This document shows, in pieces, positions 1 through 64,000 of a stretch of DNA of 64,000 nucleotides. The notes under the pieces were generated by a model. It had not been told where the DNA came from and ran no database searches. It worked only from the letters and a program-made list of their open reading frames with translations. The stretch is from Hymenobacter aerophilus DSM 13606. GTDB taxonomy: Bacteria > Bacteroidota > Bacteroidia > Cytophagales > Hymenobacteraceae. A program made the translations under genes and the position numbers. Numbering within the stretch: position 1 is the stretch's first letter; every line of letters begins with the position of its first letter. The stretch lies in the NCBI RefSeq assembly GCF_000382225.1, contig NZ_KB907804.1, forward strand, positions 1 through 64,000. The letters are read 5' to 3'.

Positions 1-31
1 TATAGCGGTTTCGTGAACGGTTTACCAAACT

Positions 32-697
32 TCAGGCGGGTGTGGTATGATAGCCGCAGTGGTCAAACCAGCTCCGTGCATCGGCGCTGGTAATCCAGTG
101 TACGGCGTCTTGCAGCGCGTCGGTTAAGGCCTTACGGGTGCGGGCCTGCGCCGTGCGCAACTTGGTTTTGAGTTTGCTCCAGGCCTGCTCCACGGGACTG
201 AAGTCGGGCGAGTAGGGCGGCAGAAACAACAGCTCCACGCCCCGCTCGGCCAGCCACTGTTTTACCCCGCTCAGCTTATGAGCGGACGCATTATCGAGCA
301 CCACCACGTCGCCTGCCCGTAAGCCGGGGGCCAGACACTGCGTGATGTACCAAGCGAAGCGCTGCTGATTGAGCGCCCCATCCAGCACTTGCACGGCCTG
401 CAGCCCCCGCACCGACAACGCCCCGATCAGCGTCAGCGCCTTGCCCCGCTGCAGCGGGCTGGCCCCGCCTACCCGTTGCCCGCCCGGAGCCCGGGCATAG
501 CGGCGGCCATAGTCCAAGCGCAGGGCCGTCTCGTCGAGAAAGTGGAAGCGGGCCACGTCGGGGCGGGTGCACACGCTGACTACGTGTGCGGCGCGCGCCG
601 TCCTCACCCGCGGCGTGTCGCGCTCAGTGGCGTGCTGGCTTTTTTTTTGCGGCGCAAGTTGTGCTCCTCCAACACATCCCAGATACAGGTCTGGCAC
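32..697 (-). CDS. IS630 transposase, catalytic frame (OrfB, DDE)
   Basis: This is the catalytic half of the transposase. It carries the DDE triad: the first Asp in FLDETALRLDYGRRYA, the second in VVLDNASAHK, and the Glu in LPPYSPDFSPVEQAWSKLK. The open frame runs up to 697, but its own start is probably not used. Expression most likely comes by -1 slippage from the upstream frame on the A9 run at 640-648, giving a fusion of about 320 residues. All three acidic residues are present and the inverted repeats are intact, so the copy may be active. Confidence 0.9.
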   Translation of the reverse strand: MPDLYLGCVGGAQLAPQKKSQHATERDTPRVRTARAAHVVSVCTRPDVARFHFLDETALRLDYGRRYARAPGGQRVGGASPLQRGKALTLIGALSVRGLQAVQVLDGALNQQRFAWYITQCLAPGLRAGDVVVLDNASAHKLSGVKQWLAERGVELLFLPPYSPDFSPVEQAWSKLKTKLRTAQARTRKALTDALQDAVHWITSADARSWFDHCGYHTTPA

Positions 698-990
698 ACG
701 GACCGGCCCGAATATGCCTGCCAGGCCTGGTTCAACTCGCTGAGCGTGGCATCGGCGTGCTCCCCCACATAGGCCACGAGCCAGGCTTGATCGTCGGCCG
801 AGAGCAAGCGCTCGACACCGCCACGAGCGGGTTTGGGCTGGAGCGAGCCGGTTTGGTGTTGATGAGCGAGCAACTTAGTAATAAACGAGTAACTCACGCC
901 GAAGCGGTCAGCTACCTGTTGGCGGGTCGTGTGAGGCTCCGCGCTGGCGGCGGCCACGCGGGTGCGCAAATCGAGCGAGTAGGGTTTCAT
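604..990 (-). CDS. IS630 transposase, N-terminal frame (OrfA, helix-turn-helix)
   Basis: This frame encodes about 128 residues and opens with MKPYSLDLRTRV, typical of the N-terminal DNA-binding part of IS630 transposases. A helix-turn-helix (TRQQVADRFGVSYSFITKLL) lies at about residues 22-42. The frame ends shortly after a run of nine A residues on the coding strand (plus-strand T run at 640-648, codons CGC AAA AAA AAA GCC). The catalytic frame is -1 relative to it, so the active protein is probably made by ribosomal slippage there. ATG at 990 is preferred over the adjacent GTG at 993. Taken alone this frame has no catalytic domain. Confidence 0.88.
   Translation of the reverse strand: MKPYSLDLRTRVAAASAEPHTTRQQVADRFGVSYSFITKLLAHQHQTGSLQPKPARGGVERLLSADDQAWLVAYVGEHADATLSELNQAWQAYSGRSVCQTCIWDVLEEHNLRRKKKASTPLSATRRG
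640..648 (-). other. Probable programmed -1 frameshift site (A9 on the coding strand)
   Basis: Nine consecutive T on the plus strand read as A9 in the transposase mRNA, inside the roughly 90-bp overlap of the two frames. The second frame is exactly -1 relative to the first. IS630 elements commonly use such A-rich slippery tracts. A sequencing or mutational loss of one base cannot be formally excluded. Confidence 0.7.
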
Positions 991-1035
991 CACTGGTCAA
1001 CCATAACAGATGGTAAACCGTTTACGAAACCGCTA

Positions 1036-1122
1036 TATGAATTATGAATTATGAATTGGCACAATTCAGTAACGGTCCGCCCACAAGAATTCAAAATTCA
1101 TAATCCAAAATTCATAATTCTT
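1036..1122. repeat. Inverted pair of 7-bp tandem arrays (TATGAAT / AATTCAT)
   Basis: Three perfect copies of TATGAAT lie at 1036-1056. Five heptamers of the complementary type (AATTCAA, AATTCAT, AATCCAA, AATTCAT, AATTCTT) lie at 1088-1122, with a 31-bp spacer. The second array ends seven bases before the comB start codon. The insertion sequence abuts the first array. Confidence 0.85.
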
Positions 1123-1128
1123 CAACCC

Positions 1129-1851
1129 ATGCCCAAGCTCGACATCTGTTTCTCGCCCGAACTGCTGCCGCTCTACAACCTGAAAGGCAAAGTGGCTGTG
1201 GTGGTGGATGTGCTGCGGGCCACCTCCAGCATCGTCACGGCGCTGGCGGCGGGCGTCACGCATATCGTGCCGTTCAGCGAGCTGGACGAGTGCCGGGCCC
1301 AGGCGGCGCAGGGCTACCTGACGGCCGCCGAGCGCGACGGCCGCCAGGCTGAGGGCGTGGATTTGGGCAATTCGCCCTTCGGCTACCTCGATGGGAAGGT
1401 GGCCGTGGCGGGCCGGGCGGTGGCCCTCACCACCACCAACGGCACCCGCGCTCTGCATTTGTCGGCTGCCGCCGATAAAATCGTGGTGGGTGCCTTCCTC
1501 AACCTGGGGGCCGTGGCCGACCACCTGCGCCATCTGAACAAGGACGTCGTCATCGTCTGCGCCGGCTGGAAGGGCCTTTTCTGCCTCGAAGACACCCTGT
1601 TCGGCGGGGCCCTGGCCGCCCGGTTGCAGTCCGATTTCGATACTACCGCCTCCGACGCTACGCTGGCCGCCCTCGACCTGTGGGCCGCCGCCGAGCCCGA
1701 CTTGGGCGGCTACCTGCTCCGCTCGGCCCACGTACGCCGCCTCAACCACCTCGAAGCCCACCAGGACATGGCCTTCTGCATCCGCCAGGACGAGTACGAC
1801 CTTGTGCCGGTATTCAGAAATGGCCAGATCACGGATGAGCACGGATTTTAG
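1129..1851 (+). CDS. comB: Probable 2-phosphosulfolactate phosphatase (ComB family)
   Basis: The 240-residue protein matches the ComB family along its whole length, with KVAVVVDVLRATSSIVTAL near the N-terminus, TTNGTRAL at mid-length and VIVCAGWKGLFCLEDTLF further on. In the coenzyme M pathway ComB hydrolyses 2-phosphosulfolactate to sulfolactate using Mg2+. Its role in Bacteroidota is not settled. ATG at 1129 is chosen because the upstream extension to 1051 only translates the heptamer repeats. The last residues (ITDEHGF) and the TAG stop come from a dispersed inverted repeat at 1828-1876. The protein has no signal peptide, so it is cytosolic. No neighbouring sulfonate genes are seen. Confidence 0.85.
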   Translation: MPKLDICFSPELLPLYNLKGKVAVVVDVLRATSSIVTALAAGVTHIVPFSELDECRAQAAQGYLTAAERDGRQAEGVDLGNSPFGYLDGKVAVAGRAVALTTTNGTRALHLSAAADKIVVGAFLNLGAVADHLRHLNKDVVIVCAGWKGLFCLEDTLFGGALAARLQSDFDTTASDATLAALDLWAAAEPDLGGYLLRSAHVRRLNHLEAHQDMAFCIRQDEYDLVPVFRNGQITDEHGF

Positions 1852-2010
1852 CGGATTTCACGGATTTTGTAGACGATTGAAAAAGGCCACCTCAGTTGAG
1901 GTGGCCTTTGTGTTTTTGTGGATGCACGGCTAATCGAACGTGCTAGTCGCGCCGACCACACCGTCTACAAAATCCGTGAAATCCGCTAAAATCCGCGCTA
2001 ATTCGTGATC
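1828..2010. repeat. Long imperfect inverted repeat between comB and aceA
   Basis: Two arms of about 49 bp (1828-1876 and 1962-2010) are inverted copies with only a few mismatches. They are built on the core ATTTTAGCGGATTTCACGG. The left arm overlaps the comB stop codon and the right arm ends just before the aceA stop. A separate terminator hairpin sits in the loop. A related, more diverged sequence follows the M14 peptidase gene at about 20045-20100. Confidence 0.85.
1882..1909. terminator. Bidirectional intrinsic terminator between comB and aceA
   Basis: A perfect 13-bp stem (AAAGGCCACCTCA / TGAGGTGGCCTTT) with a 2-nt apex is flanked by A-rich sequence on the left and TTTGTGTTTTTG on the right. 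It can serve both converging genes. Confidence 0.85.
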
Positions 2011-2012
2011 AA

Positions 2013-3302
2013 TCAGTGATTATTGAATTGCGCTTCCTCGGTGCTGCCGACCAGGGCGCCGGTGCTGGAGCGGCCGGCGGTTACCACGTTCTGCACGGCG
2101 TCGAAGTAGCCGGTGCCCACGAAGCTCTGGTGCTTGACGGCCTTAAAGCCCTTTTTCTGGAGAGCAAACTCACGCTCCTGCAACTCCGAGTAGCCCGCCA
2201 TGCCCCGCTCGCGGTAGGCCGTAGCCAGCTCGAACATGCTGGTGTTGAGGGCGTGGAAGCCGGCCAGCGTGATAAACTGGAACTTGTAGCCCATGGCGGC
2301 CAACTCTTCGCGGTAGGTTTCCATTTCGGCTACGCTGAGCTTGGCGGCCCAGTTGAACGAAGGCGAGCAGTTATAGGCCAGCAGCTTGCCGGGGAACTGG
2401 GCGTGGATGGCTTCGGCGAACTGGCGGGCCTGCTCCAGATCGGGGTGCGAGGTTTCCATCCAGATGAGGTCGGCGTAGGGGGCGTAGGCCAGGCCGCGGG
2501 CAATGCCGGCCTCCAGGCCGCAGCGCACCCGGAAAAAGCCCTCGGAGGTGCGCTCGGCCTCTTCGAGCACGAAGGGCTGGTCGCGTGGGTCGATGTCGGA
2601 GGTGAGCAGGTCGGCGGCGTCGGCGTCGGTGCGGGCCACTACCAGGGTGGGCACGCCCAGCACGTCGGCGGCCAGGCGGGCGGCTACCAGCTTGTTGATG
2701 GCCTCCTGGGTGGGCACGAGCACCTTGCCGCCGAGGTGGCCGCACTTCTTGGCTGAGGAAAGCTGGTCTTCAAAATGCACGCCGGCGGCCCCGGCCTCAA
2801 TCATCATCTTCATCAGTTCAAACGCGTTCAGGTTGCCCCCGAACCCGGCCTCGGCATCGGCCACAATGGGCACCAGCCAGTGGACCTCGCCCTCGCCCGA
2901 CACGCTCTGAATCTGGTCGGCGCGCAGCAGGGCGTTGTTGATGCGGCGCACCACGGCCGGCACCGAGTCGGCGGGATAGAGGCTCTGGTCGGGGTACATC
3001 TGGCCCGAGTTGTTGGCGTCGGCCGCCACCTGCCAGCCCGAGAGGTAGATGGCGTTGAGGCCGGCCTGCACCTCTTGCACGGCCTGGTTGCCGGTAAGCG
3101 CGCCCAGCCCGGCCACATACTGCTCGGAGTGCAGCAACTGCCACAGCCGCTCGGCGCCCTGCCGGGCCAGCGAGTATTCAATATCCACCGAGCCACGCAG
3201 CTTCAGCACGTCGGCGGCAGTGTAAGGCCGGATGATGCCCTGCCAGCGCGAATTCGTGGCCCAATCCTGTTCAATGGCGGAAATGCGTTGCTGCTTATTC
3301 AT
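2013..3302 (-). CDS. aceA: Isocitrate lyase
   Basis: This enzyme cleaves isocitrate to glyoxylate and succinate, the first step of the glyoxylate shunt. The 429-residue length is normal for the bacterial enzyme. The active-site signature [15 protein letters not shown] carries KKCGH at about residues 185-189, including the catalytic Cys. [20 protein letters not shown] and [12 protein letters not shown] are family blocks. ATG at 3302 gives [14 protein letters not shown], the usual N-terminus; the open frame continues upstream only through repeat DNA. It lies 167 bp downstream of aceB on the same strand, separated by a strong hairpin, so co-transcription with partial attenuation or a separate promoter are both possible. 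Confidence 0.97.
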
Positions 3303-3411
3303 GGCGGTAGGGGTTGAGAAAAGTGAAAAGTATGGGCAAAGCGAGGCTGGCTGGGGCAAAAGCAGTGCTTTGCCCCGGGGAGGAAAACCCGGAAAAGTTG
3401 AAGGGAAAGTT

Positions 3412-3454
3412 GAACGGTGTAGGGGCGGGGACAAGCCCCGCCCCTACACCGTTC
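3412..3454. repeat. Perfect 19-bp inverted repeat in the aceB-aceA gap
   Basis: Arms at 3412-3430 and 3436-3454 are perfectly complementary (starting GAACGGTGTAGGGGCGGGG) with a 5-nt loop. The hairpin is extremely GC-rich and has no T tract after it in the aceBA direction, so it looks more like a dispersed palindrome or an RNA-stability element than an intrinsic terminator. Confidence 0.8.
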
Positions 3455-3469
3455 TAACCTGCCGGCCTG

Positions 3470-5095
3470 CTACGTCAGCTGCTCGTAGGCGGGCAGGGTC
3501 AGGAACTCGATGAACTGCTCGCTCATCACCAGCCGGTCGAAGAGGCGGGCGGCTTCGAGGTACTTGCCCTGCGCATAGAGTTCGTCGCCGATTTCCTGGC
3601 GGATGGCTTCGAGCTGGGCGGGCAGCAGCTCGCGGTACAGCTCCGTGGTGAGTGGGCGGCCGTCGGCCAGCTGGGTGCCGGGCGTGTGCAGCCACTGCCA
3701 TACCTGGGCCCGCGAAATTTCGGCGGTGGCGGCGTCCTCCATCAGATGGTGAATCGGGACGCAGCCGTTGCCCCGCAGCCACGATTCGAGGTAGCGCACG
3801 GCCACGTCGAGGTTGAGGCGCAGGCCGGCTTCGGTGATGTCGCCCGTGGGGGCCTGCACCAAATCCTGGGCCGTTACCTGCACATCGTCGCGCTTGTTGT
3901 CGATCTGGTTGGGCTGGGGCATCAGCTCGTTGAAGACCTCCAGCGCCACCGGCACCAGGCCGGGGTGGGCCACCCAGGTGCCGTCGTGGCCGGCGCGGGC
4001 CTCGCGCACCTTGTCCAGGCGGACTTTTTCGAGGGCCCGCTCGTTGGCCTCGGGGTCGTTTTTGATGGGAATCTGGGCCGCCATGCCGCCCATGGCGTGC
4101 ACGCCGCGGCGGTGGCAGGTTTGCACCACCAGCTGCGAGTAGGCGCTCATAAACGGCACCGTCATCGTCACGGCCGCGCGGTCGGGCAAGCGGTGTTCGG
4201 CGCCCAGCCCCAGCCGCTTGATGTAGCTGAAAATGTAATCCCAGCGGCCGCAGTTGAGGCCCGCCGAGTGCTCGCGCAGCTCCCACAGAATCTCGTTCAG
4301 CTCGAAAGCGGCCGGCAGCGTCTCAATCAGCACCGTGGCTTTAATGGTGCACTTGGGCATTTTCAGCGACCATTGCGCGAAGCCGAACACGTCGTTCCAG
4401 AGACGGGCTTCGAGGTGGCTCTCCAGTTTGGGCAGGTAGAAGTAGGGGGCCGTGCCGCGGGCACAGAGCTCGTGGGCGTTGTGGAAGAAGTAGAGGCCAA
4501 AGTCGAACAGCGAAGCACTCACCGGCTCGCCATCCACCAGCAGGTGCTTTTCGAGCAGGTGCCAGCCGCGGGGGCGCACCATGAGCACGGCGGTTTGCTC
4601 GTTGAGCCGGTACTCCTTCTGGGGCGTGCTGATGGCAATGGTGCGGCGCACGGCGTCGCGCAGGTTGCGCTGGCCCTCCACTACGTTGGCCCAGGTGGGC
4701 GAAGTCGAATCTTCGAGGTCGGCCATAAAGACTTTGGCCCCCGAGTTCAGGGCATTGATAATCATTTTGCGCTCGGTGGGGCCGGTTATTTCCACCCGCC
4801 GGTCGAGCAGGTCGGCGGGCAGCGGGGCCACGGTCCAGGGCTTTTCGCGCAGCAGCTTGGTTTCGGGCAGAAAGTCGAAGGCCTCGCCGGCGGCCAGTTG
4901 CTGCTGCCGCTCCTGGCGGCGCTGTAGCAGCGCCCGGCGGGTGGGCTCGAAGCGGCGGTGCAGCTCGGCCACGAAGGCCAGGGCCGAGGGCGTCAGGATT
5001 TCGGCGTAGGCGGGCGAGTATTCGCCCGTTACCCGCACCCGCTCGGGAGTGCGGTAGGTGGGGGCCAGGGTCTGGGGCTCGGCGAAAGGCGACAT
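3470..5095 (-). CDS. aceB: Malate synthase A
   Basis: This enzyme condenses glyoxylate with acetyl-CoA to malate, the second step of the glyoxylate shunt. The 541-residue length fits malate synthase A. Blocks seen in order are [34 protein letters not shown] (catalytic Arg region), [20 protein letters not shown] (family signature), [12 protein letters not shown] and [12 protein letters not shown] (catalytic Asp region). ATG at 5095 ([10 protein letters not shown]) is used; the upstream codons of the open frame overlap the promoter. A perfect -7 element lies on the minus strand at 5147-5154. The gene diverges from a RamB/ScfR-like regulator and precedes aceA. Confidence 0.97.
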
Positions 5096-5146
5096 GCGTA
5101 GCGGAGTTGAGGTAGACGATAGGAAAGCTGCCCGGGGGCAGTGCAT

Positions 5147-5177
5147 CAAATGTATAAAAGCGAATTTTATCAAACAA
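5147..5177 (-). promoter_or_regulatory. Promoter of aceB(A), Bacteroidota type
   Basis: On the minus strand there is a perfect TACATTTG -7 element (plus-strand 5147-5154). A TTTG (5171-5174) or TTG (5175-5177) lies at -33 spacing, 16 or 20 nt away. The predicted 5' leader is about 45 nt. Confidence 0.7.
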
Positions 5178-5189
5178 GCGAATATTCGC
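5178..5189. promoter_or_regulatory. Candidate operator, 12-bp perfect palindrome
   Basis: GCGAATATTCGC is a perfect palindrome just upstream of the aceB -33 element and roughly 28 bp before the likely -7 of the divergent regulator gene. A GCGAAT half-site recurs nearby at about 5160. The position suits a regulator controlling both directions. Binding by the adjacent regulator is inferred, not shown. Confidence 0.5.
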
Positions 5190-5216
5190 CAATTTTTAAG
5201 AGGGGTCGCAAAACTG

Positions 5217-5224
5217 TACCTTTA
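5217..5224 (+). promoter_or_regulatory. Possible -7 element for the regulator gene
   Basis: TACCTTTA matches TAnnTTTG at all but the last base. It lies 140 bp before the start codon at 5365, and no clear -33 TTG is seen. Confidence 0.35.
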
Positions 5225-5364
5225 CGCGCTTCAGACGGACTGCAATGCCACATTGCACCAGTCGGCTAACGGAGTTCTATAGAAGCAACAGTGCCGCCAA
5301 GGCATTGAATTGGCTGGTATAGTGCGCGGCCGGCCCCTCATTTCACTATGTTACCAGTACCCTT

Positions 5365-6852
5365 ATGCTGAGCCACGGCCAGGTTGTTCGCTTGATTTTT
5401 GGCCTCAAGCTGCGCGAATTGCGGCAGGAGCGGGGCCTGACGCCCGCCGAAATGGCGCGGGCCTGCGACGTGTCGGTGTCCTACCTCAACGAGATTGAGA
5501 AGGGCAAGAAGTACCCCAAGGCCGACAAGATTCTGAGTTTGAGCAAGGTGCTGGGCGTGAGCTACGACCAGCTCGTGTCGCTGACGCTGAGCCGGCGGCT
5601 GGAACCCATTTCGGAGTTACTACAGTCAGATTTGCTCAAGGAGTTTCCGCTGGAGATGTTCGGGCTCGACCCACTGCGCATCGTGGAGCTGATTGCCAAC
5701 GCGCCGGCCAAGATGAACGCCTTCATCAGCACGCTGTTTGAAATTGCGCGCAACTACGAGATGCGCCAGGAAAACTTCTTCCTGGCCGCGCTGCGCTCTT
5801 TTCAGGAGATGCACGACAACTATTTCGAGGAGCTGGAGCAGGATGCCCGCACCTTTGTAGTGGAGCATGGTTTGGCCACCACTGAGTCATTTGACCGGAG
5901 CGGGCTGGAGCGGGTGCTCACTGAGCAATACGGCTACACCCTCGACCGGAGCGGGCTGGCCGAGTACGCCCACTTAGGGCGGCTGCGGTCGGTATTCCAG
6001 CCCAAGTCGCGGCGGCTGTTGCTGCGCCAGGGCCTGAGCGGGGCCCAGGAGGGCTTCGTGCTGGGCCGCGAGGTGGCCTTCAACTACCTGGGCCTCAAAG
6101 ACCGACCCTATGTGAATGCCTCGTTTCCGGTCCGCTCGTTCGAGGAGGTGCTCAACAACTTCAAGGCCTCATACTTCGCCGGGGCCCTGCTCATGGACGA
6201 AGAAACGCTGGTGCGCGACCTGACGGCCCTGTTCGCGGCCCCCACCTGGGAGCCGGCCGCGTTGCTGGCCCTGCTCACGCGCTACGACGTGTCGCCGGAG
6301 ATGTTTATGCAGCGCATCACCAACCTGCTACCGCGCCATTTCGGGCTACAGAGCCTGTTTTTCCTGCGCTTCGACCAGGCCAACGCCTCGGCCGACTACC
6401 GCCTGACCAAGGAGCTGCATCTCTCGCGCCTGCACAACCCCCACGGCAACGAGCTGCACGAGCACTATTGCCGCCGCTGGATTTCGGTGCGCCTGCTGGC
6501 CGAGCTGCGCCAGCAGCCCCCGGCCGCCGAAGGGCCCGCTTACACGCTCGGCGCCCAACGCTCGCGCTACCCCAACGGCGACGAGTACCTGTGCCTGACG
6601 CTGGCCCGGGCCGGCACGGCCACCGAGCCGGCCGTGAGCGTCACCGTGGGCCTGCTCTGCGACGATACGCTGAGCCAGAAAATCCGCTTCGTAACCGACC
6701 CCACCATCATCACCAAGGAAGTAAACGAAACCTGCGAGCGGTGCACCATTCCCGACTGCGAAGTGCGCGCCGCCGCCCCCCTGGAAGTGGAGCGCCGCCA
6801 GCGCCAGCAGGAGCTGCAGGCCGCCGTGGCGGCGCTGGTGAACGAGGCGTGA
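5365..6852 (+). CDS. XRE-family regulator of the RamB/ScfR (short-chain fatty acyl) type
   Basis: A 495-residue regulator. Residues of about 12-68 form an XRE helix-turn-helix (LRELRQERGLTPAEMARACD, then SYLNEIEKGKKYPKADKIL). The long remainder resembles the ligand-binding region of ScfR/RamB proteins, ending in the Cys cluster NETCERCTIPDCEVRAAAP. In actinobacteria RamB controls acetate metabolism, including aceA and aceB. Here the gene is divergent from aceB and shares a 269-bp control region with a perfect palindrome, so control of the glyoxylate shunt is a strong inference. There is no membrane segment. Whether it activates or represses cannot be read from sequence. Confidence 0.85.
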   Translation: MLSHGQVVRLIFGLKLRELRQERGLTPAEMARACDVSVSYLNEIEKGKKYPKADKILSLSKVLGVSYDQLVSLTLSRRLEPISELLQSDLLKEFPLEMFGLDPLRIVELIANAPAKMNAFISTLFEIARNYEMRQENFFLAALRSFQEMHDNYFEELEQDARTFVVEHGLATTESFDRSGLERVLTEQYGYTLDRSGLAEYAHLGRLRSVFQPKSRRLLLRQGLSGAQEGFVLGREVAFNYLGLKDRPYVNASFPVRSFEEVLNNFKASYFAGALLMDEETLVRDLTALFAAPTWEPAALLALLTRYDVSPEMFMQRITNLLPRHFGLQSLFFLRFDQANASADYRLTKELHLSRLHNPHGNELHEHYCRRWISVRLLAELRQQPPAAEGPAYTLGAQRSRYPNGDEYLCLTLARAGTATEPAVSVTVGLLCDDTLSQKIRFVTDPTIITKEVNETCERCTIPDCEVRAAAPLEVERRQRQQELQAAVAALVNEA

Positions 6853-7131
6853 GGTGGGTTAGTGGAAGCTAACTGGGCCGATAAAGCAGTAGCCTACAAG
6901 GCAGCGAAAAACATGGAGTGGGCCCGCACCAGCTAACGGCTGCCGCTAAGTAATGGAATAGTGGTCCCACTTATAGAAAAGGTTCCCCCATTGGTAGAAC
7001 GATGCTACTGGATGATAAGTCAGGGATTGAGAATTTGGAATTTTGAACGGGGAGGATGGAGGATCTACCGCATAAATAGAGGGGTTGGGCGAATAATCTT
7101 GTGCCAGGTATCTTACCTCTGTAACATTGTA
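6853..7131. other. Intergenic region without an identifiable gene
   Basis: This stretch after the regulator is less GC-rich than its flanks. It has only a 60-codon open frame (6961-7143) with no family resemblance, which runs into the promoter of the next gene. I see no tRNA, hairpin terminator or repeat array. Confidence 0.5.
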
Positions 7132-7162
7132 TTGTCAATGTGATATAAGCTCGATATATTTA
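7132..7162 (+). promoter_or_regulatory. Candidate promoter for the 7227 gene
   Basis: TTG at 7132-7134, a 20-nt spacer, then TATATTTA at 7155-7162 (one base off TAnnTTTG) in an AT-rich stretch 65 bp before the start codon. Confidence 0.5.
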
Positions 7163-7226
7163 GAATGCTTAATACTGCTGTCAATACACCTTCTTACTCT
7201 CTTTTCACCTAACCATTTTTCCCTTT

Positions 7227-7922
7227 ATGGTACTTACTACCCATCCCTTTCACCCGGTTACCGGCGAGCTGCTGTCCGCTCACCGCGACGCCTACCTGCG
7301 CGGCGACTTGTCGGGCAAGAACACCGAACTGGTCGATGCTTATCTGAAGGCCAACCCCGAGTACGGCGACGCTGCTTTCCAGCGCTTCTATACCATGAAA
7401 CAGCAAGGCCATCAGGTGCGGCCGGTGGGCTGGCTGCAGCAGCAGTTCGAGTTGATCCGGACCGAGCCCGCGCGGTTCCGCAAGCGCGCCGGCAGCATTG
7501 CCATGCTGGGCCTGCTGATTGGCGGCGCCGTGTTTGCCGGCACCAACCTGCCTACCGAAAATCTGCCTACCGATAACCTGCCTACCGAAGTACCGACTAC
7601 CCTCGACGCGGCAGTTGCTCCGGCCGAAGCGGAGGCTGCCGCCGTGGCCTTCACCACGCTCCGCGGCCGCATTCTGGACGAGAACGGCCGCCCGCTGGTG
7701 GGCGCCACCGTGCTCGACAAACTGAACAAGCGCGGCGTGAGCACCGACGCCAACGGCAATTACACCCTGCTGATTCCGGCCAACCGCGCCTCGCAGCTGC
7801 AGTACGGCTACGGCGGCTACCGGGAAGAGGAAGTGGCTGTACGCGGCCGCGCCGCTACCCACAACGTAACGCTGCTACCGCGCGCCAAAGAGCAGGCCAA
7901 GCGCCGCTGGTGGCTTTTCTAA
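7227..7922 (+). CDS. Single-pass membrane protein with carboxypeptidase-regulatory-like domain
   Basis: A 231-residue protein with an uncommon build. The first 85 residues look cytosolic and may be helical. One membrane segment (AGSIAMLGLLIGGAVFAGTN) follows at about 88-107. Next comes a tandem pentapeptide NLPTE-NLPTD-NLPTE linker, and then a beta-sandwich domain of the CarboxypepD_reg-like type (TTLRGRILDENGRPLVGATV, then GVSTDANGNYTLLIP) at about 140-215. Such domains in Bacteroidota usually sit on envelope proteins. It leads two roadblock-like genes on the same strand (70 and 51 bp gaps), so they may form one transcription unit. The function is unknown. Confidence 0.75.
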   Translation: MVLTTHPFHPVTGELLSAHRDAYLRGDLSGKNTELVDAYLKANPEYGDAAFQRFYTMKQQGHQVRPVGWLQQQFELIRTEPARFRKRAGSIAMLGLLIGGAVFAGTNLPTENLPTDNLPTEVPTTLDAAVAPAEAEAAAVAFTTLRGRILDENGRPLVGATVLDKLNKRGVSTDANGNYTLLIPANRASQLQYGYGGYREEEVAVRGRAATHNVTLLPRAKEQAKRRWWLF

Positions 7923-7992
7923 GCCTGCCGGTACTGGCTGGTAGGCTCAACTGTCGAAAAGGTAGAAAAACCTGCCCCATTCCCCTGGGTTC

Positions 7993-8415
7993 ATGAACTT
8001 CCCCTTTTTCAACCGGCTACAGGTCCGGAAAATTACGGTAGCCGTGCCCGACGAGGCCGGCCGGCAGGCCAGCACCATCCTGGAAGGGCTGCTGCGGGAG
8101 CTGCCGGAGTTGCTGATGAGTTGCGTAGTGGATGTACAATCAGGTAAAATCATTGCTTCCTACACCGTTCATAGCAGCTACAACCCCAACCACGTCAGTC
8201 TGCGCTACGCCCGGGCTTTGCGTTCCATGCAGGAAGCACTGGCCCGCAAGGCCTGGCCCGGTGGCCCCCTGACCGATGTTTCGGTTTTGCTCGACGAGCA
8301 GCTACACCTGCTGTATCCGCTTGCCAACGGGCAGCGCTACTGCCTGCTGGTCGTGAGCACCACCGACGCCAACCTGGGCCTGGCCAAGGATATCATGCGC
8401 CGGTGCGTGGAGTGA
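7993..8415 (+). CDS. Roadblock/LC7-like protein, first of a tandem pair
   Basis: A 140-residue soluble protein whose length and pattern fit the roadblock/LC7 fold: GLLRELPELLMSCVVDVQSG, then LLDEQLHLLYPLANGQRY and STTDANLGLAKDIMRR. Its C-terminal half aligns by eye with the next gene (EQLHLL / DQLHLL; TDANLGLAKDIM / RDTNLAQARQIM), so the two are paralogues. Roadblock proteins such as MglB act as regulators of small Ras-like GTPases, but no such GTPase gene is in this window. This copy has an extra N-terminal stretch of about 20 residues. Confidence 0.65.
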   Translation: MNFPFFNRLQVRKITVAVPDEAGRQASTILEGLLRELPELLMSCVVDVQSGKIIASYTVHSSYNPNHVSLRYARALRSMQEALARKAWPGGPLTDVSVLLDEQLHLLYPLANGQRYCLLVVSTTDANLGLAKDIMRRCVE

Positions 8416-8466
8416 CCACCTCTTTTTTTAATCAACTTTTTTTCAACCTCATTATCATAGCACCTA

Positions 8467-8829
8467 ATGTCAACTCCTAAAGACACCATTCAGGGTATTG
8501 TGGGCGAGCTGCCCACGCTGCTGGCCGTAGCCGTAGTGGAAACCGAAACCGGCATGCCCCTGGCTTCGCACACCAACATCGCCGATTTCGACATCGAAAC
8601 GGCCGCCGCTTACAATACCGAAGTGGTAAAGGCCAAGCTCAAAGCCATTCAGGCCCTGAAGCTGAACCAGACCGTGCAGGACATCCTGCTCACGCTCACC
8701 GACCAGCTGCACCTGCTCAAGCTGTCGGCCGACGGCTCGAAATTCATCTATCTGGCCGTGAACTCGCGCGACACCAACCTGGCCCAGGCCCGCCAGATCA
8801 TGAAGGCGCACTCGGCCTCGCTCAACTAA
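8467..8829 (+). CDS. Roadblock/LC7-like protein, second of a tandem pair
   Basis: A 120-residue soluble protein of roadblock/LC7 type. Its pattern is IQGIVGELPTLLAVAVVETE, an amphipathic helix around residues 42-65, TLTDQLHLLKLSADGSKF, and a C-terminal helix (RDTNLAQARQIMKAH). It is a diverged paralogue of the gene 51 bp upstream and is followed by a hairpin terminator, so it probably closes the unit that begins at 7227. The two proteins could form a heterodimer, as roadblock domains generally dimerise. The partner GTPase or kinase is not identifiable here. Confidence 0.7.
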   Translation: MSTPKDTIQGIVGELPTLLAVAVVETETGMPLASHTNIADFDIETAAAYNTEVVKAKLKAIQALKLNQTVQDILLTLTDQLHLLKLSADGSKFIYLAVNSRDTNLAQARQIMKAHSASLN

Positions 8830-8854
8830 GGCTGCCGACTTCAACGAAGTCTGA

Positions 8855-8886
8855 AAGTCCTGCCGCCCGTTGGGGAGGCAGGACTT
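8855..8886 (+). terminator. Hairpin terminator after the roadblock pair
   Basis: A perfect 10-bp stem (AAGTCCTGCC at 8855-8864, GGCAGGACTT at 8877-8886) with a 12-nt loop, followed by the T-rich CTTTGTT. Confidence 0.7.
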
Positions 8887-8927
8887 CTTTGTTGGCCCCA
8901 GGCCGATGTGGCCCAGCGCAAATACTG

Positions 8928-8935
8928 TTTCTTTG
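8928..8935 (+). promoter_or_regulatory. -7 promoter element of mltG
   Basis: TTTCTTTG matches TAnnTTTG except at the second base. It is the same octamer as before the M14 peptidase gene. It lies 40 bp upstream of the TTG codon proposed as the mltG start, and no clear -33 TTG is seen. Confidence 0.5.
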
Positions 8936-8974
8936 CACTGCAATCCGCCCCATCTTCGCTCTCACTCCTGCACT

Positions 8975-10009
8975 TTGCGCAAAACCTGGCTTATCGTTCT
9001 GTTGACCTGCGGCCTGCTGATTCTGGCGGGGCTGGGCGCCGCGTGGTGGCTGCTGCAGCGGCCCAACGTGCGCGAGTCGGCCTTTGGGCCGGCCTACCTG
9101 TACATTGGTACGGGGGCAGATTATGGGGCAGTGCTCGATTCGTTGCGCCACTACGAGCTGCTGCAGGACGAGCAGACGTTTGACCGGGTGGCCCGCTGGT
9201 ACAACTACCCGCAGCAGGTGCGGCCGGGGCGCTACCAGCTGCGGCCCGGCATGGGCAACCGGGCCCTGGTGCAGATGCTGGCCCGCGGCGAGCAGGATAC
9301 GGTGGCCTTCACCCTGAACGCCTTCAAATACAAGCCCCAGCTGGCCCGGCAGCTGGCCCGCGCCTTCGAGGCCGACTCGGCGAGTCTGCGCCGCCTGCTG
9401 AACGACAACGCCTACCTGCAGCGCCGCTACCAGCTCGACACTACCACCGTGCTCACGCTTTTTCTGCCGGGGCCCTACCGCCTGCTCTGGAACTCCTCGG
9501 CCCCGCAGCTGCTCGATTCGGCCGCCGCCACCTACGCCCGGTTCTGGACGCCCGAGCGGCGCCGCCGGGCCGATTCGCTGGGCCTCTCGCCCACCCAGGT
9601 GCACGTGCTGGCCAGCATCGTGCAGCGCGAAACGGCCAAGCCCACCGACAAACCGATTATTGCCGGCGCCTACCTCAACCGCCTGCGCAAAGGCATGCGT
9701 CTGCAGGCCGACCCCACGCTGCTCTGGGCCATCGGTAATTTTGGCGTGAAGCGGGTACTCAACAAGGATAAGCTGGTGGATTCGCCCTACAACACCTACA
9801 AGCACAAAGGCCTGCCGCCCGGCCCCATCACGTCGGCCAACCGCCAGAGCCTCGACGCCGTGCTGCGCCCCACGCGCCACAACTACGTGTTCTTCGTCGC
9901 CCGCCCCGACGGCAGCGGCTTCTCCGACTTCGCCGAAACCTACGCCGAGCACCTGCAGAACGCCCGCCGCTACCAGCGCCGCCTGGATAGTCTGGGGGTG
10001 AAGCGGTGA
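8975..10009 (+). CDS. mltG: Endolytic murein transglycosylase MltG
   Basis: MltG cuts nascent glycan strands in the periplasm and is thought to set peptidoglycan strand length. The start is chosen as TTG at 8975, giving RKTWLIVLLTCGLLILAGL as a proper N-terminal membrane anchor and 344 residues. The open frame extends to 8870, but that codon lies in the loop of a terminator and upstream of the predicted promoter. The YceG catalytic block ASIVQRETAKPTDKPIIAGA contains the essential Glu, followed by YLNRLRKGMRLQADPT and SPYNTYKHKGLPPGPI, all typical. It is transcribed alone. Confidence 0.93.
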   Translation: MRKTWLIVLLTCGLLILAGLGAAWWLLQRPNVRESAFGPAYLYIGTGADYGAVLDSLRHYELLQDEQTFDRVARWYNYPQQVRPGRYQLRPGMGNRALVQMLARGEQDTVAFTLNAFKYKPQLARQLARAFEADSASLRRLLNDNAYLQRRYQLDTTTVLTLFLPGPYRLLWNSSAPQLLDSAAATYARFWTPERRRRADSLGLSPTQVHVLASIVQRETAKPTDKPIIAGAYLNRLRKGMRLQADPTLLWAIGNFGVKRVLNKDKLVDSPYNTYKHKGLPPGPITSANRQSLDAVLRPTRHNYVFFVARPDGSGFSDFAETYAEHLQNARRYQRRLDSLGVKR

Positions 10010-10020
10010 GAAAAGGAAGT

Positions 10021-10173
10021 GTCATTGCGAGCGGAGCGAAGCAATCCGGCGGGGCAATGAGCGAAGCCCTGACAAGCTGAAAGCCCCATTGTCCGTGCCG
10101 ACAGCCGGAGCTTTCCGCTTATCTGGGCTTGTCATTTTGTACGAACAGATTGCTTCGCTCCGCTCGCAATGAC
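10021..10173. repeat. Palindromic repeat, arms 26 bp perfect (GAGCGGAGCGAAGC core)
   Basis: Arms at 10021-10046 and 10148-10173 are perfect reverse complements (each reads GTCATTGCGAGCGGAGCGAA inward) with a 101-bp loop. The element is related to those at 11734, 15034 and 60864. A short ACTCACT tandem array abuts the right arm (10182-10197). Confidence 0.9.
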
Positions 10174-10182
10174 GTTCCTTCA

Positions 10183-11703
10183 CTACTCACTACTCACCTC
10201 ATATACCCGCAGCTGGGCCGAATCCTGGCGGGCCTGCTGCTGCCGGTGCAGGGTTTGCTGGTAGCTGAGGCCGGTGTATTCGGAGTGCTCCAGAAAGAGC
10301 AGGGGCGAGGTGAGGGCGGGCTCGGGCCAGGCGGCCAGCGGCGGGCGGTGGCGCAGCGAATCGAACTGCGGCACATTGGTTACGCGCCAGTAGGCATCGA
10401 GCAGCACGTAGCGGTAGCCTTGGCGGGCCAGGGCGGGTAGGACCTGCTGGCTCGTTATGGAACGCACCGTATCGGGGCGGAAGGGGGCGAGGCCCAGCCC
10501 AACGGTGCTGGCCACGGGGCCGCTGCCGTGGTGCGCCGCCAGCCACGCGGCCACGGCCGGGTAGCTGGTAGGGCGAACGTACGCGTACACTTCGCGCTGA
10601 AGGCGGTAGAAGTTGCCGACCAGCGCCGCCAGCAGCAGCGCGGCCAGCACCGGGCCTGGCAGCCGCCGGCCGCGCCACGATTGCGCCAGCATCAGTAAAC
10701 CCAGCGCGTACCAGAGCCCGTAGGCCCACAGTAGCCCCCGCGGCGCCTTCAGCAGCAGCGACATGCCCGCCAGCAAACACCAGCCCCATACGGCCAGGTA
10801 CAGCTCGAAGGGCAGCGGCCGGCCCCGGCCGAGGCGGCCCGTTCGCCACTGCCGCCCCAGCAGCGCCAGCGGCCCCAGCAGCCCCACCCACACCAGCCAA
10901 GACTCGAAATCGAGCAGGAAACGGAAGTAGTACAGCAAATCGAGGTGGAGCGTGGCGGTGCGGCCGGCGGCGTTGCCGGCGCCCGGGAATAGCACGTTGT
11001 AGTACACCGCCACCCAGGCATACCAGCGCAGGCCCGCCAGCCAGCCCACCGCGCTCAGCACCACAAACGGCGTGGCCAGCAGCGCGCCCACCCGCCACCA
11101 TCGGCCCCGTTGCAGCAGCAGCCCATCGGCCTGCCACCATTCCAGTACGGCCAGAATGGGCAGCACCAGCAGGAACTTGTAGTTGAAGCTCAGGCCCAGC
11201 ATCAGCCAGATGGCCGCCCGGTACAGCGTGGCGGAACCGGGCTCCCGGAGGCGGCGGTAGTAGGCGGCCAGCAGCCCGGCAAAGCACAGCAGGCTACCGG
11301 CACTCATCGTAAAGTCGCGGCCGCCGTAGGTGAGGAAGGTGGCCGTGCCCATCAGCAGCGTGAGCAGGCCGGTTTGCCAGCCCGGCAGCCGGGTTTGCCG
11401 GGCTACAAAGGCGGCCAGCAAACCCACGGCCGCCACAGCCAGCAGCGCATTGAGCACCAGAAACACCCGGTAATCAGCCGTAAACCAAGACACCGGGGCA
11501 TAGAGCAGCATAAATAGCGGGCTGCCGTGCCGGAACAGGTGGCGCAGGTCGCCGGCCGCTACTTCCTGCACAATCTGCCAGTTGCGCACCGAGTCGTAAT
11601 CGGGCAGGGCCATCTGGGTGAGGCCGTGCAGGCGCACGGGCACCAATAGCAGCAACGCCAGGGCGAGGTAGTGAGCTGGTAAAATGGTGAGCTTGGTGTT
11701 CAA
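10183..11703 (-). CDS. Polytopic membrane protein, GT-C (ArnT/PMT-like) glycosyltransferase type
   Basis: A 506-residue protein with about eleven hydrophobic helices. It has the overall shape of GT-C glycosyltransferases, which use polyprenyl-linked sugars: an early periplasmic loop with acidic residues (LPDYDSVRNWQ), tandem helices, and a C-terminal soluble domain (about 390-506). The substrate cannot be inferred. The start codon is TTG at 11703 (MNTKLTILPAHY), just before the first helix, with no better ATG. The stop codon TAG and the last residues (YEVSSE) are read from the ACTCACT repeat array, so the repeat has set the C-terminus. Confidence 0.7.
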   Translation of the reverse strand: MNTKLTILPAHYLALALLLLVPVRLHGLTQMALPDYDSVRNWQIVQEVAAGDLRHLFRHGSPLFMLLYAPVSWFTADYRVFLVLNALLAVAAVGLLAAFVARQTRLPGWQTGLLTLLMGTATFLTYGGRDFTMSAGSLLCFAGLLAAYYRRLREPGSATLYRAAIWLMLGLSFNYKFLLVLPILAVLEWWQADGLLLQRGRWWRVGALLATPFVVLSAVGWLAGLRWYAWVAVYYNVLFPGAGNAAGRTATLHLDLLYYFRFLLDFESWLVWVGLLGPLALLGRQWRTGRLGRGRPLPFELYLAVWGWCLLAGMSLLLKAPRGLLWAYGLWYALGLLMLAQSWRGRRLPGPVLAALLLAALVGNFYRLQREVYAYVRPTSYPAVAAWLAAHHGSGPVASTVGLGLAPFRPDTVRSITSQQVLPALARQGYRYVLLDAYWRVTNVPQFDSLRHRPPLAAWPEPALTSPLLFLEHSEYTGLSYQQTLHRQQQARQDSAQLRVYEVSSE

Positions 11704-11733
11704 GCGGCGCTGGCTGGGGCAGGATTAATTAGG

Positions 11734-11861
11734 TAAAAGTACGACTGTCATCCTGAGCATTTGTCATCCTGAGCGCAGCGAAGGACCTATACAGAAGCTA
11801 TTACTTGATACTACCTTCTGTACAGGTCCTTCGCTCCGCTCAGGATGACAGCCGTACTTTT
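11734..11861. repeat. Palindromic repeat with internal duplication (TCATCCTGAGC type)
   Basis: The outer arms (TAAAAGTACG at the left, its complement ending at 11861) and the core AGCGAAGGACCT pair across a short loop. The left arm contains TGTCATCCTGAGC twice (about 11746 and 11762), so a 16-bp duplication has been added to one arm only. It is followed directly by the ACTCACT array. Confidence 0.85.
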
Positions 11862-11919
11862 ACTCACTACTCACTACTCACTACTCACTACTCACTACTC
11901 ACTACTCACTACTCACCAC
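11861..11919. repeat. Tandem array of ACTCACT, about eight copies
   Basis: A near-perfect 7-bp tandem repeat ends three bases before the dtd start codon (11922). Because 7 is not a multiple of 3, copy-number change alters the spacing and reading frame of the leader but not of dtd itself. The same heptamer is present in about two copies at 10182-10197. Confidence 0.9.
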
Positions 11920-11921
11920 TT

Positions 11922-12362
11922 ATGCGACTAGTACTTCAGCGCGTCCGCCACGCTCGCGTTACTGTGGAAGGCCGCGTTACCGGCCAGATTGGCCCCGGAC
12001 TGCTCGTGCTGGCCGGTTTCGCGCCCGACGATGACGCGGCCATCCTCGACCGGCTGGCCCGCAAAATGGTGCAGCTGCGCATCTTCGCCGACGACGAAGG
12101 CAAAATGAACCGCTCGGTGCTGGATGTGGGAGGTGAGGTGCTGGTCGTCAGCCAGTTTACGCTGCTGGCCGATACCCGCAAAGGCAACCGCCCCAGCTAC
12201 ATCGGGGCCGCCCCGCCGCCGCTGGCCGTGCCACTCTACGAGCAGTTCGTGGCCCTGGTAGCCGGACTGCTGGGCCGGCCCGTGGCCACCGGCGAGTTCG
12301 GGGCCGACATGCAGGTGGAGTTGCTCAACGACGGCCCGGTAACCATCGTGCTCGACAGTTAA
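11922..12362 (+). CDS. dtd: D-aminoacyl-tRNA deacylase
   Basis: This enzyme removes D-amino acids (and glycine mischarged on tRNA-Ala) from tRNA and acts in the cytosol. The 146-residue length is normal. It opens [17 protein letters not shown] and carries the two active-site motifs SQFTL (in [19 protein letters not shown]) and NDGPVT near the C-terminus. ATG at 11922 is chosen because the longer frame back to 11805 only translates the heptamer array and part of a palindrome. A heptamer array lies immediately upstream where a 5' leader would be, which could affect translation initiation. A MazG-like gene follows 44 bp downstream. Confidence 0.96.
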
Positions 12363-12406
12363 TTTTGGCCGGGCCTGGCACCATCACCCTCTCAAATTCC
12401 CAATCT

Positions 12407-12733
12407 ATGACCATCGAAGAAGCCCAGCAAACCGTAGATGCGTGGATTACGACCACCGGCATCCGGTATTTCAACGAGCTGACCAACATGGCCATGCTCA
12501 CGGAGGAAGTGGGCGAGGTAGCCCGCATCATCGCCCGGCAGTACGGCGAGCAGTCGTTCAAGGAATCCGACAAGGACAAGGTATTGGCCGATGAGCTGGC
12601 CGACGTGCTGTTCGTGGTAATCTGCCTGGCCAACCAAACCGGCATCGACCTGACCGACGCCCTGCACCGCAACCTGGCCAAGAAAACCCAGCGCGACGCC
12701 ATGCGGCATAAGAACAACGAGAAGCTGCAGTAA
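12407..12733 (+). CDS. MazG-like nucleotide pyrophosphohydrolase
   Basis: A 108-residue all-alpha NTP pyrophosphohydrolase of the MazG/dCTPase superfamily. The Mg-binding motif is seen as EEVGEVAR followed by DELADVLFVVICLAN, the EExxE...ExxD pattern. These enzymes hydrolyse NTPs or dNTPs to the monophosphate and PPi, often as house-cleaning of modified nucleotides; the substrate here is unknown. The start is ATG at 12407 (MTIEEAQQTVDAWITTTG). The gene follows dtd by 44 bp, so co-transcription is likely, and ends at a strong bidirectional hairpin. Confidence 0.88.
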   Translation: MTIEEAQQTVDAWITTTGIRYFNELTNMAMLTEEVGEVARIIARQYGEQSFKESDKDKVLADELADVLFVVICLANQTGIDLTDALHRNLAKKTQRDAMRHKNNEKLQ

Positions 12734-12747
12734 CAAAGATTAGTAAA

Positions 12748-12798
12748 AAAGGCATCAATCTGAGCGCAGTTGGAGATTGCGCCCAGATTGATGCCTTT
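12748..12798. terminator. Bidirectional intrinsic terminator
   Basis: A perfect 15-bp stem, AAAGGCATCAATCTG at 12748-12762 with its complement at 12784-12798, flanked by A6 on the left and T-rich sequence on the right. The loop also pairs partly (GCGCA / TGCGC). It separates the converging MazG-like and rnd genes. Confidence 0.85.
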
Positions 12799-12822
12799 GC
12801 CTTTCATTATCCCGTAAGATTT

Positions 12823-13992
12823 TTACCTCTCAAACGGCCCGGCTACGCTTGCGAAATCCAGATTGTGCTTCTGGGCGGTTTCGGTAAGAAGCTGGTGCTG
12901 CCAGGGGCGCAGAACCTGGTCGGCGCCCTGCTCGATGATGTCGTTGATGAGGCGGTTGCTGAGCACGAGGTTGGCCATGATGGGGCTTCGGTCGGCGGCC
13001 AGGTGGGTTTTGAGGGTGGTGAGCAGGGCTTCGCGGGCGTCGGCTTCGGCGGCTTTGGCCCCGCTCAGGCGGCGGCGCGAGGGGAAGCCCCGGCGGTCGG
13101 CGGGCAGCGGCGGCTCGGGCGCCCGGTCTTCCTGGCTCAGGGCCACGAGGCGGTCGGCGAAGGTGCCGCGCTTGAGTTCGGGGTGCAGGCCGTTGACGTT
13201 GCGCAGGTGGCCGGTGCTGGTAACGGGCAGGCGCGTAAGTTCAGCCAGCCGGTCGTTGCTGGCAATCATGTACGAGGGCCGGTCGATGTGGCGGGCCACC
13301 TCATCGCGCAGCAGAAACAGGTCGCGGAACATTGGCAGCTCGGCGGGCTGAATGCGGTATTTGCCGGCCAGGCGCATGTACGGGCGCTCATCGCGCGAGT
13401 AGCGCACTTCTTCGAGGGCGTGGTTTTCCTGCTCGGCCCAGGCCGTGCGACCCAGGGCAGCCAGCTTGGCACTGAGGCGGTCAGTCAGCTCGAACAGGTA
13501 GAGCACGTCGTTGGCCGCGTACTGCTTCTGGGCCTCGGTGAGGGGGCGCTTGAGCCAGTTCGACTTCTGCTCGCCCTTGTCTACCTCCAGGCCCAGTTCC
13601 TCCTGAATCAGGCGGCCTAGCGAGATGTTGTTGTCGGCCTCGGCCAGCAGCGTGTGCTGCACGCTGGTATCCACAATATTGCGCACGTGTACGCCATAGA
13701 GCTCATCGAGCAGCAGAATATCGGATTTGCAGCTGTGGAACACCGTGGTAATGGCCGGGTCGCGCAGTACGCTCCAGAGCGGTTCGAGGTCCTGAGCCTC
13801 GTTTTCGAGCTCCAGCGGGTCAATGAGATACACGGTGTGGCCATCGAATACCTGAATCAGGGCCAGGTGACGGCCGTAGCGGTGGCGCATGTCGTCGAAC
13901 TCCAGGTCGAGGGCAATGCGGGTGCTTTGGTGCAGGTGGCGGGCCGCTTCGGCCACGGCCGCCGCATCCGTAATAAACTGAATATCGGGCAT
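12823..13992 (-). CDS. rnd: Ribonuclease D (3'-5' exoribonuclease with HRDC domain)
   Basis: A 389-residue DEDD-family nuclease. Exo motif I is ALDLEFDDMRHRYGRH, motif II is around TTVFHSCKSDILLLDELYG, and motif III is KQYAANDVLYLFELTD. A TSVQHTLLAE block lies between II and III, and an HRDC domain follows at about 210-290. RNase D trims tRNA 3' ends and other stable RNAs. ATG at 13992 (MPDIQFITDAAAVAEAARH) is preferred; upstream codons in the frame are not conserved in character. A small gene of unknown function lies about 100 bp upstream on the same strand. Confidence 0.92.
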   Translation of the reverse strand: MPDIQFITDAAAVAEAARHLHQSTRIALDLEFDDMRHRYGRHLALIQVFDGHTVYLIDPLELENEAQDLEPLWSVLRDPAITTVFHSCKSDILLLDELYGVHVRNIVDTSVQHTLLAEADNNISLGRLIQEELGLEVDKGEQKSNWLKRPLTEAQKQYAANDVLYLFELTDRLSAKLAALGRTAWAEQENHALEEVRYSRDERPYMRLAGKYRIQPAELPMFRDLFLLRDEVARHIDRPSYMIASNDRLAELTRLPVTSTGHLRNVNGLHPELKRGTFADRLVALSQEDRAPEPPLPADRRGFPSRRRLSGAKAAEADAREALLTTLKTHLAADRSPIMANLVLSNRLINDIIEQGADQVLRPWQHQLLTETAQKHNLDFASVAGPFER

Positions 13993-14088
13993 TAAGTAAT
14001 CAGCAAAAATGGAAGCCCGCACGAGCCGGCGGGCAATGGTAGTAAAGGTAAGTAGCGGCAAACAAAGCGTTGGCGGGGCTGGTGCCCG

Positions 14089-14559
14089 CTACTCGTCGTC
14101 CTCGTCGCGGCTGAAGTCCAGCGTCGGGACCAGCTGCAGGGCTTCGGCAATTACGTCATCCATCAGGGCCCGGGTGTCGGCGTCGAGGGTGCGCTCGAAC
14201 AGGTGCAGCACCTGCTCGCCGTCTTCGTTCACGTAGAGGTTGGCGTAGAGGCGGTCGAAGGTGGCGGCGCCTTTCTGCATGGCCTTGTCGATACCGGCTA
14301 CTGAGGGGGCCTGCAGCGCGTTTTTGAGCACGTCGAGCACCTGGCGGGCTTCCTCCAGGTCGCCCAGCTCGGCCAGCAGCCGCAGCAGGGCCAGGGCTAC
14401 GCCCAGGCGCACCCGCTCGAAGCGAAAGGCCAGGTCGGCGGGAGCGGCCTGCCCGAAGGCGTGGTAGGCCTCGCGGGTAGCCGGGGTGAGGTATTGGCTG
14501 GCGGCGGCCGGCTCGGCAAAGGCGAGTTCGAGCAGGCGCTGGTAGGCGGAAGTGGGCAT
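14089..14559 (-). CDS. Conserved-looking hypothetical cytosolic protein
   Basis: A 156-residue, mostly helical, acidic protein with no signal peptide or membrane segment. It ends in a strongly acidic tail (FSRDEDDE). I recognise no family. A leucine/alanine-rich helix (about 45-80) and the VNEDGEQVLHLFERTLDAD segment are the most distinctive parts. ATG at 14559 (MPTSAYQRLLELAF) is used; the frame continues three codons to a TTG. It sits about 100 bp upstream of rnd on the same strand and may be co-transcribed. Codon use matches the neighbours, so it is likely a real native gene. Confidence 0.6.
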   Translation of the reverse strand: MPTSAYQRLLELAFAEPAAASQYLTPATREAYHAFGQAAPADLAFRFERVRLGVALALLRLLAELGDLEEARQVLDVLKNALQAPSVAGIDKAMQKGAATFDRLYANLYVNEDGEQVLHLFERTLDADTRALMDDVIAEALQLVPTLDFSRDEDDE

Positions 14560-14673
14560 CGGCAGCAAAAGTAGCGCCGGACAAGAACGGCGAATCGGGC
14601 GTGAAAACGGGAACCTTGCGCCACAAAGGTACGATTACAGGGGTGGCAGTAGCCAAAAAGCCGGGCGGCCGGT

Positions 14674-14681
14674 TATCTTAG
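14674..14681 (+). promoter_or_regulatory. Possible -7 element
   Basis: TATCTTAG is one base off TAnnTTTG, 46 bp before the start codon at 14727. The -33 region is weak. Confidence 0.35.
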
Positions 14682-14726
14682 CAACTTCCCGCTCGTTCTG
14701 TTCAATTCCGCATCCGTAGCTCTATC

Positions 14727-14987
14727 ATGACGCACAAAGAAAAATGGCTGGCCTTCGCTCCGGCCGGCCTCGTAGCCATCGGCCTGGGCACCTGCCTGGT
14801 GCAATGGGCCGCCGATAAAAAACGCCGCCGCGAATCAACCGCCGAGTGGGTGGCCGCCGGCACCGGGGCCCTGCTCGTGCTCAACGCCGGCATCAGCCTC
14901 TTCGGCCGCGGCGTGGTCGAAAAGGTCAAGCACGACCTGCGCCACCACATCCCCGAACCCGACTACGGCAACGTAGGCCGGTTGTAA
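14727..14987 (+). CDS. Small membrane protein of unknown function
   Basis: An 86-residue protein with two hydrophobic segments (WLAFAPAGLVAIGLGTCLVQ at about 7-26 and AAGTGALLVLNAGISLFG at about 43-60) separated by a basic/acidic loop (DKKRRRES). The charged C-terminal tail is probably cytosolic. I recognise no family. It is transcribed alone, and its stop is followed directly by an 8-bp tandem repeat and a long palindrome. Confidence 0.55.
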   Translation: MTHKEKWLAFAPAGLVAIGLGTCLVQWAADKKRRRESTAEWVAAGTGALLVLNAGISLFGRGVVEKVKHDLRHHIPEPDYGNVGRL

Positions 14988-15160
14988 GGTGAGGTGGTGA
15001 GGTGGTGAGGTGGTGAGTTGACGTTCGAAAGGCCTGTCATCCTGAGCGGAGCGAAGGACCTGTCCAGAAGCTAACATCAAAAGAGAATAGCTTCTGGACA
15101 GGTCCTTCGCTCCGCTCAGGATGACAGCACGTCAACTCATCATTTCACCACCTCACTATT
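14988..15160. repeat. Palindrome (39-bp arms) flanked by GGTGAGGT octamer array
   Basis: About four copies of the octamer GGTGAGGT lie at 14988-15017, then GAGTTGACGT. A palindrome follows with arms at 15034-15072 and 15089-15127 that are perfect complements and contain CTGTCATCCTGAGCGGAGCG. Beyond the right arm lie ACGTCAACTC and a degenerate complementary array (CACCACCTCACTATTTCACC). The whole is therefore nested: outer inverted tandem arrays around an inner long palindrome. Confidence 0.88.
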
Positions 15161-15166
15161 TCACCT

Positions 15167-17107
15167 TCAGAGCACCCGCACCTTCAGCTGCGAAGCTTTG
15201 GCGGGCGAGTGGTAAAGGCGGTGGAAGGCGGTCTGGAAGTCCTTTTCATCGGCCTCGTTGATGTTGGGCACGAAGGTCTGGGGGTTGCGGTCGACCATCG
15301 GGAACCAGCTGCTTTGTACCTGCACCATCAGGCGGTGGCCCTTGCGGAAGGTGTGGCACAGGTCCTGGACCGTGAAGGGCACGGCCGTTACCTGGCCCGG
15401 CACGAAGGCTTCGGGCTGGCTGAAGCTGTTGCGGAACCGGCCCCGCATCACCTCCGAACGCACCATCTGCTGGTAGCCGCCGAGTTTCACGCTGGGGTTG
15501 AGGCGCGGGTTGTCGGGCGCGTCGTTGGGGTACACATCAATAATTTTCACCACCCAGTCGGCGTCAGTGCCGGTAGCAGCCACTTGCAGCAGTGCCTCGA
15601 TGGGGCCGGCCAGCGTCAGGTCGTCGGTCAGCACGTCGGTCTGGTAGGTGAGCACGTCGGGGCGGCGCGAGGCGAAGCGCTGGTCGTCGGTCATGTACTC
15701 GCGGGTCATGCCGGTGGCCATGTTTTCGTTGGCGGGCACCGGGTGGGCCGGGTCGCTGATGTATTGGTCGAACTCGGCCATGCCGCCAGTGGGCGCCTCA
15801 AAACCGATTTTGCCGTCGGCCTGGAAGTACATCGTGCGCTCCTGGGCCTGCTTGGGGGGCCAGGCATCGAAGGTGCGCCAGCGGTTGGTGCCGCCCTCAA
15901 ACACGGTGGCCTCAGGGATATTGGGCCGCTTGTTGTCTTTCAGATAAGCCTTGAAGAAGGGCGCTTCGATTTCCTTTTGGTAGTAGAGTGAAGGCGACTC
16001 GCCGTAGGCCACGTTGCCCACCAGCTCGCCGGTGCCGCGGGCCCAGCCGCCGTGCACCCAGGGCCCCATCACGAGGCCATTTTGCATGCCGGGGTTCTGC
16101 TTTTCGATGCTCTCGTAGGTTTTCAGGGCCCCGAACAAATCCTCGGCATCGTTGAAGCCACCCACCGTGAGCACGGCGGTTTGCTTATTGAGGTTTTTGA
16201 GGTGGGGCCGCAGGTTGCGGGCCTGCCAGAATTCGTCGTAGTTGGGGTGGGCCATCATCTCGTTCCAGAATGCCACCTGCCCCTTGTAGTAGCGGGCATC
16301 GGCGTTCTTGAGCGGGCCCAGCTTCATAAAGAAGTCGTAACCGTCGGGCGTGCCGTGCTTGAAGCCGGGGTTGCCGGTAGGTGTGGGCGCGGGCCGCGGC
16401 AGCCCGAACGAGGCCAGGAAGTTGAAGGCGTGGGGCAGGAAAAACGCGCCGTTGTGGTGGAAGTCGTCCCAGAACCAGTCGGCAATCGGGGCCTGGGGCG
16501 AGGCCGCCTTGAGGGCCGGGTGGCGGCTGAGCAGGCCGACGCTGGTGTAGAAACCCGGGTAGCTGATGCCCCACTGGCCCACGCGGCCGTTGTTTTTGGG
16601 CCCTTTTTTCACCAGCCACTCAATGGTGTCAAAGGTGTCGGTGCCCTCGTCGATATCATTCTTGCCCTTGGGCGCGTCCTTGGCGGGCCGCATATTCACG
16701 AACTCCCCCTCCGACATGTAACGCCCGCGCACGTCCTGATAGGCGAAAATGTAGCCTTCGCGCATCATCGTGGAGCTGGGGCCGAGGCTTTTCTTGTACT
16801 TGCCCGCCTCGTAGGGTCCCACCGCATAGGGCGTGCGGCTAAGCATGATCGGATAGCGCACCTTGTCGGCGTCGTTGGGCGCGTACACCACCGTGTAGAG
16901 CTTCACGCCGTCGCGCATAGCAATGCGGTACTCGGTTTTGGTGTAGTGCTGCTGAATGTAGAGCGTATCGGCCAGTAGCTGGGCCATCTGCTGCTTATCG
17001 GTTTCAGAGGGCAGCGGGTACGAAACGGGCTGCTGGGCCTGAGCTGTAAAGCAGCCGGCCGTGAGCAGAGCCGCCAGCAGGGTGGGGCGGAAGTAGGCGT
17101 GGGGCAT
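15167..17107 (-). CDS. CocE/NonD-family serine hydrolase, secreted (X-Pro peptidase S15-like)
   Basis: A 646-residue exported hydrolase with an N-terminal signal peptide (FRPTLLAALLTAGCFTAQAQ). The alpha/beta-hydrolase S15 domain follows: MLSRTPYAVGPY, FAYQDVRGRYMSEGEFVNM, and the nucleophile elbow WGISYPGFYTSVGLL (Ser at about residue 182). The C-terminal beta domain contains KGHRLMVQVQSSWFPMVDRN with the probable catalytic His. Relatives include cocaine esterase, glutaryl-7-ACA acylases and alpha-amino-acid ester hydrolases; the true substrate is unknown and may be a peptide or amino-acid ester. ATG at 17107 is chosen; upstream codons in frame lie in a dispersed repeat. Confidence 0.9.
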   Translation of the reverse strand: MPHAYFRPTLLAALLTAGCFTAQAQQPVSYPLPSETDKQQMAQLLADTLYIQQHYTKTEYRIAMRDGVKLYTVVYAPNDADKVRYPIMLSRTPYAVGPYEAGKYKKSLGPSSTMMREGYIFAYQDVRGRYMSEGEFVNMRPAKDAPKGKNDIDEGTDTFDTIEWLVKKGPKNNGRVGQWGISYPGFYTSVGLLSRHPALKAASPQAPIADWFWDDFHHNGAFFLPHAFNFLASFGLPRPAPTPTGNPGFKHGTPDGYDFFMKLGPLKNADARYYKGQVAFWNEMMAHPNYDEFWQARNLRPHLKNLNKQTAVLTVGGFNDAEDLFGALKTYESIEKQNPGMQNGLVMGPWVHGGWARGTGELVGNVAYGESPSLYYQKEIEAPFFKAYLKDNKRPNIPEATVFEGGTNRWRTFDAWPPKQAQERTMYFQADGKIGFEAPTGGMAEFDQYISDPAHPVPANENMATGMTREYMTDDQRFASRRPDVLTYQTDVLTDDLTLAGPIEALLQVAATGTDADWVVKIIDVYPNDAPDNPRLNPSVKLGGYQQMVRSEVMRGRFRNSFSQPEAFVPGQVTAVPFTVQDLCHTFRKGHRLMVQVQSSWFPMVDRNPQTFVPNINEADEKDFQTAFHRLYHSPAKASQLKVRVL

Positions 17108-17156
17108 GGTTGGTGGGTAAAGTGTGGGGAGCAGAGAGGAAGAGCAGATAGATTTA

Positions 17157-17310
17157 GAAGCTAGCAAACTAGCTCCCCTCCTTGGAAAGGAGGGGTTGGG
17201 GGTGGTTGATGCTGCCTGAACGATGATACCAGATATTGCGGAGTCGTCCAACGCTAGTCAACCACCCCCAACCCCTCCTTTCCAAGGAGGGGAGCTAGTT
17301 TTCTAGCTTC
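17157..17310. repeat. Long inverted repeat (CTCCCCTCCTTGGAAAGGAG type)
   Basis: Arms of about 53 bp at 17157-17209 and 17258-17310 are near-perfect reverse complements, with a 48-bp loop, between the divergent hydrolase and M14 peptidase genes. A diverged relative lies at about 62369-62526 between moxR and the DUF58 gene. Each arm also contains a small internal hairpin (CCCCTCCTT / AAGGAGGGG). Confidence 0.88.
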
Positions 17311-17372
17311 TAGTTATCGTAAATGTTGTAGCCCAACAGCTGCTGATTAGCTGCTGGCCTGCCCAAATATGC

Positions 17373-17380
17373 TTTCTTTG
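17373..17380 (+). promoter_or_regulatory. -7 promoter element of the M14 peptidase gene
   Basis: TTTCTTTG, identical to the element before mltG, lies 44 bp upstream of the ATG at 17424 and makes the longer TTG start at 17394 unlikely. Confidence 0.5.
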
Positions 17381-17423
17381 GGCCAGAATTCCCTTGGCCT
17401 TGCCGCTTTACTTTCGCTGCTTG

Positions 17424-20039
17424 ATGAAAAACCTTTCCCCGCGGGCCCTGGGCCTACTATTGCTGGGGCTACTGCTGGCTTTCAGCAGCATGGCCCAGAC
17501 GCCGGCCTCAACTACGCAACCTAACCCGCTGGCCGGCCCGGCCGATGGCCCGCTGCTGACGCCCGCCCAGTTTCTGGGCTACGAGCTGGGCGCCCGCTTC
17601 ACGCCCCACGCCGACCTGCTGCGCTACGTGGCCCACGTAGTGGCCCACAGCCCCGACCGCATGAAGCTGGAGCGCTACGGCTCGACCTACGAGAACCGTC
17701 CGCTGGAGCTGGTGTACGTGGCCTCGGCCGCCAACCTGGCCCGCCTCGACGATATCCGGCGCGACAACCTGCGGCTGGCCGGCCTCGAAACCGGCACCGT
17801 AAGCGGGCCCACGCCGGCCGTGGTGTGGCTCAGCTACAACGTGCACGGCAACGAGGCCGTGTCGTCGGAGGCCGTGATGCAGGTGCTGTATGATTTGGCC
17901 AACCCCGCCAACGCCACCGTGCAGGGCTATCTGCAGAACTTGGTGGTGCTGGTGGATCCCTGCGTGAACCCCGACGGGCGCGACCGGTACGCCAGCTGGT
18001 ACAACCGGGTATCCAACCGCCAGCCCAACGCCTCCCCCCTGAGCTGGGAGCACCGGGAGCCCTGGCCCGGCGGCCGCTACAACCACTACTACTTCGACCT
18101 GAACCGCGACTGGGCCTGGCAAACCCAGCAGGAAAGCCGCCAGCGCATTGCCGTATACAACCAGTGGCTCCCGCAGGTACACGCCGATTTCCACGAGATG
18201 GGCCCCAATAACCCGTACTACTTCTCGCCCGCCGCCAAGCCCTTCCACGCCGACCTCACGGCCTGGCAGCGGCAGTTCCAGGACATCATCGGCGACTACA
18301 ACCGCCGGGTGTTCGATAAAAACAACTGGCTCTACTTCACCCGCGAAACCTACGACCTGTTCGCGCCCTTCTACGGTGACACCTGGCCGAGCTTCAACGG
18401 CGCCATCGGCGTTACCTACGAGCAGGGCGGCGGTGGCGTGGCCGGCGTGGCCTACGCCAAGCCCGATGGTGACACGCTCACGCTCAGCCAGCGCATCGAG
18501 CACCACCACGCCACCAGCATAGCCACCATGCAGGCCGCCGCCGAGCGTCATCAGGACCTGACCCGTGAGTTCCAGAAGTTCTATACCGAGGCCCGCACCA
18601 GGCCCAAGGGCGAGTACAAGTCGTACGTGCTGGCCGGCTCCTCCGACCCCGGCCAGGTGCGCGCCCTAACCCAGTACCTCGACCGTCAGCAAATCAGCTA
18701 CGGCTTCGCCGCCAAGCGCAGCCGCCAGGCCGGCTACAACTACGCCACCGGCCGCACCGAAACCGTACAGGTGGAGCCCCAGGACGTGGTTATCAGCATG
18801 TATCAGCCCAAATCGACGCTGGTGAAAGTGCTGTTCGAACCCCAGGCCCAGCTCGAAGATTCGCTCACCTACGACCTTACCGCCTGGTCGCTGCCCTATG
18901 CTTTCGGCCTGAACGGCTACGCCCTCAAGGGGCAGTTGGCAGTCAGTTCAGTTGCCAGTCGCCAGTCGCCAGTTGCCAGTTCGGGCAGCCACAACAAACC
19001 GGCCACTGATAAGCCTTATGCCTACCTAGCCCGGTGGAACAACCTGCAGGCTGTGCGCTTTCTGAGCCGGCTGCTCCAGCAGGGCGTGAAGCTGCGGGTG
19101 GCCGAAGAGCCCTTTGAAACGGAGGGCCAGAAGTACGGCCGCGGCACGCTCATCATTGCCCGCACCGGCAACGAGCGGCTCGGCGCCCGGTTCGATGAGT
19201 TGGTGCGCGCCCAGGCCGACTCGGCGGGCGTACTGGTGCAGGCCGTGCAATCGGGCCTCTCCACCAGTGGCGGCGACCTGGGCTCGCGCTCGGTGCGGCC
19301 CGTGGCCATGCCCACGGTGGCCGTGCTGGCTGGCTCGGGCGTCGATGCTACGGCGTTTGGCGAAGTCTGGCACTTTTTCGAGCAGCAGGTGGGCTACCCC
19401 GTCACGGTGCTCGGCACCGACTACTTTGGAAGCGTACCGCTCAGCAAGTTCGACGTGCTCATCCTGCCCGATGGCCGCTACGACGACATCCTGACCGAGA
19501 AAATCCTGGCCGCCGTGAAGACCTGGGTGCGCGGGGGTGGCCGCCTCATCGCCCTCGAAGGCGCCTCCCGCTTCCTGGCCGGCCAGAAGGATTTGCTGCT
19601 CAAAACCAAGCCCTCCGCCGACTCCGCAGCCACTGCCGCGGCCCGCAAAAAGGACCCCTACACGGCCCTGCGCCGCTATGCCGATGCCGAGCGCGAAGGT
19701 ATTGCCGACCGGGTGCAGGGCAGCGTGTTCCGAGTGCAGCTCGACAACACGCACCCGTTGGCCTTCGGCTATGGCAACACCTACTTTGCCCTGCTGCGCG
19801 AGGTGCCCAACTACCGCTTTCTGCCCCAGGGCGGCTGGAACGTGGGCGTGCTCAAAAAGGACAGCTACGCCGCCGGTTTCGCCGGCCGCGGCACCCGCGC
19901 CGGCCTCACCGACAGCTTCGTGCTCGGCACCCAGGACTTAGGCCGCGGCCAGATTGTGTACCTGGCCGATAACCCGCTGTTCCGGGCTTTCTGGCAGGGC
20001 GGCAAGCTGCTGTTCGGCAACGCCGTGTTCCTGCTCTAA
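17424..20039 (+). CDS. Secreted M14-family zinc carboxypeptidase
   Basis: An 871-residue exported metallopeptidase. A signal peptide (LGLLLLGLLLAFSSMAQT) leads into an M14 catalytic domain: zinc ligands HGNE at about 140-143 and His in VHADFHEMGPNNPYY at about 256, with the catalytic Glu in GVTYEQGGGG at about 334. After about residue 400 come a linker and a class-I glutamine-amidotransferase-like fold (FDVLILPDGRYDDIL, VRGGGRLIALEGAS), as in related Bacteroidota peptidases. Residues around 505-525 (AVSSVASRQSPVASSGS) are encoded by a 7-bp tandem repeat inserted in frame. The substrate is probably peptides or cell-wall peptides outside the cell. Confidence 0.9.
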   Translation: MKNLSPRALGLLLLGLLLAFSSMAQTPASTTQPNPLAGPADGPLLTPAQFLGYELGARFTPHADLLRYVAHVVAHSPDRMKLERYGSTYENRPLELVYVASAANLARLDDIRRDNLRLAGLETGTVSGPTPAVVWLSYNVHGNEAVSSEAVMQVLYDLANPANATVQGYLQNLVVLVDPCVNPDGRDRYASWYNRVSNRQPNASPLSWEHREPWPGGRYNHYYFDLNRDWAWQTQQESRQRIAVYNQWLPQVHADFHEMGPNNPYYFSPAAKPFHADLTAWQRQFQDIIGDYNRRVFDKNNWLYFTRETYDLFAPFYGDTWPSFNGAIGVTYEQGGGGVAGVAYAKPDGDTLTLSQRIEHHHATSIATMQAAAERHQDLTREFQKFYTEARTRPKGEYKSYVLAGSSDPGQVRALTQYLDRQQISYGFAAKRSRQAGYNYATGRTETVQVEPQDVVISMYQPKSTLVKVLFEPQAQLEDSLTYDLTAWSLPYAFGLNGYALKGQLAVSSVASRQSPVASSGSHNKPATDKPYAYLARWNNLQAVRFLSRLLQQGVKLRVAEEPFETEGQKYGRGTLIIARTGNERLGARFDELVRAQADSAGVLVQAVQSGLSTSGGDLGSRSVRPVAMPTVAVLAGSGVDATAFGEVWHFFEQQVGYPVTVLGTDYFGSVPLSKFDVLILPDGRYDDILTEKILAAVKTWVRGGGRLIALEGASRFLAGQKDLLLKTKPSADSAATAAARKKDPYTALRRYADAEREGIADRVQGSVFRVQLDNTHPLAFGYGNTYFALLREVPNYRFLPQGGWNVGVLKKDSYAAGFAGRGTRAGLTDSFVLGTQDLGRGQIVYLADNPLFRAFWQGGKLLFGNAVFLL
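18949..18981. repeat. Heptamer array CAGTTGC/CAGTCGC inside a coding sequence
   Basis: Four complete heptamers and a partial fifth (CAGTTGC, CAGTCGC, CAGTCGC, CAGTTGC, CAGTT), preceded by related CAGTT units from 18933. The same heptamer family (CAGTTGC, CAGTTGT) forms the intergenic array at 60814-60860. Confidence 0.85.
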
Positions 20040-20103
20040 ATTATTGATTCCCGAATCACTGATTTTCGCTGATTAGTCGTGATTTCGCTGATTGCGGATG
20101 AAA

Positions 20104-20139
20104 CGAAAAAGAGCTTGCCTACTGGCAAGCTCTTTTTCG
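20104..20139. terminator. Bidirectional intrinsic terminator
   Basis: A perfect 16-bp stem, CGAAAAAGAGCTTGCC at 20104-20119 with its complement at 20124-20139 and a TACT loop. A and T tracts within the stem make it work for both the M14 gene and the converging small gene. Confidence 0.9.
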
Positions 20140-20159
20140 TTTTGGGCATGTGGCTTTGA

Positions 20160-20528
20160 TTAGTCAACGATGTCGACGGCCTTGTTCTTGACGGCTTTGG
20201 CGCCTTTTTTCGTGGCGCGGGCGGCCTTCTTGGCGGCGCGGGCGGTTTTTTTGGCGGCCTTCTTGGCGAAGCCTTCGGTGGCTTCTGCGCCGGTTTCTAC
20301 GGCGTTGCCGGTGGCGCGGGCGCCTTTCTTCACAGCGTGGCCGGTTTTGTCGGCGCCGGTTTCGATGGCGTTGCCCGTTACCTCGGCGGCGTGCTCGGTG
20401 CCTTCCTTGGCGTCGTGGATAACCTCACCGGCTTTGGTGCGGTCTTCGGTCGTGGTGGTTTGGGTGGTCTGGGCTGAAGCGGCGGCCGTAGTGAGAGCAA
20501 AGGCGGCCAGCAGAAATATCTTTTTCAT
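20160..20528 (-). CDS. Secreted Lys/Ala-rich helical protein
   Basis: A 122-residue protein with a cleavable signal peptide (KKIFLLAAFALTTAAASAQ). The mature part begins Thr-rich and acidic, then becomes an uninterrupted run of A, K, G, T and E with an approximate 11-residue rhythm (GNAIETGADKTGHAVKKGA, GNAVETGAEATEGFAKKAA). That pattern resembles LEA-like or amphipathic-helix proteins. The C-terminus is highly basic, like a histone-H1 tail. It could coat membrane or nucleic acid, but no function can be assigned. ATG at 20528 is set by the signal peptide. It is a single gene between two terminators. Confidence 0.75.
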   Translation of the reverse strand: MKKIFLLAAFALTTAAASAQTTQTTTTEDRTKAGEVIHDAKEGTEHAAEVTGNAIETGADKTGHAVKKGARATGNAVETGAEATEGFAKKAAKKTARAAKKAARATKKGAKAVKNKAVDIVD

Positions 20529-20607
20529 GGTTGAAAGGCAAATGGAAAGGTAATGTACTTGGGGCCTTGTACGGCAAAAGGCGCAAGGCAGCGGAAAAAC
20601 CGTCCAT

Positions 20608-20644
20608 AAAAAAGCCGCTCCTCCTATCAAATAAGAGAAGCGGC
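20608..20644 (-). terminator. Intrinsic terminator of queA
   Basis: Read on the minus strand, GCCGCTTCTC pairs with GAGGAGCGGC (one mismatch, 20614-20644) and is followed by TTTTTT, a classical intrinsic terminator 110 bp past the queA stop. Confidence 0.85.
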
Positions 20645-20753
20645 ATTGCCGGAGTGACGCTCCTAGCTGGCATATTTTCTCCTGCGAGAAGCTGCCGGAA
20701 GCAGTTTTCGCAACCTGCCAGCCGCTTCCGTAACTCTCGCGCCTCCGGCTGGC

Positions 20754-21980
20754 TCAGGGCAGCAGCAGCGACGAGTCGCCATAGCTGAGGAAGCGGTAAT
20801 CGTGGGCCAGGGCGTACTCGTAGACGCGACGCCAGTCGGGGCCCAGCAGGGCGGCTACCAGTAGCAGCAGCGTGCTTTCGGGCTGGTGGAAGTTGGTGAT
20901 GAGCCCGCTTATCAGCCGGAAGCGGTAGCCGGGCGCAATCAGCAGCTGGGTGGTGGCGTGCAGCGTGTCGGAGCCGGTGAGCTCCAGCTGGGCCAGCAGC
21001 GCCTCCAGGGCCTGCCGGGTTGGCACCTCGGCGGCTGGCTCGTAGGGTTGCCACTGGCTTACGTGCCAGGCGGGCAGCGTGGCCGGGCGCTGCACCAGCG
21101 CCGCGCCCAGCCAGTACAGGCTTTCGAGGGTGCGCAGGCTGGTAGTGCCCACCGGAATAACCGGGTGCCCTTCCGCCAGGTGCGCCAGCAGCCGCCGCAA
21201 CGTGTCGGCCGTTACGCTGAAAGGCTCGCCGTGCATGGGGTGGTCGGCCATCTGGTCGGCCTTTACCGGCTGAAAGGTGCCCGCGCCCACGTGCAGCGTC
21301 ACGCGGGCGGCGGCGGTGCGGCGCTCAGCCAGCTCGGCCAGCACGGCTTCCGAAAAATGCAGCCCGGCCGTGGGAGCGGCCACCGCGCCCTCGTGGGCGG
21401 CGTATACTGTTTGGTAGCGCACGGTGTCCACGTCCGTATCGGGGCGGTTGAGGTAGGGCGGCAGGGGCAGATGGCCGGCGGCGCGCAGCACCTCGGCAAA
21501 CGGCAGGTCGGCCGGCTCCCAGCTGAAGGCAATCAGGGCGTAGCCGTCGTGCTGCTCGGTGCGCTCGGCCCGCAGCGTGGTGGGCTGACCGTGGGCCTCA
21601 AACTCCAGCGTTACGGGGCCGTCTTTCCAGCGGCGGCCGTTGCCCACCAGGCATTTCCACACGCAGGCGCCGGTTTGCTGCATGGCCGGCTCGATGGCCC
21701 GGTGGGGCGCCACCGGCTCCAGGCAAAACAGCTCGACCATGCCGCCCGTGGGCCGCCGCGCAAACAGCCGGGCCCGCACCACCTTCGTGTCGTTGAACAC
21801 CAGCAGGCTGTTTTCCGGCAGCAGCGCGGGCAGGTCCTGGAACGTCCGGTCGCCCAGCAGGCCCCGCTGGTACACCAGCAGCTTCGACTGGTCGCGGTTG
21901 GCCAGCGGCTCGGGCGCAATGCGCTCGGGCGGCAACTGGTAGGTGAAATCGTGGATGGAAAGCCGGCGCGGGTCAGTCAT
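20754..21980 (-). CDS. queA: S-adenosylmethionine:tRNA ribosyltransferase-isomerase
   Basis: QueA transfers and isomerises the ribose of SAM onto 7-aminomethyl-7-deazaguanine in tRNA to make epoxyqueuosine. The 408-residue protein has the family blocks SIHDFTYQLPPERIAPEPLA, NSLLVFNDTKVVRARLFARR, AAPTAGLHFSEAVLAEL, LHVGAGTFQPVKAD and GLITNFHQPESTLLLLVAAL. It is longer than the usual 340-360 residues because of insertions in the middle (LALAEGHP region and a 60-residue segment before the final block). The start is ATG at 21980. It ends at its own terminator, and other queuosine genes are not in the window. Confidence 0.96.
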   Translation of the reverse strand: MTDPRRLSIHDFTYQLPPERIAPEPLANRDQSKLLVYQRGLLGDRTFQDLPALLPENSLLVFNDTKVVRARLFARRPTGGMVELFCLEPVAPHRAIEPAMQQTGACVWKCLVGNGRRWKDGPVTLEFEAHGQPTTLRAERTEQHDGYALIAFSWEPADLPFAEVLRAAGHLPLPPYLNRPDTDVDTVRYQTVYAAHEGAVAAPTAGLHFSEAVLAELAERRTAAARVTLHVGAGTFQPVKADQMADHPMHGEPFSVTADTLRRLLAHLAEGHPVIPVGTTSLRTLESLYWLGAALVQRPATLPAWHVSQWQPYEPAAEVPTRQALEALLAQLELTGSDTLHATTQLLIAPGYRFRLISGLITNFHQPESTLLLLVAALLGPDWRRVYEYALAHDYRFLSYGDSSLLLP

Positions 21981-21987
21981 TTTTTAG

Positions 21988-22114
21988 GAGCTACAAGCCG
22001 CAAGCTACAAGCTGCAAGCCTTTTTAAGGCCCTATCAAATCTATAAGATGACAGTGCAGCAAGGCGTGTATGTACGAACATGCTTGCAGCTTGCGGCTTA
22101 TAGCTTGCAGCTCA
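21988..22114. repeat. Inverted pair of heptamer arrays (AAGCTAC/AAGCTGC)
   Basis: Heptamers GAGCTAC, AAGCCGC, AAGCTAC, AAGCTGC, AAGCC at 21988-22020 face complementary heptamers GCTTGCA, GCTTGCG, GCTTATA, GCTTGCA at 22082-22114, with a 61-bp spacer. It sits between the methyltransferase stop and the queA start. Confidence 0.85.
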
Positions 22115-22120
22115 CAAACC

Positions 22121-22906
22121 CTATTTCTGGAAAAACAGCAGGTGCTGCTGGGGCAGGGTTTCTACCGAGTCGGTGAGGCGCAGGCCCACGGCGGCCATTT
22201 CGCGGCGGGCCTGGGCCACGCTCATTTTGTGGATGCGCTTGATGGGCACGTTCGGGTCTTCGGCCCGGTACTCAACCAGGGCCAATCGGCCGGTGGGCGA
22301 GAGGGCCTGCTTGATGGCGCGGGCCATTTCGCGCGGGTAGTCAAACTCGTGGTAGGCATCCACGATGAGCACCAAATCCACTTCGCCGGCGGGCAGGTTG
22401 GGATTTTGGGTGGTGCCGCGCACCGGAATCACGTTGTTGGCCCCCAGCTTGGCCCGGGTCTGGCGCAGGCTCTCCAGCATCTCGGGCTGAATATCGACGG
22501 CCAGCACCTTGCCCTGGGGCACGAGCGCACTCATGCGGAAGGTGAAAAAGCCCGTGCCGGCTCCAATATCGGCTACTACGTCGGTGGGCTTGAGCTTGAG
22601 CTCGCGCAGAAGTTGGTCGGTGCCTTCCTCCTGGGCCCGGTCCGAGCGGTCGAGCCACGAAGCGCCCTCGTGGCCCATTACGTGCGCAATCTGGCGGCCC
22701 ATGTAGTATTTACCGATGCCATTCAGGTCCTGCGGGGCCCGGCGCTCGTAGCCGCTAGTGTCGGGCGCGGCCGGAGCCGGGCGCCGCTGCTCGGGGAGCT
22801 GCGTGGCGGCCCGGCTTTCGGCCAGTGGCTGCGTGCAGGCGCCGGCGCCCAAAAGCAGGGCGCCCAGCGCCCCGAGAGGCAGAAAAAGTCTTATTTGGTT
22901 GACCAT
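22121..22906 (-). CDS. Class I SAM-dependent methyltransferase with lipoprotein signal
   Basis: A 261-residue protein. Residues 1-24 form a lipoprotein signal peptide (RLFLPLGALGALLLGAGAC, lipobox Cys24), followed by a Pro/Ala/Arg-rich linker and a Rossmann-type methyltransferase domain from about 90. The SAM-binding motif is VVADIGAGTGFFTFRM, the acidic strand end is VLAVDIQPEML, and VDLVLIVDAYHEFDYP is motif IV-like. An exported methyltransferase is odd because SAM is cytosolic. Homologues with signal peptides occur in Bacteroidota, but the substrate is unknown. It lies upstream of queA on the same strand, separated by a repeat pair. Confidence 0.82.
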   Translation of the reverse strand: MVNQIRLFLPLGALGALLLGAGACTQPLAESRAATQLPEQRRPAPAAPDTSGYERRAPQDLNGIGKYYMGRQIAHVMGHEGASWLDRSDRAQEEGTDQLLRELKLKPTDVVADIGAGTGFFTFRMSALVPQGKVLAVDIQPEMLESLRQTRAKLGANNVIPVRGTTQNPNLPAGEVDLVLIVDAYHEFDYPREMARAIKQALSPTGRLALVEYRAEDPNVPIKRIHKMSVAQARREMAAVGLRLTDSVETLPQQHLLFFQK

Positions 22907-23128
22907 ATTTCAGAGTGGGAATGTCGGGCTTGGGGCTAACAAGCAGCCCGTCGGAACGGTTCGGCGGGCCCCGATTTGCGTGGCGGTGGTGGCAGTAACC
23001 TCCTGATCGACTGAGCTAAGCTAAAGCCGGTGGCAGAGAATTGGATAATTTATCGGTTTGTATATGCTTATTTTCTAATTTAGCCCGTACAAACTCCGCT
23101 CACATCTTCCACTTTTCCTCCTTTTCTT

Positions 23129-23728
23129 ATGAAACACCTGTCCAATCTGTTGCGCAAACTTACCGCCGTAGCGGCAATCGGTATTGCCCTAACGAGCTGC
23201 AACCGCGCCGAGTATGCCATGCTGCCCAAAACGGGTTCTTCGGCCTACCACGGCACGCAGCGCGCCACCATCATCAAGCCTGCTCCGGCTACTGCCGCTG
23301 CTGAGGTTGCCGTAGCGCCGCAGGTTGCTCCCGAGGCCGTAGCCGCGCCCGAAGTTGCTGCTGCCCCTGTAGCCGCGCCGGCCGCCAAGCCCGCAGCTGT
23401 TGCCAAAGCGGCTAAGGCTGCGCCGGTAACTGCCGCCGCACCAACCAAAGCGCCCAAAATGAACTTCATGCAGAAGGCGCTGGTGCAGAAAATTGCCAAG
23501 AAAGCCGATAAGCTGGCTGCCAAAGCCCAGCTGAACAAAGGCTCGGAAACGGCTTCGGCCAACCGGCTGGAGGGCAAGCTGCGGCAGGGCGTAATCCTGC
23601 TGCTGGCCGGCCTGCTGATTGAGGTGCTGGGCGCCATCACCGGCATCAGCATCATCTATGTGCTGGGTGCCATTGTGGCCCTCATCGGCGTCGTGCTCAT
23701 CATCCTCTACCTGCTCGACGAAATTTAA
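23129..23728 (+). CDS. Putative lipoprotein with Ala/Pro-rich linker and C-terminal membrane segments
   Basis: A 199-residue protein. A signal peptide with lipobox ALTSC (Cys24) is followed by an Ala/Pro/Val/Lys-rich low-complexity linker (about 50-110) and a basic helical stretch (MNFMQKALVQKIAKKADKLA). The last 50 residues form two hydrophobic helices (GVILLLAGLLIEVLGAITG, YVLGAIVALIGVVLIILYLL). Lipid modification at the N-terminus plus C-terminal membrane helices would tether both ends. It shares this architecture with the next gene, and no known family is recognised. It ends at a strong terminator. Confidence 0.65.
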   Translation: MKHLSNLLRKLTAVAAIGIALTSCNRAEYAMLPKTGSSAYHGTQRATIIKPAPATAAAEVAVAPQVAPEAVAAPEVAAAPVAAPAAKPAAVAKAAKAAPVTAAAPTKAPKMNFMQKALVQKIAKKADKLAAKAQLNKGSETASANRLEGKLRQGVILLLAGLLIEVLGAITGISIIYVLGAIVALIGVVLIILYLLDEI

Positions 23729-23750
23729 GCGCGCCCGCTCCATTGCAAAA

Positions 23751-23784
23751 CGCCCCGGTTGCCAGTTGGCAACCGGGGCGTTTT
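23751..23784 (+). terminator. Intrinsic terminator
   Basis: A perfect 13-bp stem, CGCCCCGGTTGCC at 23751-23763 with its complement at 23768-23780, loop AGTT, then TTTT. AAAA just before the stem extends the pairing. Confidence 0.9.
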
Positions 23785-24013
23785 CTGTAAAGTCTGATTT
23801 TTAAGCCTCTCACAGTATTGTAAGCAGCCTTAAAGGCGCGACTATGCGCTTCTGTAAAATCTGATTCAGCTTAAAGCAGGATAGATTGTAGAACGCATTG
23901 CAGTACTTTCCGGCATCCAATAAAGAAGGATTTGGTTTCGGCTGCTGCTGCAAAAAAACTGCCGCCCGCCATACGATGACCACAGCCGCACGCTCACCCC
24001 ATTTTACCGGATT
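23785..24013. other. Intergenic region with a short direct repeat
   Basis: CTGTAAAGTCTGATT (from about 23785) recurs as CTGTAAAATCTGATT (from about 23852), 67 bp apart. No gene, RNA or longer structure is evident. Confidence 0.45.
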
Positions 24014-24021
24014 TATCTTTC
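24014..24021 (+). promoter_or_regulatory. Possible -7 element
   Basis: TATCTTTC differs from TAnnTTTG only at the last base. It lies 10 bp before the ATG at 24031, so the leader would be very short. Confidence 0.35.
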
Positions 24022-24030
24022 TGAAATTTT

Positions 24031-24786
24031 ATGGTGAGAAACACCGCCCTGACTTTCCTGGTAGCCTGCTCTTTGCTGATGGGATGCCAAAGTGCCCGTT
24101 TCTCGGCCGTCCTTCCGCGGGTCGATGAATATGGTGCGGCCCGGGCGCAACCCGGCGCTGCGCCGCAACTGTTCGCTGAACCTGCTGCTGAACCGGTGCT
24201 ATCCGCCTCGCTGCCCGGCTCCGGTTTGAGTGGGGTTGACAGCCAGAAACCTCCTGTATCAGAACTGCTAGTCAGCAAATCGTTGTCCGGGCAGGCCGCT
24301 CCGGTAATTGCCGTTCCCGACACCGCACTGCAGCGCCGGTTGCAACCGGCCCCCAAACTCCCGGCCGATCCGGCAACAACCGCAGTAAACATTGTTGGTG
24401 GAGTAACCGTTGCCGTTGGTCTGGGCGCGATGATTACCAACGGTTTCGATGGTAAGCCCGACGAACCAAGCCTGGCGCCGGAGTCCAGTATTTTAGTTGG
24501 TTTGGGTTTACTGGTTGTTGGGCTGGGTCTGCTGTTCTTTCAGGGGAAGAATGGCCGCCTGCGAAAATTGCGCGAGGCCCGCGAAGCAGCTGTAGCTCCA
24601 ACAGCCGCAGCTATGCGGTCCCAAAACTTCAAAACGGGTTTGCGCAAAACCGGGCGGGTAATTCTTATCGTGGGGGGCGCACTGCTACTATTGGGCGTAG
24701 CAGTACCCTATGGTATATATCTGCTGGGCTTGCCGGCAATTGCGCTGATATTAACCGGGCTATTCATGGTTGCCTTCAGCAATTAA
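24031..24786 (+). CDS. Putative lipoprotein with C-terminal membrane helices
   Basis: A 251-residue protein. The signal peptide ends in the lipobox SLLMGC (Cys19). A low-complexity Ala/Pro/Ser/Leu region follows (about 20-115), then four hydrophobic segments (around 117-137, 153-171, 207-228 and 230-248), for example ILVGLGLLVVGLGLLFFQGK. The general design repeats that of the preceding gene, though sequence similarity is confined to the hydrophobic C-terminus. I do not recognise the family. Codon use is a little less GC-biased than neighbouring genes. It converges with priA, with only 35 bp between them. Confidence 0.6.
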   Translation: MVRNTALTFLVACSLLMGCQSARFSAVLPRVDEYGAARAQPGAAPQLFAEPAAEPVLSASLPGSGLSGVDSQKPPVSELLVSKSLSGQAAPVIAVPDTALQRRLQPAPKLPADPATTAVNIVGGVTVAVGLGAMITNGFDGKPDEPSLAPESSILVGLGLLVVGLGLLFFQGKNGRLRKLREAREAAVAPTAAAMRSQNFKTGLRKTGRVILIVGGALLLLGVAVPYGIYLLGLPAIALILTGLFMVAFSN

Positions 24787-24821
24787 ATGCGACCAATTAG
24801 CAAGCCAGGCGGCGCACTACG

Positions 24822-27350
24822 CTACATCGGGTCTACGTCGGCGGCCAGGCGCACCTGCTTGAACTCCTTCTGGTCGCGCACTACGTCCATGGCGGCCATA
24901 ATGTCGGCTTTGGCGGCTTTGAGGACGGTGTGCTCGCGGCTGAGCTTGATGGTGATTTCCTGCAGGTAGAAATTGCGGATGCGGAAGATGTAGGGCGCTT
25001 CGGGACCCAGCACGGCCTCGCGCCCCAACCGGTCCACCAGTTCCTGAGTCAGCAGTAGCGCCGCCCGCTCGCCCACCGCCACATCCACGTGCTTGACGGT
25101 GAGGCGGATAATGCGCATGAAGGGCGGGTAGCCGTGCTCCCGGCGCTGGGTAATCTCATACTCGTAGAACTCCAGATAATCGTTGCGCATCACCTTGTCG
25201 AAGATGACCTGCTCGGGGTCGGCGGTCTGGATAATCACGCGGCCCTTCTTGCCCTTGCGGCCCGCCCGCCCGCTCACCTGCACAAACATCTGGAAGGCCC
25301 GCTCGTGGGCCCGGAAGTCGGGGTAGTGGATGATGGAGTCGGCGTTGATGATGCCCACCAGGCTCACGTTGGCAAAGTCGAGGCCCTTGGTGACCATCTG
25401 GGTGCCCACCAGTACGTTGGTTTTCTGCTGCTCGAAGTCGCTGATAATCTGCTGATAGGCGTTTTTGGCGCGGGTCGTGTCGAGGTCCATGCGCTGTACC
25501 TGGGCGCCGGGCAGCATCACCTTTAGGTCGTCCTCAATCTTTTCGGTGCCGAAGCCTACCGTTTTCACGTTGCGCGAGCCACAGGCGGGGCATTGGGCCG
25601 GCATCCGGTCGTGGTGGCCGCAGTAGTGGCAGCGCAGCTCGTGGGCCTGTTTGTGGTAGCTGAGGCTCACGGCGCAGTTGGTGCATTTGGGTATCCAGCC
25701 GCAGTCGAGGCAGTTGATGAAGGGGGCGTAGCCGCGGCGGTTCTGGAACAGAATCACCTGCTCCTGCTGGGCCAGCTTGCTTTCCATTTCGGCCATCAGC
25801 TCGGGCGTGAAATGGTTGAGCATGGTTTTCTGCTCCCGACTCTTGCGTGTGTCCACGAGCACGATTTCGGGCAGGCCGGCCTCGCCGAACCGCTTGGTCA
25901 GGCTCACCAGCCCGTAGCGGCCGGCGCGGGCCTGATAATAGGTTTCTACGGCCGGCGTGGCCGAGCCGAGCAGGGTTTTGGAGCCCTGGAAGTGGGCCAT
26001 CATCAGGGCCACCTCGCGGGCGTTGTAGCGCGGGGCGGGGTCGTACTGCTTGTAGCTGCTCTCGTGCTCCTCATCCACAATCGTGAGGGCGAGGTTATCG
26101 AAGGGCAGAAACACGGCCGAGCGCACGCCCACCACCACCTGAAACCGGCCCGCCAGTACCCCATTCCACACTTCCACCCGCTCGTTGTCGGAGAACTTGG
26201 AGTGGTACACGCCCAGCCGCGAGCCGAACACGCGCATGAGCCGGGTCACAATCTGGGCCGTGAGGGCAATTTCGGGCAGCAGGTACAGTACCTGCCCGCC
26301 GCCATCCAGCGCCTGCTTGATCAGGTCGATGTAGATTTCCGTTTTGCCCGCGCCCGTTACGCCGTGCAGCAGCACGATGTCCTTGGTCTGGAACTCGCGC
26401 ATCACCGCGTCGCGGGCCTCGGTCTGGGCCTCAGTCAGCGTGAAGTGCATGTTGGCCTCGGCGTCGTCCTCATCCAGCGGAAAGCGCGACACAATCTGGT
26501 CGAACTGTTCCAGCACGCCGTTTTTGATGAGCGTATTGACGGCGGAGGGCGACAGGTGCGGAGCCGAAGTCAGGGCCGCTTTGTCCATGCCCCGGTGGTT
26601 GGCGTGCTCGTTCTGGTACACCGGCACGCGCTGCAGGTAGCGCATCACCACGTCGAGCTGCTTGGCCTTGCTGGCCAGCTGCCCGAACAGTTCCTCCAGG
26701 GCCGCCTCGGCTACGTAACGGTGCACCAGCCGCACTTTCTTCACCACTTTAGGCGCGTACTTGTCCTTGAGATGCTCGAACAGGAACACTACGTCCTTCT
26801 GCATCAACGACTTGATGTACTTGTGGAAGGACGCAATGCCCAGCACCTCGCCCACCTCGGTAAACGTCAGCGACTTGCCCTCTTCCTGGCCCGAACTCAG
26901 CGCGTCCACCACCTTCTGCTCCTGCTCGCCAAGCGGGTAGGGGTGGGTGTCGGGCTCGAAGGCCGGATGCAGCTGCACCCGGCTCTCGGAAGAGAGCTTG
27001 AGGGCGGAAGGCAGGGCCGCATTTATCACCTCGCCCAGCGTGCAGAGGTAGTACTCGGCAATCCAGGCAAACAGCTTCAGCTGGGGCTGCGTGACGACGG
27101 GCGCGTCATCAATAAACTCCAGAATATACTTGGCCTGGTAGGCAGCGGGGGGCATCTGGTGCACGGCCGCCACAATGCAGCTCAACGTCCGCTTGGCCCC
27201 AAACTGTACCAGCACCCGGCCCCCGATAACCACCTGGTCGTTCAGCTCGAACGGCACGCGGTAGGTGTAGAGGCGGGGCAGCGGCAGGGGCAGAATCACG
27301 TCGGCAAACAGCGTAACGCGGTCGGCCGCCGGCTCCGGCGCGGGCTGCAC
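24822..27350 (-). CDS. priA: Primosomal replication protein N' (PriA helicase)
   Basis: PriA recognises stalled or repaired forks and reloads the replisome. The N-terminal 3'-end-binding domain begins VTLFADVILPLPLPRLYTYR. The superfamily-2 helicase core has Walker A GVTGAGKTEIYIDL (about residue 330) and DEEH in LTIVDEEHESSYKQYDPAPR. The zinc-binding insert is made of Cys pairs (CLDCGWIPKCTNC, CHYCGHHDRMPAQCPACGS) at about 550-600. GTG at 27350 gives 842 residues with a normal N-terminus; the frame runs on to 27452 but without similarity. The family lacks a strict start, so the exact codon is uncertain. Confidence 0.95.
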   Translation of the reverse strand: MQPAPEPAADRVTLFADVILPLPLPRLYTYRVPFELNDQVVIGGRVLVQFGAKRTLSCIVAAVHQMPPAAYQAKYILEFIDDAPVVTQPQLKLFAWIAEYYLCTLGEVINAALPSALKLSSESRVQLHPAFEPDTHPYPLGEQEQKVVDALSSGQEEGKSLTFTEVGEVLGIASFHKYIKSLMQKDVVFLFEHLKDKYAPKVVKKVRLVHRYVAEAALEELFGQLASKAKQLDVVMRYLQRVPVYQNEHANHRGMDKAALTSAPHLSPSAVNTLIKNGVLEQFDQIVSRFPLDEDDAEANMHFTLTEAQTEARDAVMREFQTKDIVLLHGVTGAGKTEIYIDLIKQALDGGGQVLYLLPEIALTAQIVTRLMRVFGSRLGVYHSKFSDNERVEVWNGVLAGRFQVVVGVRSAVFLPFDNLALTIVDEEHESSYKQYDPAPRYNAREVALMMAHFQGSKTLLGSATPAVETYYQARAGRYGLVSLTKRFGEAGLPEIVLVDTRKSREQKTMLNHFTPELMAEMESKLAQQEQVILFQNRRGYAPFINCLDCGWIPKCTNCAVSLSYHKQAHELRCHYCGHHDRMPAQCPACGSRNVKTVGFGTEKIEDDLKVMLPGAQVQRMDLDTTRAKNAYQQIISDFEQQKTNVLVGTQMVTKGLDFANVSLVGIINADSIIHYPDFRAHERAFQMFVQVSGRAGRKGKKGRVIIQTADPEQVIFDKVMRNDYLEFYEYEITQRREHGYPPFMRIIRLTVKHVDVAVGERAALLLTQELVDRLGREAVLGPEAPYIFRIRNFYLQEITIKLSREHTVLKAAKADIMAAMDVVRDQKEFKQVRLAADVDPM

Positions 27351-27636
27351 AAAATCAAACGAAAGACTCAACAGAAGGCAACAACAGAAAGACAAACCCC
27401 GGCCGGTGGACAGCGGCCCCCGACGGCGGTACAGTAAGTAAAGATACGGCACCCGCCGCCCCCGTGGAAGTGGCTAAGCTAAATTCCGGCTGCCGCTACC
27501 GCCGAGCTGAGGCTAACAAACAACCCTGGATGCCATTAGCTACTTCGTAGCCCCAAGCAGTGCTTTCCAGCCGTCAGCAGCCGGTCAGTGAGCTATAAAT
27601 GGACATGAAGCAAAGCTTGGCGCTGGAGCAAACTCA

Positions 27637-27673
27637 AAAACAAAACCCAGCCGAGCGGGCTGGGTTTTGTTTT
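27637..27673 (-). terminator. Intrinsic terminator of the GSCFA gene
   Basis: A 16-bp stem (AAAACAAAACCCAGCC at 27637-27652, complement at 27658-27673) with a 5-nt loop. The A-rich arm becomes a U tract on the minus-strand RNA. The stem overlaps the stop codon of the gene it terminates. Confidence 0.8.
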
Positions 27674-30410
27674 ACTGGCCTTCCGGAGCTTCCGGGTTGG
27701 CTTTTTTAGCGGTTTTGGCAGCCGGCTTCGCTCGGGACTTGGCCGGTGGCTTCGTAGGAGCTGGTGGAGTATCCGCCGCCTCCTCAGGGGCCGTGGCGGC
27801 TGGCTTAGGCTTAGCCGCCGTTTTCTTGGCTGCTGGCTTAGGTTTAGCGGCTGCTTTCGGAGCCGGTTTAGCTTTCACAACCTTCTTAGGAGCTGCCGCC
27901 ACCACTGGTTGCGGGACAGCTGTTTCGGTGAGTGCCTCGGCTGTCTGGGGCTCAGCTACAGACTCAGCAGCAGCGGCCTTCGGTTTGGCAGGCGCCCGCT
28001 TCTTAACCGGGACCTTAACCGGCTTCGGAGTTGGCTCGGGTTGGGTCGCCGCCGAAGCAGACGTTGCCGCCGCTGTTGCTGACTCCGCCACAGCCGCGGG
28101 CTCAACCGTCGGCGCTTTGGGTTTGGCGGCCTGCTTGCGGCGGGCTGGCTTCGCGGGAGCAGTTTCCGTAGCGGCTGGCTCTATAGCAGTTGGTCCGTCC
28201 GTGATTGGCGTATCCGGGCTGATTTCAGCCGCAGCCAAAGCAGGCGCGGCAACCGGTTCAGGGGCGGTCGGTTTTGGCGTTTTTGCACGCGCGGGCCGCT
28301 TTTTGGCAGTGGGCTTAGCTGCACTGGCCGCATTGTCGTCGGTAGCGGCAGGCGCGCTTGCTTCCGTTGCCGCTGGTGTTGCGTCAGTGGCCGGTGCTGG
28401 GGCGGGCGTTACTGATTCAACCGGGGCAAAAGTAGGCGTAACGGCTTCCGCTATCGATTCAGTTGCCGCGTCTACTGAGGGCGAAGCTTCAGGCTCAGTA
28501 GGAGCCGCGCTTTCCGCATCTACCGCGTACAGCGGCTGGCGGCCGGGCCGGCCACCGTAGCGCGGGGCCTGCTCGCGCTTGTTGCCGCGCCGGTTATTGC
28601 GGCTCCGACGGGTGGCCGGCGCGGGCTCGTCGGTATCAGGGGTAGCCTGTCCGGCTTCCGTATCGTCGGTGTCTTCAGTAGCCGCAACGGCTGCTTCGCT
28701 GGTTTCGGGCCGTGGGCGGGGCTGGCGCAATTCCGCTTCCGTTACATACACCACATCCGAGGCGGGCTCGTCGCTGGCCTCAGTGTCTTCAGCTCCTTCG
28801 GCTGGGGCGCTGGTGGTTGGTACGGGCTCATCGGGCAGGGGGGCGGGCGCGGTGGCTACGGCACTGTCTTCGGGCTGACCTTCCATTGCGGCCTGCTCAG
28901 CGGCCAGGCGGGCGTGCTTGCGCTTGGTGCGCTTGGCCCCGCCCCGCGAACGGCGCTTTTTGCGGCGGGCTGCTTCCTCTACGGTTTCGTCCGGGTTGGC
29001 TTCTTCGCTGTCGTCCGCCTCGTCTTCGTCAGTTTCGGCTTCGTCCGTCAGGTCAGTAGCGGTAGGGGAGTAGGCGTGGTCGTAGGCCGAATCGGCCGAT
29101 ACGGTGGTTTCGTCAGTATCAGTGTCCGCTTCTTCGGGCTCCGTTTCTTCGGCATCTTCTACCAGCAAACCAGCACCGGCCTGCAGCAGACTGGCCTGGG
29201 ATGTAAGCCGGGTTTTGGCAAATACCGCCGCTCGGCTAACCTCCTTTTTGCCGTTTTCCGGCTTACCGGCTTCTTTCTTCGGCACTGATTCCGTAACGGC
29301 GGCCACTACCGGCGCTACGGCTACGGGTTGGGCTTCATCAATGGCGGCCTGATCATCAAACGAGCCGATGTCGATACGCTCTTCGCCATCGTCGTAATCC
29401 TCTTCCTCCACGGGCGCGGCCGATTTGGGCTCGGGCAGGTTGGCCAGCTCGCGCTCCACATGCAGCAGCTCCATGCGCACATCGGCCGTGCCGCTGAGCT
29501 TGCGCAGGCGTTCCAGGGTGCTTTCCAGGAAGGCGCGGTGCTCGGGCGCGGCCGGATGCAGCGGGCGGTGGCCCAGGTTCTGGCGGATGCCTTCCCACTC
29601 CTTCTTGAAGCGGCCAAAAGCAGCATCGAAATAGGTACGCGTAAACTTCTCCCACACGTAGTTCTCGGCCGATTCCGACAGATGCAGCATGTCGGTGGCA
29701 TAGAAGCGGTAGTCGCGCAAATCGTCCAGCAGCAGCTCGTAGGCCGGGAAGTACGTTACGTCGGGCAGCAGCTCACTCAGGTAGTGGCAGGCCACGCGCA
29801 GCATCGCCTTGCTGGCCGAGTTCAGCACCAGCGTATCCTTGAGGTGCCGCACGGGGCTTACCGTGAGCACAAACCGCAGCTTGGGGTTGATGCGGCGCAG
29901 GTAGGCGTGGGTTTCGGCCACGGCTGCTATAATATCGTCAGCCGTCAGTAGTTCCTTATCGAACTGATCGGCCGGCACCTTGTGGCAGTTGCTGATCAGC
30001 TCGCCGGTTTCGTGCAGGCGGTAGGCGTAGGCCGAGCCCAGCGTGAGCACCACCACATCGGCCGTAGCCAGAAACACGCCCACCTCGCGGGTTAGCCGGT
30101 TGATGTGCTGCAACAGGTCCACCGGCGAGTCGGCCCCAATGCCGGCGTGCAGATCGTAGCTCTGCCAGCGGCCCCGGGCCTCCACTAAGTGCTGCTGCCA
30201 GTCCACATCCTCGCCGGCCGCCGCGCGCAGCAGCTTGCAGGCCGAGATGGGATTGAACACGGTGCCGAACGGATTGACCAGCGTCGCGACCTTGAACTCG
30301 GTCAGGCGCGCGCCGATGGAATCCGAAAAGCAGGACCCCAGCGTGAGTACCCGCGCCGAGGGCGGCAGCTGCTGGGAGAGGGGCGTAAGCGGAATTTCGG
30401 TACGAAACAT
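27672..30410 (-). CDS. GSCFA-family protein with a 500-residue low-complexity, histone-like tail
   Basis: A 912-residue protein. Residues 1-330 are a GSCFA domain, an SGNH-hydrolase-like fold found in Bacteroidota, with LTLGSCFSDSIG at about 24-35 and ADVVVLTLGSAYAYRL. The usual family member stops near this length. Then comes an acidic linker (EEEDYDDGEERIDIGSFDDQ), a long Glu/Asp/Thr/Ala-rich region, a basic block with RRKKRRSRGGAKRTKRKHAR, and a C-terminus made of Pro/Ala/Lys repeats (KAKPAPKAAAKPKPAAKKTA) like histone H1. The tail is strongly biased but uninterrupted by stops. ATG at 30410 (MFRTEIPLTP) is the normal family start. The role is unknown; the tail could bind nucleic acid or polyanions. 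Confidence 0.8.
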   Translation of the reverse strand: MFRTEIPLTPLSQQLPPSARVLTLGSCFSDSIGARLTEFKVATLVNPFGTVFNPISACKLLRAAAGEDVDWQQHLVEARGRWQSYDLHAGIGADSPVDLLQHINRLTREVGVFLATADVVVLTLGSAYAYRLHETGELISNCHKVPADQFDKELLTADDIIAAVAETHAYLRRINPKLRFVLTVSPVRHLKDTLVLNSASKAMLRVACHYLSELLPDVTYFPAYELLLDDLRDYRFYATDMLHLSESAENYVWEKFTRTYFDAAFGRFKKEWEGIRQNLGHRPLHPAAPEHRAFLESTLERLRKLSGTADVRMELLHVERELANLPEPKSAAPVEEEDYDDGEERIDIGSFDDQAAIDEAQPVAVAPVVAAVTESVPKKEAGKPENGKKEVSRAAVFAKTRLTSQASLLQAGAGLLVEDAEETEPEEADTDTDETTVSADSAYDHAYSPTATDLTDEAETDEDEADDSEEANPDETVEEAARRKKRRSRGGAKRTKRKHARLAAEQAAMEGQPEDSAVATAPAPLPDEPVPTTSAPAEGAEDTEASDEPASDVVYVTEAELRQPRPRPETSEAAVAATEDTDDTEAGQATPDTDEPAPATRRSRNNRRGNKREQAPRYGGRPGRQPLYAVDAESAAPTEPEASPSVDAATESIAEAVTPTFAPVESVTPAPAPATDATPAATEASAPAATDDNAASAAKPTAKKRPARAKTPKPTAPEPVAAPALAAAEISPDTPITDGPTAIEPAATETAPAKPARRKQAAKPKAPTVEPAAVAESATAAATSASAATQPEPTPKPVKVPVKKRAPAKPKAAAAESVAEPQTAEALTETAVPQPVVAAAPKKVVKAKPAPKAAAKPKPAAKKTAAKPKPAATAPEEAADTPPAPTKPPAKSRAKPAAKTAKKANPEAPEGQ

Positions 30411-30571
30411 TGGACTGGATACGGCCCCGGATGGGCCAGCGGGCGGCAGACAACTTTCCTGAACGGCCCGCGGCGGCCCAAACGGGCCGGCCAGCAGGGC
30501 GCATCCCTCGGAACGGGACGCGGCTCGGTTGCTGCTTTGAAGATGGGAGAGAAACGCCGCCGGCCACCCCA

Positions 30572-30605
30572 AAAAGGTAGCCGACTCGGCAGTTATACGA
30601 ACAAA
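30572..30605 (-). promoter_or_regulatory. Candidate promoter for the GSCFA gene
   Basis: On the minus strand TTTG (30602-30605), a 22-nt spacer and TACCTTTT (30572-30579). The predicted leader is about 155 nt, long and GC-rich. Confidence 0.4.
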
Positions 30606-30647
30606 GGTCGTAATAAGTGCTGCAGTATACGGCGCCGCCGCCAAACA

Positions 30648-30679
30648 AAACGCCCGGCTGCCAAAGCAACCGGGCGTTT
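30648..30679 (-). terminator. Terminator of rpsF-rpsR-rplI
   Basis: A 10-bp perfect stem (AAACGCCCGG at 30648-30657, complement at 30670-30679) with a 12-nt loop. On the minus strand the 3' arm runs into TTTTGTTTGG, about 30 bp past the rplI stop. Confidence 0.8.
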
Positions 30680-30709
30680 CGTGGGCCTCAAGGGTGTTTC
30701 AAGGGCAGC

Positions 30710-31153
30710 CTACTCGGCTACTACGTTGAAGCGAATCTTGTGCTTTACCTCGCGGTGCAGGTCGGCCGAAGCAGTGTACTCGCCAACCGACGTGGGGTCG
30801 GAGTCGAACGAGAGACGCTTGCGGTCTACCTCAATGCCTTTGGCCTTGAGGGCGTCGGACAGCTGCAGCGTGGTTACGCGGCCGAAAATCTTGCCGCTCT
30901 CACCCACCTTGGCGGGGATGTCGAGCACCATGTCGCCAATCTGGTCGGCCAGGCTCTGGGCGTCGCCCTTCACCTTGTCGGCCTTGTGGGCCGCCTGGCG
31001 CACGTTCTCGGCCACGATTTTCTTGTTGGTCTTGTCGGCCAGTACGGCCAGGCCCTGGGGCAGCAGGTAATTGCGGCCGTAGCCGGGCTTTACCGTCACG
31101 AGGTCGTTCTTGTAGCCGAGGCCCTTAACGTCGTCTTTCAGAAATACTTCCAT
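30710..31153 (-). CDS. rplI: 50S ribosomal protein L9
   Basis: This two-domain large-subunit protein binds 23S rRNA. The 147-residue length is normal. The N-terminal signature MEVFLKDDVKGLGYKNDLVT continues with VKPGYGRNYLLPQGLAVLA, the conserved N-domain motif. The C-domain (about 75-147) begins after the helix KKIVAENVRQAAHKADKVKG. It is the last gene of the rpsF-rpsR-rplI operon. An unusual 110-bp gap separates it from rpsR and holds an inverted pair of heptamer arrays. A terminator follows. Confidence 0.97.
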   Translation of the reverse strand: MEVFLKDDVKGLGYKNDLVTVKPGYGRNYLLPQGLAVLADKTNKKIVAENVRQAAHKADKVKGDAQSLADQIGDMVLDIPAKVGESGKIFGRVTTLQLSDALKAKGIEVDRKRLSFDSDPTSVGEYTASADLHREVKHKIRFNVVAE

Positions 31154-31167
31154 GAGTTTGTTTAGTT

Positions 31168-31259
31168 GTTAGGTCTTAGGGATTAGGTCTTAGGTTGTGG
31201 CTCTACCCAGCTGGGTAATGCTGAATTCTAAGTTCTAAACCCTAAGCCCTAAGCCCTAC
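31168..31259. repeat. Inverted pair of heptamer arrays inside the ribosomal operon
   Basis: Heptamers TTAGGTC, TTAGGGA, TTAGGTC, TTAGG at 31168-31196 face CTAAGTT, CTAAACC, CTAAGCC, CTAAGCC, CTA at 31227-31259, within the rpsR-rplI gap. ACCCAGCTGGGT, a 12-bp perfect palindrome, lies in the loop at about 31205-31216. The RNA could form a long hairpin between the two cistrons. Confidence 0.88.
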
Positions 31260-31262
31260 CAT

Positions 31263-31514
31263 CTATTTCAACGAGTCGGTTACGTAGGGCATCAGGGCCA
31301 GGTGGCGCGCCTTGGCAACGGCCTGGGCTACTTTACGCTGGAACTTGAGGCTGGTGCCGGTGATGCGACGGGGCAGAATGCGGCCCTGCTCGTTGACGAA
31401 CTTCAGCAGGAAGTTCGGGTCTTTGTAGTCGACGTACTTGATGCCGGCCTTCTGGAAGCGGCAGTACTTCTTACGGGCGTCCTGCTTGTGCAGACGCTCG
31501 TTGGCGAGACTCAT
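31263..31514 (-). CDS. rpsR: 30S ribosomal protein S18
   Basis: A small-subunit platform protein that binds with S6. It has 83 residues from ATG at 31514 ([18 protein letters not shown]), the usual Bacteroidota N-terminus; the frame also reaches a TTG at 31532 that would overlap rpsF. The core blocks [20 protein letters not shown] and [20 protein letters not shown] with [12 protein letters not shown] are diagnostic. It lies 10 bp after rpsF, matching the conserved S6-S18-L9 gene order. Confidence 0.97.
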
Positions 31515-31524
31515 TTTACGTTGC

Positions 31525-31896
31525 TTAGCCAACTGCTTCGGACGTTTTAGGTTGGGGTTGATTCATTTCGCCTTTGCGACGACGGCCCGCGTACTCTACG
31601 GCGAACTTGTCGAGCACCGTGGTGAGGAAGCGGATAACGCGCTCATCGCGACGGAAAGCCAGCTCCAGTACATCGACGATGTTGCCTTCGCCGGTGAACT
31701 CCACGAGGAAATAATACCCGGTGTTTTTTTTCTCGATCGGGTACGCCAGCTTACGCAGGCCCCACTGTTCAAGGTTGATGATGTCGGCGCTATTTTCCTT
31801 AAGCACCTGCGAGAACTTCTCGACCGTCTCTTGCACTTGGCTCTCGTTCAGCACGGGAGTCAGAATGAAGACCGTCTCGTAATTTCTTACTGCCAT
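31525..31896 (-). CDS. rpsF: 30S ribosomal protein S6
   Basis: S6 partners with S18 on the platform of the small subunit. The 123-residue protein begins [20 protein letters not shown] at ATG 31896. It has [20 protein letters not shown] and [20 protein letters not shown], the standard S6 motifs, with a basic tail. The frame extends upstream to 32031, but that region contains the promoter, so the internal ATG is right. It is the first gene of the operon. Confidence 0.97.
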
Positions 31897-31937
31897 TACG
31901 ACGGGGTGGAATGTGATGTGAAAAAATAAATGAGGGG

Positions 31938-31945
31938 CAAAGGTA
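31938..31945 (-). promoter_or_regulatory. -7 element of the rpsF operon promoter
   Basis: TACCTTTG on the minus strand (plus CAAAGGTA) matches the Bacteroidota consensus perfectly. Two overlapping TTG triplets lie about 14-17 nt upstream of it (GGTTGTTGTGG). The predicted leader is about 35-40 nt. Confidence 0.7.
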
Positions 31946-32206
31946 GCATTTTCTGCCACAACAACCGCCTGTCGGAAAGCATTTTGGAGTAAAAGTTTCA
32001 GGGCCCTATCTTTAGTTGCTCTCGCGCCCAACCTTCTCCTTATAGTAAGGTTGTTTTGCCGGTGAGTGGGACCGGCCGCCGAGGCTGTGGGCGGGTGGTT
32101 CGCTACTGCTGAGATTCACAAGATCTTAACGGGCAAAAGCGGGGCAGAACAGGCGTTTAGAATGATTCTAAGCTTCCGGCCAGGGGCGAAAATTAGCCCC
32201 TTCTGG
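31946..32206. other. Divergent intergenic region between rpsF and actA
   Basis: This holds the back-to-back promoters of rpsF and the act operon. CAACCTT and AAGGTTG (about 32030-32051) can form a small hairpin followed by TTTT. No convincing gene is present; the 68-codon frame at 32066-32272 crosses the act promoter. Confidence 0.5.
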
Positions 32207-32237
32207 TTTGTCGTCTGGCTTTCCCAAGCTACATTTG
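32207..32237 (+). promoter_or_regulatory. Promoter of the act (alternative complex III) operon
   Basis: TTTG at 32207-32210, a 19-nt spacer, then TACATTTG at 32230-32237. Both elements match the Bacteroidota sigma-A consensus exactly. The leader to the actA ATG is about 40 nt and contains a T-rich stretch. Confidence 0.8.
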
Positions 32238-32284
32238 TGGCCTTGAAGCACCCCCGCGTTTCTTTTTTTTAGCTAATCTGTGCG

Positions 32285-33640
32285 ATGGATAGCATCCGAC
32301 TACGTTCCCTTCCCCGCCTCTTTCTCGCTCTGCTTCTGTTCTTTGTCAGCTTTGGTTTTGCCATGGCCCAGGGAGAGCAGCCAGCCGCCGGTGAGGTAGG
32401 TACTTCCAAAAACCCAAGCGAGGCCGGCGTAACGCCCGGTGGCGTAGCCGCCGCTGCCCCGGCCGCTGCCGCTGGCACCACCACCGGCGACCCCGCCGCC
32501 ATTGCCGCCGGTGATGCGCTGTTCAAATCCAACTGCGCCCAGTGCCACGCCATCCACGATGTAGTGGTGGGGCCGGCGCTGGCGGGCGTCAGCAAGAAGC
32601 ATTCCATGCCGTGGCTGATTTCCTGGATCAAGAACTCCAGCAAAATGGTGGCCAGCGGCGATGCTCAAGCTGTGAAAATCTTCAACGAGTACCAGAAGCA
32701 GCAAATGCCCAGCTTCCAGCTCTCGGATGCTGAAATCACCTCGATCATTGCTTACGTTGATGCTGAAACGGCTAAGCCCGCTGGTACTCCTACCGGGCTC
32801 ACCGCCAATTCGGGCGACCAGGCGGCCGTAGACGGCACGGCTGGTGGCAGCGCCGACTCGGGCAGCGCCATGAATATCCTGCTGATTGTGCTGGTGGTGG
32901 TGCTGATTGTACTGGTGGTGACGCTGGTGATTATCGCCAACATCATGAAGGACGTGCTGCGCGGCCGCAAGGACCTCGACGGCCGCGACCGGGAGCAGAT
33001 TGAGCAGCGCTTCGATTACAGCCGCATCTACAAGTCGACGGCCGTGCGCGGCATCGTGGGCACCGTGTTCGTGCTGGCCGTGCTCTACGAAACCATTCAG
33101 GGCGCCATGGGCGTGGGCCTGAGCCAGGGCTACCAGCCCACCCAGCCCATTGCCTTCTCGCACAAGCTGCACGCCGGCGAAAACCAGATCAACTGCGCCT
33201 ACTGCCACACCTCGGTGTACAAAGGCAAATCAGCCAACATTCCGTCGCCTAACATCTGTATGAACTGCCACTCGCAGATCAAGACGGAGTCGCCGGAAAT
33301 CAAGAAAATCTACCGCGCCATTGAGCGCAAGCAGCCCATCCAGTGGGTGCGGATTCACAACATTCCCGACCTGGCCTACTTCAACCACTCGCAGCACACC
33401 CAGGTGGCTGGCCTGGAGTGCCAGACCTGCCACGGTCCGATCGAGAATATGGAGGTAGTGTACCAGTATTCGGCCCTGACCATGGGCTGGTGCATCAACT
33501 GCCACCGCGAAACGCCGCTCAACACCAAGGGCAACGGCTACTACGACAACCTCGTGAAGCTGCACGATGCCAAGAACGGCGCCGTACCATTCACGGTATC
33601 GTCGAACGGCGGCACCGAGTGCTCGAAGTGCCACTACTAA
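32285..33640 (+). CDS. actA: ACIII subunit ActA, multiheme cytochrome c (six CxxCH motifs)
   Basis: The electron-transfer subunit of alternative complex III, which oxidises quinol and passes electrons to the oxidase. The 451-residue protein has a signal peptide (LPRLFLALLLFFVSFGFAMA). A cytochrome c domain with CAQCH (about 84-88) and a later Met is followed by two membrane segments (about 196-221 and 256-272). The pentaheme domain then has CAYCH, CMNCH, CQTCH, CINCH and CSKCH (about 304, 326, 379, 403, 446). The family is usually described as pentaheme, so the N-terminal monoheme domain is an addition here. It starts the operon under a consensus promoter. Confidence 0.95.
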   Translation: MDSIRLRSLPRLFLALLLFFVSFGFAMAQGEQPAAGEVGTSKNPSEAGVTPGGVAAAAPAAAAGTTTGDPAAIAAGDALFKSNCAQCHAIHDVVVGPALAGVSKKHSMPWLISWIKNSSKMVASGDAQAVKIFNEYQKQQMPSFQLSDAEITSIIAYVDAETAKPAGTPTGLTANSGDQAAVDGTAGGSADSGSAMNILLIVLVVVLIVLVVTLVIIANIMKDVLRGRKDLDGRDREQIEQRFDYSRIYKSTAVRGIVGTVFVLAVLYETIQGAMGVGLSQGYQPTQPIAFSHKLHAGENQINCAYCHTSVYKGKSANIPSPNICMNCHSQIKTESPEIKKIYRAIERKQPIQWVRIHNIPDLAYFNHSQHTQVAGLECQTCHGPIENMEVVYQYSALTMGWCINCHRETPLNTKGNGYYDNLVKLHDAKNGAVPFTVSSNGGTECSKCHY

Positions 33641-33760
33641 TTGGTTAACGGGGTTCTGACCGCCACCCGCCGTGCGCTGGTGCTGCCGGAGCCCCGCCCC
33701 CAGAATTACCTTCAAATAAGCCAAGCATTGCACTTGCGGACGACCCTGGTACCCATCCCA

Positions 33761-33792
33761 GTCCCTCAGTCCCCAAGACCCTAAGTCCCCAA
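33761..33792. repeat. Octamer array GTCCCCAA-type in the actA-actB gap
   Basis: Four 8-bp units (GTCCCTCA, GTCCCCAA, GACCCTAA, GTCCCCAA) lie directly upstream of the actB start codon. An inverted partner is not obvious. A similar but weaker arrangement (GTTGGGG / CCCCAAC) occurs in the actB-actC gap near 36842 and 36914. Confidence 0.6.
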
Positions 33793-33797
33793 AACAA

Positions 33798-36700
33798 ATG
33801 CAAGAGTCGCCTAAGTACTGGAAGGGAATTGAGGAGCTGGAAAATTCGCCGGAGTTCGTAAAGAACGCCCTGACGGAGTTTGCTGACTTCCTGCCGGTGA
33901 AGGAAGCCCATGGTTCGACGGACGCCACGGTTGCCCCGCGCCGCGACTTTCTGAAGCTGATGGGCTTCGGACTGGCCGCCGCGACGCTGGCCAGCTGCGA
34001 GGCGCCCGTGCGCAAGGCTATTCCCTACCTCAACAAGCCCGAGGAAGTTGACCCCAGCATCGCCAACTTCTACGCCTCCACGTTCTTCAACGGCCAGGAT
34101 TACAACGCCGTGCTGGTGAAGACCCGCGAAGGCCGGCCGATCAAGCTGGAGGGCAACCCCGAGTCGCCCGTTACCCGTGGTGGCCTGTCGGCCCGGGCTC
34201 AGGCCGCGGTGCTGAGCCTCTATGACAATGCCCGCCTGCAGTTCTTCACCAAGAAGGGCCAGCGCATTGCCACCGACCAGCTCGACCAGGAAGTGCGCGC
34301 TGCCCTGGCCGGCGCCGGCCGGGTGGCCATCGTGTCGCCGACCATCATCAGCCCCTCGACCAAGAAAGTCATCAACGAGTTTGCCGCCCGCTTCGGCGGT
34401 GCCGAGCACGTGATGTACGACGTGAATTCGAGTTCGGCGCTGCTGCGGGCCAACGGCGGCGTGCTGCCGGCCTACGATTTCAGCAAGGCCAGCGTCATTG
34501 TCAGCCTCGATGCCGACTTCCTGGGTACCTGGATTTCGCCCGTCGAGTTTGCCCGTCAGTACGTGGAGAACCGCAAGGTGTCGAGCCAGAAGCGCACGAT
34601 GTCGAAGCACTACCAGTTCGAGACCAACCTCTCGCTGACCGGTTCCAACGCCGACGTGCGCGAGTCGTTGAAGCCCTCGGCCATGGGTGCCGCCGCTGCC
34701 GACCTCTACAACGCCGTAGTTGGTGGGGGAGGAGCTCCGGCCTCGAAGAAGCTGGCCGAAGCCGCCGCCGCGTTGCGCCAGGCCGGCTCGGGTGGTCTGG
34801 TGGTGTCGGGCATCAACGACCCCGGCATTCAGGCCCTGGTAGCCGCCATAAACACCAAGCTGGGTTCGGCGGCCGTTGATACGGCCAACCCCTCGTTCGT
34901 TCGCCAGGGCGACGACGCCCGCATGGCCCGTTTGATTAAGGACATCATCGGCGGCCAGGTTGGCGCCGTGATTTTCTACAACGCCAACCCCGTATACGAC
35001 CACCCGATGGGGGCCGAGCTGGGTAAGGCCCTGGCCGCCGGCAAGGTGCGCACCAGCATCTCGCTTAACGACCGCCTCGACGAAACCGGCAAGCTCTGCC
35101 TGTACGCCGCGCCCGACCACCACTTCCTGGAGTCGTGGAACGACTACGAGCCCAAGCGTGGGTACCTGAGCCTGGCCCAGCCGGTGATTACGCCGCTGTT
35201 TGCCACCCGCCAGGCGCAGGATTCGCTCCTGACCTGGGCCGGTAACCCCAACACGTACTACAACTACCTGCGGCAGCAGTGGCAGGGCCTGCTGGGCGGT
35301 GCCAACTTCGCCAAAGCCTGGGACCAGGCCGTGCACGACGGCGTAGCCCGCGGCTCGGCCCTGCCAGCCCCGGCGGCCCAACTGGAAGCTCCGCTCGACG
35401 TGAACAGCGCCATGAGCGCGGCCCGCGCCAACAAGGGCGGCGGCATCGAGCTGGCCATTTACGAGAAAGTAGGCCTCGGCAACGGCGCCCAAGCCAACAA
35501 CCCCTGGCTGCAGGAGCTGCCCGACCCGATTTCCAAGGCTACCTGGGGCAACTACATAACCATCACCCGCGCCTACGCGCTGGAGCAGAAGCTGGAGCAG
35601 GGCGACGTAGTGAAAGTGACGGCCAACGGCCACAGCGTTCAGCTCCCCGTGCTGATTCAGCCCGGTCAGGCGGCCGGTACCATTGGTATTGCCATCGGCT
35701 ACGGCCGCGAGGCGGCCGGCAAGGTGGCCGACCAGATTGGCGCCAACGTGCTGCCGCTGGCCGTGATGCGCAACGGTGCCATCAGCTACACCACCCCGGT
35801 GCAGATTGAAGCCACCGGCACGCAGTCGCCCATTGCTCAGACCCAGACCCACCATACCATTATGGACCGGGAGGAGGTGGTGCAGGTGGCGTCGCTGAAG
35901 GAGTACCAGGAAGACCCCAAGAAAGTAACCGAGTACGTGAAGGTTTCCACCCCCGACGGGCTGGAGGCGCCGCAGAAAGTGTCGCTGTGGCAGGACTACG
36001 AGTACAAGAACCACCACTGGGGCATGGCCATCGACCTCAACTCGTGCATCGGCTGCGGCTCGTGCGTGATTGGTTGTCAGGCCGAGAACAACGTGGCCGT
36101 AGTAGGCAAGCAGGAGGTAATCAACCGCCGCGAGATGCACTGGATGCGCATCGACCGCTACTACAGCTCCGACACGACCAAGAACGACTTCGAAAGCAAG
36201 GGTAAGCTTGACACCTACGCGGCCATGGAAGACCCTTCGGAGAACCCGTCGGTCGTGTTCCAGCCCCTCATGTGCCAGCACTGCAACCACGCCCCCTGCG
36301 AAACGGTTTGCCCGGTACTGGCCACTACCCACAGCTCGGAAGGTCTCAACCAGATGACCTACAACCGTTGTGTAGGTACCCGCTACTGCGCCAACAACTG
36401 CCCCTACAAGGTGCGTCGCTTCAACTGGTTCTCGTACTACTCCAACGAGAAGTTCGAGGCTGTAAACGGCCACATGTTCACCGACCTGGGCCGCATGGTA
36501 CTCAACCCCGATGTAACCGTTCGGGCCCGCGGCGTGATGGAGAAATGCTCGCTCTGCGTGCAGCGGATTCAGCTCGGCAAACTGGAGGCCAAGAAGGAGA
36601 AGCGTCGTCCGAAGGATGGCGAAATCGTTTCGGCCTGCGCTCAATCGTGCCCCACTCAAGCCATTGTGTTCGGCGACATGCGCGACCCCGAGTCGCGCCT

Positions 36701-36827
36701 CTCGCAGCTGTTGCGCCGCGAAGATGGCGAGCGGGCCTTCCACGCCCTGAGCTCCATCAACGTGCAGCCCAACATCACGTACCTGACCAAGATCCGCAAC
36801 ACGGACCAACTTGATTTTAACGTTTAA
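33798..36827 (+). CDS. actB: ACIII subunit ActB, iron-sulfur molybdoprotein-like
   Basis: The 1009-residue catalytic-arm subunit of ACIII. A Tat-like signal RRDFLKLMGFGLAAATLASC (about 49-68) ends in a Cys in a lipobox-like context, so it may be exported by Tat and lipid-anchored, as known for this family. A molybdopterin-oxidoreductase-like domain lacking obvious cofactor ligands fills 80-700. The C-terminal ferredoxin-like domain carries four Cys clusters: CIGCGSCVIGCQ (about 749), CQHCNHAPCETVCP (about 826), CVGTRYCANNCP (about 857), and CSLC (about 917) with CAQSCP (about 947). These fit the Fe-S clusters of the family. It precedes actC in the conserved order. Confidence 0.96.
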   Translation: MQESPKYWKGIEELENSPEFVKNALTEFADFLPVKEAHGSTDATVAPRRDFLKLMGFGLAAATLASCEAPVRKAIPYLNKPEEVDPSIANFYASTFFNGQDYNAVLVKTREGRPIKLEGNPESPVTRGGLSARAQAAVLSLYDNARLQFFTKKGQRIATDQLDQEVRAALAGAGRVAIVSPTIISPSTKKVINEFAARFGGAEHVMYDVNSSSALLRANGGVLPAYDFSKASVIVSLDADFLGTWISPVEFARQYVENRKVSSQKRTMSKHYQFETNLSLTGSNADVRESLKPSAMGAAAADLYNAVVGGGGAPASKKLAEAAAALRQAGSGGLVVSGINDPGIQALVAAINTKLGSAAVDTANPSFVRQGDDARMARLIKDIIGGQVGAVIFYNANPVYDHPMGAELGKALAAGKVRTSISLNDRLDETGKLCLYAAPDHHFLESWNDYEPKRGYLSLAQPVITPLFATRQAQDSLLTWAGNPNTYYNYLRQQWQGLLGGANFAKAWDQAVHDGVARGSALPAPAAQLEAPLDVNSAMSAARANKGGGIELAIYEKVGLGNGAQANNPWLQELPDPISKATWGNYITITRAYALEQKLEQGDVVKVTANGHSVQLPVLIQPGQAAGTIGIAIGYGREAAGKVADQIGANVLPLAVMRNGAISYTTPVQIEATGTQSPIAQTQTHHTIMDREEVVQVASLKEYQEDPKKVTEYVKVSTPDGLEAPQKVSLWQDYEYKNHHWGMAIDLNSCIGCGSCVIGCQAENNVAVVGKQEVINRREMHWMRIDRYYSSDTTKNDFESKGKLDTYAAMEDPSENPSVVFQPLMCQHCNHAPCETVCPVLATTHSSEGLNQMTYNRCVGTRYCANNCPYKVRRFNWFSYYSNEKFEAVNGHMFTDLGRMVLNPDVTVRARGVMEKCSLCVQRIQLGKLEAKKEKRRPKDGEIVSACAQSCPTQAIVFGDMRDPESRLSQLLRREDGERAFHALSSINVQPNITYLTKIRNTDQLDFNV

Positions 36828-36939
36828 TCTCGGCGCTTAGCTTGTTGGGGATTTAGGGAGTTGGTTTTCAGCGCCAGTTCGCCCGCCACGAAGCCAAGTC
36901 CCCGAATTCCTGAAGCCCCAACAACCAAATTCAACCACT

Positions 36940-38394
36940 ATGCAGCACGTATCACCTGTACGGGAGCCGCTCGTTACCGGGGGGAAAACGTACCACGACG
37001 TTACCCAGGACGTGTGCCGCCAGGTAGAAGCCGCCCCGAATATTCGGTGGATGGCCGCCCTGAGCGTCGCCCTTCTGCTCCTTGGCGTCTTCTTCTACTC
37101 CGTTTACCGCACACTGTGGTACGGCATCGGCGAATGGGGCCTGAACAAAACCATTGGCTGGGCCTGGGACATCACCAACTTCGTGTGGTGGGTAGGTATC
37201 GGCCACGCCGGTACCCTGATTTCGGCCGTACTACTGCTGTTCCGTCAGAAGTGGCGGACCTCCATCAACCGCGCTGCCGAGGCCATGACCATCTTCGCCG
37301 TAATCTGCGCGGCTATGTTCCCGGTACTGCACATGGGCCGTCCGTGGCTGGCTTACTGGGTGTTCCCGCTGCAGAATACGTTCGGCTCGCTGTGGGTGAA
37401 CTTCAACTCGCCCCTGCTCTGGGACGTGTTTGCCATCTCGACTTACTTCACCGTGTCGCTGGTGTTCTGGTACACGGGTCTGGTGCCCGACTTCGCCACC
37501 ATCCGCGACCGGGCCAAGGGTCCGATTGCCAAGGTAGCCTACTCGCTGCTGAGCATGGGCTGGAAAGGCTCGGCCAAGCACTGGAGCCGCTACGAAACGG
37601 TCTCGCTCATTCTGGCCGGTGTTTCGACCCCACTGGTACTCTCGGTACACACCATCGTATCGATGGACTTTGCTACCTCGGTGGTACCGGGCTGGCACAC
37701 CACCATCTTCCCGCCCTACTTCGTGGCCGGCGCTATCTTCTCGGGCTTCGCGATGGTACTGACGCTGATGCTCATTACCCGGGTCGTGTTCAAGCTGGAA
37801 GACTACATCACCATTGAGCACATCGCCCTCATGAACAAAATCATGATGGTAACCGGCTCGATTGTGGGCGTGGCGTACATCACCGAGTTCTTCATTGCCT
37901 GGTACTCGCAGGTGGAGTACGAGTCGTACGCCTTCATCAACCGCGCTACCGGTCCTTACTGGTGGGCTTACGCGGCCATGATGACCTGCAACGTGATTAC
38001 GCCCCAGCTGGTGTGGTTCCGCAAGGTGCGCTACAGCATCCCGCTCACGTTCATCCTCTCGATTATCGTGAACATCGGTATGTGGTTCGAGCGTTTCGTA
38101 ATTATCGTGACCTCGCTGCACCGCGACTACCTGCCCTCCTCGTGGGCTATGTTCTCGCCGACCATTATCGACATCGGCATCTATGTGGGTACGATTGGCC
38201 TGTTCTTCACGCTGTTCCTGCTGTTTGCCAAGTTCTTCCCGGTAATCAACATGGCCGAAGTGAAGTCGGTGCTCAAGTACACGGTCGACAATGGCCCGAC
38301 CTACACCGGCCACGACCCGCACCACGCCCCTCAACCCGTTACCACCCACGGTGTGCCTGCCTCGGCCCCAGTAAACTACGATAAGCATGACTAA
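36940..38394 (+). CDS. actC: ACIII subunit ActC, NrfD-like membrane protein
   Basis: A 484-residue polytopic protein with about ten membrane helices of the NrfD/PsrC type, thought to form the quinol site and a proton path. Recognisable parts are [56 protein letters not shown] and [20 protein letters not shown], all typical of ActC. There is no signal peptide. It follows actB by 112 bp and overlaps actD by 8 bp, indicating translational coupling. Confidence 0.95.
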
Positions 38395-38911
38395 GCGCTT
38401 CGCCCTCGGTATTTTCGAAGACGAGGACGTGCTGCTGCACGCCGTGGAAAACGTCCGGGAAGCCGGCGTTAAAATCTACGAAGTCTTCTCCCCGTTTCCC
38501 ATTCACGGCATCGACGACGCACTGGGCATCGAACGCTCGCGCCTGCCTATTGCCGCGTTCTTCTTCGGCCTCACTGGCCTGGCTTTCGCCCTGTGGCTGC
38601 AGATTTACACGCTGGGTTTCGACTGGCCGATGATTATCGGTGGTAAGCCCCACATTGCGCTGCCAGCTTTCATTCCCGTGGCTTTCGAGCTGACCGTGCT
38701 CTTCTGCTGCCACGGCATGGTGATTACCTTCTATACCATCAGCAACCTTTACCCGCGCTGGAAAACGCCGGTGCTGGATGTGCGCTCGACCGACGACAAG
38801 TTCGTGATGGCGATTGAGGTAAATGAGAACACCGATATGAACAAGCTCACGCAGATTCTGCGCGAGAACGGCGCATCAGAGGTCAACCAAAAAGAAATGT
38901 CCAAGTTCTAA
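38387..38911 (+). CDS. actD: ACIII subunit ActD (DUF3341 family)
   Basis: A 174-residue small subunit with two membrane helices ([20 protein letters not shown] and the [20 protein letters not shown] region). An N-terminal soluble part begins [20 protein letters not shown] and continues [19 protein letters not shown], the standard DUF3341 block. Its start lies inside the end of actC and its stop is shared with the actE start (TAATG), so actC, actD and actE are translationally coupled. A role in stabilising ActC/ActF in the membrane is inferred from the known complex. Confidence 0.95.
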
Positions 38912-39654
38912 TGATGCACTCGCTGAAAATATCGCTACAGGCGTCGGCGGTGCTGCTAGCTGCGGCGCTGATGACGGGCTGTAATGAGGCCAACGACCCG
39001 GGCCTGGAATACGCCCCGGAGATGTACACCTCCATTCCGTACGAGCCGCTGAGCCAGGTTGGTGCCAACCACATCAACCCGATGGGCATCAACGAGCGCA
39101 CGCCGGCCGTGGGCACCGTCCCACGCGGCAAGCTGGCCTACTACACGCACATCGGCAAAGACGATGTGGAGACGGCCGCTAAAGTCCTGACTAATCCTTA
39201 CGGTTACTCCAAAACGCATCTGGAGGAAGGCAAAGTGCTATACACCCGCAACTGCCAGCACTGCCACGGTGAGCAGGGCGACGGGCAGGGTCCGGTGGGC
39301 ATTAAGTTCAAGGGCGTGCCCAACTACTCGGCGGGTTCCTACAAAACCATGAACGATGGCCACATCTACCACGTCATTCAGTGGGGTAAAGGCCGCATGA
39401 TGCCGCATGGCTCGCAGGTAAACCCCGAAGAGCGCTGGAAGATTGCCATGTATGTTCGGGCCCTGCAGCTGGGCAAAGGCCCCGATGGACTGGCCGATAT
39501 GGTGAAGGAAGGCAGCCCAATGGCCAACGTGCCCACGGCTGACTCGACCATGACCTCGGGCCAGATGAAAAAGAACCCTACCAAGGCTGGTTCAAACGAA
39601 ATGTCGAAGAACCCCGGCGCGGGTGATCCGGCGCGCAACGGCGAAGCTATTTAA
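38911..39654 (+). CDS. actE: ACIII subunit ActE, monoheme cytochrome c lipoprotein
   Basis: A 247-residue lipoprotein with a signal ending in ALMTGC (Cys24). The family block YAPEMYTSIPYEPLSQVGAN is followed by a class-I cytochrome c domain with one heme site, CQHCHGEQGDGQGPVG (about 112), and the axial Met probably in GRMMPHGSQ. A Ser/Thr/Asn-rich tail follows (about 205-247). It faces the periplasm and is one candidate to hand electrons to the oxidase. ATG at 38911 overlaps the actD stop by one base; a second ATG is immediately downstream. Confidence 0.95.
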   Translation: MMHSLKISLQASAVLLAAALMTGCNEANDPGLEYAPEMYTSIPYEPLSQVGANHINPMGINERTPAVGTVPRGKLAYYTHIGKDDVETAAKVLTNPYGYSKTHLEEGKVLYTRNCQHCHGEQGDGQGPVGIKFKGVPNYSAGSYKTMNDGHIYHVIQWGKGRMMPHGSQVNPEERWKIAMYVRALQLGKGPDGLADMVKEGSPMANVPTADSTMTSGQMKKNPTKAGSNEMSKNPGAGDPARNGEAI

Positions 39655-39666
39655 CCCCTTTCTTCT

Positions 39667-40989
<1,323 letters not shown>

Positions 40990-40993
40990 TCCT

Positions 40994-41089
40994 GAAGAAG
41001 CTAGGAGCTGGAAGCTGCAAGACTGGAGTTGTGCTGACTGGCTGGCTTCGCTCTTCGATATTCCGTCTCCTAGCTCCTAGCTTCTAATT
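40994..41089. repeat. Inverted pair of heptamer arrays between ACIII and oxidase genes
   Basis: Heptamers GAAGAAG, CTAGGAG, CTGGAAG, CTGCAAG, ACTGGAG at 40994-41028 face CTCCTAG, CTCCTAG, CTTCTAA at 41067-41087. The spacer is about 38 bp, and the right array ends about 13 bp before the COX II start codon. The RNA hairpin would separate act and cox translation. Confidence 0.8.
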
Positions 41090-41099
41090 CCTTTGCCAA

Positions 41100-42179
41100 A
41101 TGACTACTCTGAGCATTATTCTGGTTCTGGCGCTGTTGCTGGTCGTATTCGGCCTGTTGTTTCGCCTCCAGATTCTGACTTCCATCTTCTCGGGCAGCTC
41201 CAAGCGGGATGTAGGCGTCAGCAACCGCGTTAACGCCATTCTGTTCCTGGTTTTCCTCATAGTAGGCGGGGCCTGGTTTGCCTGGTCGTTCGTGGAGAAC
41301 TTCGACAAGATGAACCCGCCGATTGCTTCGGTGCACGGTCTGGCTACCGACAAGATGTTCTGGGGCTCGATGACCATTCTGGGTGTGGCCTTCGTGCTGA
41401 CTCAGGTGCTGCTGTTCTGGTACTCTTACCGCTACCAGCACAACGATAACCGCCGGGCCTTCTTCTTCCCGCACAACAACAAAATCGAGATTATCTGGAC
41501 CCTGATTCCGGCCATCGTAATGGCAGCCCTGGTGTTTGCCGGCTGGAAGGAGTGGACCCGCATTACCGGCCCGGCCCCCAAAGACGCCGTAGTGCTGGAG
41601 ATTATGGGCAAGCAGTTCAACTGGATGGTGCGCTACCCCGGTCGCGACCAGAAGCTGGGCATGGTAAATTACCGCCTGATTGACGCCACGAACGAGTTTG
41701 GCTTCGACCTGAGCGACCAGAACGGCATCGATGACTTCACGGCCGGCGAAATCCACGTTCCCAAGGGCCACCCCGTGCTGCTGCGCATTCGCTCGCGCGA
41801 TGTGCTGCACTCGGTGTACATGCCGCACTTCCGGGTGCAGATGTATGCCGTACCGGGCATGCCCACCAAGTTCTGGTTCACGCCCACCAAAACGACCGAC
41901 GAAATGCGTGCCCAGACGGGCAACCCCGCATTCAATTACGAACTGGCCTGCAACCAGATTTGCGGCCGTGGTCACTTCGCCATGAAGATGAACATCATCG
42001 TGGATGAGCCCGACGACTACGTAGCCTGGTTCGCCAAGCAGGAGTCGTTCTCGTCGCAAAACCCCGAGGTGTTGGCCAGCTTCAAACAGAAGTCGAACAA
42101 ACTGGTTGAACAAGCACCGGTTGCTCCGGAAGCCGCTGCGGTAGCAACGACTCCTACGGCTGCCAAGGCTTCGCTTTAA
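41100..42179 (+). CDS. ctaC: Cytochrome c oxidase subunit II
   Basis: A 359-residue copper subunit of an aa3/caa3-type heme-copper oxidase. Two or three N-terminal membrane segments (IILVLALLLVVFGLLFRLQI, AILFLVFLIVGGAWFAWSFV, IIWTLIPAIVMAALVFAGWK) precede the cupredoxin domain. The CuA site is complete: VLHSVYMPHFRVQMYAVPGM with its His, and CNQICGRGHFAM near residue 283. There is no fused cytochrome c domain after CuA, so electrons must come from a separate heme, such as ActE or the extra heme of ActA. The Ala/Thr-rich tail (about 335-359) is not conserved. Confidence 0.96.
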   Translation: MTTLSIILVLALLLVVFGLLFRLQILTSIFSGSSKRDVGVSNRVNAILFLVFLIVGGAWFAWSFVENFDKMNPPIASVHGLATDKMFWGSMTILGVAFVLTQVLLFWYSYRYQHNDNRRAFFFPHNNKIEIIWTLIPAIVMAALVFAGWKEWTRITGPAPKDAVVLEIMGKQFNWMVRYPGRDQKLGMVNYRLIDATNEFGFDLSDQNGIDDFTAGEIHVPKGHPVLLRIRSRDVLHSVYMPHFRVQMYAVPGMPTKFWFTPTKTTDEMRAQTGNPAFNYELACNQICGRGHFAMKMNIIVDEPDDYVAWFAKQESFSSQNPEVLASFKQKSNKLVEQAPVAPEAAAVATTPTAAKASL

Positions 42180-42203
42180 ACATTCTTACTGCACGATTTA
42201 CCT

Positions 42204-44054
42204 ATGGCAGCTAACTTTCCCATGCAAGAGCAGGTGCAGGGTGGCATCGGGGCAACCGAACCGGGCCACGACCACGCGCACCACGATGAGCACCACGAGC
42301 AGAGTTTTCTGCAGAAGTACGTGTTCAGCACCGACCATAAAATGATTGCCAAGCAGTTCCTGATTACAGGTATCTTCTGGGCCATCGTGGGCGGCACGCT
42401 TTCCAGCCTCTTCCGCCTGCAGTTGGGCTGGCCCGAGGCTACCCTGGAGTGGCTCAAGCCATTTCTGGGCAAATGGATTGAGGCCGGCAAACTGAACCCG
42501 GAGTTCTATCTGGCCCTCGTAACGATGCACGGTACCATCATGGTATTCTTCGTGCTGACGGCCGGCCTGTCGGGTACGTTCTCCAACTTCCTGATTCCGC
42601 TGCAGATTGGCGCCCGCGATATGGCTTCGGGCTTCATGAACATGCTATCGTACTGGTTCTTCTTTGTATCCAGTGTGATTATGTTCGCCTCGCTGTTCAT
42701 TGAAACCGGACCCGCAGCGGCCGGCTGGACAATTTATCCGCCGCTCTCGGCCCTTCCGCAAGCCATTCCGGGCTCGGGCGCGGGTCAGACGCTCTGGCTG
42801 GTTTCGCTGGCGCTGTTCATCGTGTCGCAGCTGCTGGGTGGTGTAAACTACATCACCACCGTTATCAACCTGCGTACCCAGGGCATGAGCATGAGCAAGC
42901 TCCCGCTCACCATCTGGGCCTTCTTCCTAACGGCTGTGCTGGGTCTGCTTTCGTTCCCGGTACTGTTCTCGGCTGCCTTGCTGCTGATCTTCGACCGCTC
43001 GTTCGGCACGTCGTTCTTCCTGTCCGATATTTACATTGCCGGTCAGGCACTGCCTAACACCGGTGGTTCGCCCATCCTGTTCCAGCACCTGTTCTGGTTC
43101 CTGGGTCACCCCGAGGTGTACATCGTGATTCTACCCGCTATGGGTATGGTGTCGGAAATTCTGGCTACCAACTCCCGTAAGCCCATCTTCGGCTACCGCG
43201 CCATGATTGGCTCGCTGCTCGGCATTTCGCTCCTGTCGTTCGTTGTGTGGGCTCACCACATGTTCGTAACCGGCATGAACCCCTTCCTCGGTTCGGTGTT
43301 CATGTTCCTGACGCTGATTATCGCCGTGCCTTCGGCGGTAAAAGTGTTCAACTGGCTGGCTACCATCTGGCGCGGCAACCTCCGCTTCACCACCGCCATG
43401 TTGTTCTCCATTGGCTTCGTGTCGCTGTTCATTGCCGGTGGTCTGACGGGTATTGTGCTCGGTAACGCGGCCCTTGACATTCAACTGCACAACACCTACT
43501 TCGTGGTAGCTCACTTCCACTTGGTAATGGGTTCGTCGGCCTTCTTTGGCCTGTGGGCCGGGGTCTACCACTGGTTCCCCAAGATGTTCGGCCGCATGAT
43601 GGACGAAAAGCTGGGCTACCTGCACTTCTGGCTGACGTTCATCGGGGTGTACCTCGTGTTCCTGCCGATGCACTACGTAGGTATTGCCGGTTTCCCCCGC
43701 CGTTACTACGCCTGGACTGGCTTCGACACCTTCAGCCAGTTTGCCGACCTGAACAAGTTCATCTCGGTAGCCGCCATTGTGGCCTTCCTTGGTCAGTTCA
43801 TCTTCATCTTCAACTTCTTCTGGAGCATCTGGCGCGGCCGTCGGGCTACCGAGAACCCTTGGAACTCGAACACGCTGGAGTGGACTACGCCCGTGGTTCC
43901 CGGCCACGGCAACTGGCCCGGCGATATTCCCGCCGTACACCGCTGGCCCTACGACTACAGCAAGCCCGGTGCCGAGCAGGACTTCATCCCGCAGACCGTA
44001 CCATTCTCGCAGACGCAGTCGTCGAACCTGCCTTACGAGAAGGAAATGGAGTAG
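42204..44054 (+). CDS. ctaD: Cytochrome c oxidase subunit I
   Basis: The 616-residue catalytic subunit, with about twelve membrane helices, reduces O2 at the heme a3-CuB centre. A His in TMHGTIMVFFVLTAGLSG binds heme a. CuB ligands are in FLGHPEVYIVILP (about 301-306, with the cross-linked Tyr) and the His pair in VVWAHHMFVTGM (about 351). The two distal His residues are in YFVVAHFHLVMGSSAFFGLW. The first 35 residues form a His/Asp-rich extension (HDHAHHDEHHEQ). It follows subunit II by 24 bp and ends at a strong terminator. Confidence 0.97.
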   Translation: MAANFPMQEQVQGGIGATEPGHDHAHHDEHHEQSFLQKYVFSTDHKMIAKQFLITGIFWAIVGGTLSSLFRLQLGWPEATLEWLKPFLGKWIEAGKLNPEFYLALVTMHGTIMVFFVLTAGLSGTFSNFLIPLQIGARDMASGFMNMLSYWFFFVSSVIMFASLFIETGPAAAGWTIYPPLSALPQAIPGSGAGQTLWLVSLALFIVSQLLGGVNYITTVINLRTQGMSMSKLPLTIWAFFLTAVLGLLSFPVLFSAALLLIFDRSFGTSFFLSDIYIAGQALPNTGGSPILFQHLFWFLGHPEVYIVILPAMGMVSEILATNSRKPIFGYRAMIGSLLGISLLSFVVWAHHMFVTGMNPFLGSVFMFLTLIIAVPSAVKVFNWLATIWRGNLRFTTAMLFSIGFVSLFIAGGLTGIVLGNAALDIQLHNTYFVVAHFHLVMGSSAFFGLWAGVYHWFPKMFGRMMDEKLGYLHFWLTFIGVYLVFLPMHYVGIAGFPRRYYAWTGFDTFSQFADLNKFISVAAIVAFLGQFIFIFNFFWSIWRGRRATENPWNSNTLEWTTPVVPGHGNWPGDIPAVHRWPYDYSKPGAEQDFIPQTVPFSQTQSSNLPYEKEME

Positions 44055-44078
44055 TCGCCCTCCGGCGCAAGCATTTCA

Positions 44079-44115
44079 AAACAGGCCGCCGTACCAACGG
44101 CGGCCTGTTTTTTTG
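44079..44115 (+). terminator. Intrinsic terminator after ctaD
   Basis: A perfect 15-bp stem, AAAACAGGCCGCCGT at 44079-44093 with its complement at 44098-44112 and a 4-nt loop, followed by further T. It ends the act-cox transcription unit. Confidence 0.92.
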
Positions 44116-44190
44116 TGGCTGGTCGGGGAAGCAATCGGCTGCTGAAATGGTTGTATAGAGGAGTATGGAAAGTAGCAGAAGCGCATCAGG

Positions 44191-44220
44191 TTGGTGAGCT
44201 TTGCCGGCGCCGTACCTTGC
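44191..44220 (+). promoter_or_regulatory. Candidate promoter for ctaA
   Basis: TTG at 44191-44193, a 19-nt spacer and TACCTTGC at 44213-44220 (related to TAnnTTTG), about 53 bp before the ctaA ATG. It fits with the terminator just upstream. Confidence 0.45.
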
Positions 44221-44272
44221 GTTTTTCATAGGGAAGCTGCCAGCCCAAGGCTGCCAGCAAACAGCTTAAGAA

Positions 44273-45355
44273 ATGGCAATTCCTGCTTTTGTCCGCCGCT
44301 TTCGGTTCGTTGGCATTCTCACGGTGGCGGCCGTGTACGTTCTGTTTCTGGTAGGCGGCATTGTACGCAGCACCGGCTCGGGCATGGGCTGCCCCGACTG
44401 GCCCAAGTGCTTTGGCACCTGGGTACCGCCCACCCACGTCAGCCAGCTGCCCGCCGATTACAAGGAGATCTACACGGCCCAGCGGGTAGCCAAGAACAAG
44501 AAGCTGGCGGCCCGGCTCGAAGGTCTGGGTTTCCACCAGGTGGCGGGCGATATTTTCGCCCATCCTTCGCAGTACATCGAAACCGATTTCAACCCGGTGA
44601 AAACCTGGATCGAGTACGTTAACCGCCTGGTGGGCGTGCTGATTGGGCTGTTTGTGTTTGCCACCGTGCTGTTTGCACTGCCGTACTGGCGGCGCGACCG
44701 ACCAGTGTTTTGGTTAGCGCTGGCCTCGTTTCTGCTCACGGGCGTGCAGGGCTGGCTGGGTTCGTTGGTGGTGTCAACCAACCTGCTGCCCATCATGGTA
44801 ACGGTGCACATGGGCCTGGCCCTCGTGATTGTGGGGTTGCTGCTGTACGCCGTTATCCGGTCGCAGCGGGCGGCGGGCATAGCCGAGGAGCAACTGCCGC
44901 TGTTGCCGGGCCTGAAAACGGCGCTGGCGGTGGCCGTGCTCTTTACCTTCGGCCAGATTGTGCTGGGCACCCAGGTGCGTGAGGAAGTGGATCTGCTGGC
45001 CTCCGCCAGCCACTACCTGGGCCGAGCCGGCTGGATTGACCAGCTGGGCCTCAACTTCAAGGTGCACCGCTCGTTTTCCCTGCTGATTCTGCTGCTGAAC
45101 GGCTATCTGGCCTACCGCCTCTACACGCTGCCTTCGCGGGGGCTACACCGACTGGCTACGGCTATTCTGGTGCTGATTGGCGCCGAAATCGTGGCGGGCA
45201 TCACGCTGGCCTACTTTGCCTTCCCGGCCTTCGCCCAGCCCATCCACCTGACGCTGGCTACCGTGCTCTTCGGAGCCCAGTTTCAGGCCCTGGTAGCCTA
45301 CAACCGGGCCACGAAGATGCAGCCGCAGGGGGCTACTCCGGCCGTTGTTGCGTAA
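44273..45355 (+). CDS. ctaA: Heme A synthase (COX15/CtaA)
   Basis: This enzyme oxidises the methyl group of heme O to make heme A for the oxidase. The 360-residue protein has about eight membrane helices. It carries GGIVRSTGSGMGCPDWPKCF, the hallmark Cys-containing first loop, EYVNRLVGVLIGLFVFATVL with its family Glu, and conserved His in VTVHMGLALVIVGLLLYAV and VHRSFSLLILLLNGYLAYRL. It is followed 57 bp downstream by ctaB, the preceding step in the pathway. It probably starts a new transcript after the ctaD terminator. Confidence 0.95.
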   Translation: MAIPAFVRRFRFVGILTVAAVYVLFLVGGIVRSTGSGMGCPDWPKCFGTWVPPTHVSQLPADYKEIYTAQRVAKNKKLAARLEGLGFHQVAGDIFAHPSQYIETDFNPVKTWIEYVNRLVGVLIGLFVFATVLFALPYWRRDRPVFWLALASFLLTGVQGWLGSLVVSTNLLPIMVTVHMGLALVIVGLLLYAVIRSQRAAGIAEEQLPLLPGLKTALAVAVLFTFGQIVLGTQVREEVDLLASASHYLGRAGWIDQLGLNFKVHRSFSLLILLLNGYLAYRLYTLPSRGLHRLATAILVLIGAEIVAGITLAYFAFPAFAQPIHLTLATVLFGAQFQALVAYNRATKMQPQGATPAVVA

Positions 45356-45360
45356 CTTTG
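45353..45360 (+). promoter_or_regulatory. -7 element for ctaB and downstream genes
   Basis: TAACTTTG matches the consensus perfectly and overlaps the ctaA stop codon, 52 bp before the ctaB ATG. No TTG is found at the usual -33 distance. Confidence 0.5.
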
Positions 45361-45412
45361 CAGCCCCGTTGGGCAGCGGCTTGGTGCCGCATACTTCGTT
45401 TTTCCTCCGTTA

Positions 45413-46264
45413 ATGAGTAAGGCTAAGGCGTACTTCCAGTTGATTAAATTTCGGCTGGCCCTCACGGTGGCTTTCTCCAGCGCCATTGGCTACCTGCTGG
45501 GGGCCAACGAGCTGCACTGGGGGCGGGCGCTGCTGGTGATGGTGGGCGGGCTGGCCGTTACGGGAGCCGCCAACACCATCAACCAGATATTTGAAATCCA
45601 CCTTGACCGCCAGATGAAGCGCACGGCCCAGCGCCCGCTGCCGCTGGGTATTCTGAGCCCCTTGGAGGCTTGGGTGTTCACGTTCGTGCTGGGTGGGGCC
45701 GGGCTGGCGCTGCTGGCCCTGGTGTTCAACCCGCTATCGGCGGCGCTGGCGTTGCTCTCGCTGATTCTGTACGGGTTTGTGTACACGCCGCTGAAAACCA
45801 TTTCGCCTATTTGCGTGGCCGTGGGCGCCATTCCGGGCGGGTTGCCGCCGCTTATTGGCTGGGTGGCCGCCACCGGTTTCCTGGGCCTGCAGGGCTGGAT
45901 TCTGTTCGGTATTCAGTTTATGTGGCAGTTTCCGCACTTCTGGGCCATTGCCTGGGTGCTCGACGACGACTACAAGAAGGCCGGCTTCAAGATGCTGCCT
46001 TCGCCCGGCAAGAAGGATCTGCGCACCGCTTTCCAGATCATGACCTACACGCTGGTTCTGATTCCGCTCAGCCTGCTGCCCTTCTACTTCGGCATGACCG
46101 GCACCGTGTACCCGATGGTAGCGGCCATCTGCGGCGTACTGTTCCTGATGCAGACCTTCTACCTGATGCGCACAGTGAGCAAAAAAGCCGCCATGAGCAT
46201 CATGTTCGGCTCGTTTCTGTACCTGCCCATCGTGCAGATCGCGCTGGTGCTGGACAAGATGTAA
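45413..46264 (+). CDS. ctaB: Protoheme IX farnesyltransferase (heme O synthase)
   Basis: This enzyme adds a farnesyl group to protoheme to make heme O, the precursor of heme A. The 283-residue UbiA-type prenyltransferase has nine predicted membrane helices. The Mg-binding motif is seen in NTINQIFEIHLDRQMKRTAQ followed by RPLPLG, and the second motif around WVLDDDYKKAGFKMLPSPGK. ATG at 45413 gives MSKAKAYFQLIKFRLALTVA, a standard start. It follows ctaA and precedes the COX III pair, separated by a heptamer-repeat pair. Confidence 0.95.
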   Translation: MSKAKAYFQLIKFRLALTVAFSSAIGYLLGANELHWGRALLVMVGGLAVTGAANTINQIFEIHLDRQMKRTAQRPLPLGILSPLEAWVFTFVLGGAGLALLALVFNPLSAALALLSLILYGFVYTPLKTISPICVAVGAIPGGLPPLIGWVAATGFLGLQGWILFGIQFMWQFPHFWAIAWVLDDDYKKAGFKMLPSPGKKDLRTAFQIMTYTLVLIPLSLLPFYFGMTGTVYPMVAAICGVLFLMQTFYLMRTVSKKAAMSIMFGSFLYLPIVQIALVLDKM

Positions 46265-46273
46265 TCTTTGCCT

Positions 46274-46402
46274 GGAAGTGAGATTTGAAACCTGAGAAGT
46301 GAGACAAAAGGCTCGCTTTTTATGTTGAAAACAAGCGGACTTATCTGTTCCCGCCTAGGGTTGGATGTCCGTCTCACTTCTCATATCTCACCTCTCACTT
46401 CT
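46274..46402. repeat. Inverted pair of heptamer arrays between ctaB and COX III
   Basis: Heptamers GAAGTGA, GATTTGA, AACCTGA, GAAGTGA, GAC (46274-46305) face GTCTCAC, TTCTCAT, ATCTCAC, CTCTCAC, TTC (46371-46402). The two ends pair perfectly over the outer 10 or more bases; the spacer is 65 bp. Confidence 0.88.
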
Positions 46403-46408
46403 AGAAAT

Positions 46409-46996
46409 ATGCTTGCTAACGAAGCCCTGAACACCAAGGAGCCGGCCACCGGAATACATCCGACCCGGTTTCTGCTCATGCTGATGATGGTCAGCATTTT
46501 CATGATTTTTGCCGCCTACACCAGTGCCTACATTGTGCGGCGCAACGAGGGCAACTGGCTCGAATTCGATTTGCCGGCCGGCTTCCTCTACACCACCATT
46601 CTGCTGGTGCTGAGCTCGGCTACGGTGCAGTGGGCCTGGCTGGCCGCGCGCCGCAACGACCTCAAGCAGGTGCGCCTGGCGCTGGTGCTCACCTTCGGGC
46701 TGGGCCTGGCATTTTTAGTGGGCCAGTGGCTGCTCTGGGGCCAGCTTATCGACCAGCGGGTGTTTTTTGCGGGCACCGATTCCAACCCTTCCGGCTCATT
46801 TCTGTATGTATTAACCGGGGTGCACGGTTTTCACCTGATTACCGGGCTTATCTTTCTGCTGATTGTGGTGCGGAAAAGCTTTAAGTATCAGGTGCATTCC
46901 CGCGAAATGCTCTCCATTGGCAACGTTACCATCTACTGGCACTTCCTGGGCGTACTTTGGTTGTACCTGTATTTGTTCTTACTTTTGAACCACTAG
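46409..46996 (+). CDS. Cytochrome c oxidase subunit III-like, short form
   Basis: A 195-residue heme-copper oxidase subunit III family member with five membrane helices. It carries FLLMLMMVSIFMIFAAYTSA, FLYVLTGVHGFHLITGLIFL with its family His pair, and IYWHFLGVLWLYLYLFLLLN, the typical C-terminal helix. ATG at 46409 is used; the longer frame to 46322 only reads the heptamer repeat. A second, longer subunit III follows 25 bp downstream. Tandem COX III genes are usual in Bacteroidota oxidase clusters, and this shorter one may be a structural partner of the other. Confidence 0.93.
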   Translation: MLANEALNTKEPATGIHPTRFLLMLMMVSIFMIFAAYTSAYIVRRNEGNWLEFDLPAGFLYTTILLVLSSATVQWAWLAARRNDLKQVRLALVLTFGLGLAFLVGQWLLWGQLIDQRVFFAGTDSNPSGSFLYVLTGVHGFHLITGLIFLLIVVRKSFKYQVHSREMLSIGNVTIYWHFLGVLWLYLYLFLLLNH

Positions 46997-47021
46997 ATTG
47001 TTGTAAACTCCCCCGCACGCT

Positions 47022-47795
47022 ATGTCCACCATTTCCCCGACGACGCAGGCAATTCCCGATTCCGCCCTGGACAAGCCGCGCACCGGCACCTGGGACGGCG
47101 GCAATGAGCCCCTCAATGCCAGCTATGGCAAGCTGATGATGTGGTTCTTCCTGCTGTCGGACGCCTTCACGTTCGCTGCCTTCCTGACCACCTACGGCCT
47201 CATCCGCCACAAGTACCTAGTGTACGAGGGTGCGGCGGAGAACTTCGTCACCTCCACGGCCTACTGGCCCATTCCGGAGAAAATCTTCAACGCCTTCCCC
47301 GGCCTGCACGGCCTCGACCTGCCACTAGCTTTCGTGGCCCTGATGACGATGATTCTCATCTTCTCGTCGGTAACGATGGTACTGGCCGTGGAAGCCGGGC
47401 AGCGTTTCGACCGACAGGACGTGCAGAAGTGGCTGTTGTGGACGATTCTGTTCGGCGCCACCTTCCTCAGCTGCCAAGCCTGGGAGTGGAGCCACTTCAT
47501 CGCCGGCACCGATAAGGGCATGCTGATGAACGATGGCACGGTGATTCATGGCGCCAACCTGGCCGTGAACGAGTACGGCCCCGTACTGTTTGCCGACCTG
47601 TTCTTCTTCATCACCGGTTTCCACGGCACGCACGTATTCTCGGGCATCTGCCTGCTGATTTACTGCTTCATCGCCACCACCAACGGCACGTTCGAGAAGC
47701 GCGGCCACTACGAGATGGTGGAGAAAATCGGCCTCTACTGGCACTTTGTGGACCTGGTGTGGGTGTTCGTTTTCACCTTCTTCTACCTGGTTTAA
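47022..47795 (+). CDS. ctaE: Cytochrome c oxidase subunit III
   Basis: A 257-residue subunit III with about seven membrane helices. Recognisable parts are NASYGKLMMWFFLLSDAFTF, FLSCQAWEWSHFIAGTDKGM, FFFITGFHGTHVFSGICLLI and GLYWHFVDLVWVFVFTFFYL, all standard for the family. A roughly 30-residue Ser/Thr/Pro-rich cytosolic lead precedes the first helix. Subunit III stabilises the catalytic core and feeds protons. It lies between the short subunit III and the subunit IV gene. Confidence 0.95.
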   Translation: MSTISPTTQAIPDSALDKPRTGTWDGGNEPLNASYGKLMMWFFLLSDAFTFAAFLTTYGLIRHKYLVYEGAAENFVTSTAYWPIPEKIFNAFPGLHGLDLPLAFVALMTMILIFSSVTMVLAVEAGQRFDRQDVQKWLLWTILFGATFLSCQAWEWSHFIAGTDKGMLMNDGTVIHGANLAVNEYGPVLFADLFFFITGFHGTHVFSGICLLIYCFIATTNGTFEKRGHYEMVEKIGLYWHFVDLVWVFVFTFFYLV

Positions 47796-47867
47796 TTTTC
47801 CTGGCTCCGTAGCCGGCTGGCACCCCAAGGGGCCGCCAGTCGGCTGCCGCGTTTATCCTCTCTACTC

Positions 47868-48197
47868 ATGGCTAACCACACCACCCAACTACCGGCCCAT
47901 CCCGGCGAGATTCCCAAGCCCAACACGGCCTGGATCTGGAAAACCTTCTGGGTTATCACGGCTATTACGGCGCTGGAATTCCTGATTGCCTTTACGATGC
48001 CTTCGAGCACGCTGCGCAATTCCATCTTCATCATCCTCACCATCTTCAAGGCCTTCTTTATCGTGGCCGAGTTCATGCACCTTAAGCATGAAACCAAGGG
48101 ACTGATCTGGACGATTATGATTCCGATGGGTTTGCTGATCTGGCTGCTGGTGGCCCTCATTACTGAAGGCAACGCCATCCATAAAGCTATTTTCTAG
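47868..48197 (+). CDS. Cytochrome c oxidase subunit IV (prokaryotic type)
   Basis: A 109-residue subunit with three membrane helices: IWKTFWVITAITALEFLIAF, SIFIILTIFKAFFIVAEFMH and WTIMIPMGLLIWLLVALITE. KAFFIVAEFMHLKHETK is the typical COX IV signature. It follows subunit III by 72 bp and precedes the SCO-like gene by only 3 bp, so it is in the same transcript. Confidence 0.92.
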   Translation: MANHTTQLPAHPGEIPKPNTAWIWKTFWVITAITALEFLIAFTMPSSTLRNSIFIILTIFKAFFIVAEFMHLKHETKGLIWTIMIPMGLLIWLLVALITEGNAIHKAIF

Positions 48198-48200
48198 CCC

Positions 48201-48866
48201 ATGCGGCCCCAACAAGTTCTGCTGTTGGGCCTGATGTTGCTGGTTCCGGTACTGGCTTTTCTGTTTCTGAAAAGCTTTGGCACCAACCGTTACGCGCTGC
48301 CTTTTTACCTGCCCGAGCGTGTCGATTCGACGCTTGTGGCCGGAAAATGGCAGCGCGATACTGTTTTCCACCAACTGGGTCCCTTCCGGCTGCGCGAGGG
48401 CGCGGGTGGGCGCGAGGTGTCGGGCGCCGAACTGCGGGCTGCGGGCCTATACGTGCTCAGCACCCTGCCGCCCGGCTGCCCGCCCGATTGCCAGCGCCAG
48501 ACGGCCCAGCTGGTGCGGGTGCAGGAGAAGTTCCGGCAGGACCCGCGCGTGCGGCTGGCCTCGGTGCTCACCGGCTCCGACTCGGTAGCCGCGGCTGCCC
48601 GCTATGCCGAGCAGGCCGGGGCCATTGCCGGTAAATGGTTTTTCCTGACCGGAAACGAAAGCACCGTGGCGCGGTTGTTACAGCAGGAGTTCCGGCTGCC
48701 CGCCGCCAGCGCTACGCCGCCCCCCGCAGGCACCCCGGCGCTCGTCGTGCAGCTCATCGACCGCGACGGCTACGTGCGTGGCCGCTACGACGGCACCAGC
48801 GAGCGGGATATGAACCGGCTCATCACCGAGATTACCGTACTGCTTTACATCTATGAACACCCCTGA
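48201..48866 (+). CDS. SCO1/SenC-like thioredoxin-fold protein, degenerate metal site
   Basis: A 221-residue membrane-anchored protein (QVLLLGLMLLVPVLAFLFLK) with a thioredoxin fold of the SCO family, which delivers copper to CuA. It has the CxxxC pair in TLPPGCPPDCQRQTAQLVRV (about 93-97), a WFFLTGNESTVARLLQQEF block and the C-terminal RYDGTSERDMNRLITEI. The conserved His, normally in a DHS-type motif before the last strands, is absent; that position reads PALVVQLIDRDG. Copper binding may be altered or lost, leaving a thiol-redox role. It overlaps the DUF420 gene by 14 bp. Confidence 0.78.
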   Translation: MRPQQVLLLGLMLLVPVLAFLFLKSFGTNRYALPFYLPERVDSTLVAGKWQRDTVFHQLGPFRLREGAGGREVSGAELRAAGLYVLSTLPPGCPPDCQRQTAQLVRVQEKFRQDPRVRLASVLTGSDSVAAAARYAEQAGAIAGKWFFLTGNESTVARLLQQEFRLPAASATPPPAGTPALVVQLIDRDGYVRGRYDGTSERDMNRLITEITVLLYIYEHP

Positions 48867-49413
48867 CCCGCTTGTTAACCCCGCCGTTGGTGCCACCAAG
48901 TACAAAGTGCTGGCGGCCGTGCTCGGGGTAGTGGTGCCCGTGGCAGTGGCCGTGCTCTACTATTTTCCCGGCGTGTTCGTCATTCCCGGGCTCAATGTGA
49001 AGTCGCTGCCGGCCGTCAATGCCGGGCTCAACTCGCTCACGGCCGTGTGCCTGATGCTGGGCTACTACTTCATCCGGCGCCAGCAGGTGGCCCGTCACCG
49101 GGCCATGATGGGCCTGGCGTTTCTGCTGGGCTCGTTGTTTCTGGTTTCCTACGTGGCCTACCACTCGCAGGTAACCAGTGTGAAGTTCGGGGGCGAGGGG
49201 CTGATTCGCTACGTGTACTACTTCATCCTGCTCACGCACATTCTGCTGGCTGCCATTACGGTCGGGCTGGTGCTGTTCACGCTGTATTTTGCCCTTACCG
49301 AGCAGTTTCAGAAGCACCGCCGCATTGCCCGCTGGACCTATCCGGTGTGGCTGTACGTATCGGTAACGGGCGTTATCGTGTATTTCATGATTGCGCCGTA
49401 TTACACCTCCTAG
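48853..49413 (+). CDS. DUF420 membrane protein (CtaM-like, oxidase-associated)
   Basis: A 186-residue protein with five membrane helices. It has the DUF420 pattern NAGLNSLTAVCLMLGYYFIR, RHRAMMGLAFLLGSLFLVSY, VYYFILLTHILLAAITVGLV, and HRRIARWTYPVWLYVSVTGV with its family His and Trp. DUF420/CtaM proteins are needed for maturation of some heme-copper oxidases. It overlaps the SCO-like gene by 14 bp, which suggests translational coupling. Its position within the cox cluster supports an assembly role. Confidence 0.92.
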   Translation: MNTPDPLVNPAVGATKYKVLAAVLGVVVPVAVAVLYYFPGVFVIPGLNVKSLPAVNAGLNSLTAVCLMLGYYFIRRQQVARHRAMMGLAFLLGSLFLVSYVAYHSQVTSVKFGGEGLIRYVYYFILLTHILLAAITVGLVLFTLYFALTEQFQKHRRIARWTYPVWLYVSVTGVIVYFMIAPYYTS

Positions 49414-49484
49414 AAGTTGCCGCGGCCGAACCTTCGGGGCCGGCTTTGCGGTTAGTATAGTATCACGCTTAACCTTTCTTTGCC

Positions 49485-49763
49485 ATGAAAAAACTTGCCA
49501 TCACGGGCCTCCTGGCCCTCGTCGTTACCCTGCTGCTGAGCGTGCTGGTACCAGCCCCGGCGCAGGCCCAGTGCACGCTGTGCAAAACCCAGTTGGTTGC
49601 GGGCGGCAAAGACAAGGACAGCTACGACACAACCGGCCTCAACAAGGGCATCGTGTACCTAATGACCATTCCGTACATTCTGATTGGCAGCGTGGGCTTT
49701 TTCTGGTACCGTCACACGCATCAGCAGAAAAAGAAAAAGGCGGCGGCTCATGACGGAATCTAG
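49485..49763 (+). CDS. Small envelope protein of unknown function in the cox cluster
   Basis: A 92-residue protein with an N-terminal hydrophobic signal (ITGLLALVVTLLLSVLVPAP, cleaved around AQAQ). A CTLCK motif follows, then a soluble stretch, a second hydrophobic helix (GIVYLMTIPYILIGSVGFFW) and a basic tail (RHTHQQKKKKAAAHD). Similar small proteins accompany Bacteroidota oxidase genes, so an assembly role is possible. The CxxC pair could bind metal or form a disulfide. The DUF983 gene starts inside its last 14 bases. Confidence 0.65.
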   Translation: MKKLAITGLLALVVTLLLSVLVPAPAQAQCTLCKTQLVAGGKDKDSYDTTGLNKGIVYLMTIPYILIGSVGFFWYRHTHQQKKKKAAAHDGI

Positions 49764-50163
49764 CGCTTACCCCGCGGCGGCCGGCTCGGCACTGGCGGGC
49801 ATTGTGCAACAGCGCTGCCCGCGCTGCCGCCGGGGGCCACTGTTCACGCATTCGGCCCTCAACCTGGCCCACTTCACCGAAATGCCGGCCCACTGCCCCG
49901 TCTGCAACCTGGCCTACGAGCCTGAGCCGGGCTTTTACTGGGGCGCCATGTACATCAGCTTCGGCTTCTCGACGGGCATGATGCTGGTGATTGGCTTTCT
50001 GGTATACCACCTGCTCGGTGACCCCGATACGTGGGTGTACATCACGGCGGTGGCGGTAATGGCCGTGCTGATGACGCCGTTCAGTTTGCGCTACTCCCGT
50101 ACTCTGATGCTGTACCTGTTCGGCGGCGTCGACTACAACCCGCGCTATGCGGCCGGCTCCTGA
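49750..50163 (+). CDS. DUF983 family membrane protein
   Basis: A 137-residue protein. An N-terminal zinc-ribbon-like part (QQRCPRCRRGPLFTH and HCPVCNLAYEPEPGFYWGAM) precedes two or three membrane helices (ISFGFSTGMMLVIGFLVYHL, WVYITAVAVMAVLMTPFSLR). This is the typical DUF983 organisation; homologues accompany oxidase genes in many bacteria. ATG at 49750 overlaps the previous gene and avoids a longer frame from 49684. It is the last gene before a strong terminator. Confidence 0.92.
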   Translation: MTESSAYPAAAGSALAGIVQQRCPRCRRGPLFTHSALNLAHFTEMPAHCPVCNLAYEPEPGFYWGAMYISFGFSTGMMLVIGFLVYHLLGDPDTWVYITAVAVMAVLMTPFSLRYSRTLMLYLFGGVDYNPRYAAGS

Positions 50164-50209
50164 CTCCAATCAGGCAAGCCGGATGCTGCAATAAATCAGT
50201 TGAAATCTG

Positions 50210-50236
50210 CGCCACCTTCGGGTGGCGTTTTTTTTT
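50210..50236 (+). terminator. Intrinsic terminator with UUCG tetraloop
   Basis: CGCCACC, TTCG, GGTGGCG then nine T: a perfect 7-bp stem with a very stable tetraloop, ending the oxidase accessory cluster. Confidence 0.95.
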
Positions 50237-50369
50237 GGCCCCAAGGTTGTAGGTTTACGGGGCTGCCCTGCAGGCATTGGCCGCAAAGCACCGACCGTGG
50301 CTTGGCTAGTGCCCATTTATCCATCAGATTGCAAGCGGATAGCTGGCAGCTAAAGGCGAACAGCTCTAC

Positions 50370-53300
50370 ATGAAATTTCGTCGCTATCTTCCGCTACTGC
50401 TGTTGCTGCTGGGTTTGCAGTGCTTTGTGGCGGCTTACGTGAGCAACCGCTTCGGCCAGGATCCGCAGGTGCTGCTGCGGTCGTCGGCCGCGCGGTTGCA
50501 GGACGTGCTGATGGAGGCCGAGTTTACGGGCGAGCGGGAATCGACCGATGTGCTGCAGCGGCTGGCCACGGGCCGCGTGGATTTTCGCAGCCTCACCAGC
50601 CACACCACGTACCCCACCTTCGTGTTCCGGGGTGAGCAGTTGCTTTACTGGTCCGACCACGCCGTGCGGCCCGATGTGGAGCAGGCCACCCAGCGCTACC
50701 ACGAGCGGCTGGTAGAAACCCGCTACGGCAAGTTTCTGGTGCTGCGCCACGCCGAGGGCGCCTATGTGCTGCTAACCTACATTCCGCTCGAAATCAGCTA
50801 CGGCATCAGCAACCGCTACCTGCGCGACGGCAACGGCCAGGGCATTTTCCAGGGCCAGAATGTGCGGCTGGTGGTGGAACGCACTGACTCCGGCCGGCCC
50901 CGGCTCATGTCGAACGAGGGCAACTACCTGTTTTCGGTCGAAAGCCTGCAGGCCGATGCCATTACGGGCAAATACCTGCCCCTGGGGCTGCTGCTGCTGG
51001 GCGTGGGCAGCTACGTGGCGGCTTGGCTGCTGTGGGCCCGCCGCCGGTTTGCCCACGGCCAAGCCCTGCAGGGCGTACTGCTGGTGGTGCTGCCGCTGCT
51101 GGCCCTGCGCGCGGCCATGCTGCAGCTGGGCCTGCCGTTTTCGCTGCTCGAAATCCGCCTCTTCGACCCGCGGGTGTACGCCGCCTCCTGGCTCTCGCCT
51201 TCGCTCGGCGACCTGCTGCTGAACGCGCTGCTGCTGGGCCTGGCGGCCTGGTACGCGCTGCGGCTGTTCCGGCGCTACGGTTTGCCGCGGCAGGTGCAGC
51301 AGTTGCGCCGCTGGCAGCTGCGCATGGCGCTGGGCGCCGTGGTCGTGCTTGGTTTCTGGGGGCTGCTGGAGCTGCTCTACGATTTCTACACCAGCAGCTT
51401 CAGCAACTCGCAGCTGCTGCTCGACATCACCCAGGACATTCAGGTAAGCCCGTTTAAGGCGCTGCTGGGCTTGGCTATTGTGCTGCACACCGCCAGCTAC
51501 GTGGTGGGGTTTTACATGCTGGCCCAGCTGTTTGTGCGGGTGGTGCGGCCCTCTACGCGCTACGTGGGCGTGGTGGCGCTGCTGCTGTCGGCGGTGCTGT
51601 TCCTGACGGTCGGGCTGGGCTGGCAGCTGGTGCATTGCACGCTGCTGGGCCTTACGCTGGTCTTTTTTCTGGGGCTGCGGTTTACGGGTCTGAAATCGGG
51701 AGTAGCGGCGGTAATGCCCTACCAGCTCTACCTGTTCGTGTTCGTGCTGCTGGCCCTTAGCTCGGCGGTGGGGGCGCTGGCCCTCTACGAGCACTTCAAC
51801 CGCCAGCTCACCCTCAACAAGCAAAGCCTGGCCGGCAACCTACTCACCGACAACGACCTGCAGGGTGAATACCTGCTGGTGGAGCGCGGCCGCGAAATGG
51901 CCCGCGACCCGGTGCTGCGCACCATGCTGGCCAGTCCCTTCGTCAACCTCGACCTCATCAAGCAGAAGGTGGTGAAATACTACCTGCGCGATTATTTCGA
52001 CAAGTACGAGGTGCGGGTGCTGCTGTTTCGGCCCGAGGGGCGGGGCGTGGCCATCGGCGGCAACCTGCAAACCACCCGCGACTACCTGCTGCGCAACGCC
52101 AGTCCCACCGACCACCCCAACATCTACCTGGTGCGCGACGGCAGCCGGGCCTTCAACTCGCGGCGCTACGTGGCCTTTATTGCCGTGCCCGCCCCCGAGG
52201 CCGCGCAGGGCAGCAGCACCATTGCCCTGGAGCTGACACTGAAAAAGCTGACCGCCAACAGCGTGGTGCCCGAGCTGCTGGTCGACCAGAAGTTCTTTCA
52301 GCCCCGCCTGGGCACCGACCTGAGCTACGCCGGCTACGACAAAGGCCAGCTGGTGTACAGCGAGGGCGATTTCGACTACATCAACGAGCTGCCCGCCCGG
52401 CTCTTCGACGACCCACGCCTGTTTTCCACGGGCCTCGCGCTCAACGGCTACCACCACCTGGCCGTGCGCAGTACGGGCAAGTCGGGCCGGCTGGTAGTGG
52501 TATCCACGGCCACGTACTCGTTTGTCGACTGGCTGGCCAATTTCTCATTCCTATTTCTGCTCTACAGCTTCTGCTGGCTGCTGCTGATGGGCGTTATCCT
52601 GCTGGCCCGCGGGCGCTACCGCTCGCTGCTGCGCACCAATTTCAGTACCAAAATTCAGGTGTTTCTGAACCTGGGCGTGCTGGTGCCGCTAGTGGTGGTG
52701 AGCGGCGTAATTGCCGGGCAGGTAACCAACTCCTACAAGCGCGATTTGCTGCGCTCCTACCTGCGGCGGGGCCAGGCCGTGCAGGAAAACCTGCTCAAGA
52801 ACCGGGCGCTGCTGGCCGAAGATGCCAACCGCGCCGACCTGGTGGAGCTGGCCGAAAACGTATCGGCCCTCACCGAAACCGACCTCAACCTCTACGACGC
52901 CCACGGCGAACTGCTCGTCAGCAGCCAGCCGCTCATTTTTGAGGCCAGCCTGCTGAGTACGCTGATGAACCCGCGGGCCATCACCGAGCTCAGCGAAGAC
53001 GAGCAGCCCCGCGCCCTGCTCACGGAGCGGGCCGGCACGCTTTCGTTCAACGCGCTGTACCTGCCGCTGCGCGCCAGCGTCGTGCAGGGCGGGCGGCCGG
53101 GGCCGGTACTGGGCTACGTGGGCATCCCGTTTTTCGACTCCGAAAAAGACCTCGACAACAAGCTTACCGAGCTGGTGAGCACCATTCTGAACATCTTCAC
53201 GCTGATGTTCATTCTGTTCCTGGGGCTGGCCTTCCTGGCCTCGCGCCTGCTGACCGAGCCGCTGAAGCTGCTGACCGAAAAGCTGCGCCAGACTACGCTA

Positions 53301-54119
53301 ACGGGCCAGAACGAGATGCTGGCCTACGAGTCGGACGACGAGATTGGGCTGCTGGTGCGCGAGTACAACCAGATGCTGCTCAAGCTGGAGGAAAGCAAGC
53401 AGGAGCTGGCCGTGCAGGAAAAGGAAGCTGCCTGGCGCGAAATGGCCCGGCAGGTAGCCCACGAAATCAAGAACCCGCTCACGCCCATGAAGCTGAGCCT
53501 GCAGTTTCTGCAGCGCGCCATCCAGGACAAGCGCCCCAACCTGGAGGGGCTGCTAACCAAGGTGTCGCAGACGCTGATTACGCAGATTGACGTGCTGACC
53601 GACATTGCCACCTCCTTCAGCAACTTCACCAACCTGCCCGCCATGCGGCCCGAGCGGCTCGATGTGGTGCCCATTCTGCGCCGCTGCGTGAACCTGCACC
53701 AGAGCCGGCCCGGCGGCGGCGGCATCCGCCTGACGCTGCCCCCAGGCACCGAAGCCGGCCAGTACGTGGTGTTTGCCGACGAAAGCCTGCTGGTGCGCAC
53801 CTTCAACAACCTGCTTATCAACGCCCTGCAGGCCGTGCCCGACGACCGCGCGCCCGAAGTGGTGGCCATTCTGGAGCCCCTGAGCGACGAGCCCGGCCAG
53901 GGCCGCGTGCGCATCTGCATTGCCGACAATGGCACCGGCATCCCGGCCGAGGTGCAGCCCCAGATATTCGTGCCCAACTTCACCACCAAGGAAACCGGCT
54001 CGGGCATCGGGCTGGCCGTGGCCCGGCGCGGCATCGAAAGCGCCGGCGGCCACATCTGGTTTGAAACCGAAGACGGCGTGGGCACCCGGTTCTATATTGA
54101 GCTGCCGCTGGCGGGGTGA
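50370..54119 (+). CDS. NtrY-like membrane histidine kinase, very large sensor part
   Basis: A 1249-residue sensor kinase. The N-terminal third has a membrane helix, an extracytoplasmic loop (about 25-205) and a block of six to eight helices (about 205-480). A second extracytoplasmic region (about 490-725), more helices and a third sensor loop (about 790-940) follow. Next come a HAMP domain (LASRLLTEPLKLLTEKLRQT, about 955-1010), the phospho-accepting His in VAHEIKNPLTPMKLSLQFLQ (about 1030), and an ATPase domain with FNNLLINALQAVP, ADNGTGIPAEVQPQ and TKETGSGIGLAVARRGIESA. No response regulator is adjacent, so the partner is elsewhere. The signal is unknown. Confidence 0.9.
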   Translation: MKFRRYLPLLLLLLGLQCFVAAYVSNRFGQDPQVLLRSSAARLQDVLMEAEFTGERESTDVLQRLATGRVDFRSLTSHTTYPTFVFRGEQLLYWSDHAVRPDVEQATQRYHERLVETRYGKFLVLRHAEGAYVLLTYIPLEISYGISNRYLRDGNGQGIFQGQNVRLVVERTDSGRPRLMSNEGNYLFSVESLQADAITGKYLPLGLLLLGVGSYVAAWLLWARRRFAHGQALQGVLLVVLPLLALRAAMLQLGLPFSLLEIRLFDPRVYAASWLSPSLGDLLLNALLLGLAAWYALRLFRRYGLPRQVQQLRRWQLRMALGAVVVLGFWGLLELLYDFYTSSFSNSQLLLDITQDIQVSPFKALLGLAIVLHTASYVVGFYMLAQLFVRVVRPSTRYVGVVALLLSAVLFLTVGLGWQLVHCTLLGLTLVFFLGLRFTGLKSGVAAVMPYQLYLFVFVLLALSSAVGALALYEHFNRQLTLNKQSLAGNLLTDNDLQGEYLLVERGREMARDPVLRTMLASPFVNLDLIKQKVVKYYLRDYFDKYEVRVLLFRPEGRGVAIGGNLQTTRDYLLRNASPTDHPNIYLVRDGSRAFNSRRYVAFIAVPAPEAAQGSSTIALELTLKKLTANSVVPELLVDQKFFQPRLGTDLSYAGYDKGQLVYSEGDFDYINELPARLFDDPRLFSTGLALNGYHHLAVRSTGKSGRLVVVSTATYSFVDWLANFSFLFLLYSFCWLLLMGVILLARGRYRSLLRTNFSTKIQVFLNLGVLVPLVVVSGVIAGQVTNSYKRDLLRSYLRRGQAVQENLLKNRALLAEDANRADLVELAENVSALTETDLNLYDAHGELLVSSQPLIFEASLLSTLMNPRAITELSEDEQPRALLTERAGTLSFNALYLPLRASVVQGGRPGPVLGYVGIPFFDSEKDLDNKLTELVSTILNIFTLMFILFLGLAFLASRLLTEPLKLLTEKLRQTTLTGQNEMLAYESDDEIGLLVREYNQMLLKLEESKQELAVQEKEAAWREMARQVAHEIKNPLTPMKLSLQFLQRAIQDKRPNLEGLLTKVSQTLITQIDVLTDIATSFSNFTNLPAMRPERLDVVPILRRCVNLHQSRPGGGGIRLTLPPGTEAGQYVVFADESLLVRTFNNLLINALQAVPDDRAPEVVAILEPLSDEPGQGRVRICIADNGTGIPAEVQPQIFVPNFTTKETGSGIGLAVARRGIESAGGHIWFETEDGVGTRFYIELPLAG

Positions 54120-54307
54120 TATGGGAAGTAAAAGAGAAAAGTGAAACTGTATAAGTGGCCTGACGCGCAGGAATGTTGACGCCGGCGACGGGCCTTTATT
54201 GGCGAAAACAGCCATCCGGTGCGATGCCGGATTTTATCCGGGCCGGCAGACGTTGCCGCCTGGCCCGGCGTTAGGTAGAAGCCCCACGGGAAACCGCTCT
54301 GGAATGG

Positions 54308-57300
54308 ATGATCTTTAATCTGTCCTTGCTGCTTGTTGACTTGCGGCGCCTGTGGAGGCGGCCGCTAGGGCTGCTGTGGCTATTGCTACTGCTGTTGTCC
54401 GCCGCGGCCCAGGCCCAGCAACGACCCGCGCCCGCCGCTGCCGATGCGCCGCCCAGCACCCGGCGCTGCGTGTGGGTACGGCTGGCAGCGGGGCAGGATA
54501 CCACCCTGTTCAGCCTGCCCGATACGCTGACGGTGGTGCCGGCCTCGGTGAGCCTCAACGGCCGCTCGGTAAGCTACGACCCGGCCACCGACCAGTACCG
54601 TTACGTGCGGCCCAGTTCGCGCTTTCCCAGCCCCGAGCCCGGCCGTCCCGATATTGTGCTGCCGCCCGCCGGGCCCGACTCGGTGCTCGTGTGCTACCGG
54701 GTGCTGCCGCTGCGGCTGGCCGCGCCCCGCTACCGGCGCCCCCGCAGCCTGCTCGACACGCTGGAGCTGTGGCGGCGGCCGGCGTTCGGGGAGCAGGATT
54801 TTTCGGTGAAGGAGCAGATTCTGAGCACGCCGGGCATCAACAAAACCGGCAACCTGTCGCGGGGCATCTCGTTCGGCAACGCCCAGAACGTGTTCGTCAA
54901 CTCCTCGCTCAACTTGCAGCTCGAAGGCAAGCTCACCGACAACATCGACCTGACGGCGGCTATATCCGACCAGAATGTGCCCTTCCAGCCCGAGGGCAAC
55001 ACCCAGCAGCTGCAGGAGTTCGACCGCATCTACATCACCCTCACCAACCCGCGCTGGAGCCTGACGGCCGGCGACGTGGTGCTGCGCAACAAGCCCGACT
55101 ACTTCCTGCGCTACTACAAAAACATCCAGGGCGGGGCCGGCGAGGTGAATTTCGGGCAGCTGCCGGCCGGCGGTTTTGGCGGTGGGGTAGGGGCGGGCGT
55201 CAGCAACCAGCAGCTGTTTCAGTACCCCAACGCGGCGGGCGGCAGCACCGGCACGTTCATCACCAGCCCGCCCACCGTGGCCCCGGCGGCCGGCTCGGGC
55301 CAGCAGCAGCCCGGCATCAGTCCCAGCCTGCCTACCGACCCCTACGCGCCGCGGGGCGGGGCGCTGACGCCCAACGGTACCGGGCCCAACGCCAGCCAGA
55401 GCGTAACTACCCGCCGGGCGTCCGGGGCGCGCCAGCCGCTGCTGTCGGTGGCGAAAGGGGAGGCGTTTGCCACCACGTCGGTGGCGGCGGGCGGGGCCAA
55501 GGGCAAGTTTGCCAGCATCGATATTGCGCCCCTGGAGAACGTGCAGGGCCCGTACCGGCTGCGCGGGCCCAACGGCGAGCAGTTCATCATCGTGCTGGCT
55601 AACTCCGAGCGCGTGTACCTCGATGGCCGGCTGCTGGCCCGCGGCTTCGACGCCGACTACATCATCGATTACAACCAGGCCGAGCTGACGTTTTCGCCCC
55701 GCCACCTCATCACCAGCAACACCCGCATTAAGGTCGATTACGAGTATTCCGACTTCAACTACGCCCGCTCGCTGCTCACGGCCAGCCACTACCAGCAGCT
55801 GGGCCGCCTGCAGGTGCACGCCAATTTCTACCGCGAAGCCGACAACCCCGACAACTCGCCCAACCTCACGCTCAACGACGGCCAGAAGGCCCTGCTGCGC
55901 CGCAGCGGCAACGTGAGCCGCGTAACGGCCCCCGGCGATACGCTCGTACCCTACGACCGGCGCCAGATTCAGTACCGCCGCGAAACCCAGCCCGACCCTG
56001 CCACCGGCCAGCCCGTCAGCGCGTTCGTGTATCCGCCTTTGGACACGCTGGGCCTGGTGTACAACGTGCAGTTTACCAACCTGGGGCCGGGCCAGGGTGC
56101 CTACAACCTGGGCACCACGCCCGGCGAGGCCAATGCCAACGGCCGCGTGTACACGTTTGTGGGCGCGGGCCGCGGGGCCTACGCGCCGGTGCGGGTGCTG
56201 CCCACGCCGCTCAAAAAGCAGCTCCTGACGGTGGGCACCAGCTACGCCCTCGACTCAACGGCCACCGTGTTCGTCGATCTGGCTTCCTCGGAGCTGGAGC
56301 TGAACCGCTTCGCCAACGAGGGCGAGAAGGGGCAGGCCATGCGCGTCGGCTACGTGGTGCAGGACCGGCCCGTGAACCTGCCGGGCCTCACGGGCTACCG
56401 GCTGCGCAGCAACATGGATTACGAGTACACCAGCCGCCGCTTCACGCCCATCGACCGGTACCGCGACATTGAGTTCGACCGCAACTGGAGCACCAGCAAC
56501 ACGCTCATCAGCAACAACTTCACGCCCCGCGAGGAGAATATTTTCAATGCCGGCGTGGGGCTGATAAAGGATGCCAATAATGCCCTGGGCTACCGCCTGA
56601 GCCGCCGCTACCGGGCCGGCGAGGTGAGCGGCGTGCAGCACTGGCTCGATGCGGCTCACCAGTTTGGCCGCCTGCAGGTGCGGGGCAACCTGTTTCTGCT
56701 GAACTCCGAGGCCGGCCGGCGCGAGTCGCGCTGGGCGCGGGGCGAGGCGGCGGCCCGCTACGTGGGCGGCGCCCTGGAGCCCGGCTACGCCTACCGCTTC
56801 GACAAAAACCGCGTGGCCCGCCCCGCTGGCGACTCGCTCACGTCAGCCAACTACTACGACGAGCACGCCCTGTTCGTGCAGAGCCGCGACACGGCCCGCA
56901 TCAAGTTCCGGGCTGATTACAGCTTTCGCCGCGACCAGACGCCTAACGCCGAACGCACGGAGTTGCGCGAGCGGGGCCGCGCCCACACCTGGCAGGCTAC
57001 GCTCAGCTCGCACCTGAGCGCCACCCAGGACCTCAACATCCTGGCCACCTACCGCGACCTGCTGGCCCGCGACACCGTGGGCCAGTCGCGCCCCGGTGCC
57101 CCCGCGCCCGGTTTCGTGCGCGACCGGACCGTGCTGGGCAAGCTCGATTGGAACGCCTCTTTCTGGCAGAACACCGTGCGCTCGGAGCTGAGCTACGCCG
57201 TGGGCACCGGCCGCGAGCTGCGCCGCGACTTCGCCTACCTGGCCGTGCCCAACGGCCAGGGCACCCACTACTGGAACGATTTGGACGGCGACGGCCTGCA

Positions 57301-58240
57301 GCAGAAAAACGAGTTTTTCGAGGCCCAGACGCCCGACGCGCAGTTCCGCACCTACATCAAGGTGTTTCTGCCCACCGACGACTACCTGCCCGCCTTCACC
57401 AACCGCTTCAGCTACCGCCTCACGCTCTCGGCCCCGCGCGAATGGCGCGAGGCCACCGGCTGGCGCGAGCTGCTGGGCCGCTTTAGCACGCTCACCACCG
57501 TCACGCTCGACCGCAAAAGCACCGAAAATACGCTCAACGCCCGCCTCAACCCCTTCGCCTTTCAGACCGATGACGCGCTGCTGTTGAGTTTGAACAAACT
57601 GTTGCGCAATACGCTCTACTTCAACCGCTCCAACCCTATTTTCGGGGCCGAATTCACAGTGCAGCAAACCCAGCAGAAAGTGCTGCTGACGCAGGGCTTC
57701 GACACCCGCAACCTGGCCAGCCAGAACCTGCTGCTGCGCCGCACGCTGGCCCGCTCGTTCACGGGCCGGCTCAACGGCACCCGCGCCATCCGCGAAAACC
57801 AATCCAGCTACCTGGAAACGCGTAATTTCCGGGTCGAGCAGTACGAGCTGGCGCCCGAAGTAAGCTACCAGCCGTCCACCGTCTGGCGCTTTACTACCAC
57901 CTACCTGTTCACCACCAAGCGCAACCTAGCCGGCTCCGATGTGGGCACGAAAGGCACCTTCCACGAACTGGGCCTCGAAACCCGCGTCAGCCAGGTGGGC
58001 AAGCGCACGCTCTCGGCCACCGGGCGCTACGTGGGCGTGGGCTTCGCGGGCAACCAAAGCAGCCTCGTGGGCCTGGAAATCCTCAACGCCCTGCGCCCCG
58101 GCACCAACTTCACCTGGAACCTGAACCTGGAGCAGCGCCTGAGCAACGGCCTCAACATCACGCTGGCCTACGACGGCCGCAAGCCCCAGGGCCTAGCCCC
58201 CATCCACACCGGCCGCATGCAGGTGGCGGTGCTGTTTTAA
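54308..58240 (+). CDS. Giant outer-membrane beta-barrel-like protein
   Basis: A 1310-residue exported protein (RPLGLLWLLLLLLSAAAQAQ signal). From about residue 170 it has repeating aromatic/acidic strands. Blocks such as ISFGNAQNVFVNSSLNLQLE, PRWSLTAGDVVLRNKPDYFL and LDGRLLARGFDADYIIDYNQ, then VDYEYSDFNYARSLL, recall large Bacteroidota outer-membrane proteins of SprA-like style. The last segment ends in amphipathic strands and a terminal aromatic residue (MQVAVLF), typical of barrel assembly. A Gly/Pro/Ala/Ser-rich insert without such patterning occupies about 285-400. It lies downstream of the histidine kinase but with a 187-bp gap. The function is unassigned. Confidence 0.7.
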   Translation: MIFNLSLLLVDLRRLWRRPLGLLWLLLLLLSAAAQAQQRPAPAAADAPPSTRRCVWVRLAAGQDTTLFSLPDTLTVVPASVSLNGRSVSYDPATDQYRYVRPSSRFPSPEPGRPDIVLPPAGPDSVLVCYRVLPLRLAAPRYRRPRSLLDTLELWRRPAFGEQDFSVKEQILSTPGINKTGNLSRGISFGNAQNVFVNSSLNLQLEGKLTDNIDLTAAISDQNVPFQPEGNTQQLQEFDRIYITLTNPRWSLTAGDVVLRNKPDYFLRYYKNIQGGAGEVNFGQLPAGGFGGGVGAGVSNQQLFQYPNAAGGSTGTFITSPPTVAPAAGSGQQQPGISPSLPTDPYAPRGGALTPNGTGPNASQSVTTRRASGARQPLLSVAKGEAFATTSVAAGGAKGKFASIDIAPLENVQGPYRLRGPNGEQFIIVLANSERVYLDGRLLARGFDADYIIDYNQAELTFSPRHLITSNTRIKVDYEYSDFNYARSLLTASHYQQLGRLQVHANFYREADNPDNSPNLTLNDGQKALLRRSGNVSRVTAPGDTLVPYDRRQIQYRRETQPDPATGQPVSAFVYPPLDTLGLVYNVQFTNLGPGQGAYNLGTTPGEANANGRVYTFVGAGRGAYAPVRVLPTPLKKQLLTVGTSYALDSTATVFVDLASSELELNRFANEGEKGQAMRVGYVVQDRPVNLPGLTGYRLRSNMDYEYTSRRFTPIDRYRDIEFDRNWSTSNTLISNNFTPREENIFNAGVGLIKDANNALGYRLSRRYRAGEVSGVQHWLDAAHQFGRLQVRGNLFLLNSEAGRRESRWARGEAAARYVGGALEPGYAYRFDKNRVARPAGDSLTSANYYDEHALFVQSRDTARIKFRADYSFRRDQTPNAERTELRERGRAHTWQATLSSHLSATQDLNILATYRDLLARDTVGQSRPGAPAPGFVRDRTVLGKLDWNASFWQNTVRSELSYAVGTGRELRRDFAYLAVPNGQGTHYWNDLDGDGLQQKNEFFEAQTPDAQFRTYIKVFLPTDDYLPAFTNRFSYRLTLSAPREWREATGWRELLGRFSTLTTVTLDRKSTENTLNARLNPFAFQTDDALLLSLNKLLRNTLYFNRSNPIFGAEFTVQQTQQKVLLTQGFDTRNLASQNLLLRRTLARSFTGRLNGTRAIRENQSSYLETRNFRVEQYELAPEVSYQPSTVWRFTTTYLFTTKRNLAGSDVGTKGTFHELGLETRVSQVGKRTLSATGRYVGVGFAGNQSSLVGLEILNALRPGTNFTWNLNLEQRLSNGLNITLAYDGRKPQGLAPIHTGRMQVAVLF

Positions 58241-58258
58241 TGAAAATTCTACCTGAAA

Positions 58259-58666
58259 ATGAAAAAGCATTTCCTTCTCCTCTTTCTATTAACAGGCAAT
58301 TTTGTTTCATGTATCGTAGTTGATGATAGATTAAGGGTAATCAATAAAACGAATGCTAGTATTGTGGTTGAAACTTACCAGGATACGGTTCCTAATTATG
58401 CTAATACTAATAACAAAGAATATTATCTTGAAAGGTGCATAGCTCCAAATGACAGCACAAGGTTATTTCGTCCAACTAAAGAAGGATGGCCTCAATTCGT
58501 GGAGCATGCCAATCAGAAGCAACTAAATTTGGTTATGTATTCCTGCGATACTTTAGAGAAATATTCTTCTATAGATACATTGATAATTCGCAAAATTTAT
58601 AGGAGGAAGCAGATAAATTACAGTGTTTTAAAAGGTAAGAAGCAATGGAGAATAGTCATCGAATGA
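58259..58666 (+). CDS. Small AT-rich putative lipoprotein
   Basis: A 135-residue protein whose signal ends in the lipobox FVSC (MKKHFLLLFLLTGNFVSC, Cys18). The mature part contains short beta-like stretches (LRVINKTNASIVVETYQD, LNLVMYSCDTLEKYSS) and a basic end. I recognise no family. Its DNA is markedly AT-rich, with codons such as AAT, ATA and TTA used freely, unlike all flanking genes. It starts 18 bp after the outer-membrane protein gene and converges with the hexosaminidase gene. This suggests recent acquisition from a lower-GC relative. Confidence 0.7.
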   Translation: MKKHFLLLFLLTGNFVSCIVVDDRLRVINKTNASIVVETYQDTVPNYANTNNKEYYLERCIAPNDSTRLFRPTKEGWPQFVEHANQKQLNLVMYSCDTLEKYSSIDTLIIRKIYRRKQINYSVLKGKKQWRIVIE

Positions 58667-58717
58667 ATTTATAAGATTATCAATTCTAATCATTTTGATT
58701 TGAATGTCGTGGTTATA

Positions 58718-60775
58718 CTACCGCAACTCTACCAACCGCCGGATAGCCGGCAGCACCGCCAGCTCCGTCTGTCCGGCCGGCTTATTTAAGGCATCCAGCT
58801 GTTTCAGCGCGCTGGCCTGCCACTCGGTATCGGGTTGTTGCTGCTTTTCCAGCAGTGCCAGCCGCTCCAGGCCCAGGGCGGCGGCGGCGCTCAGGGCGGC
58901 CGAGAGCGGGGCGTACTCGGTGAGGGTGGGAGAGGAGCCCAGCCGCGGAATCAGTTTAGAGTGGTTGGCCTGCCAGGTTTGTAGCTGCTGGCGCATGGCT
59001 AGAGCAGTTCGGCGGCTGTCGGCAACTAGAAATATAGGTCCGTAGGAATCCGAATTCGTATAAATCCTTAAGCTGTCAACCATACAGTTGAAGTCGCGGG
59101 CCACGTCCGATTCGGCCGGGGCGGCATCGACGAGGCGGTTGAGGGGCGTGCTGGGCGTGTAGGTGAAGCCCTGGAAGTGGCGCTTGTACTCCTTGACGGG
59201 CTCCAGCACCTGAGCCAGCGTGCGCAACGTGCCCACGTCGGTGGGGCCGGCCAGCTGCCGCAGCAGCTGCTCGGGGGCGTTGCGGTGCTGCAGCCCCAGG
59301 CCCTCCAGCTGCCGCGACACGGCGGCCAGGCGGCGGTACATATCGGCGGTATTGTTCACGTCGCGGGCCGACCACAGCCGCTCGGCCACGGCGGCGGCGC
59401 GGGGCCAGATGCGCGAATCGACAATCACGCTGTCGGCAAACTCGCTCCACATGGCGGCTTCGCCACCCAGAATCAGCTTCTGCTGCGCCGGGGTCAGCGG
59501 GTTGTCGGCCGGCAGCGGGTCGGTGCCGTAGGCGTTGGCGGCCGACAGGTTAAGGTCGAGGTAGTAGCCGTTGGAAAGAATGGTTGGGTTGCCGGCTTTG
59601 GCGGCATCGTAGAGGCCCTTTTTGCCCCGCCAGCTCTGGATGGCGGCACTCTTGGGCAGGCCGGGGCCCAGGATTTCGTCCCAGCCCACCATCTGCTTGT
59701 GGTACTTGGTGAGGATGGTGAGCACCCGGCGGTTGAAATAGGTTTGCAGCGCGTGCTTGTCGAGGGTTCTGCCATCCGATTTCAACATCTTCTTCGCCTT
59801 GGCAAACGCCATGATGCGCGGGTTGCCCCGCCACTGTCGCCCGTCGTTTTCGTCGCCTCCGATGTGGAAGTAGGGGTCGGGAAACAGGGCCGTCATCTCC
59901 CCAAACAGGGTGTCGAGCAGTTGGTAAGTGGTTTCTTTGGTCGGGTCGAAGGCCACGTTGGCCAGGCGCCAGCTCTGGTACACGGTTTTGTAGAGCGTGT
60001 CGCCGGAGGCCAGAATGGGGTAGGCCGCCTGCCAGGCGATGGTGTGGCCGGGCACGTCGAACTCGGGCAGCACCCGGATGCCGCGGGCAGCGGCGTAGCG
60101 CAGCACCTCGCGCACCTCATCCTGGGTGTAGTACTGCCCGCTCACTTCGTGCAGGCGGGGCAGCGTTTTGCTTTCCACCCGAAACCCCTGGTCATCAGAA
60201 AGGTGCCAGTGCAGCACGTTGAGCTTGACGGCCGCCATGGCATCGAGGTTGCGCTTGATGACGCTGACGGGCATAAAGTGCCGGGCCGCGTCCATCAGCA
60301 GCCCCCGCCAGGCAAAGCGCGGCTGGTCCTGAATATCAACTTCGGGCAGCAATACGTTGCGGCCGGCGGCCTGGGGCAGCTGCTCCAGCGTGGCCAAGGC
60401 CCGCAGCACGCCCAGGCTGGTGGGCGCGTCAATCGTGATGCCGCTGGGCGTTACGCGCAGGCTGTAGCGCTCCTCGTCGAACAGCTCGGCCCGGCCCACC
60501 TTGCCGTAGTTGATTTGCAGCGGCAGCGAAGCCGCTGATTGATTTCTGGCCGGCACGTTCAGCCCCAGCCGCGCCAGGGTGCGGGTTACGGCGGCGGCAG
60601 TAAGCGAGTCGGGCGGGCCCTGAAACAGCGGCCGCAGCGCAGTTTTGGGCTTCAGCGTGGCCGTACCCCAACGCACGGTGGTGGGCACCGGCAGCAGGTT
60701 GCGGGTGTCGGCAGTGGGCTGGCTGAACCCCGGGCGGGCCAGCAGAATGACAAGCAGCAGCAGAAATGAACGCAT
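58718..60775 (-). CDS. Secreted beta-N-acetylhexosaminidase (GH20)
   Basis: This enzyme removes terminal N-acetylglucosamine or galactosamine from glycans such as chitin or host glycans. It has 685 residues from ATG at 60775 (MRSFLLLLVILLARPGFSQP, signal peptide); the frame continues to a TTG two codons upstream. A GH20b domain (about 25-150) precedes the catalytic barrel. Family markers are RFAWRGLLMDAARHFMPVSV, LNVLHWHLSDDQGFRVESKT and the catalytic Asp-Glu pair in YFHIGGDENDGRQW (about 309). WDEILGPGLPKSAAIQSWRG and GGEAAMWSEFAD follow, all standard. The last 130 residues are a non-catalytic tail. Confidence 0.93.
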   Translation of the reverse strand: MRSFLLLLVILLARPGFSQPTADTRNLLPVPTTVRWGTATLKPKTALRPLFQGPPDSLTAAAVTRTLARLGLNVPARNQSAASLPLQINYGKVGRAELFDEERYSLRVTPSGITIDAPTSLGVLRALATLEQLPQAAGRNVLLPEVDIQDQPRFAWRGLLMDAARHFMPVSVIKRNLDAMAAVKLNVLHWHLSDDQGFRVESKTLPRLHEVSGQYYTQDEVREVLRYAAARGIRVLPEFDVPGHTIAWQAAYPILASGDTLYKTVYQSWRLANVAFDPTKETTYQLLDTLFGEMTALFPDPYFHIGGDENDGRQWRGNPRIMAFAKAKKMLKSDGRTLDKHALQTYFNRRVLTILTKYHKQMVGWDEILGPGLPKSAAIQSWRGKKGLYDAAKAGNPTILSNGYYLDLNLSAANAYGTDPLPADNPLTPAQQKLILGGEAAMWSEFADSVIVDSRIWPRAAAVAERLWSARDVNNTADMYRRLAAVSRQLEGLGLQHRNAPEQLLRQLAGPTDVGTLRTLAQVLEPVKEYKRHFQGFTYTPSTPLNRLVDAAPAESDVARDFNCMVDSLRIYTNSDSYGPIFLVADSRRTALAMRQQLQTWQANHSKLIPRLGSSPTLTEYAPLSAALSAAAALGLERLALLEKQQQPDTEWQASALKQLDALNKPAGQTELAVLPAIRRLVELR

Positions 60776-60800
60776 GGGCAAGGCAGGCGGGTGGTACTGC

Positions 60801-60808
60801 GAAGTTAG
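60801..60808 (-). promoter_or_regulatory. Possible -7 element of the GH20 gene
   Basis: TAACTTCG on the minus strand (plus CGAAGTTA) is one base off TAnnTTTG, 25 bp before the ATG. The CAGTTGC heptamer array begins directly upstream, where the -33 region would be. Confidence 0.4.
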
Positions 60809-60813
60809 GCTAT

Positions 60814-61008
60814 CAGTTGCCAGTTGCCAGTTGTCAGTTGTCAGTTGTCAGTTGTCAGTTAGGAGAACGTCATTCAGAGCGGAGCGAAGAATCTCGCTCG
60901 GGCTCGTTGAACGATTACCGATGAACGACTCAAGCGAGATTCTTCGCTTCGCTCTGAATGACGTTCTTTCCCTAATCCCTAATCCCTAATCCCTAATCCC
61001 TAATCCCC
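60814..61008. repeat. Palindrome flanked by two different heptamer arrays
   Basis: Left array: about six copies of CAGTTGC/CAGTTGT at 60814-60860. Then comes a palindrome with 34-bp arms at about 60864-60897 and 60933-60966 (one mismatch), containing GAACGTCATTCAGAGCGGAG. Then an array of CCCTAAT, about five copies, at 60969-61005. The DUF58 gene ends immediately after (stop at 61009). This is the largest composite repeat in the window. Confidence 0.88.
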
Positions 61009-62361
61009 TCAAATCAGCCCCCGGGCCTTGAACTCCAGATACTTGTTGATGGTGTTGGCCGTCAGGTTCTGGGGGGCGGTGAGCAGGGCGTGGATGCCGT
61101 ACTGGTTCAGCTCGCGCACAATCTGGCGCTTCTCCTGGGCGAATTTCTCGGCGACGGTTTGGTTGTACACCTCCTGGGTGGTGGTAGCGGGGGCGTTCAG
61201 GTAGGCGCTCAGCTCGGTGTTTTCGAAGAACACGACCAGCAGCAGGTGGCTTTTGGCCAGCCGGCGCAGGTAGGGCAACTGGCGCTGCATGCCGTAGAGC
61301 GTCTCGAAATTGGTGAACAGAATCAGCAGGCTGCGCTGGCGGATGTGGTGGCGCACCGTGAGGTAAAGGCGCTCGTAATCGGTTTCGAGGTACTTGGTTT
61401 TTTGGCGGTAGAGCACCTCCAGCAGCTGGCGCAGCTGGCCGCTGCGGCGGTCGGCGGGCACCATGGCGCCGGGCTGATGCGAGAAGGTGATGAGGCCGGC
61501 CTTGTCGTGCTTGCGCAGGGCAATGTTGCTGACGACCAGCGTGGCGTTGATGGCGTAATCGAGCAAACTCAGGCCCTCGAAGGGCATGCGCATCACCCGG
61601 CCCTTATCAATGAGGCAGTACACCTGCTGGGCGCGCTCGTCCTGGTAGTGGTTTACGGCCAGCGCGTCGGCGGCTTCGGGCGTGGTGGCGCGGCGGGCGG
61701 TGGCCTTCCAGTTGATGCGGCGCGGGTCGTCGCCGGGCACGTAGGGCCGGATCTGGTCGAACTCCAGACTCTGGCCCACCCGCCGGATGCGCTTCACGCC
61801 CACTTCCGTGAGGCGGTTGCTGGCGGCCAGCAGCTCGTACTGCTGCATCTGCAAAAACGACGGGTACACCGGCACCACGCGGTTTTCATCGAACCGGAAC
61901 CGCCGCCGCACCAGCCCCAGCGGTGAGGCGGCGTACACGTTCAGGGCCCCAAACTCGTACTCGCCCCGCTTGGTGGGTCGCAGCTGGTAACGAATCACGC
62001 TCGTCTCGCCCGGCTGCACGGCGGCCCGAAACAGCACGTCGCGCCGCTGAAACTGGTGCGGCACCTCGTCGATGGTTTGCGTCTGGAGCGGGAAGCGGTA
62101 GCGGTTTTCGAGGTACAGGGCCACGTCGTTGTCGGAGCCGTTGGCCAGCTTGTCGCCCAGCATGCGCCGCCCGAACACGCCCCCGCCGGTGCCATACAGC
62201 AGCACCGCATCCAGCAGCGTAAGCAGCGCCAGCAAACCCAGCGCCAGCTGCAGCGGCACCAGCCAGCCCGGCAGGAAAAAGGCCACGGTCAGGCCGATAA
62301 CCAACGCTGCGAGAGCCAGGAAAAAGCGAGAGGTGAGAAGAAAGCTGCGCAGAAAGGGCAT
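61009..62361 (-). CDS. DUF58 domain protein
   Basis: A 450-residue membrane-anchored protein: two N-terminal helices (FFLALAALVIGLTVAFFLPG and the LQLALGLLALLTLLDAVLLY region), an extracytoplasmic beta-rich part (about 60-185), then the DUF58 block QIRPYVPGDDPRRINWKATA (about 205-225) and a vWA-like fold with MRMPFEGLSLLDYAINATLV. Proteins of this type work with a MoxR ATPase. In this operon MoxR and a DUF4350-like gene lie upstream on the same strand, a known Bacteroidota arrangement. The substrate of the system is not known. Confidence 0.92.
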   Translation of the reverse strand: MPFLRSFLLTSRFFLALAALVIGLTVAFFLPGWLVPLQLALGLLALLTLLDAVLLYGTGGGVFGRRMLGDKLANGSDNDVALYLENRYRFPLQTQTIDEVPHQFQRRDVLFRAAVQPGETSVIRYQLRPTKRGEYEFGALNVYAASPLGLVRRRFRFDENRVVPVYPSFLQMQQYELLAASNRLTEVGVKRIRRVGQSLEFDQIRPYVPGDDPRRINWKATARRATTPEAADALAVNHYQDERAQQVYCLIDKGRVMRMPFEGLSLLDYAINATLVVSNIALRKHDKAGLITFSHQPGAMVPADRRSGQLRQLLEVLYRQKTKYLETDYERLYLTVRHHIRQRSLLILFTNFETLYGMQRQLPYLRRLAKSHLLLVVFFENTELSAYLNAPATTTQEVYNQTVAEKFAQEKRQIVRELNQYGIHALLTAPQNLTANTINKYLEFKARGLI

Positions 62362-62368
62362 AACTAAA

Positions 62369-62526
62369 CCAGGGCTAAAAGTTAGTTCCCCTCCTTGGAA
62401 GGTAGGGGCCAGGGGTGGTTGACCTCGTTGAACGGTGCAACTGTAAGTCGTTCAGGCGCGCTGTTCAACGAGCCAACCGCCCCAGCGGCGGCCGAGCCGC
62501 CGCGTCTCCTCCTTAGCTAAGGAGGG
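62369..62526. repeat. Inverted repeat between moxR and the DUF58 gene
   Basis: The left half (GTTAGTTCCCCTCCTTGGAA) and right half (CTCCTTAGCTAAGGAGGGGA) resemble the arms at 17157-17310 but are more diverged. The central region CTCGTTGAACGGTGCAACTG also has a complementary partner near 62456-62474. GCGGCGGCCGAGCCGCCGC near 62485-62503 forms a small GC-rich hairpin. Confidence 0.65.
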
Positions 62527-62551
62527 GAGTGTCGTTCTTCGCGCTTTGTGC

Positions 62552-63664
<1,113 letters not shown>

Positions 63665-63809
63665 ATTGAGGCGGGGTTTGCAAAGCAGGGTTGATATAAT
63701 GCTAGCGTATGCTTCCAGATATTGCCTGAAATGGCTTGTTTGAGGCTTTGAGCTGATGTATTGGAATAATCATAAAGAAGAAAAAGTCAATTTGATACGA
63801 TAGTGCAAT

Positions 63810-64000
63810 TTAGGCGGCCCGCTGGCGGAACCGGTTAATGGCTTGGTTTAGCGCTAGCAGTTCTTCATCCGAAACCTGAGGGGCGGTGCGGGTGCGATTG
63901 ATGCGACGCACCAGCTCGTCCAGCTCGGGGCGCGGCACACCGGCCTTTTGGGCCAGCCGCTCGCGGGTCGGCTCGTCGCTCAGGTCGAGGCCGGGCTCAT
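63810..64000 (-). CDS. C-terminal part of a DUF4350-like protein (cut by window edge)
   Basis: Reading the minus strand in from the window edge gives about 63 codons ending in TAA at 63810: EPGLDLSDEPTRERLAQKAG, then VPRPELDELVRRINRTRTA, then VSDEELLALNQAINRFRQRA. The pattern matches the C-terminal tail of Bacteroidota proteins that precede moxR, often annotated DUF4350. The upstream part lies beyond the window, so the family call is tentative. The 145-bp gap to moxR is AT-rich and shows no terminator. Confidence 0.6.
   Translation of the reverse strand, partial: EPGLDLSDEPTRERLAQKAGVPRPELDELVRRINRTRTAPQVSDEELLALNQAINRFRQRAA

What the first reader, a model, noticed from the sequence alone, without database searches (positions are those of the whole stretch)
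27672..30410. GSCFA protein extended by a 500-residue acidic-then-basic tail
GSCFA proteins are normally about 330 residues. Here a further 580 residues of strong compositional bias follow in one frame: an acidic Glu/Asp region, an Arg/Lys block, then Pro/Ala/Lys repeats like histone H1. The charge segregation suggests self-association or binding to nucleic acid or acidic glycan. The promoter leader is also unusually long.
Basis: partly seen in the sequence, partly recalled or inferred. Interest (0 to 1): 0.6.

Follow-up and report, generated by a model that had tools for sequence, protein, structure and literature searches.

The report
Enzyme with long charged disordered tail
In Hymenobacter and its nearest relatives, a small enzyme of unknown function carries an extra floppy tail of several hundred charged amino acids that its cousins lack; two short stretches of that tail have been kept almost unchanged, which suggests it anchors the enzyme to something in the cell.

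Summary
Window 27672-30410 (-) is one intact gene of 912 aa: a GSCFA domain of ordinary length (~330 aa), then a ~580-aa low-complexity tail. It is not a frameshift or assembly fusion. Of 130 loci extracted from the tailed clade (the window's genus plus two sister genera), 124 read the tail in one frame, 5 carry it broken by a frame change and 1 is cut by a contig end. All 62 sampled genomes of the other three genera of the family, and all 104 matching genomes of other families of the order, have short open frames. On the domain tree the tailed and frame-broken rows form one clade. Tail dN/dS is about 0.2. AlphaFold2 gives a confident SGNH-type fold and low confidence through nearly all the tail. 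Two tail motifs are nearly invariant, DxEERIDIG and KKKRRSRGGAKRTxRKxARLAA; the rest drifts. Charge segregation exceeds shuffles in all 124 tails. Best explanation: a cytoplasmic hydrolase tethered by a disordered, charge-patterned tail that binds a polyanion. The enzyme fold and the tail's reality are shown by computation; the tethering role is inferred. Unexplained: third-position GC in the tail is far below expectation. New variant of a known kind.

The parts
27672..30410 (-). GSCFA gene with long tail, 912 aa, ATG start
   Evidence: start MFRTE conserved in the alignment of 124
29643..30353 (-). GSCFA Pfam domain (aa 20-256); Ser26 (GSCF) and Asp240-x-x-His243 invariant in 56 sequences
29397..30410 (-). 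confidently folded part (aa 1 to about 338), SGNH-hydrolase fold
27675..29426 (-). clade-specific low-complexity tail (aa 329-912), predicted disordered
29364..29390 (-). motif 1, DxEERIDIG (aa 341-349); eight columns 80-98% identical in 124 proteins
28971..29159 (-). acidic Glu/Asp-rich stretch (aa 418-480)
28896..28967 (-). motif 2, polybasic KKKRRSRGGAKRTxRKxARLAA (aa 482-505), mean identity 82% against 25% for the rest of the tail
28524..28610 (-). second basic block ending in LYA (aa 601-629); [LF][YF]A occurs in 83 of 124 tails
27687..27998 (-). Lys/Pro/Ala-rich C-terminal part (aa 805-908) with three KPAA units
30645..30682 (-). terminator-like hairpin between rplI and the GSCFA gene
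   Evidence: -34.4 kcal/mol for the 54 nt folded, z -4.5
30596..30618 (-). 23-nt block upstream of the gene, identical in 6 of 9 close relatives aligned; possible promoter, not tested
27637..27673 (-). terminator-like hairpin at and just after the stop codon
   Evidence: -24.8 kcal/mol for the 46 nt folded, z -6.1

Best explanation
The gene encodes one protein, most likely cytoplasmic: an SGNH-type hydrolase of the GSCFA family (substrate unknown) with a ~580-residue disordered C-terminal tail that arose once, in the common ancestor of the window's genus and two sister genera, and has been kept since. Shown by computation: intact frame, tail confined to one clade, purifying selection on the tail, two nearly invariant short motifs, charge segregation beyond composition, low AlphaFold2 confidence through nearly all the tail. 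Inferred: the tail is a flexible, multivalent tether. Motif 2 and the basic C-terminal end would bind a polyanion (RNA or DNA first, then polyphosphate or the inner membrane), while the acidic blocks would compete and so tune that binding, so that the enzyme is held or concentrated at one place in the cell. Charged motifs in the disordered region of Bacteroides Rho have been shown to act this way with RNA (PMC13269538, abstract and section 10).
For: 130 of 130 clade loci fit the tail: 124 read it in one frame (proteins of at least 604 aa), 5 have it continuing in another frame, 1 is cut by a contig end. Tailed plus frame-broken rows are one clade of 129 in a 206-row domain tree, SH-aLRT 97. 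Tail dN/dS 0.09-0.37 in 39 pairs, 0.17-0.37 in the 18 with dS below 1. Mean identity 85% in motif 1 and 82% in motif 2 against 25% in the rest of the tail. Charge segregation above 3 s.d. in 124 of 124 tails; a run of five or more Lys/Arg in 124 of 124 tails against 2.5 in shuffles. AlphaFold2: about 330 residues well folded, 473 residues under pLDDT 50. Ser26, Asp240 and His243 invariant in 56 sequences. SGNH fold.
Against: No binding partner was identified. The tail has no sequence relative elsewhere in the own genome at E <= 1 and no Pfam match, and nothing near an NCBIfam cut-off. The helicase look-alike of motif 2 is not significant (E = 0.8), and no helicase hit appeared at E <= 1 in 8 other genomes; the one further place there (G037, E 0.79) lies antisense to a repetitive frame. 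In one of the 8, the tailed g2 genome G120, the motif 2 profile found nothing: both g2 tails have polybasic runs without RGG. Net charge of the window tail is -28. The AlphaFold2 alignment had tail sequence in only 13 of 56 rows, so low confidence there partly reflects thin data. Other proteins of this genome, such as Rho, also have long low-complexity regions, so a long tail alone is not special.
Confidence: 0.5

Rival explanations
1. Stability or solubility aid: the tail acts as an entropic bristle or stabiliser of the enzyme, without a specific partner.
For: Most of the tail is poorly conserved (25% mean identity) and its length varies from 276 to 666 residues, while composition is kept. 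Disordered N-termini raise the thermostability of some other SGNH hydrolases (PMC12720421, abstract read).
Against: Does not predict two nearly invariant motifs, nor the recurring acid-then-base order. The 62 sampled genomes of three sister genera do without a tail.
Confidence: 0.15
2. Protein-partner scaffold: motif 1 and motif 2 are docking peptides for specific proteins and the rest is spacer.
For: The motifs are as conserved as the folded domain (85% and 82% against 81%).
Against: Motif 2 is so basic that a polyanion partner is the simpler reading. No partner was found; neighbouring ribosomal genes are also neighbours in untailed species (31 of 67 named loci).
Confidence: 0.17
3. Histone-H1-like granule or nucleoid tether, as in AlgP and PhaF of Pseudomonas, positioning polyphosphate or PHA granules. 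This overlaps with the best explanation but names DNA and granules as partners.
For: KPAA units are enriched: 136 in 77 of 124 tails against 24 in shuffles, 3 in the window against 0.4. AlgP's KPAA domain is needed for granule spacing (PMC9239181, passages read).
Against: At most 7 KPAA units in one tail and 47 of 124 tails have none, against 25 perfect units in AlgP's repeat region; no tandem array in the window's DNA; the tail is net negative. No link of GSCFA proteins to granules was found.
Confidence: 0.13
4. Near-neutral expansion: a lost stop codon and slippage built a tail that is merely tolerated.
For: Fast evolution and length variation; five frame breaks in the genus, which need five changes on the tree, four of them forced by well-supported branches; unusual codon usage.
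Against: 124 of 130 loci keep one open frame; dN/dS about 0.2; two nearly invariant motifs. The frame breaks may be assembly errors (not checked).
Confidence: 0.05

Closest known systems
GSCFA family PF08885 (SGNH superfamily, clan CL0264)
   Same: Domain, GSCF motif, Ser/Asp/His positions; one clear match in nearly every genome of the genus and family searched
   Different: In the order sample, matches outside the genus have open frames of 243-419 aa; here about 580 residues are added
Disordered region of Bacteroides thetaiotaomicron Rho (PMC13269538: abstract and section 10 read; commentary PMC10284900: whole text read)
   Same: Short conserved basic and acidic motifs inside an otherwise variable disordered region of a Bacteroidota protein
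   Different: That region is an internal insertion in an RNA-binding protein, tested by experiment; this is a C-terminal tail on a hydrolase, untested
AlgP / PhaF histone-H1-like tails (PMC9239181, passages read)
   Same: Lys/Ala/Pro-rich C-terminal part with KPAA units
   Different: Long KPAA arrays and strong positive charge there; here a few scattered units and a net negative tail
SGNH polyesterases with disordered N-termini (PMC12720421, abstract read)
   Same: SGNH hydrolase with an appended disordered region
   Different: N-terminal appendage, different subfamily; the abstract mentions no conserved charged motifs

Membership tests
GSCFA (PF08885) | Match to the family profile above the curated cut-off | tested here: met
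   276.3 bits against cut-off 25, profile positions 1-237 of 237
GSCFA (PF08885) | Conserved GSCF(A) motif near the N-terminus (that the family is named for it is recalled) | tested here: met
   G25 S26 C27 F28 invariant in 56 sequences
SGNH hydrolase superfamily | Catalytic Ser in block I and Asp-x-x-His in block V | tested here: met
   S26, D240 and H243 invariant; block definitions from passages of PMC9487903. Oxyanion-hole Gly and Asn of blocks II and III were not assigned
SGNH hydrolase superfamily | SGNH fold | tested here: met
   Foldseek best E 2.6e-5, EstL5 esterase; VIA Z up to 14.2, 194 residues, 3.5 A; both on a predicted model
SGNH hydrolase superfamily | Esterase or acyltransferase activity | not testable with these tools
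   The 2022 review lists GSCFA among families without a member of known function
AlgP/PhaF H1-like tail | Tandem KPAA-type repeats | tested here: inconclusive
   KPAA units enriched (136 against 24 in shuffles; 3 in the window), but no tandem array in the tail DNA beyond 2-copy units of 9-10 bases
AlgP/PhaF H1-like tail | Strong net positive charge | tested here: not met
   Net charge of the window tail -28; its last 108 residues +12
Rho-type condensation-driving disordered region | Short conserved charged motifs within a variable disordered region | tested here: met
   Two motifs at 82-85% identity against 25%; low pLDDT
Rho-type condensation-driving disordered region | RNA-dependent condensation | not testable with these tools
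   Needs purified protein or imaging

The most novel reading that the evidence does not exclude
The tail makes a metabolic hydrolase an RNA- or polyphosphate-dependent condensate client: basic motif 2 drives coacervation and the acidic blocks inhibit it, so that the enzyme is gathered or hidden according to the state of the cell. This would be a disordered regulatory device like that of Bacteroides Rho, gained independently on an enzyme by one bacterial clade.
Probability: 0.18. Interest if true: 0.65.

Novelty: new variant of a known kind. Interest (0 to 1): 0.4.

Why it matters
GSCFA is one of five SGNH families that the 2022 review lists without a known function. A clade whose examined members carry a long tail, beside sister genera that lack it, is a natural experiment on what a disordered region adds to an enzyme: the same domain with and without tail can be swapped. 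The two nearly invariant motifs give definite targets for mutation.

Tried and rejected
Frameshift or assembly fusion of two genes: rejected. The tail as a copy from another protein: no tail relative elsewhere in the own genome at E <= 1. Whether a free-standing tail gene lies next to untailed GSCFA genes was not searched. AT-hook reading: RGRP cores occur in 24 of 124 tails against 1.6 in shuffles, but not in the window, and Pfam gave no AT-hook match in the seven proteins scanned; dropped as a general explanation. Solved structures by sequence: 7 matches at E <= 1, which I read as compositional, the best NOB1 nuclease at E 0.0016 over profile positions 417-500. Plasmid records: 23 with a match, none covering 80% of the query, best 36%. 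Structured leader RNA: two Rfam matches at E 0.014 and 0.021, both below their gathering scores (25.1 against 40 and 17.4 against 140 bits), taken as chance; the first lies on the terminator-like hairpin. Link to murF-alr: overlapping in a Bacteroides record and adjacent in Tannerella and Porphyromonas (passages of PMC13298647), but no match in the 141 and 79 loci examined here; in the four Hymenobacteraceae genomes searched it lies on another contig or over 1 Mb away. Promoter: the sigma-70-type scan found one site, on the other strand and not upstream of the gene; Bacteroidota-type boxes (recalled, from no call) were looked for by eye without a convincing conserved -7 box. Literature: searches; among the papers listed none had a title about a GSCFA protein with a tail, and one search (Hymenobacter, C-terminal extension, disordered) returned 0 papers. 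Searches listed only part of their hits, and the library lacks most subscription journals.

The draft also denied KPAA repeats; one search shows KPAA units to be enriched, so I raised the H1-like rival from 0.10 to 0.13 and lowered the stability rival from 0.18 to 0.15.

Rows left out of counts: the tree dropped one locus cut by a contig end (L192), one short named locus (L240) and the 12 tailed named loci as duplicates of the genome set; a few untailed duplicates remained. Alignment statistics used the 124 proteins of at least 550 aa; L184, whose frame runs on into the next gene, was clipped (alignment), but not in the regular-expression and residue counts, which repeats with clipping. L159 is cut by a contig end and counted as long. 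Codon statistics used 123 (L184 left out). dN/dS pairs are the first 40 non-overlapping pairs printed, one without a ratio because dS was saturated.

Full report
What is there. Window 27672-30410 on the minus strand is one open frame of 912 aa from an ATG. Pfam finds GSCFA at aa 20-256 with 276.3 bits and nothing else at E <= 1; NCBIfam gives one chance-like match far below its cut-off. Upstream on the same strand lie rplI (L9) and rpsR (S18), downstream priA; these names are mine, from the sequences (recalled), and the proteins served as queries. A terminator-like hairpin lies between rplI and the gene and another at its stop codon, so it is probably transcribed alone. The rplI-to-ATG gap of 299 nt lies between the 75th and 95th percentiles (258.5 and 331) of 128 loci of the tailed clade, median 207; the leader is not remarkable.

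Is the tail real? All 120 genomes of the genus that were searched have the domain; 114 have open frames of at least 614 aa and 6 have 306-525 aa. In a family sample of 110 genomes (38 of the genus, 72 others), open frames are 660-819 aa in the 10 genomes of genera g2 and g5 and 326-397 aa in the 62 genomes of g3, g4 and g6 (counted from its listing). In an order sample of 138 genomes, 24 had no match; the 104 matching genomes outside the genus have best-match open frames of 243-419 aa, and one of them has a second, sub-threshold match in a frame of 521 aa.

I extracted 141 loci: 120 of the genus, 10 of g2/g5, 11 untailed. Of the 130 of the tailed clade, 124 have proteins of at least 604 aa, 5 are shorter and 1 is cut by a contig end. 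In each of the 5 shorter ones the remainder of the tail lies directly downstream in another frame (in one of them with a second change near the end), so the tail was present and its frame is broken, really or by assembly error. On a quick maximum-likelihood tree of 206 GSCFA domains the 124 tailed and 5 frame-broken rows form one clade (129 rows, SH-aLRT 97), and the 77 untailed rows need a single change. Counting the frame-broken rows as losses, the tail label needs 6 changes, which fits one gain and five breaks. The tool flags many long branches among the distant untailed rows.

Is the tail selected? The 124 proteins were chosen as long open frames, so the absence of in-frame stops is no evidence in itself; that 124 of 130 loci keep such a frame is. 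In the 40 non-overlapping pairs printed, tail dN/dS is 0.09-0.37 in the 39 with a ratio and 0.17-0.37 in the 18 with dS below 1; the domain gives 0.01-0.13. The tail evolves faster than the domain but under constraint. Misalignment in such sequence is a caveat.

Anatomy of the tail. In an alignment of 124 proteins, 42 of 584 tail columns are at least 70% identical. Eight lie in motif 1 (DxEERIDIG, aa 341-349) and twenty in motif 2 (KKKRRSRGGAKRTxRKxARLAA, aa 483-504). Mean identity is 81% in the domain, 85% in motif 1, 82% in motif 2 and 25% in the rest. Solirubrum has a related motif, KRRKRKRGGRKHKKKN, and the two g2 tails have polybasic runs without RGG. Every tail (124 of 124) has a run of at least five Lys/Arg, against 2.5 tails in shuffles, and every tail segregates charge more than 3 s.d. 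beyond its shuffles. On average the tail is acidic just after the domain and basic at its end. KPAA units are enriched (136 in 77 of 124 tails against 24 in shuffles; 3 in the window). Cys and Trp are nearly absent (8 and 35 in 57,610 residues).

Structure. AlphaFold2 on 56 aligned sequences gives pLDDT mostly above 90 up to about residue 330 and near or below 50 after residue 350, with two short helices in the tail, one at the end of motif 2. Only 13 of the 56 rows cover the tail, so this is consistent with disorder, not proof. The folded part resembles SGNH esterases: Foldseek best E 2.6e-5 with EstL5; VIA-align Z 14.2 with the peptidoglycan O-acetylesterase Ape1, with many other SGNH enzymes close behind (Z 12.0 at rank 50). 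Ser26, Asp240 and His243 are invariant. The review of 2022 knows no function for the family (PMC9487903, passages).

How it most likely works. The protein begins directly with the folded domain and has no hydrophobic leader by eye, so I take it to be cytoplasmic. A disordered tail with nearly invariant basic and acidic motifs on a cytoplasmic enzyme most simply acts as a tether whose basic elements bind a polyanion. In Bacteroides Rho, two basic motifs in a disordered region were shown to drive condensation with RNA, and an acidic motif to regulate it (PMC13269538, abstract and section 10). That is a working model, not evidence for this protein. A search of the own genome with a motif 2 profile returned the gene itself and, at a non-significant E of 0.8, the C-terminal tail of a DEAD-box RNA helicase (KRRRKRGGRNRNNRG; helicase named by me from its sequence). 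No helicase appeared at E <= 1 in 8 other genomes. The Rho of this genome has its own Ala/Pro/Lys/Glu-rich and Arg/Asp/Gly-rich region, so long low-complexity regions are not confined to GSCFA here.

An unexplained property. Third-position GC in the tail is 0.60 in the window, against 0.86 expected from the domain's own preferences for the same amino acids. The tail is below expectation in 123 of 123 species, by 0.16 on average. Tail and domain of the window have the same total GC (0.642 and 0.641). Two control regions of the same genome, in Rho and in the helicase, with borders set by eye, fall only slightly below expectation (0.81 against 0.87, and 0.86 against 0.93). Relaxed codon choice, fast turnover or avoidance of very GC-rich DNA are possible causes; none was tested.

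Verdict. This is a known enzyme family with a clade-wide, selected disordered extension for which I found no description in the searches named under Tried and rejected: a new variant of a known kind, of moderate interest.

Noticed in passing
window 27675-29426 (-): Third-position GC of the tail is far below what the same gene's domain predicts (0.60 against 0.86 in the window; lower than expected in 123 of 123 tailed species); disordered regions of Rho and an RNA helicase of the same genome fall only 0.06-0.07 below.
   Followed up: partly
L290:5938-9461: In a Bacteroides finegoldii plasmid record the GSCFA gene overlaps the start of murF-alr (fused ligase and alanine racemase) by 25 nt, which hints at a link of the family to cell-wall precursor synthesis; no murF-alr match lies in the loci examined here.
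   Followed up: partly
L181, L145, L091, L093, L163: Five genomes of the genus have the tail broken by a frame change, each a separate tip of the tree (two of them in one small group of four rows); real loss or assembly error not resolved.
   Followed up: partly
L184:4693-9231: In one genome (G083) the tail's frame seems to change near its end and runs on into the next gene, whose product looks like a YyaL/DUF255 protein (name recalled), giving an open frame of 1512 aa.
   Followed up: no
window 30596-30618 (-): A 23-nt block (ACTTATTACGACCTTTGTTCGTA) shortly after the rplI terminator-like hairpin is identical in 6 of 9 close relatives aligned, recognisable in 2 more and absent from 1; possible promoter or operator.
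   Followed up: no
named loci L214-L280: The neighbourhood of rplI and GSCFA is older than the tail: 31 of 67 untailed named loci have rplI within 1,500 nt upstream on the same strand.
   Followed up: partly
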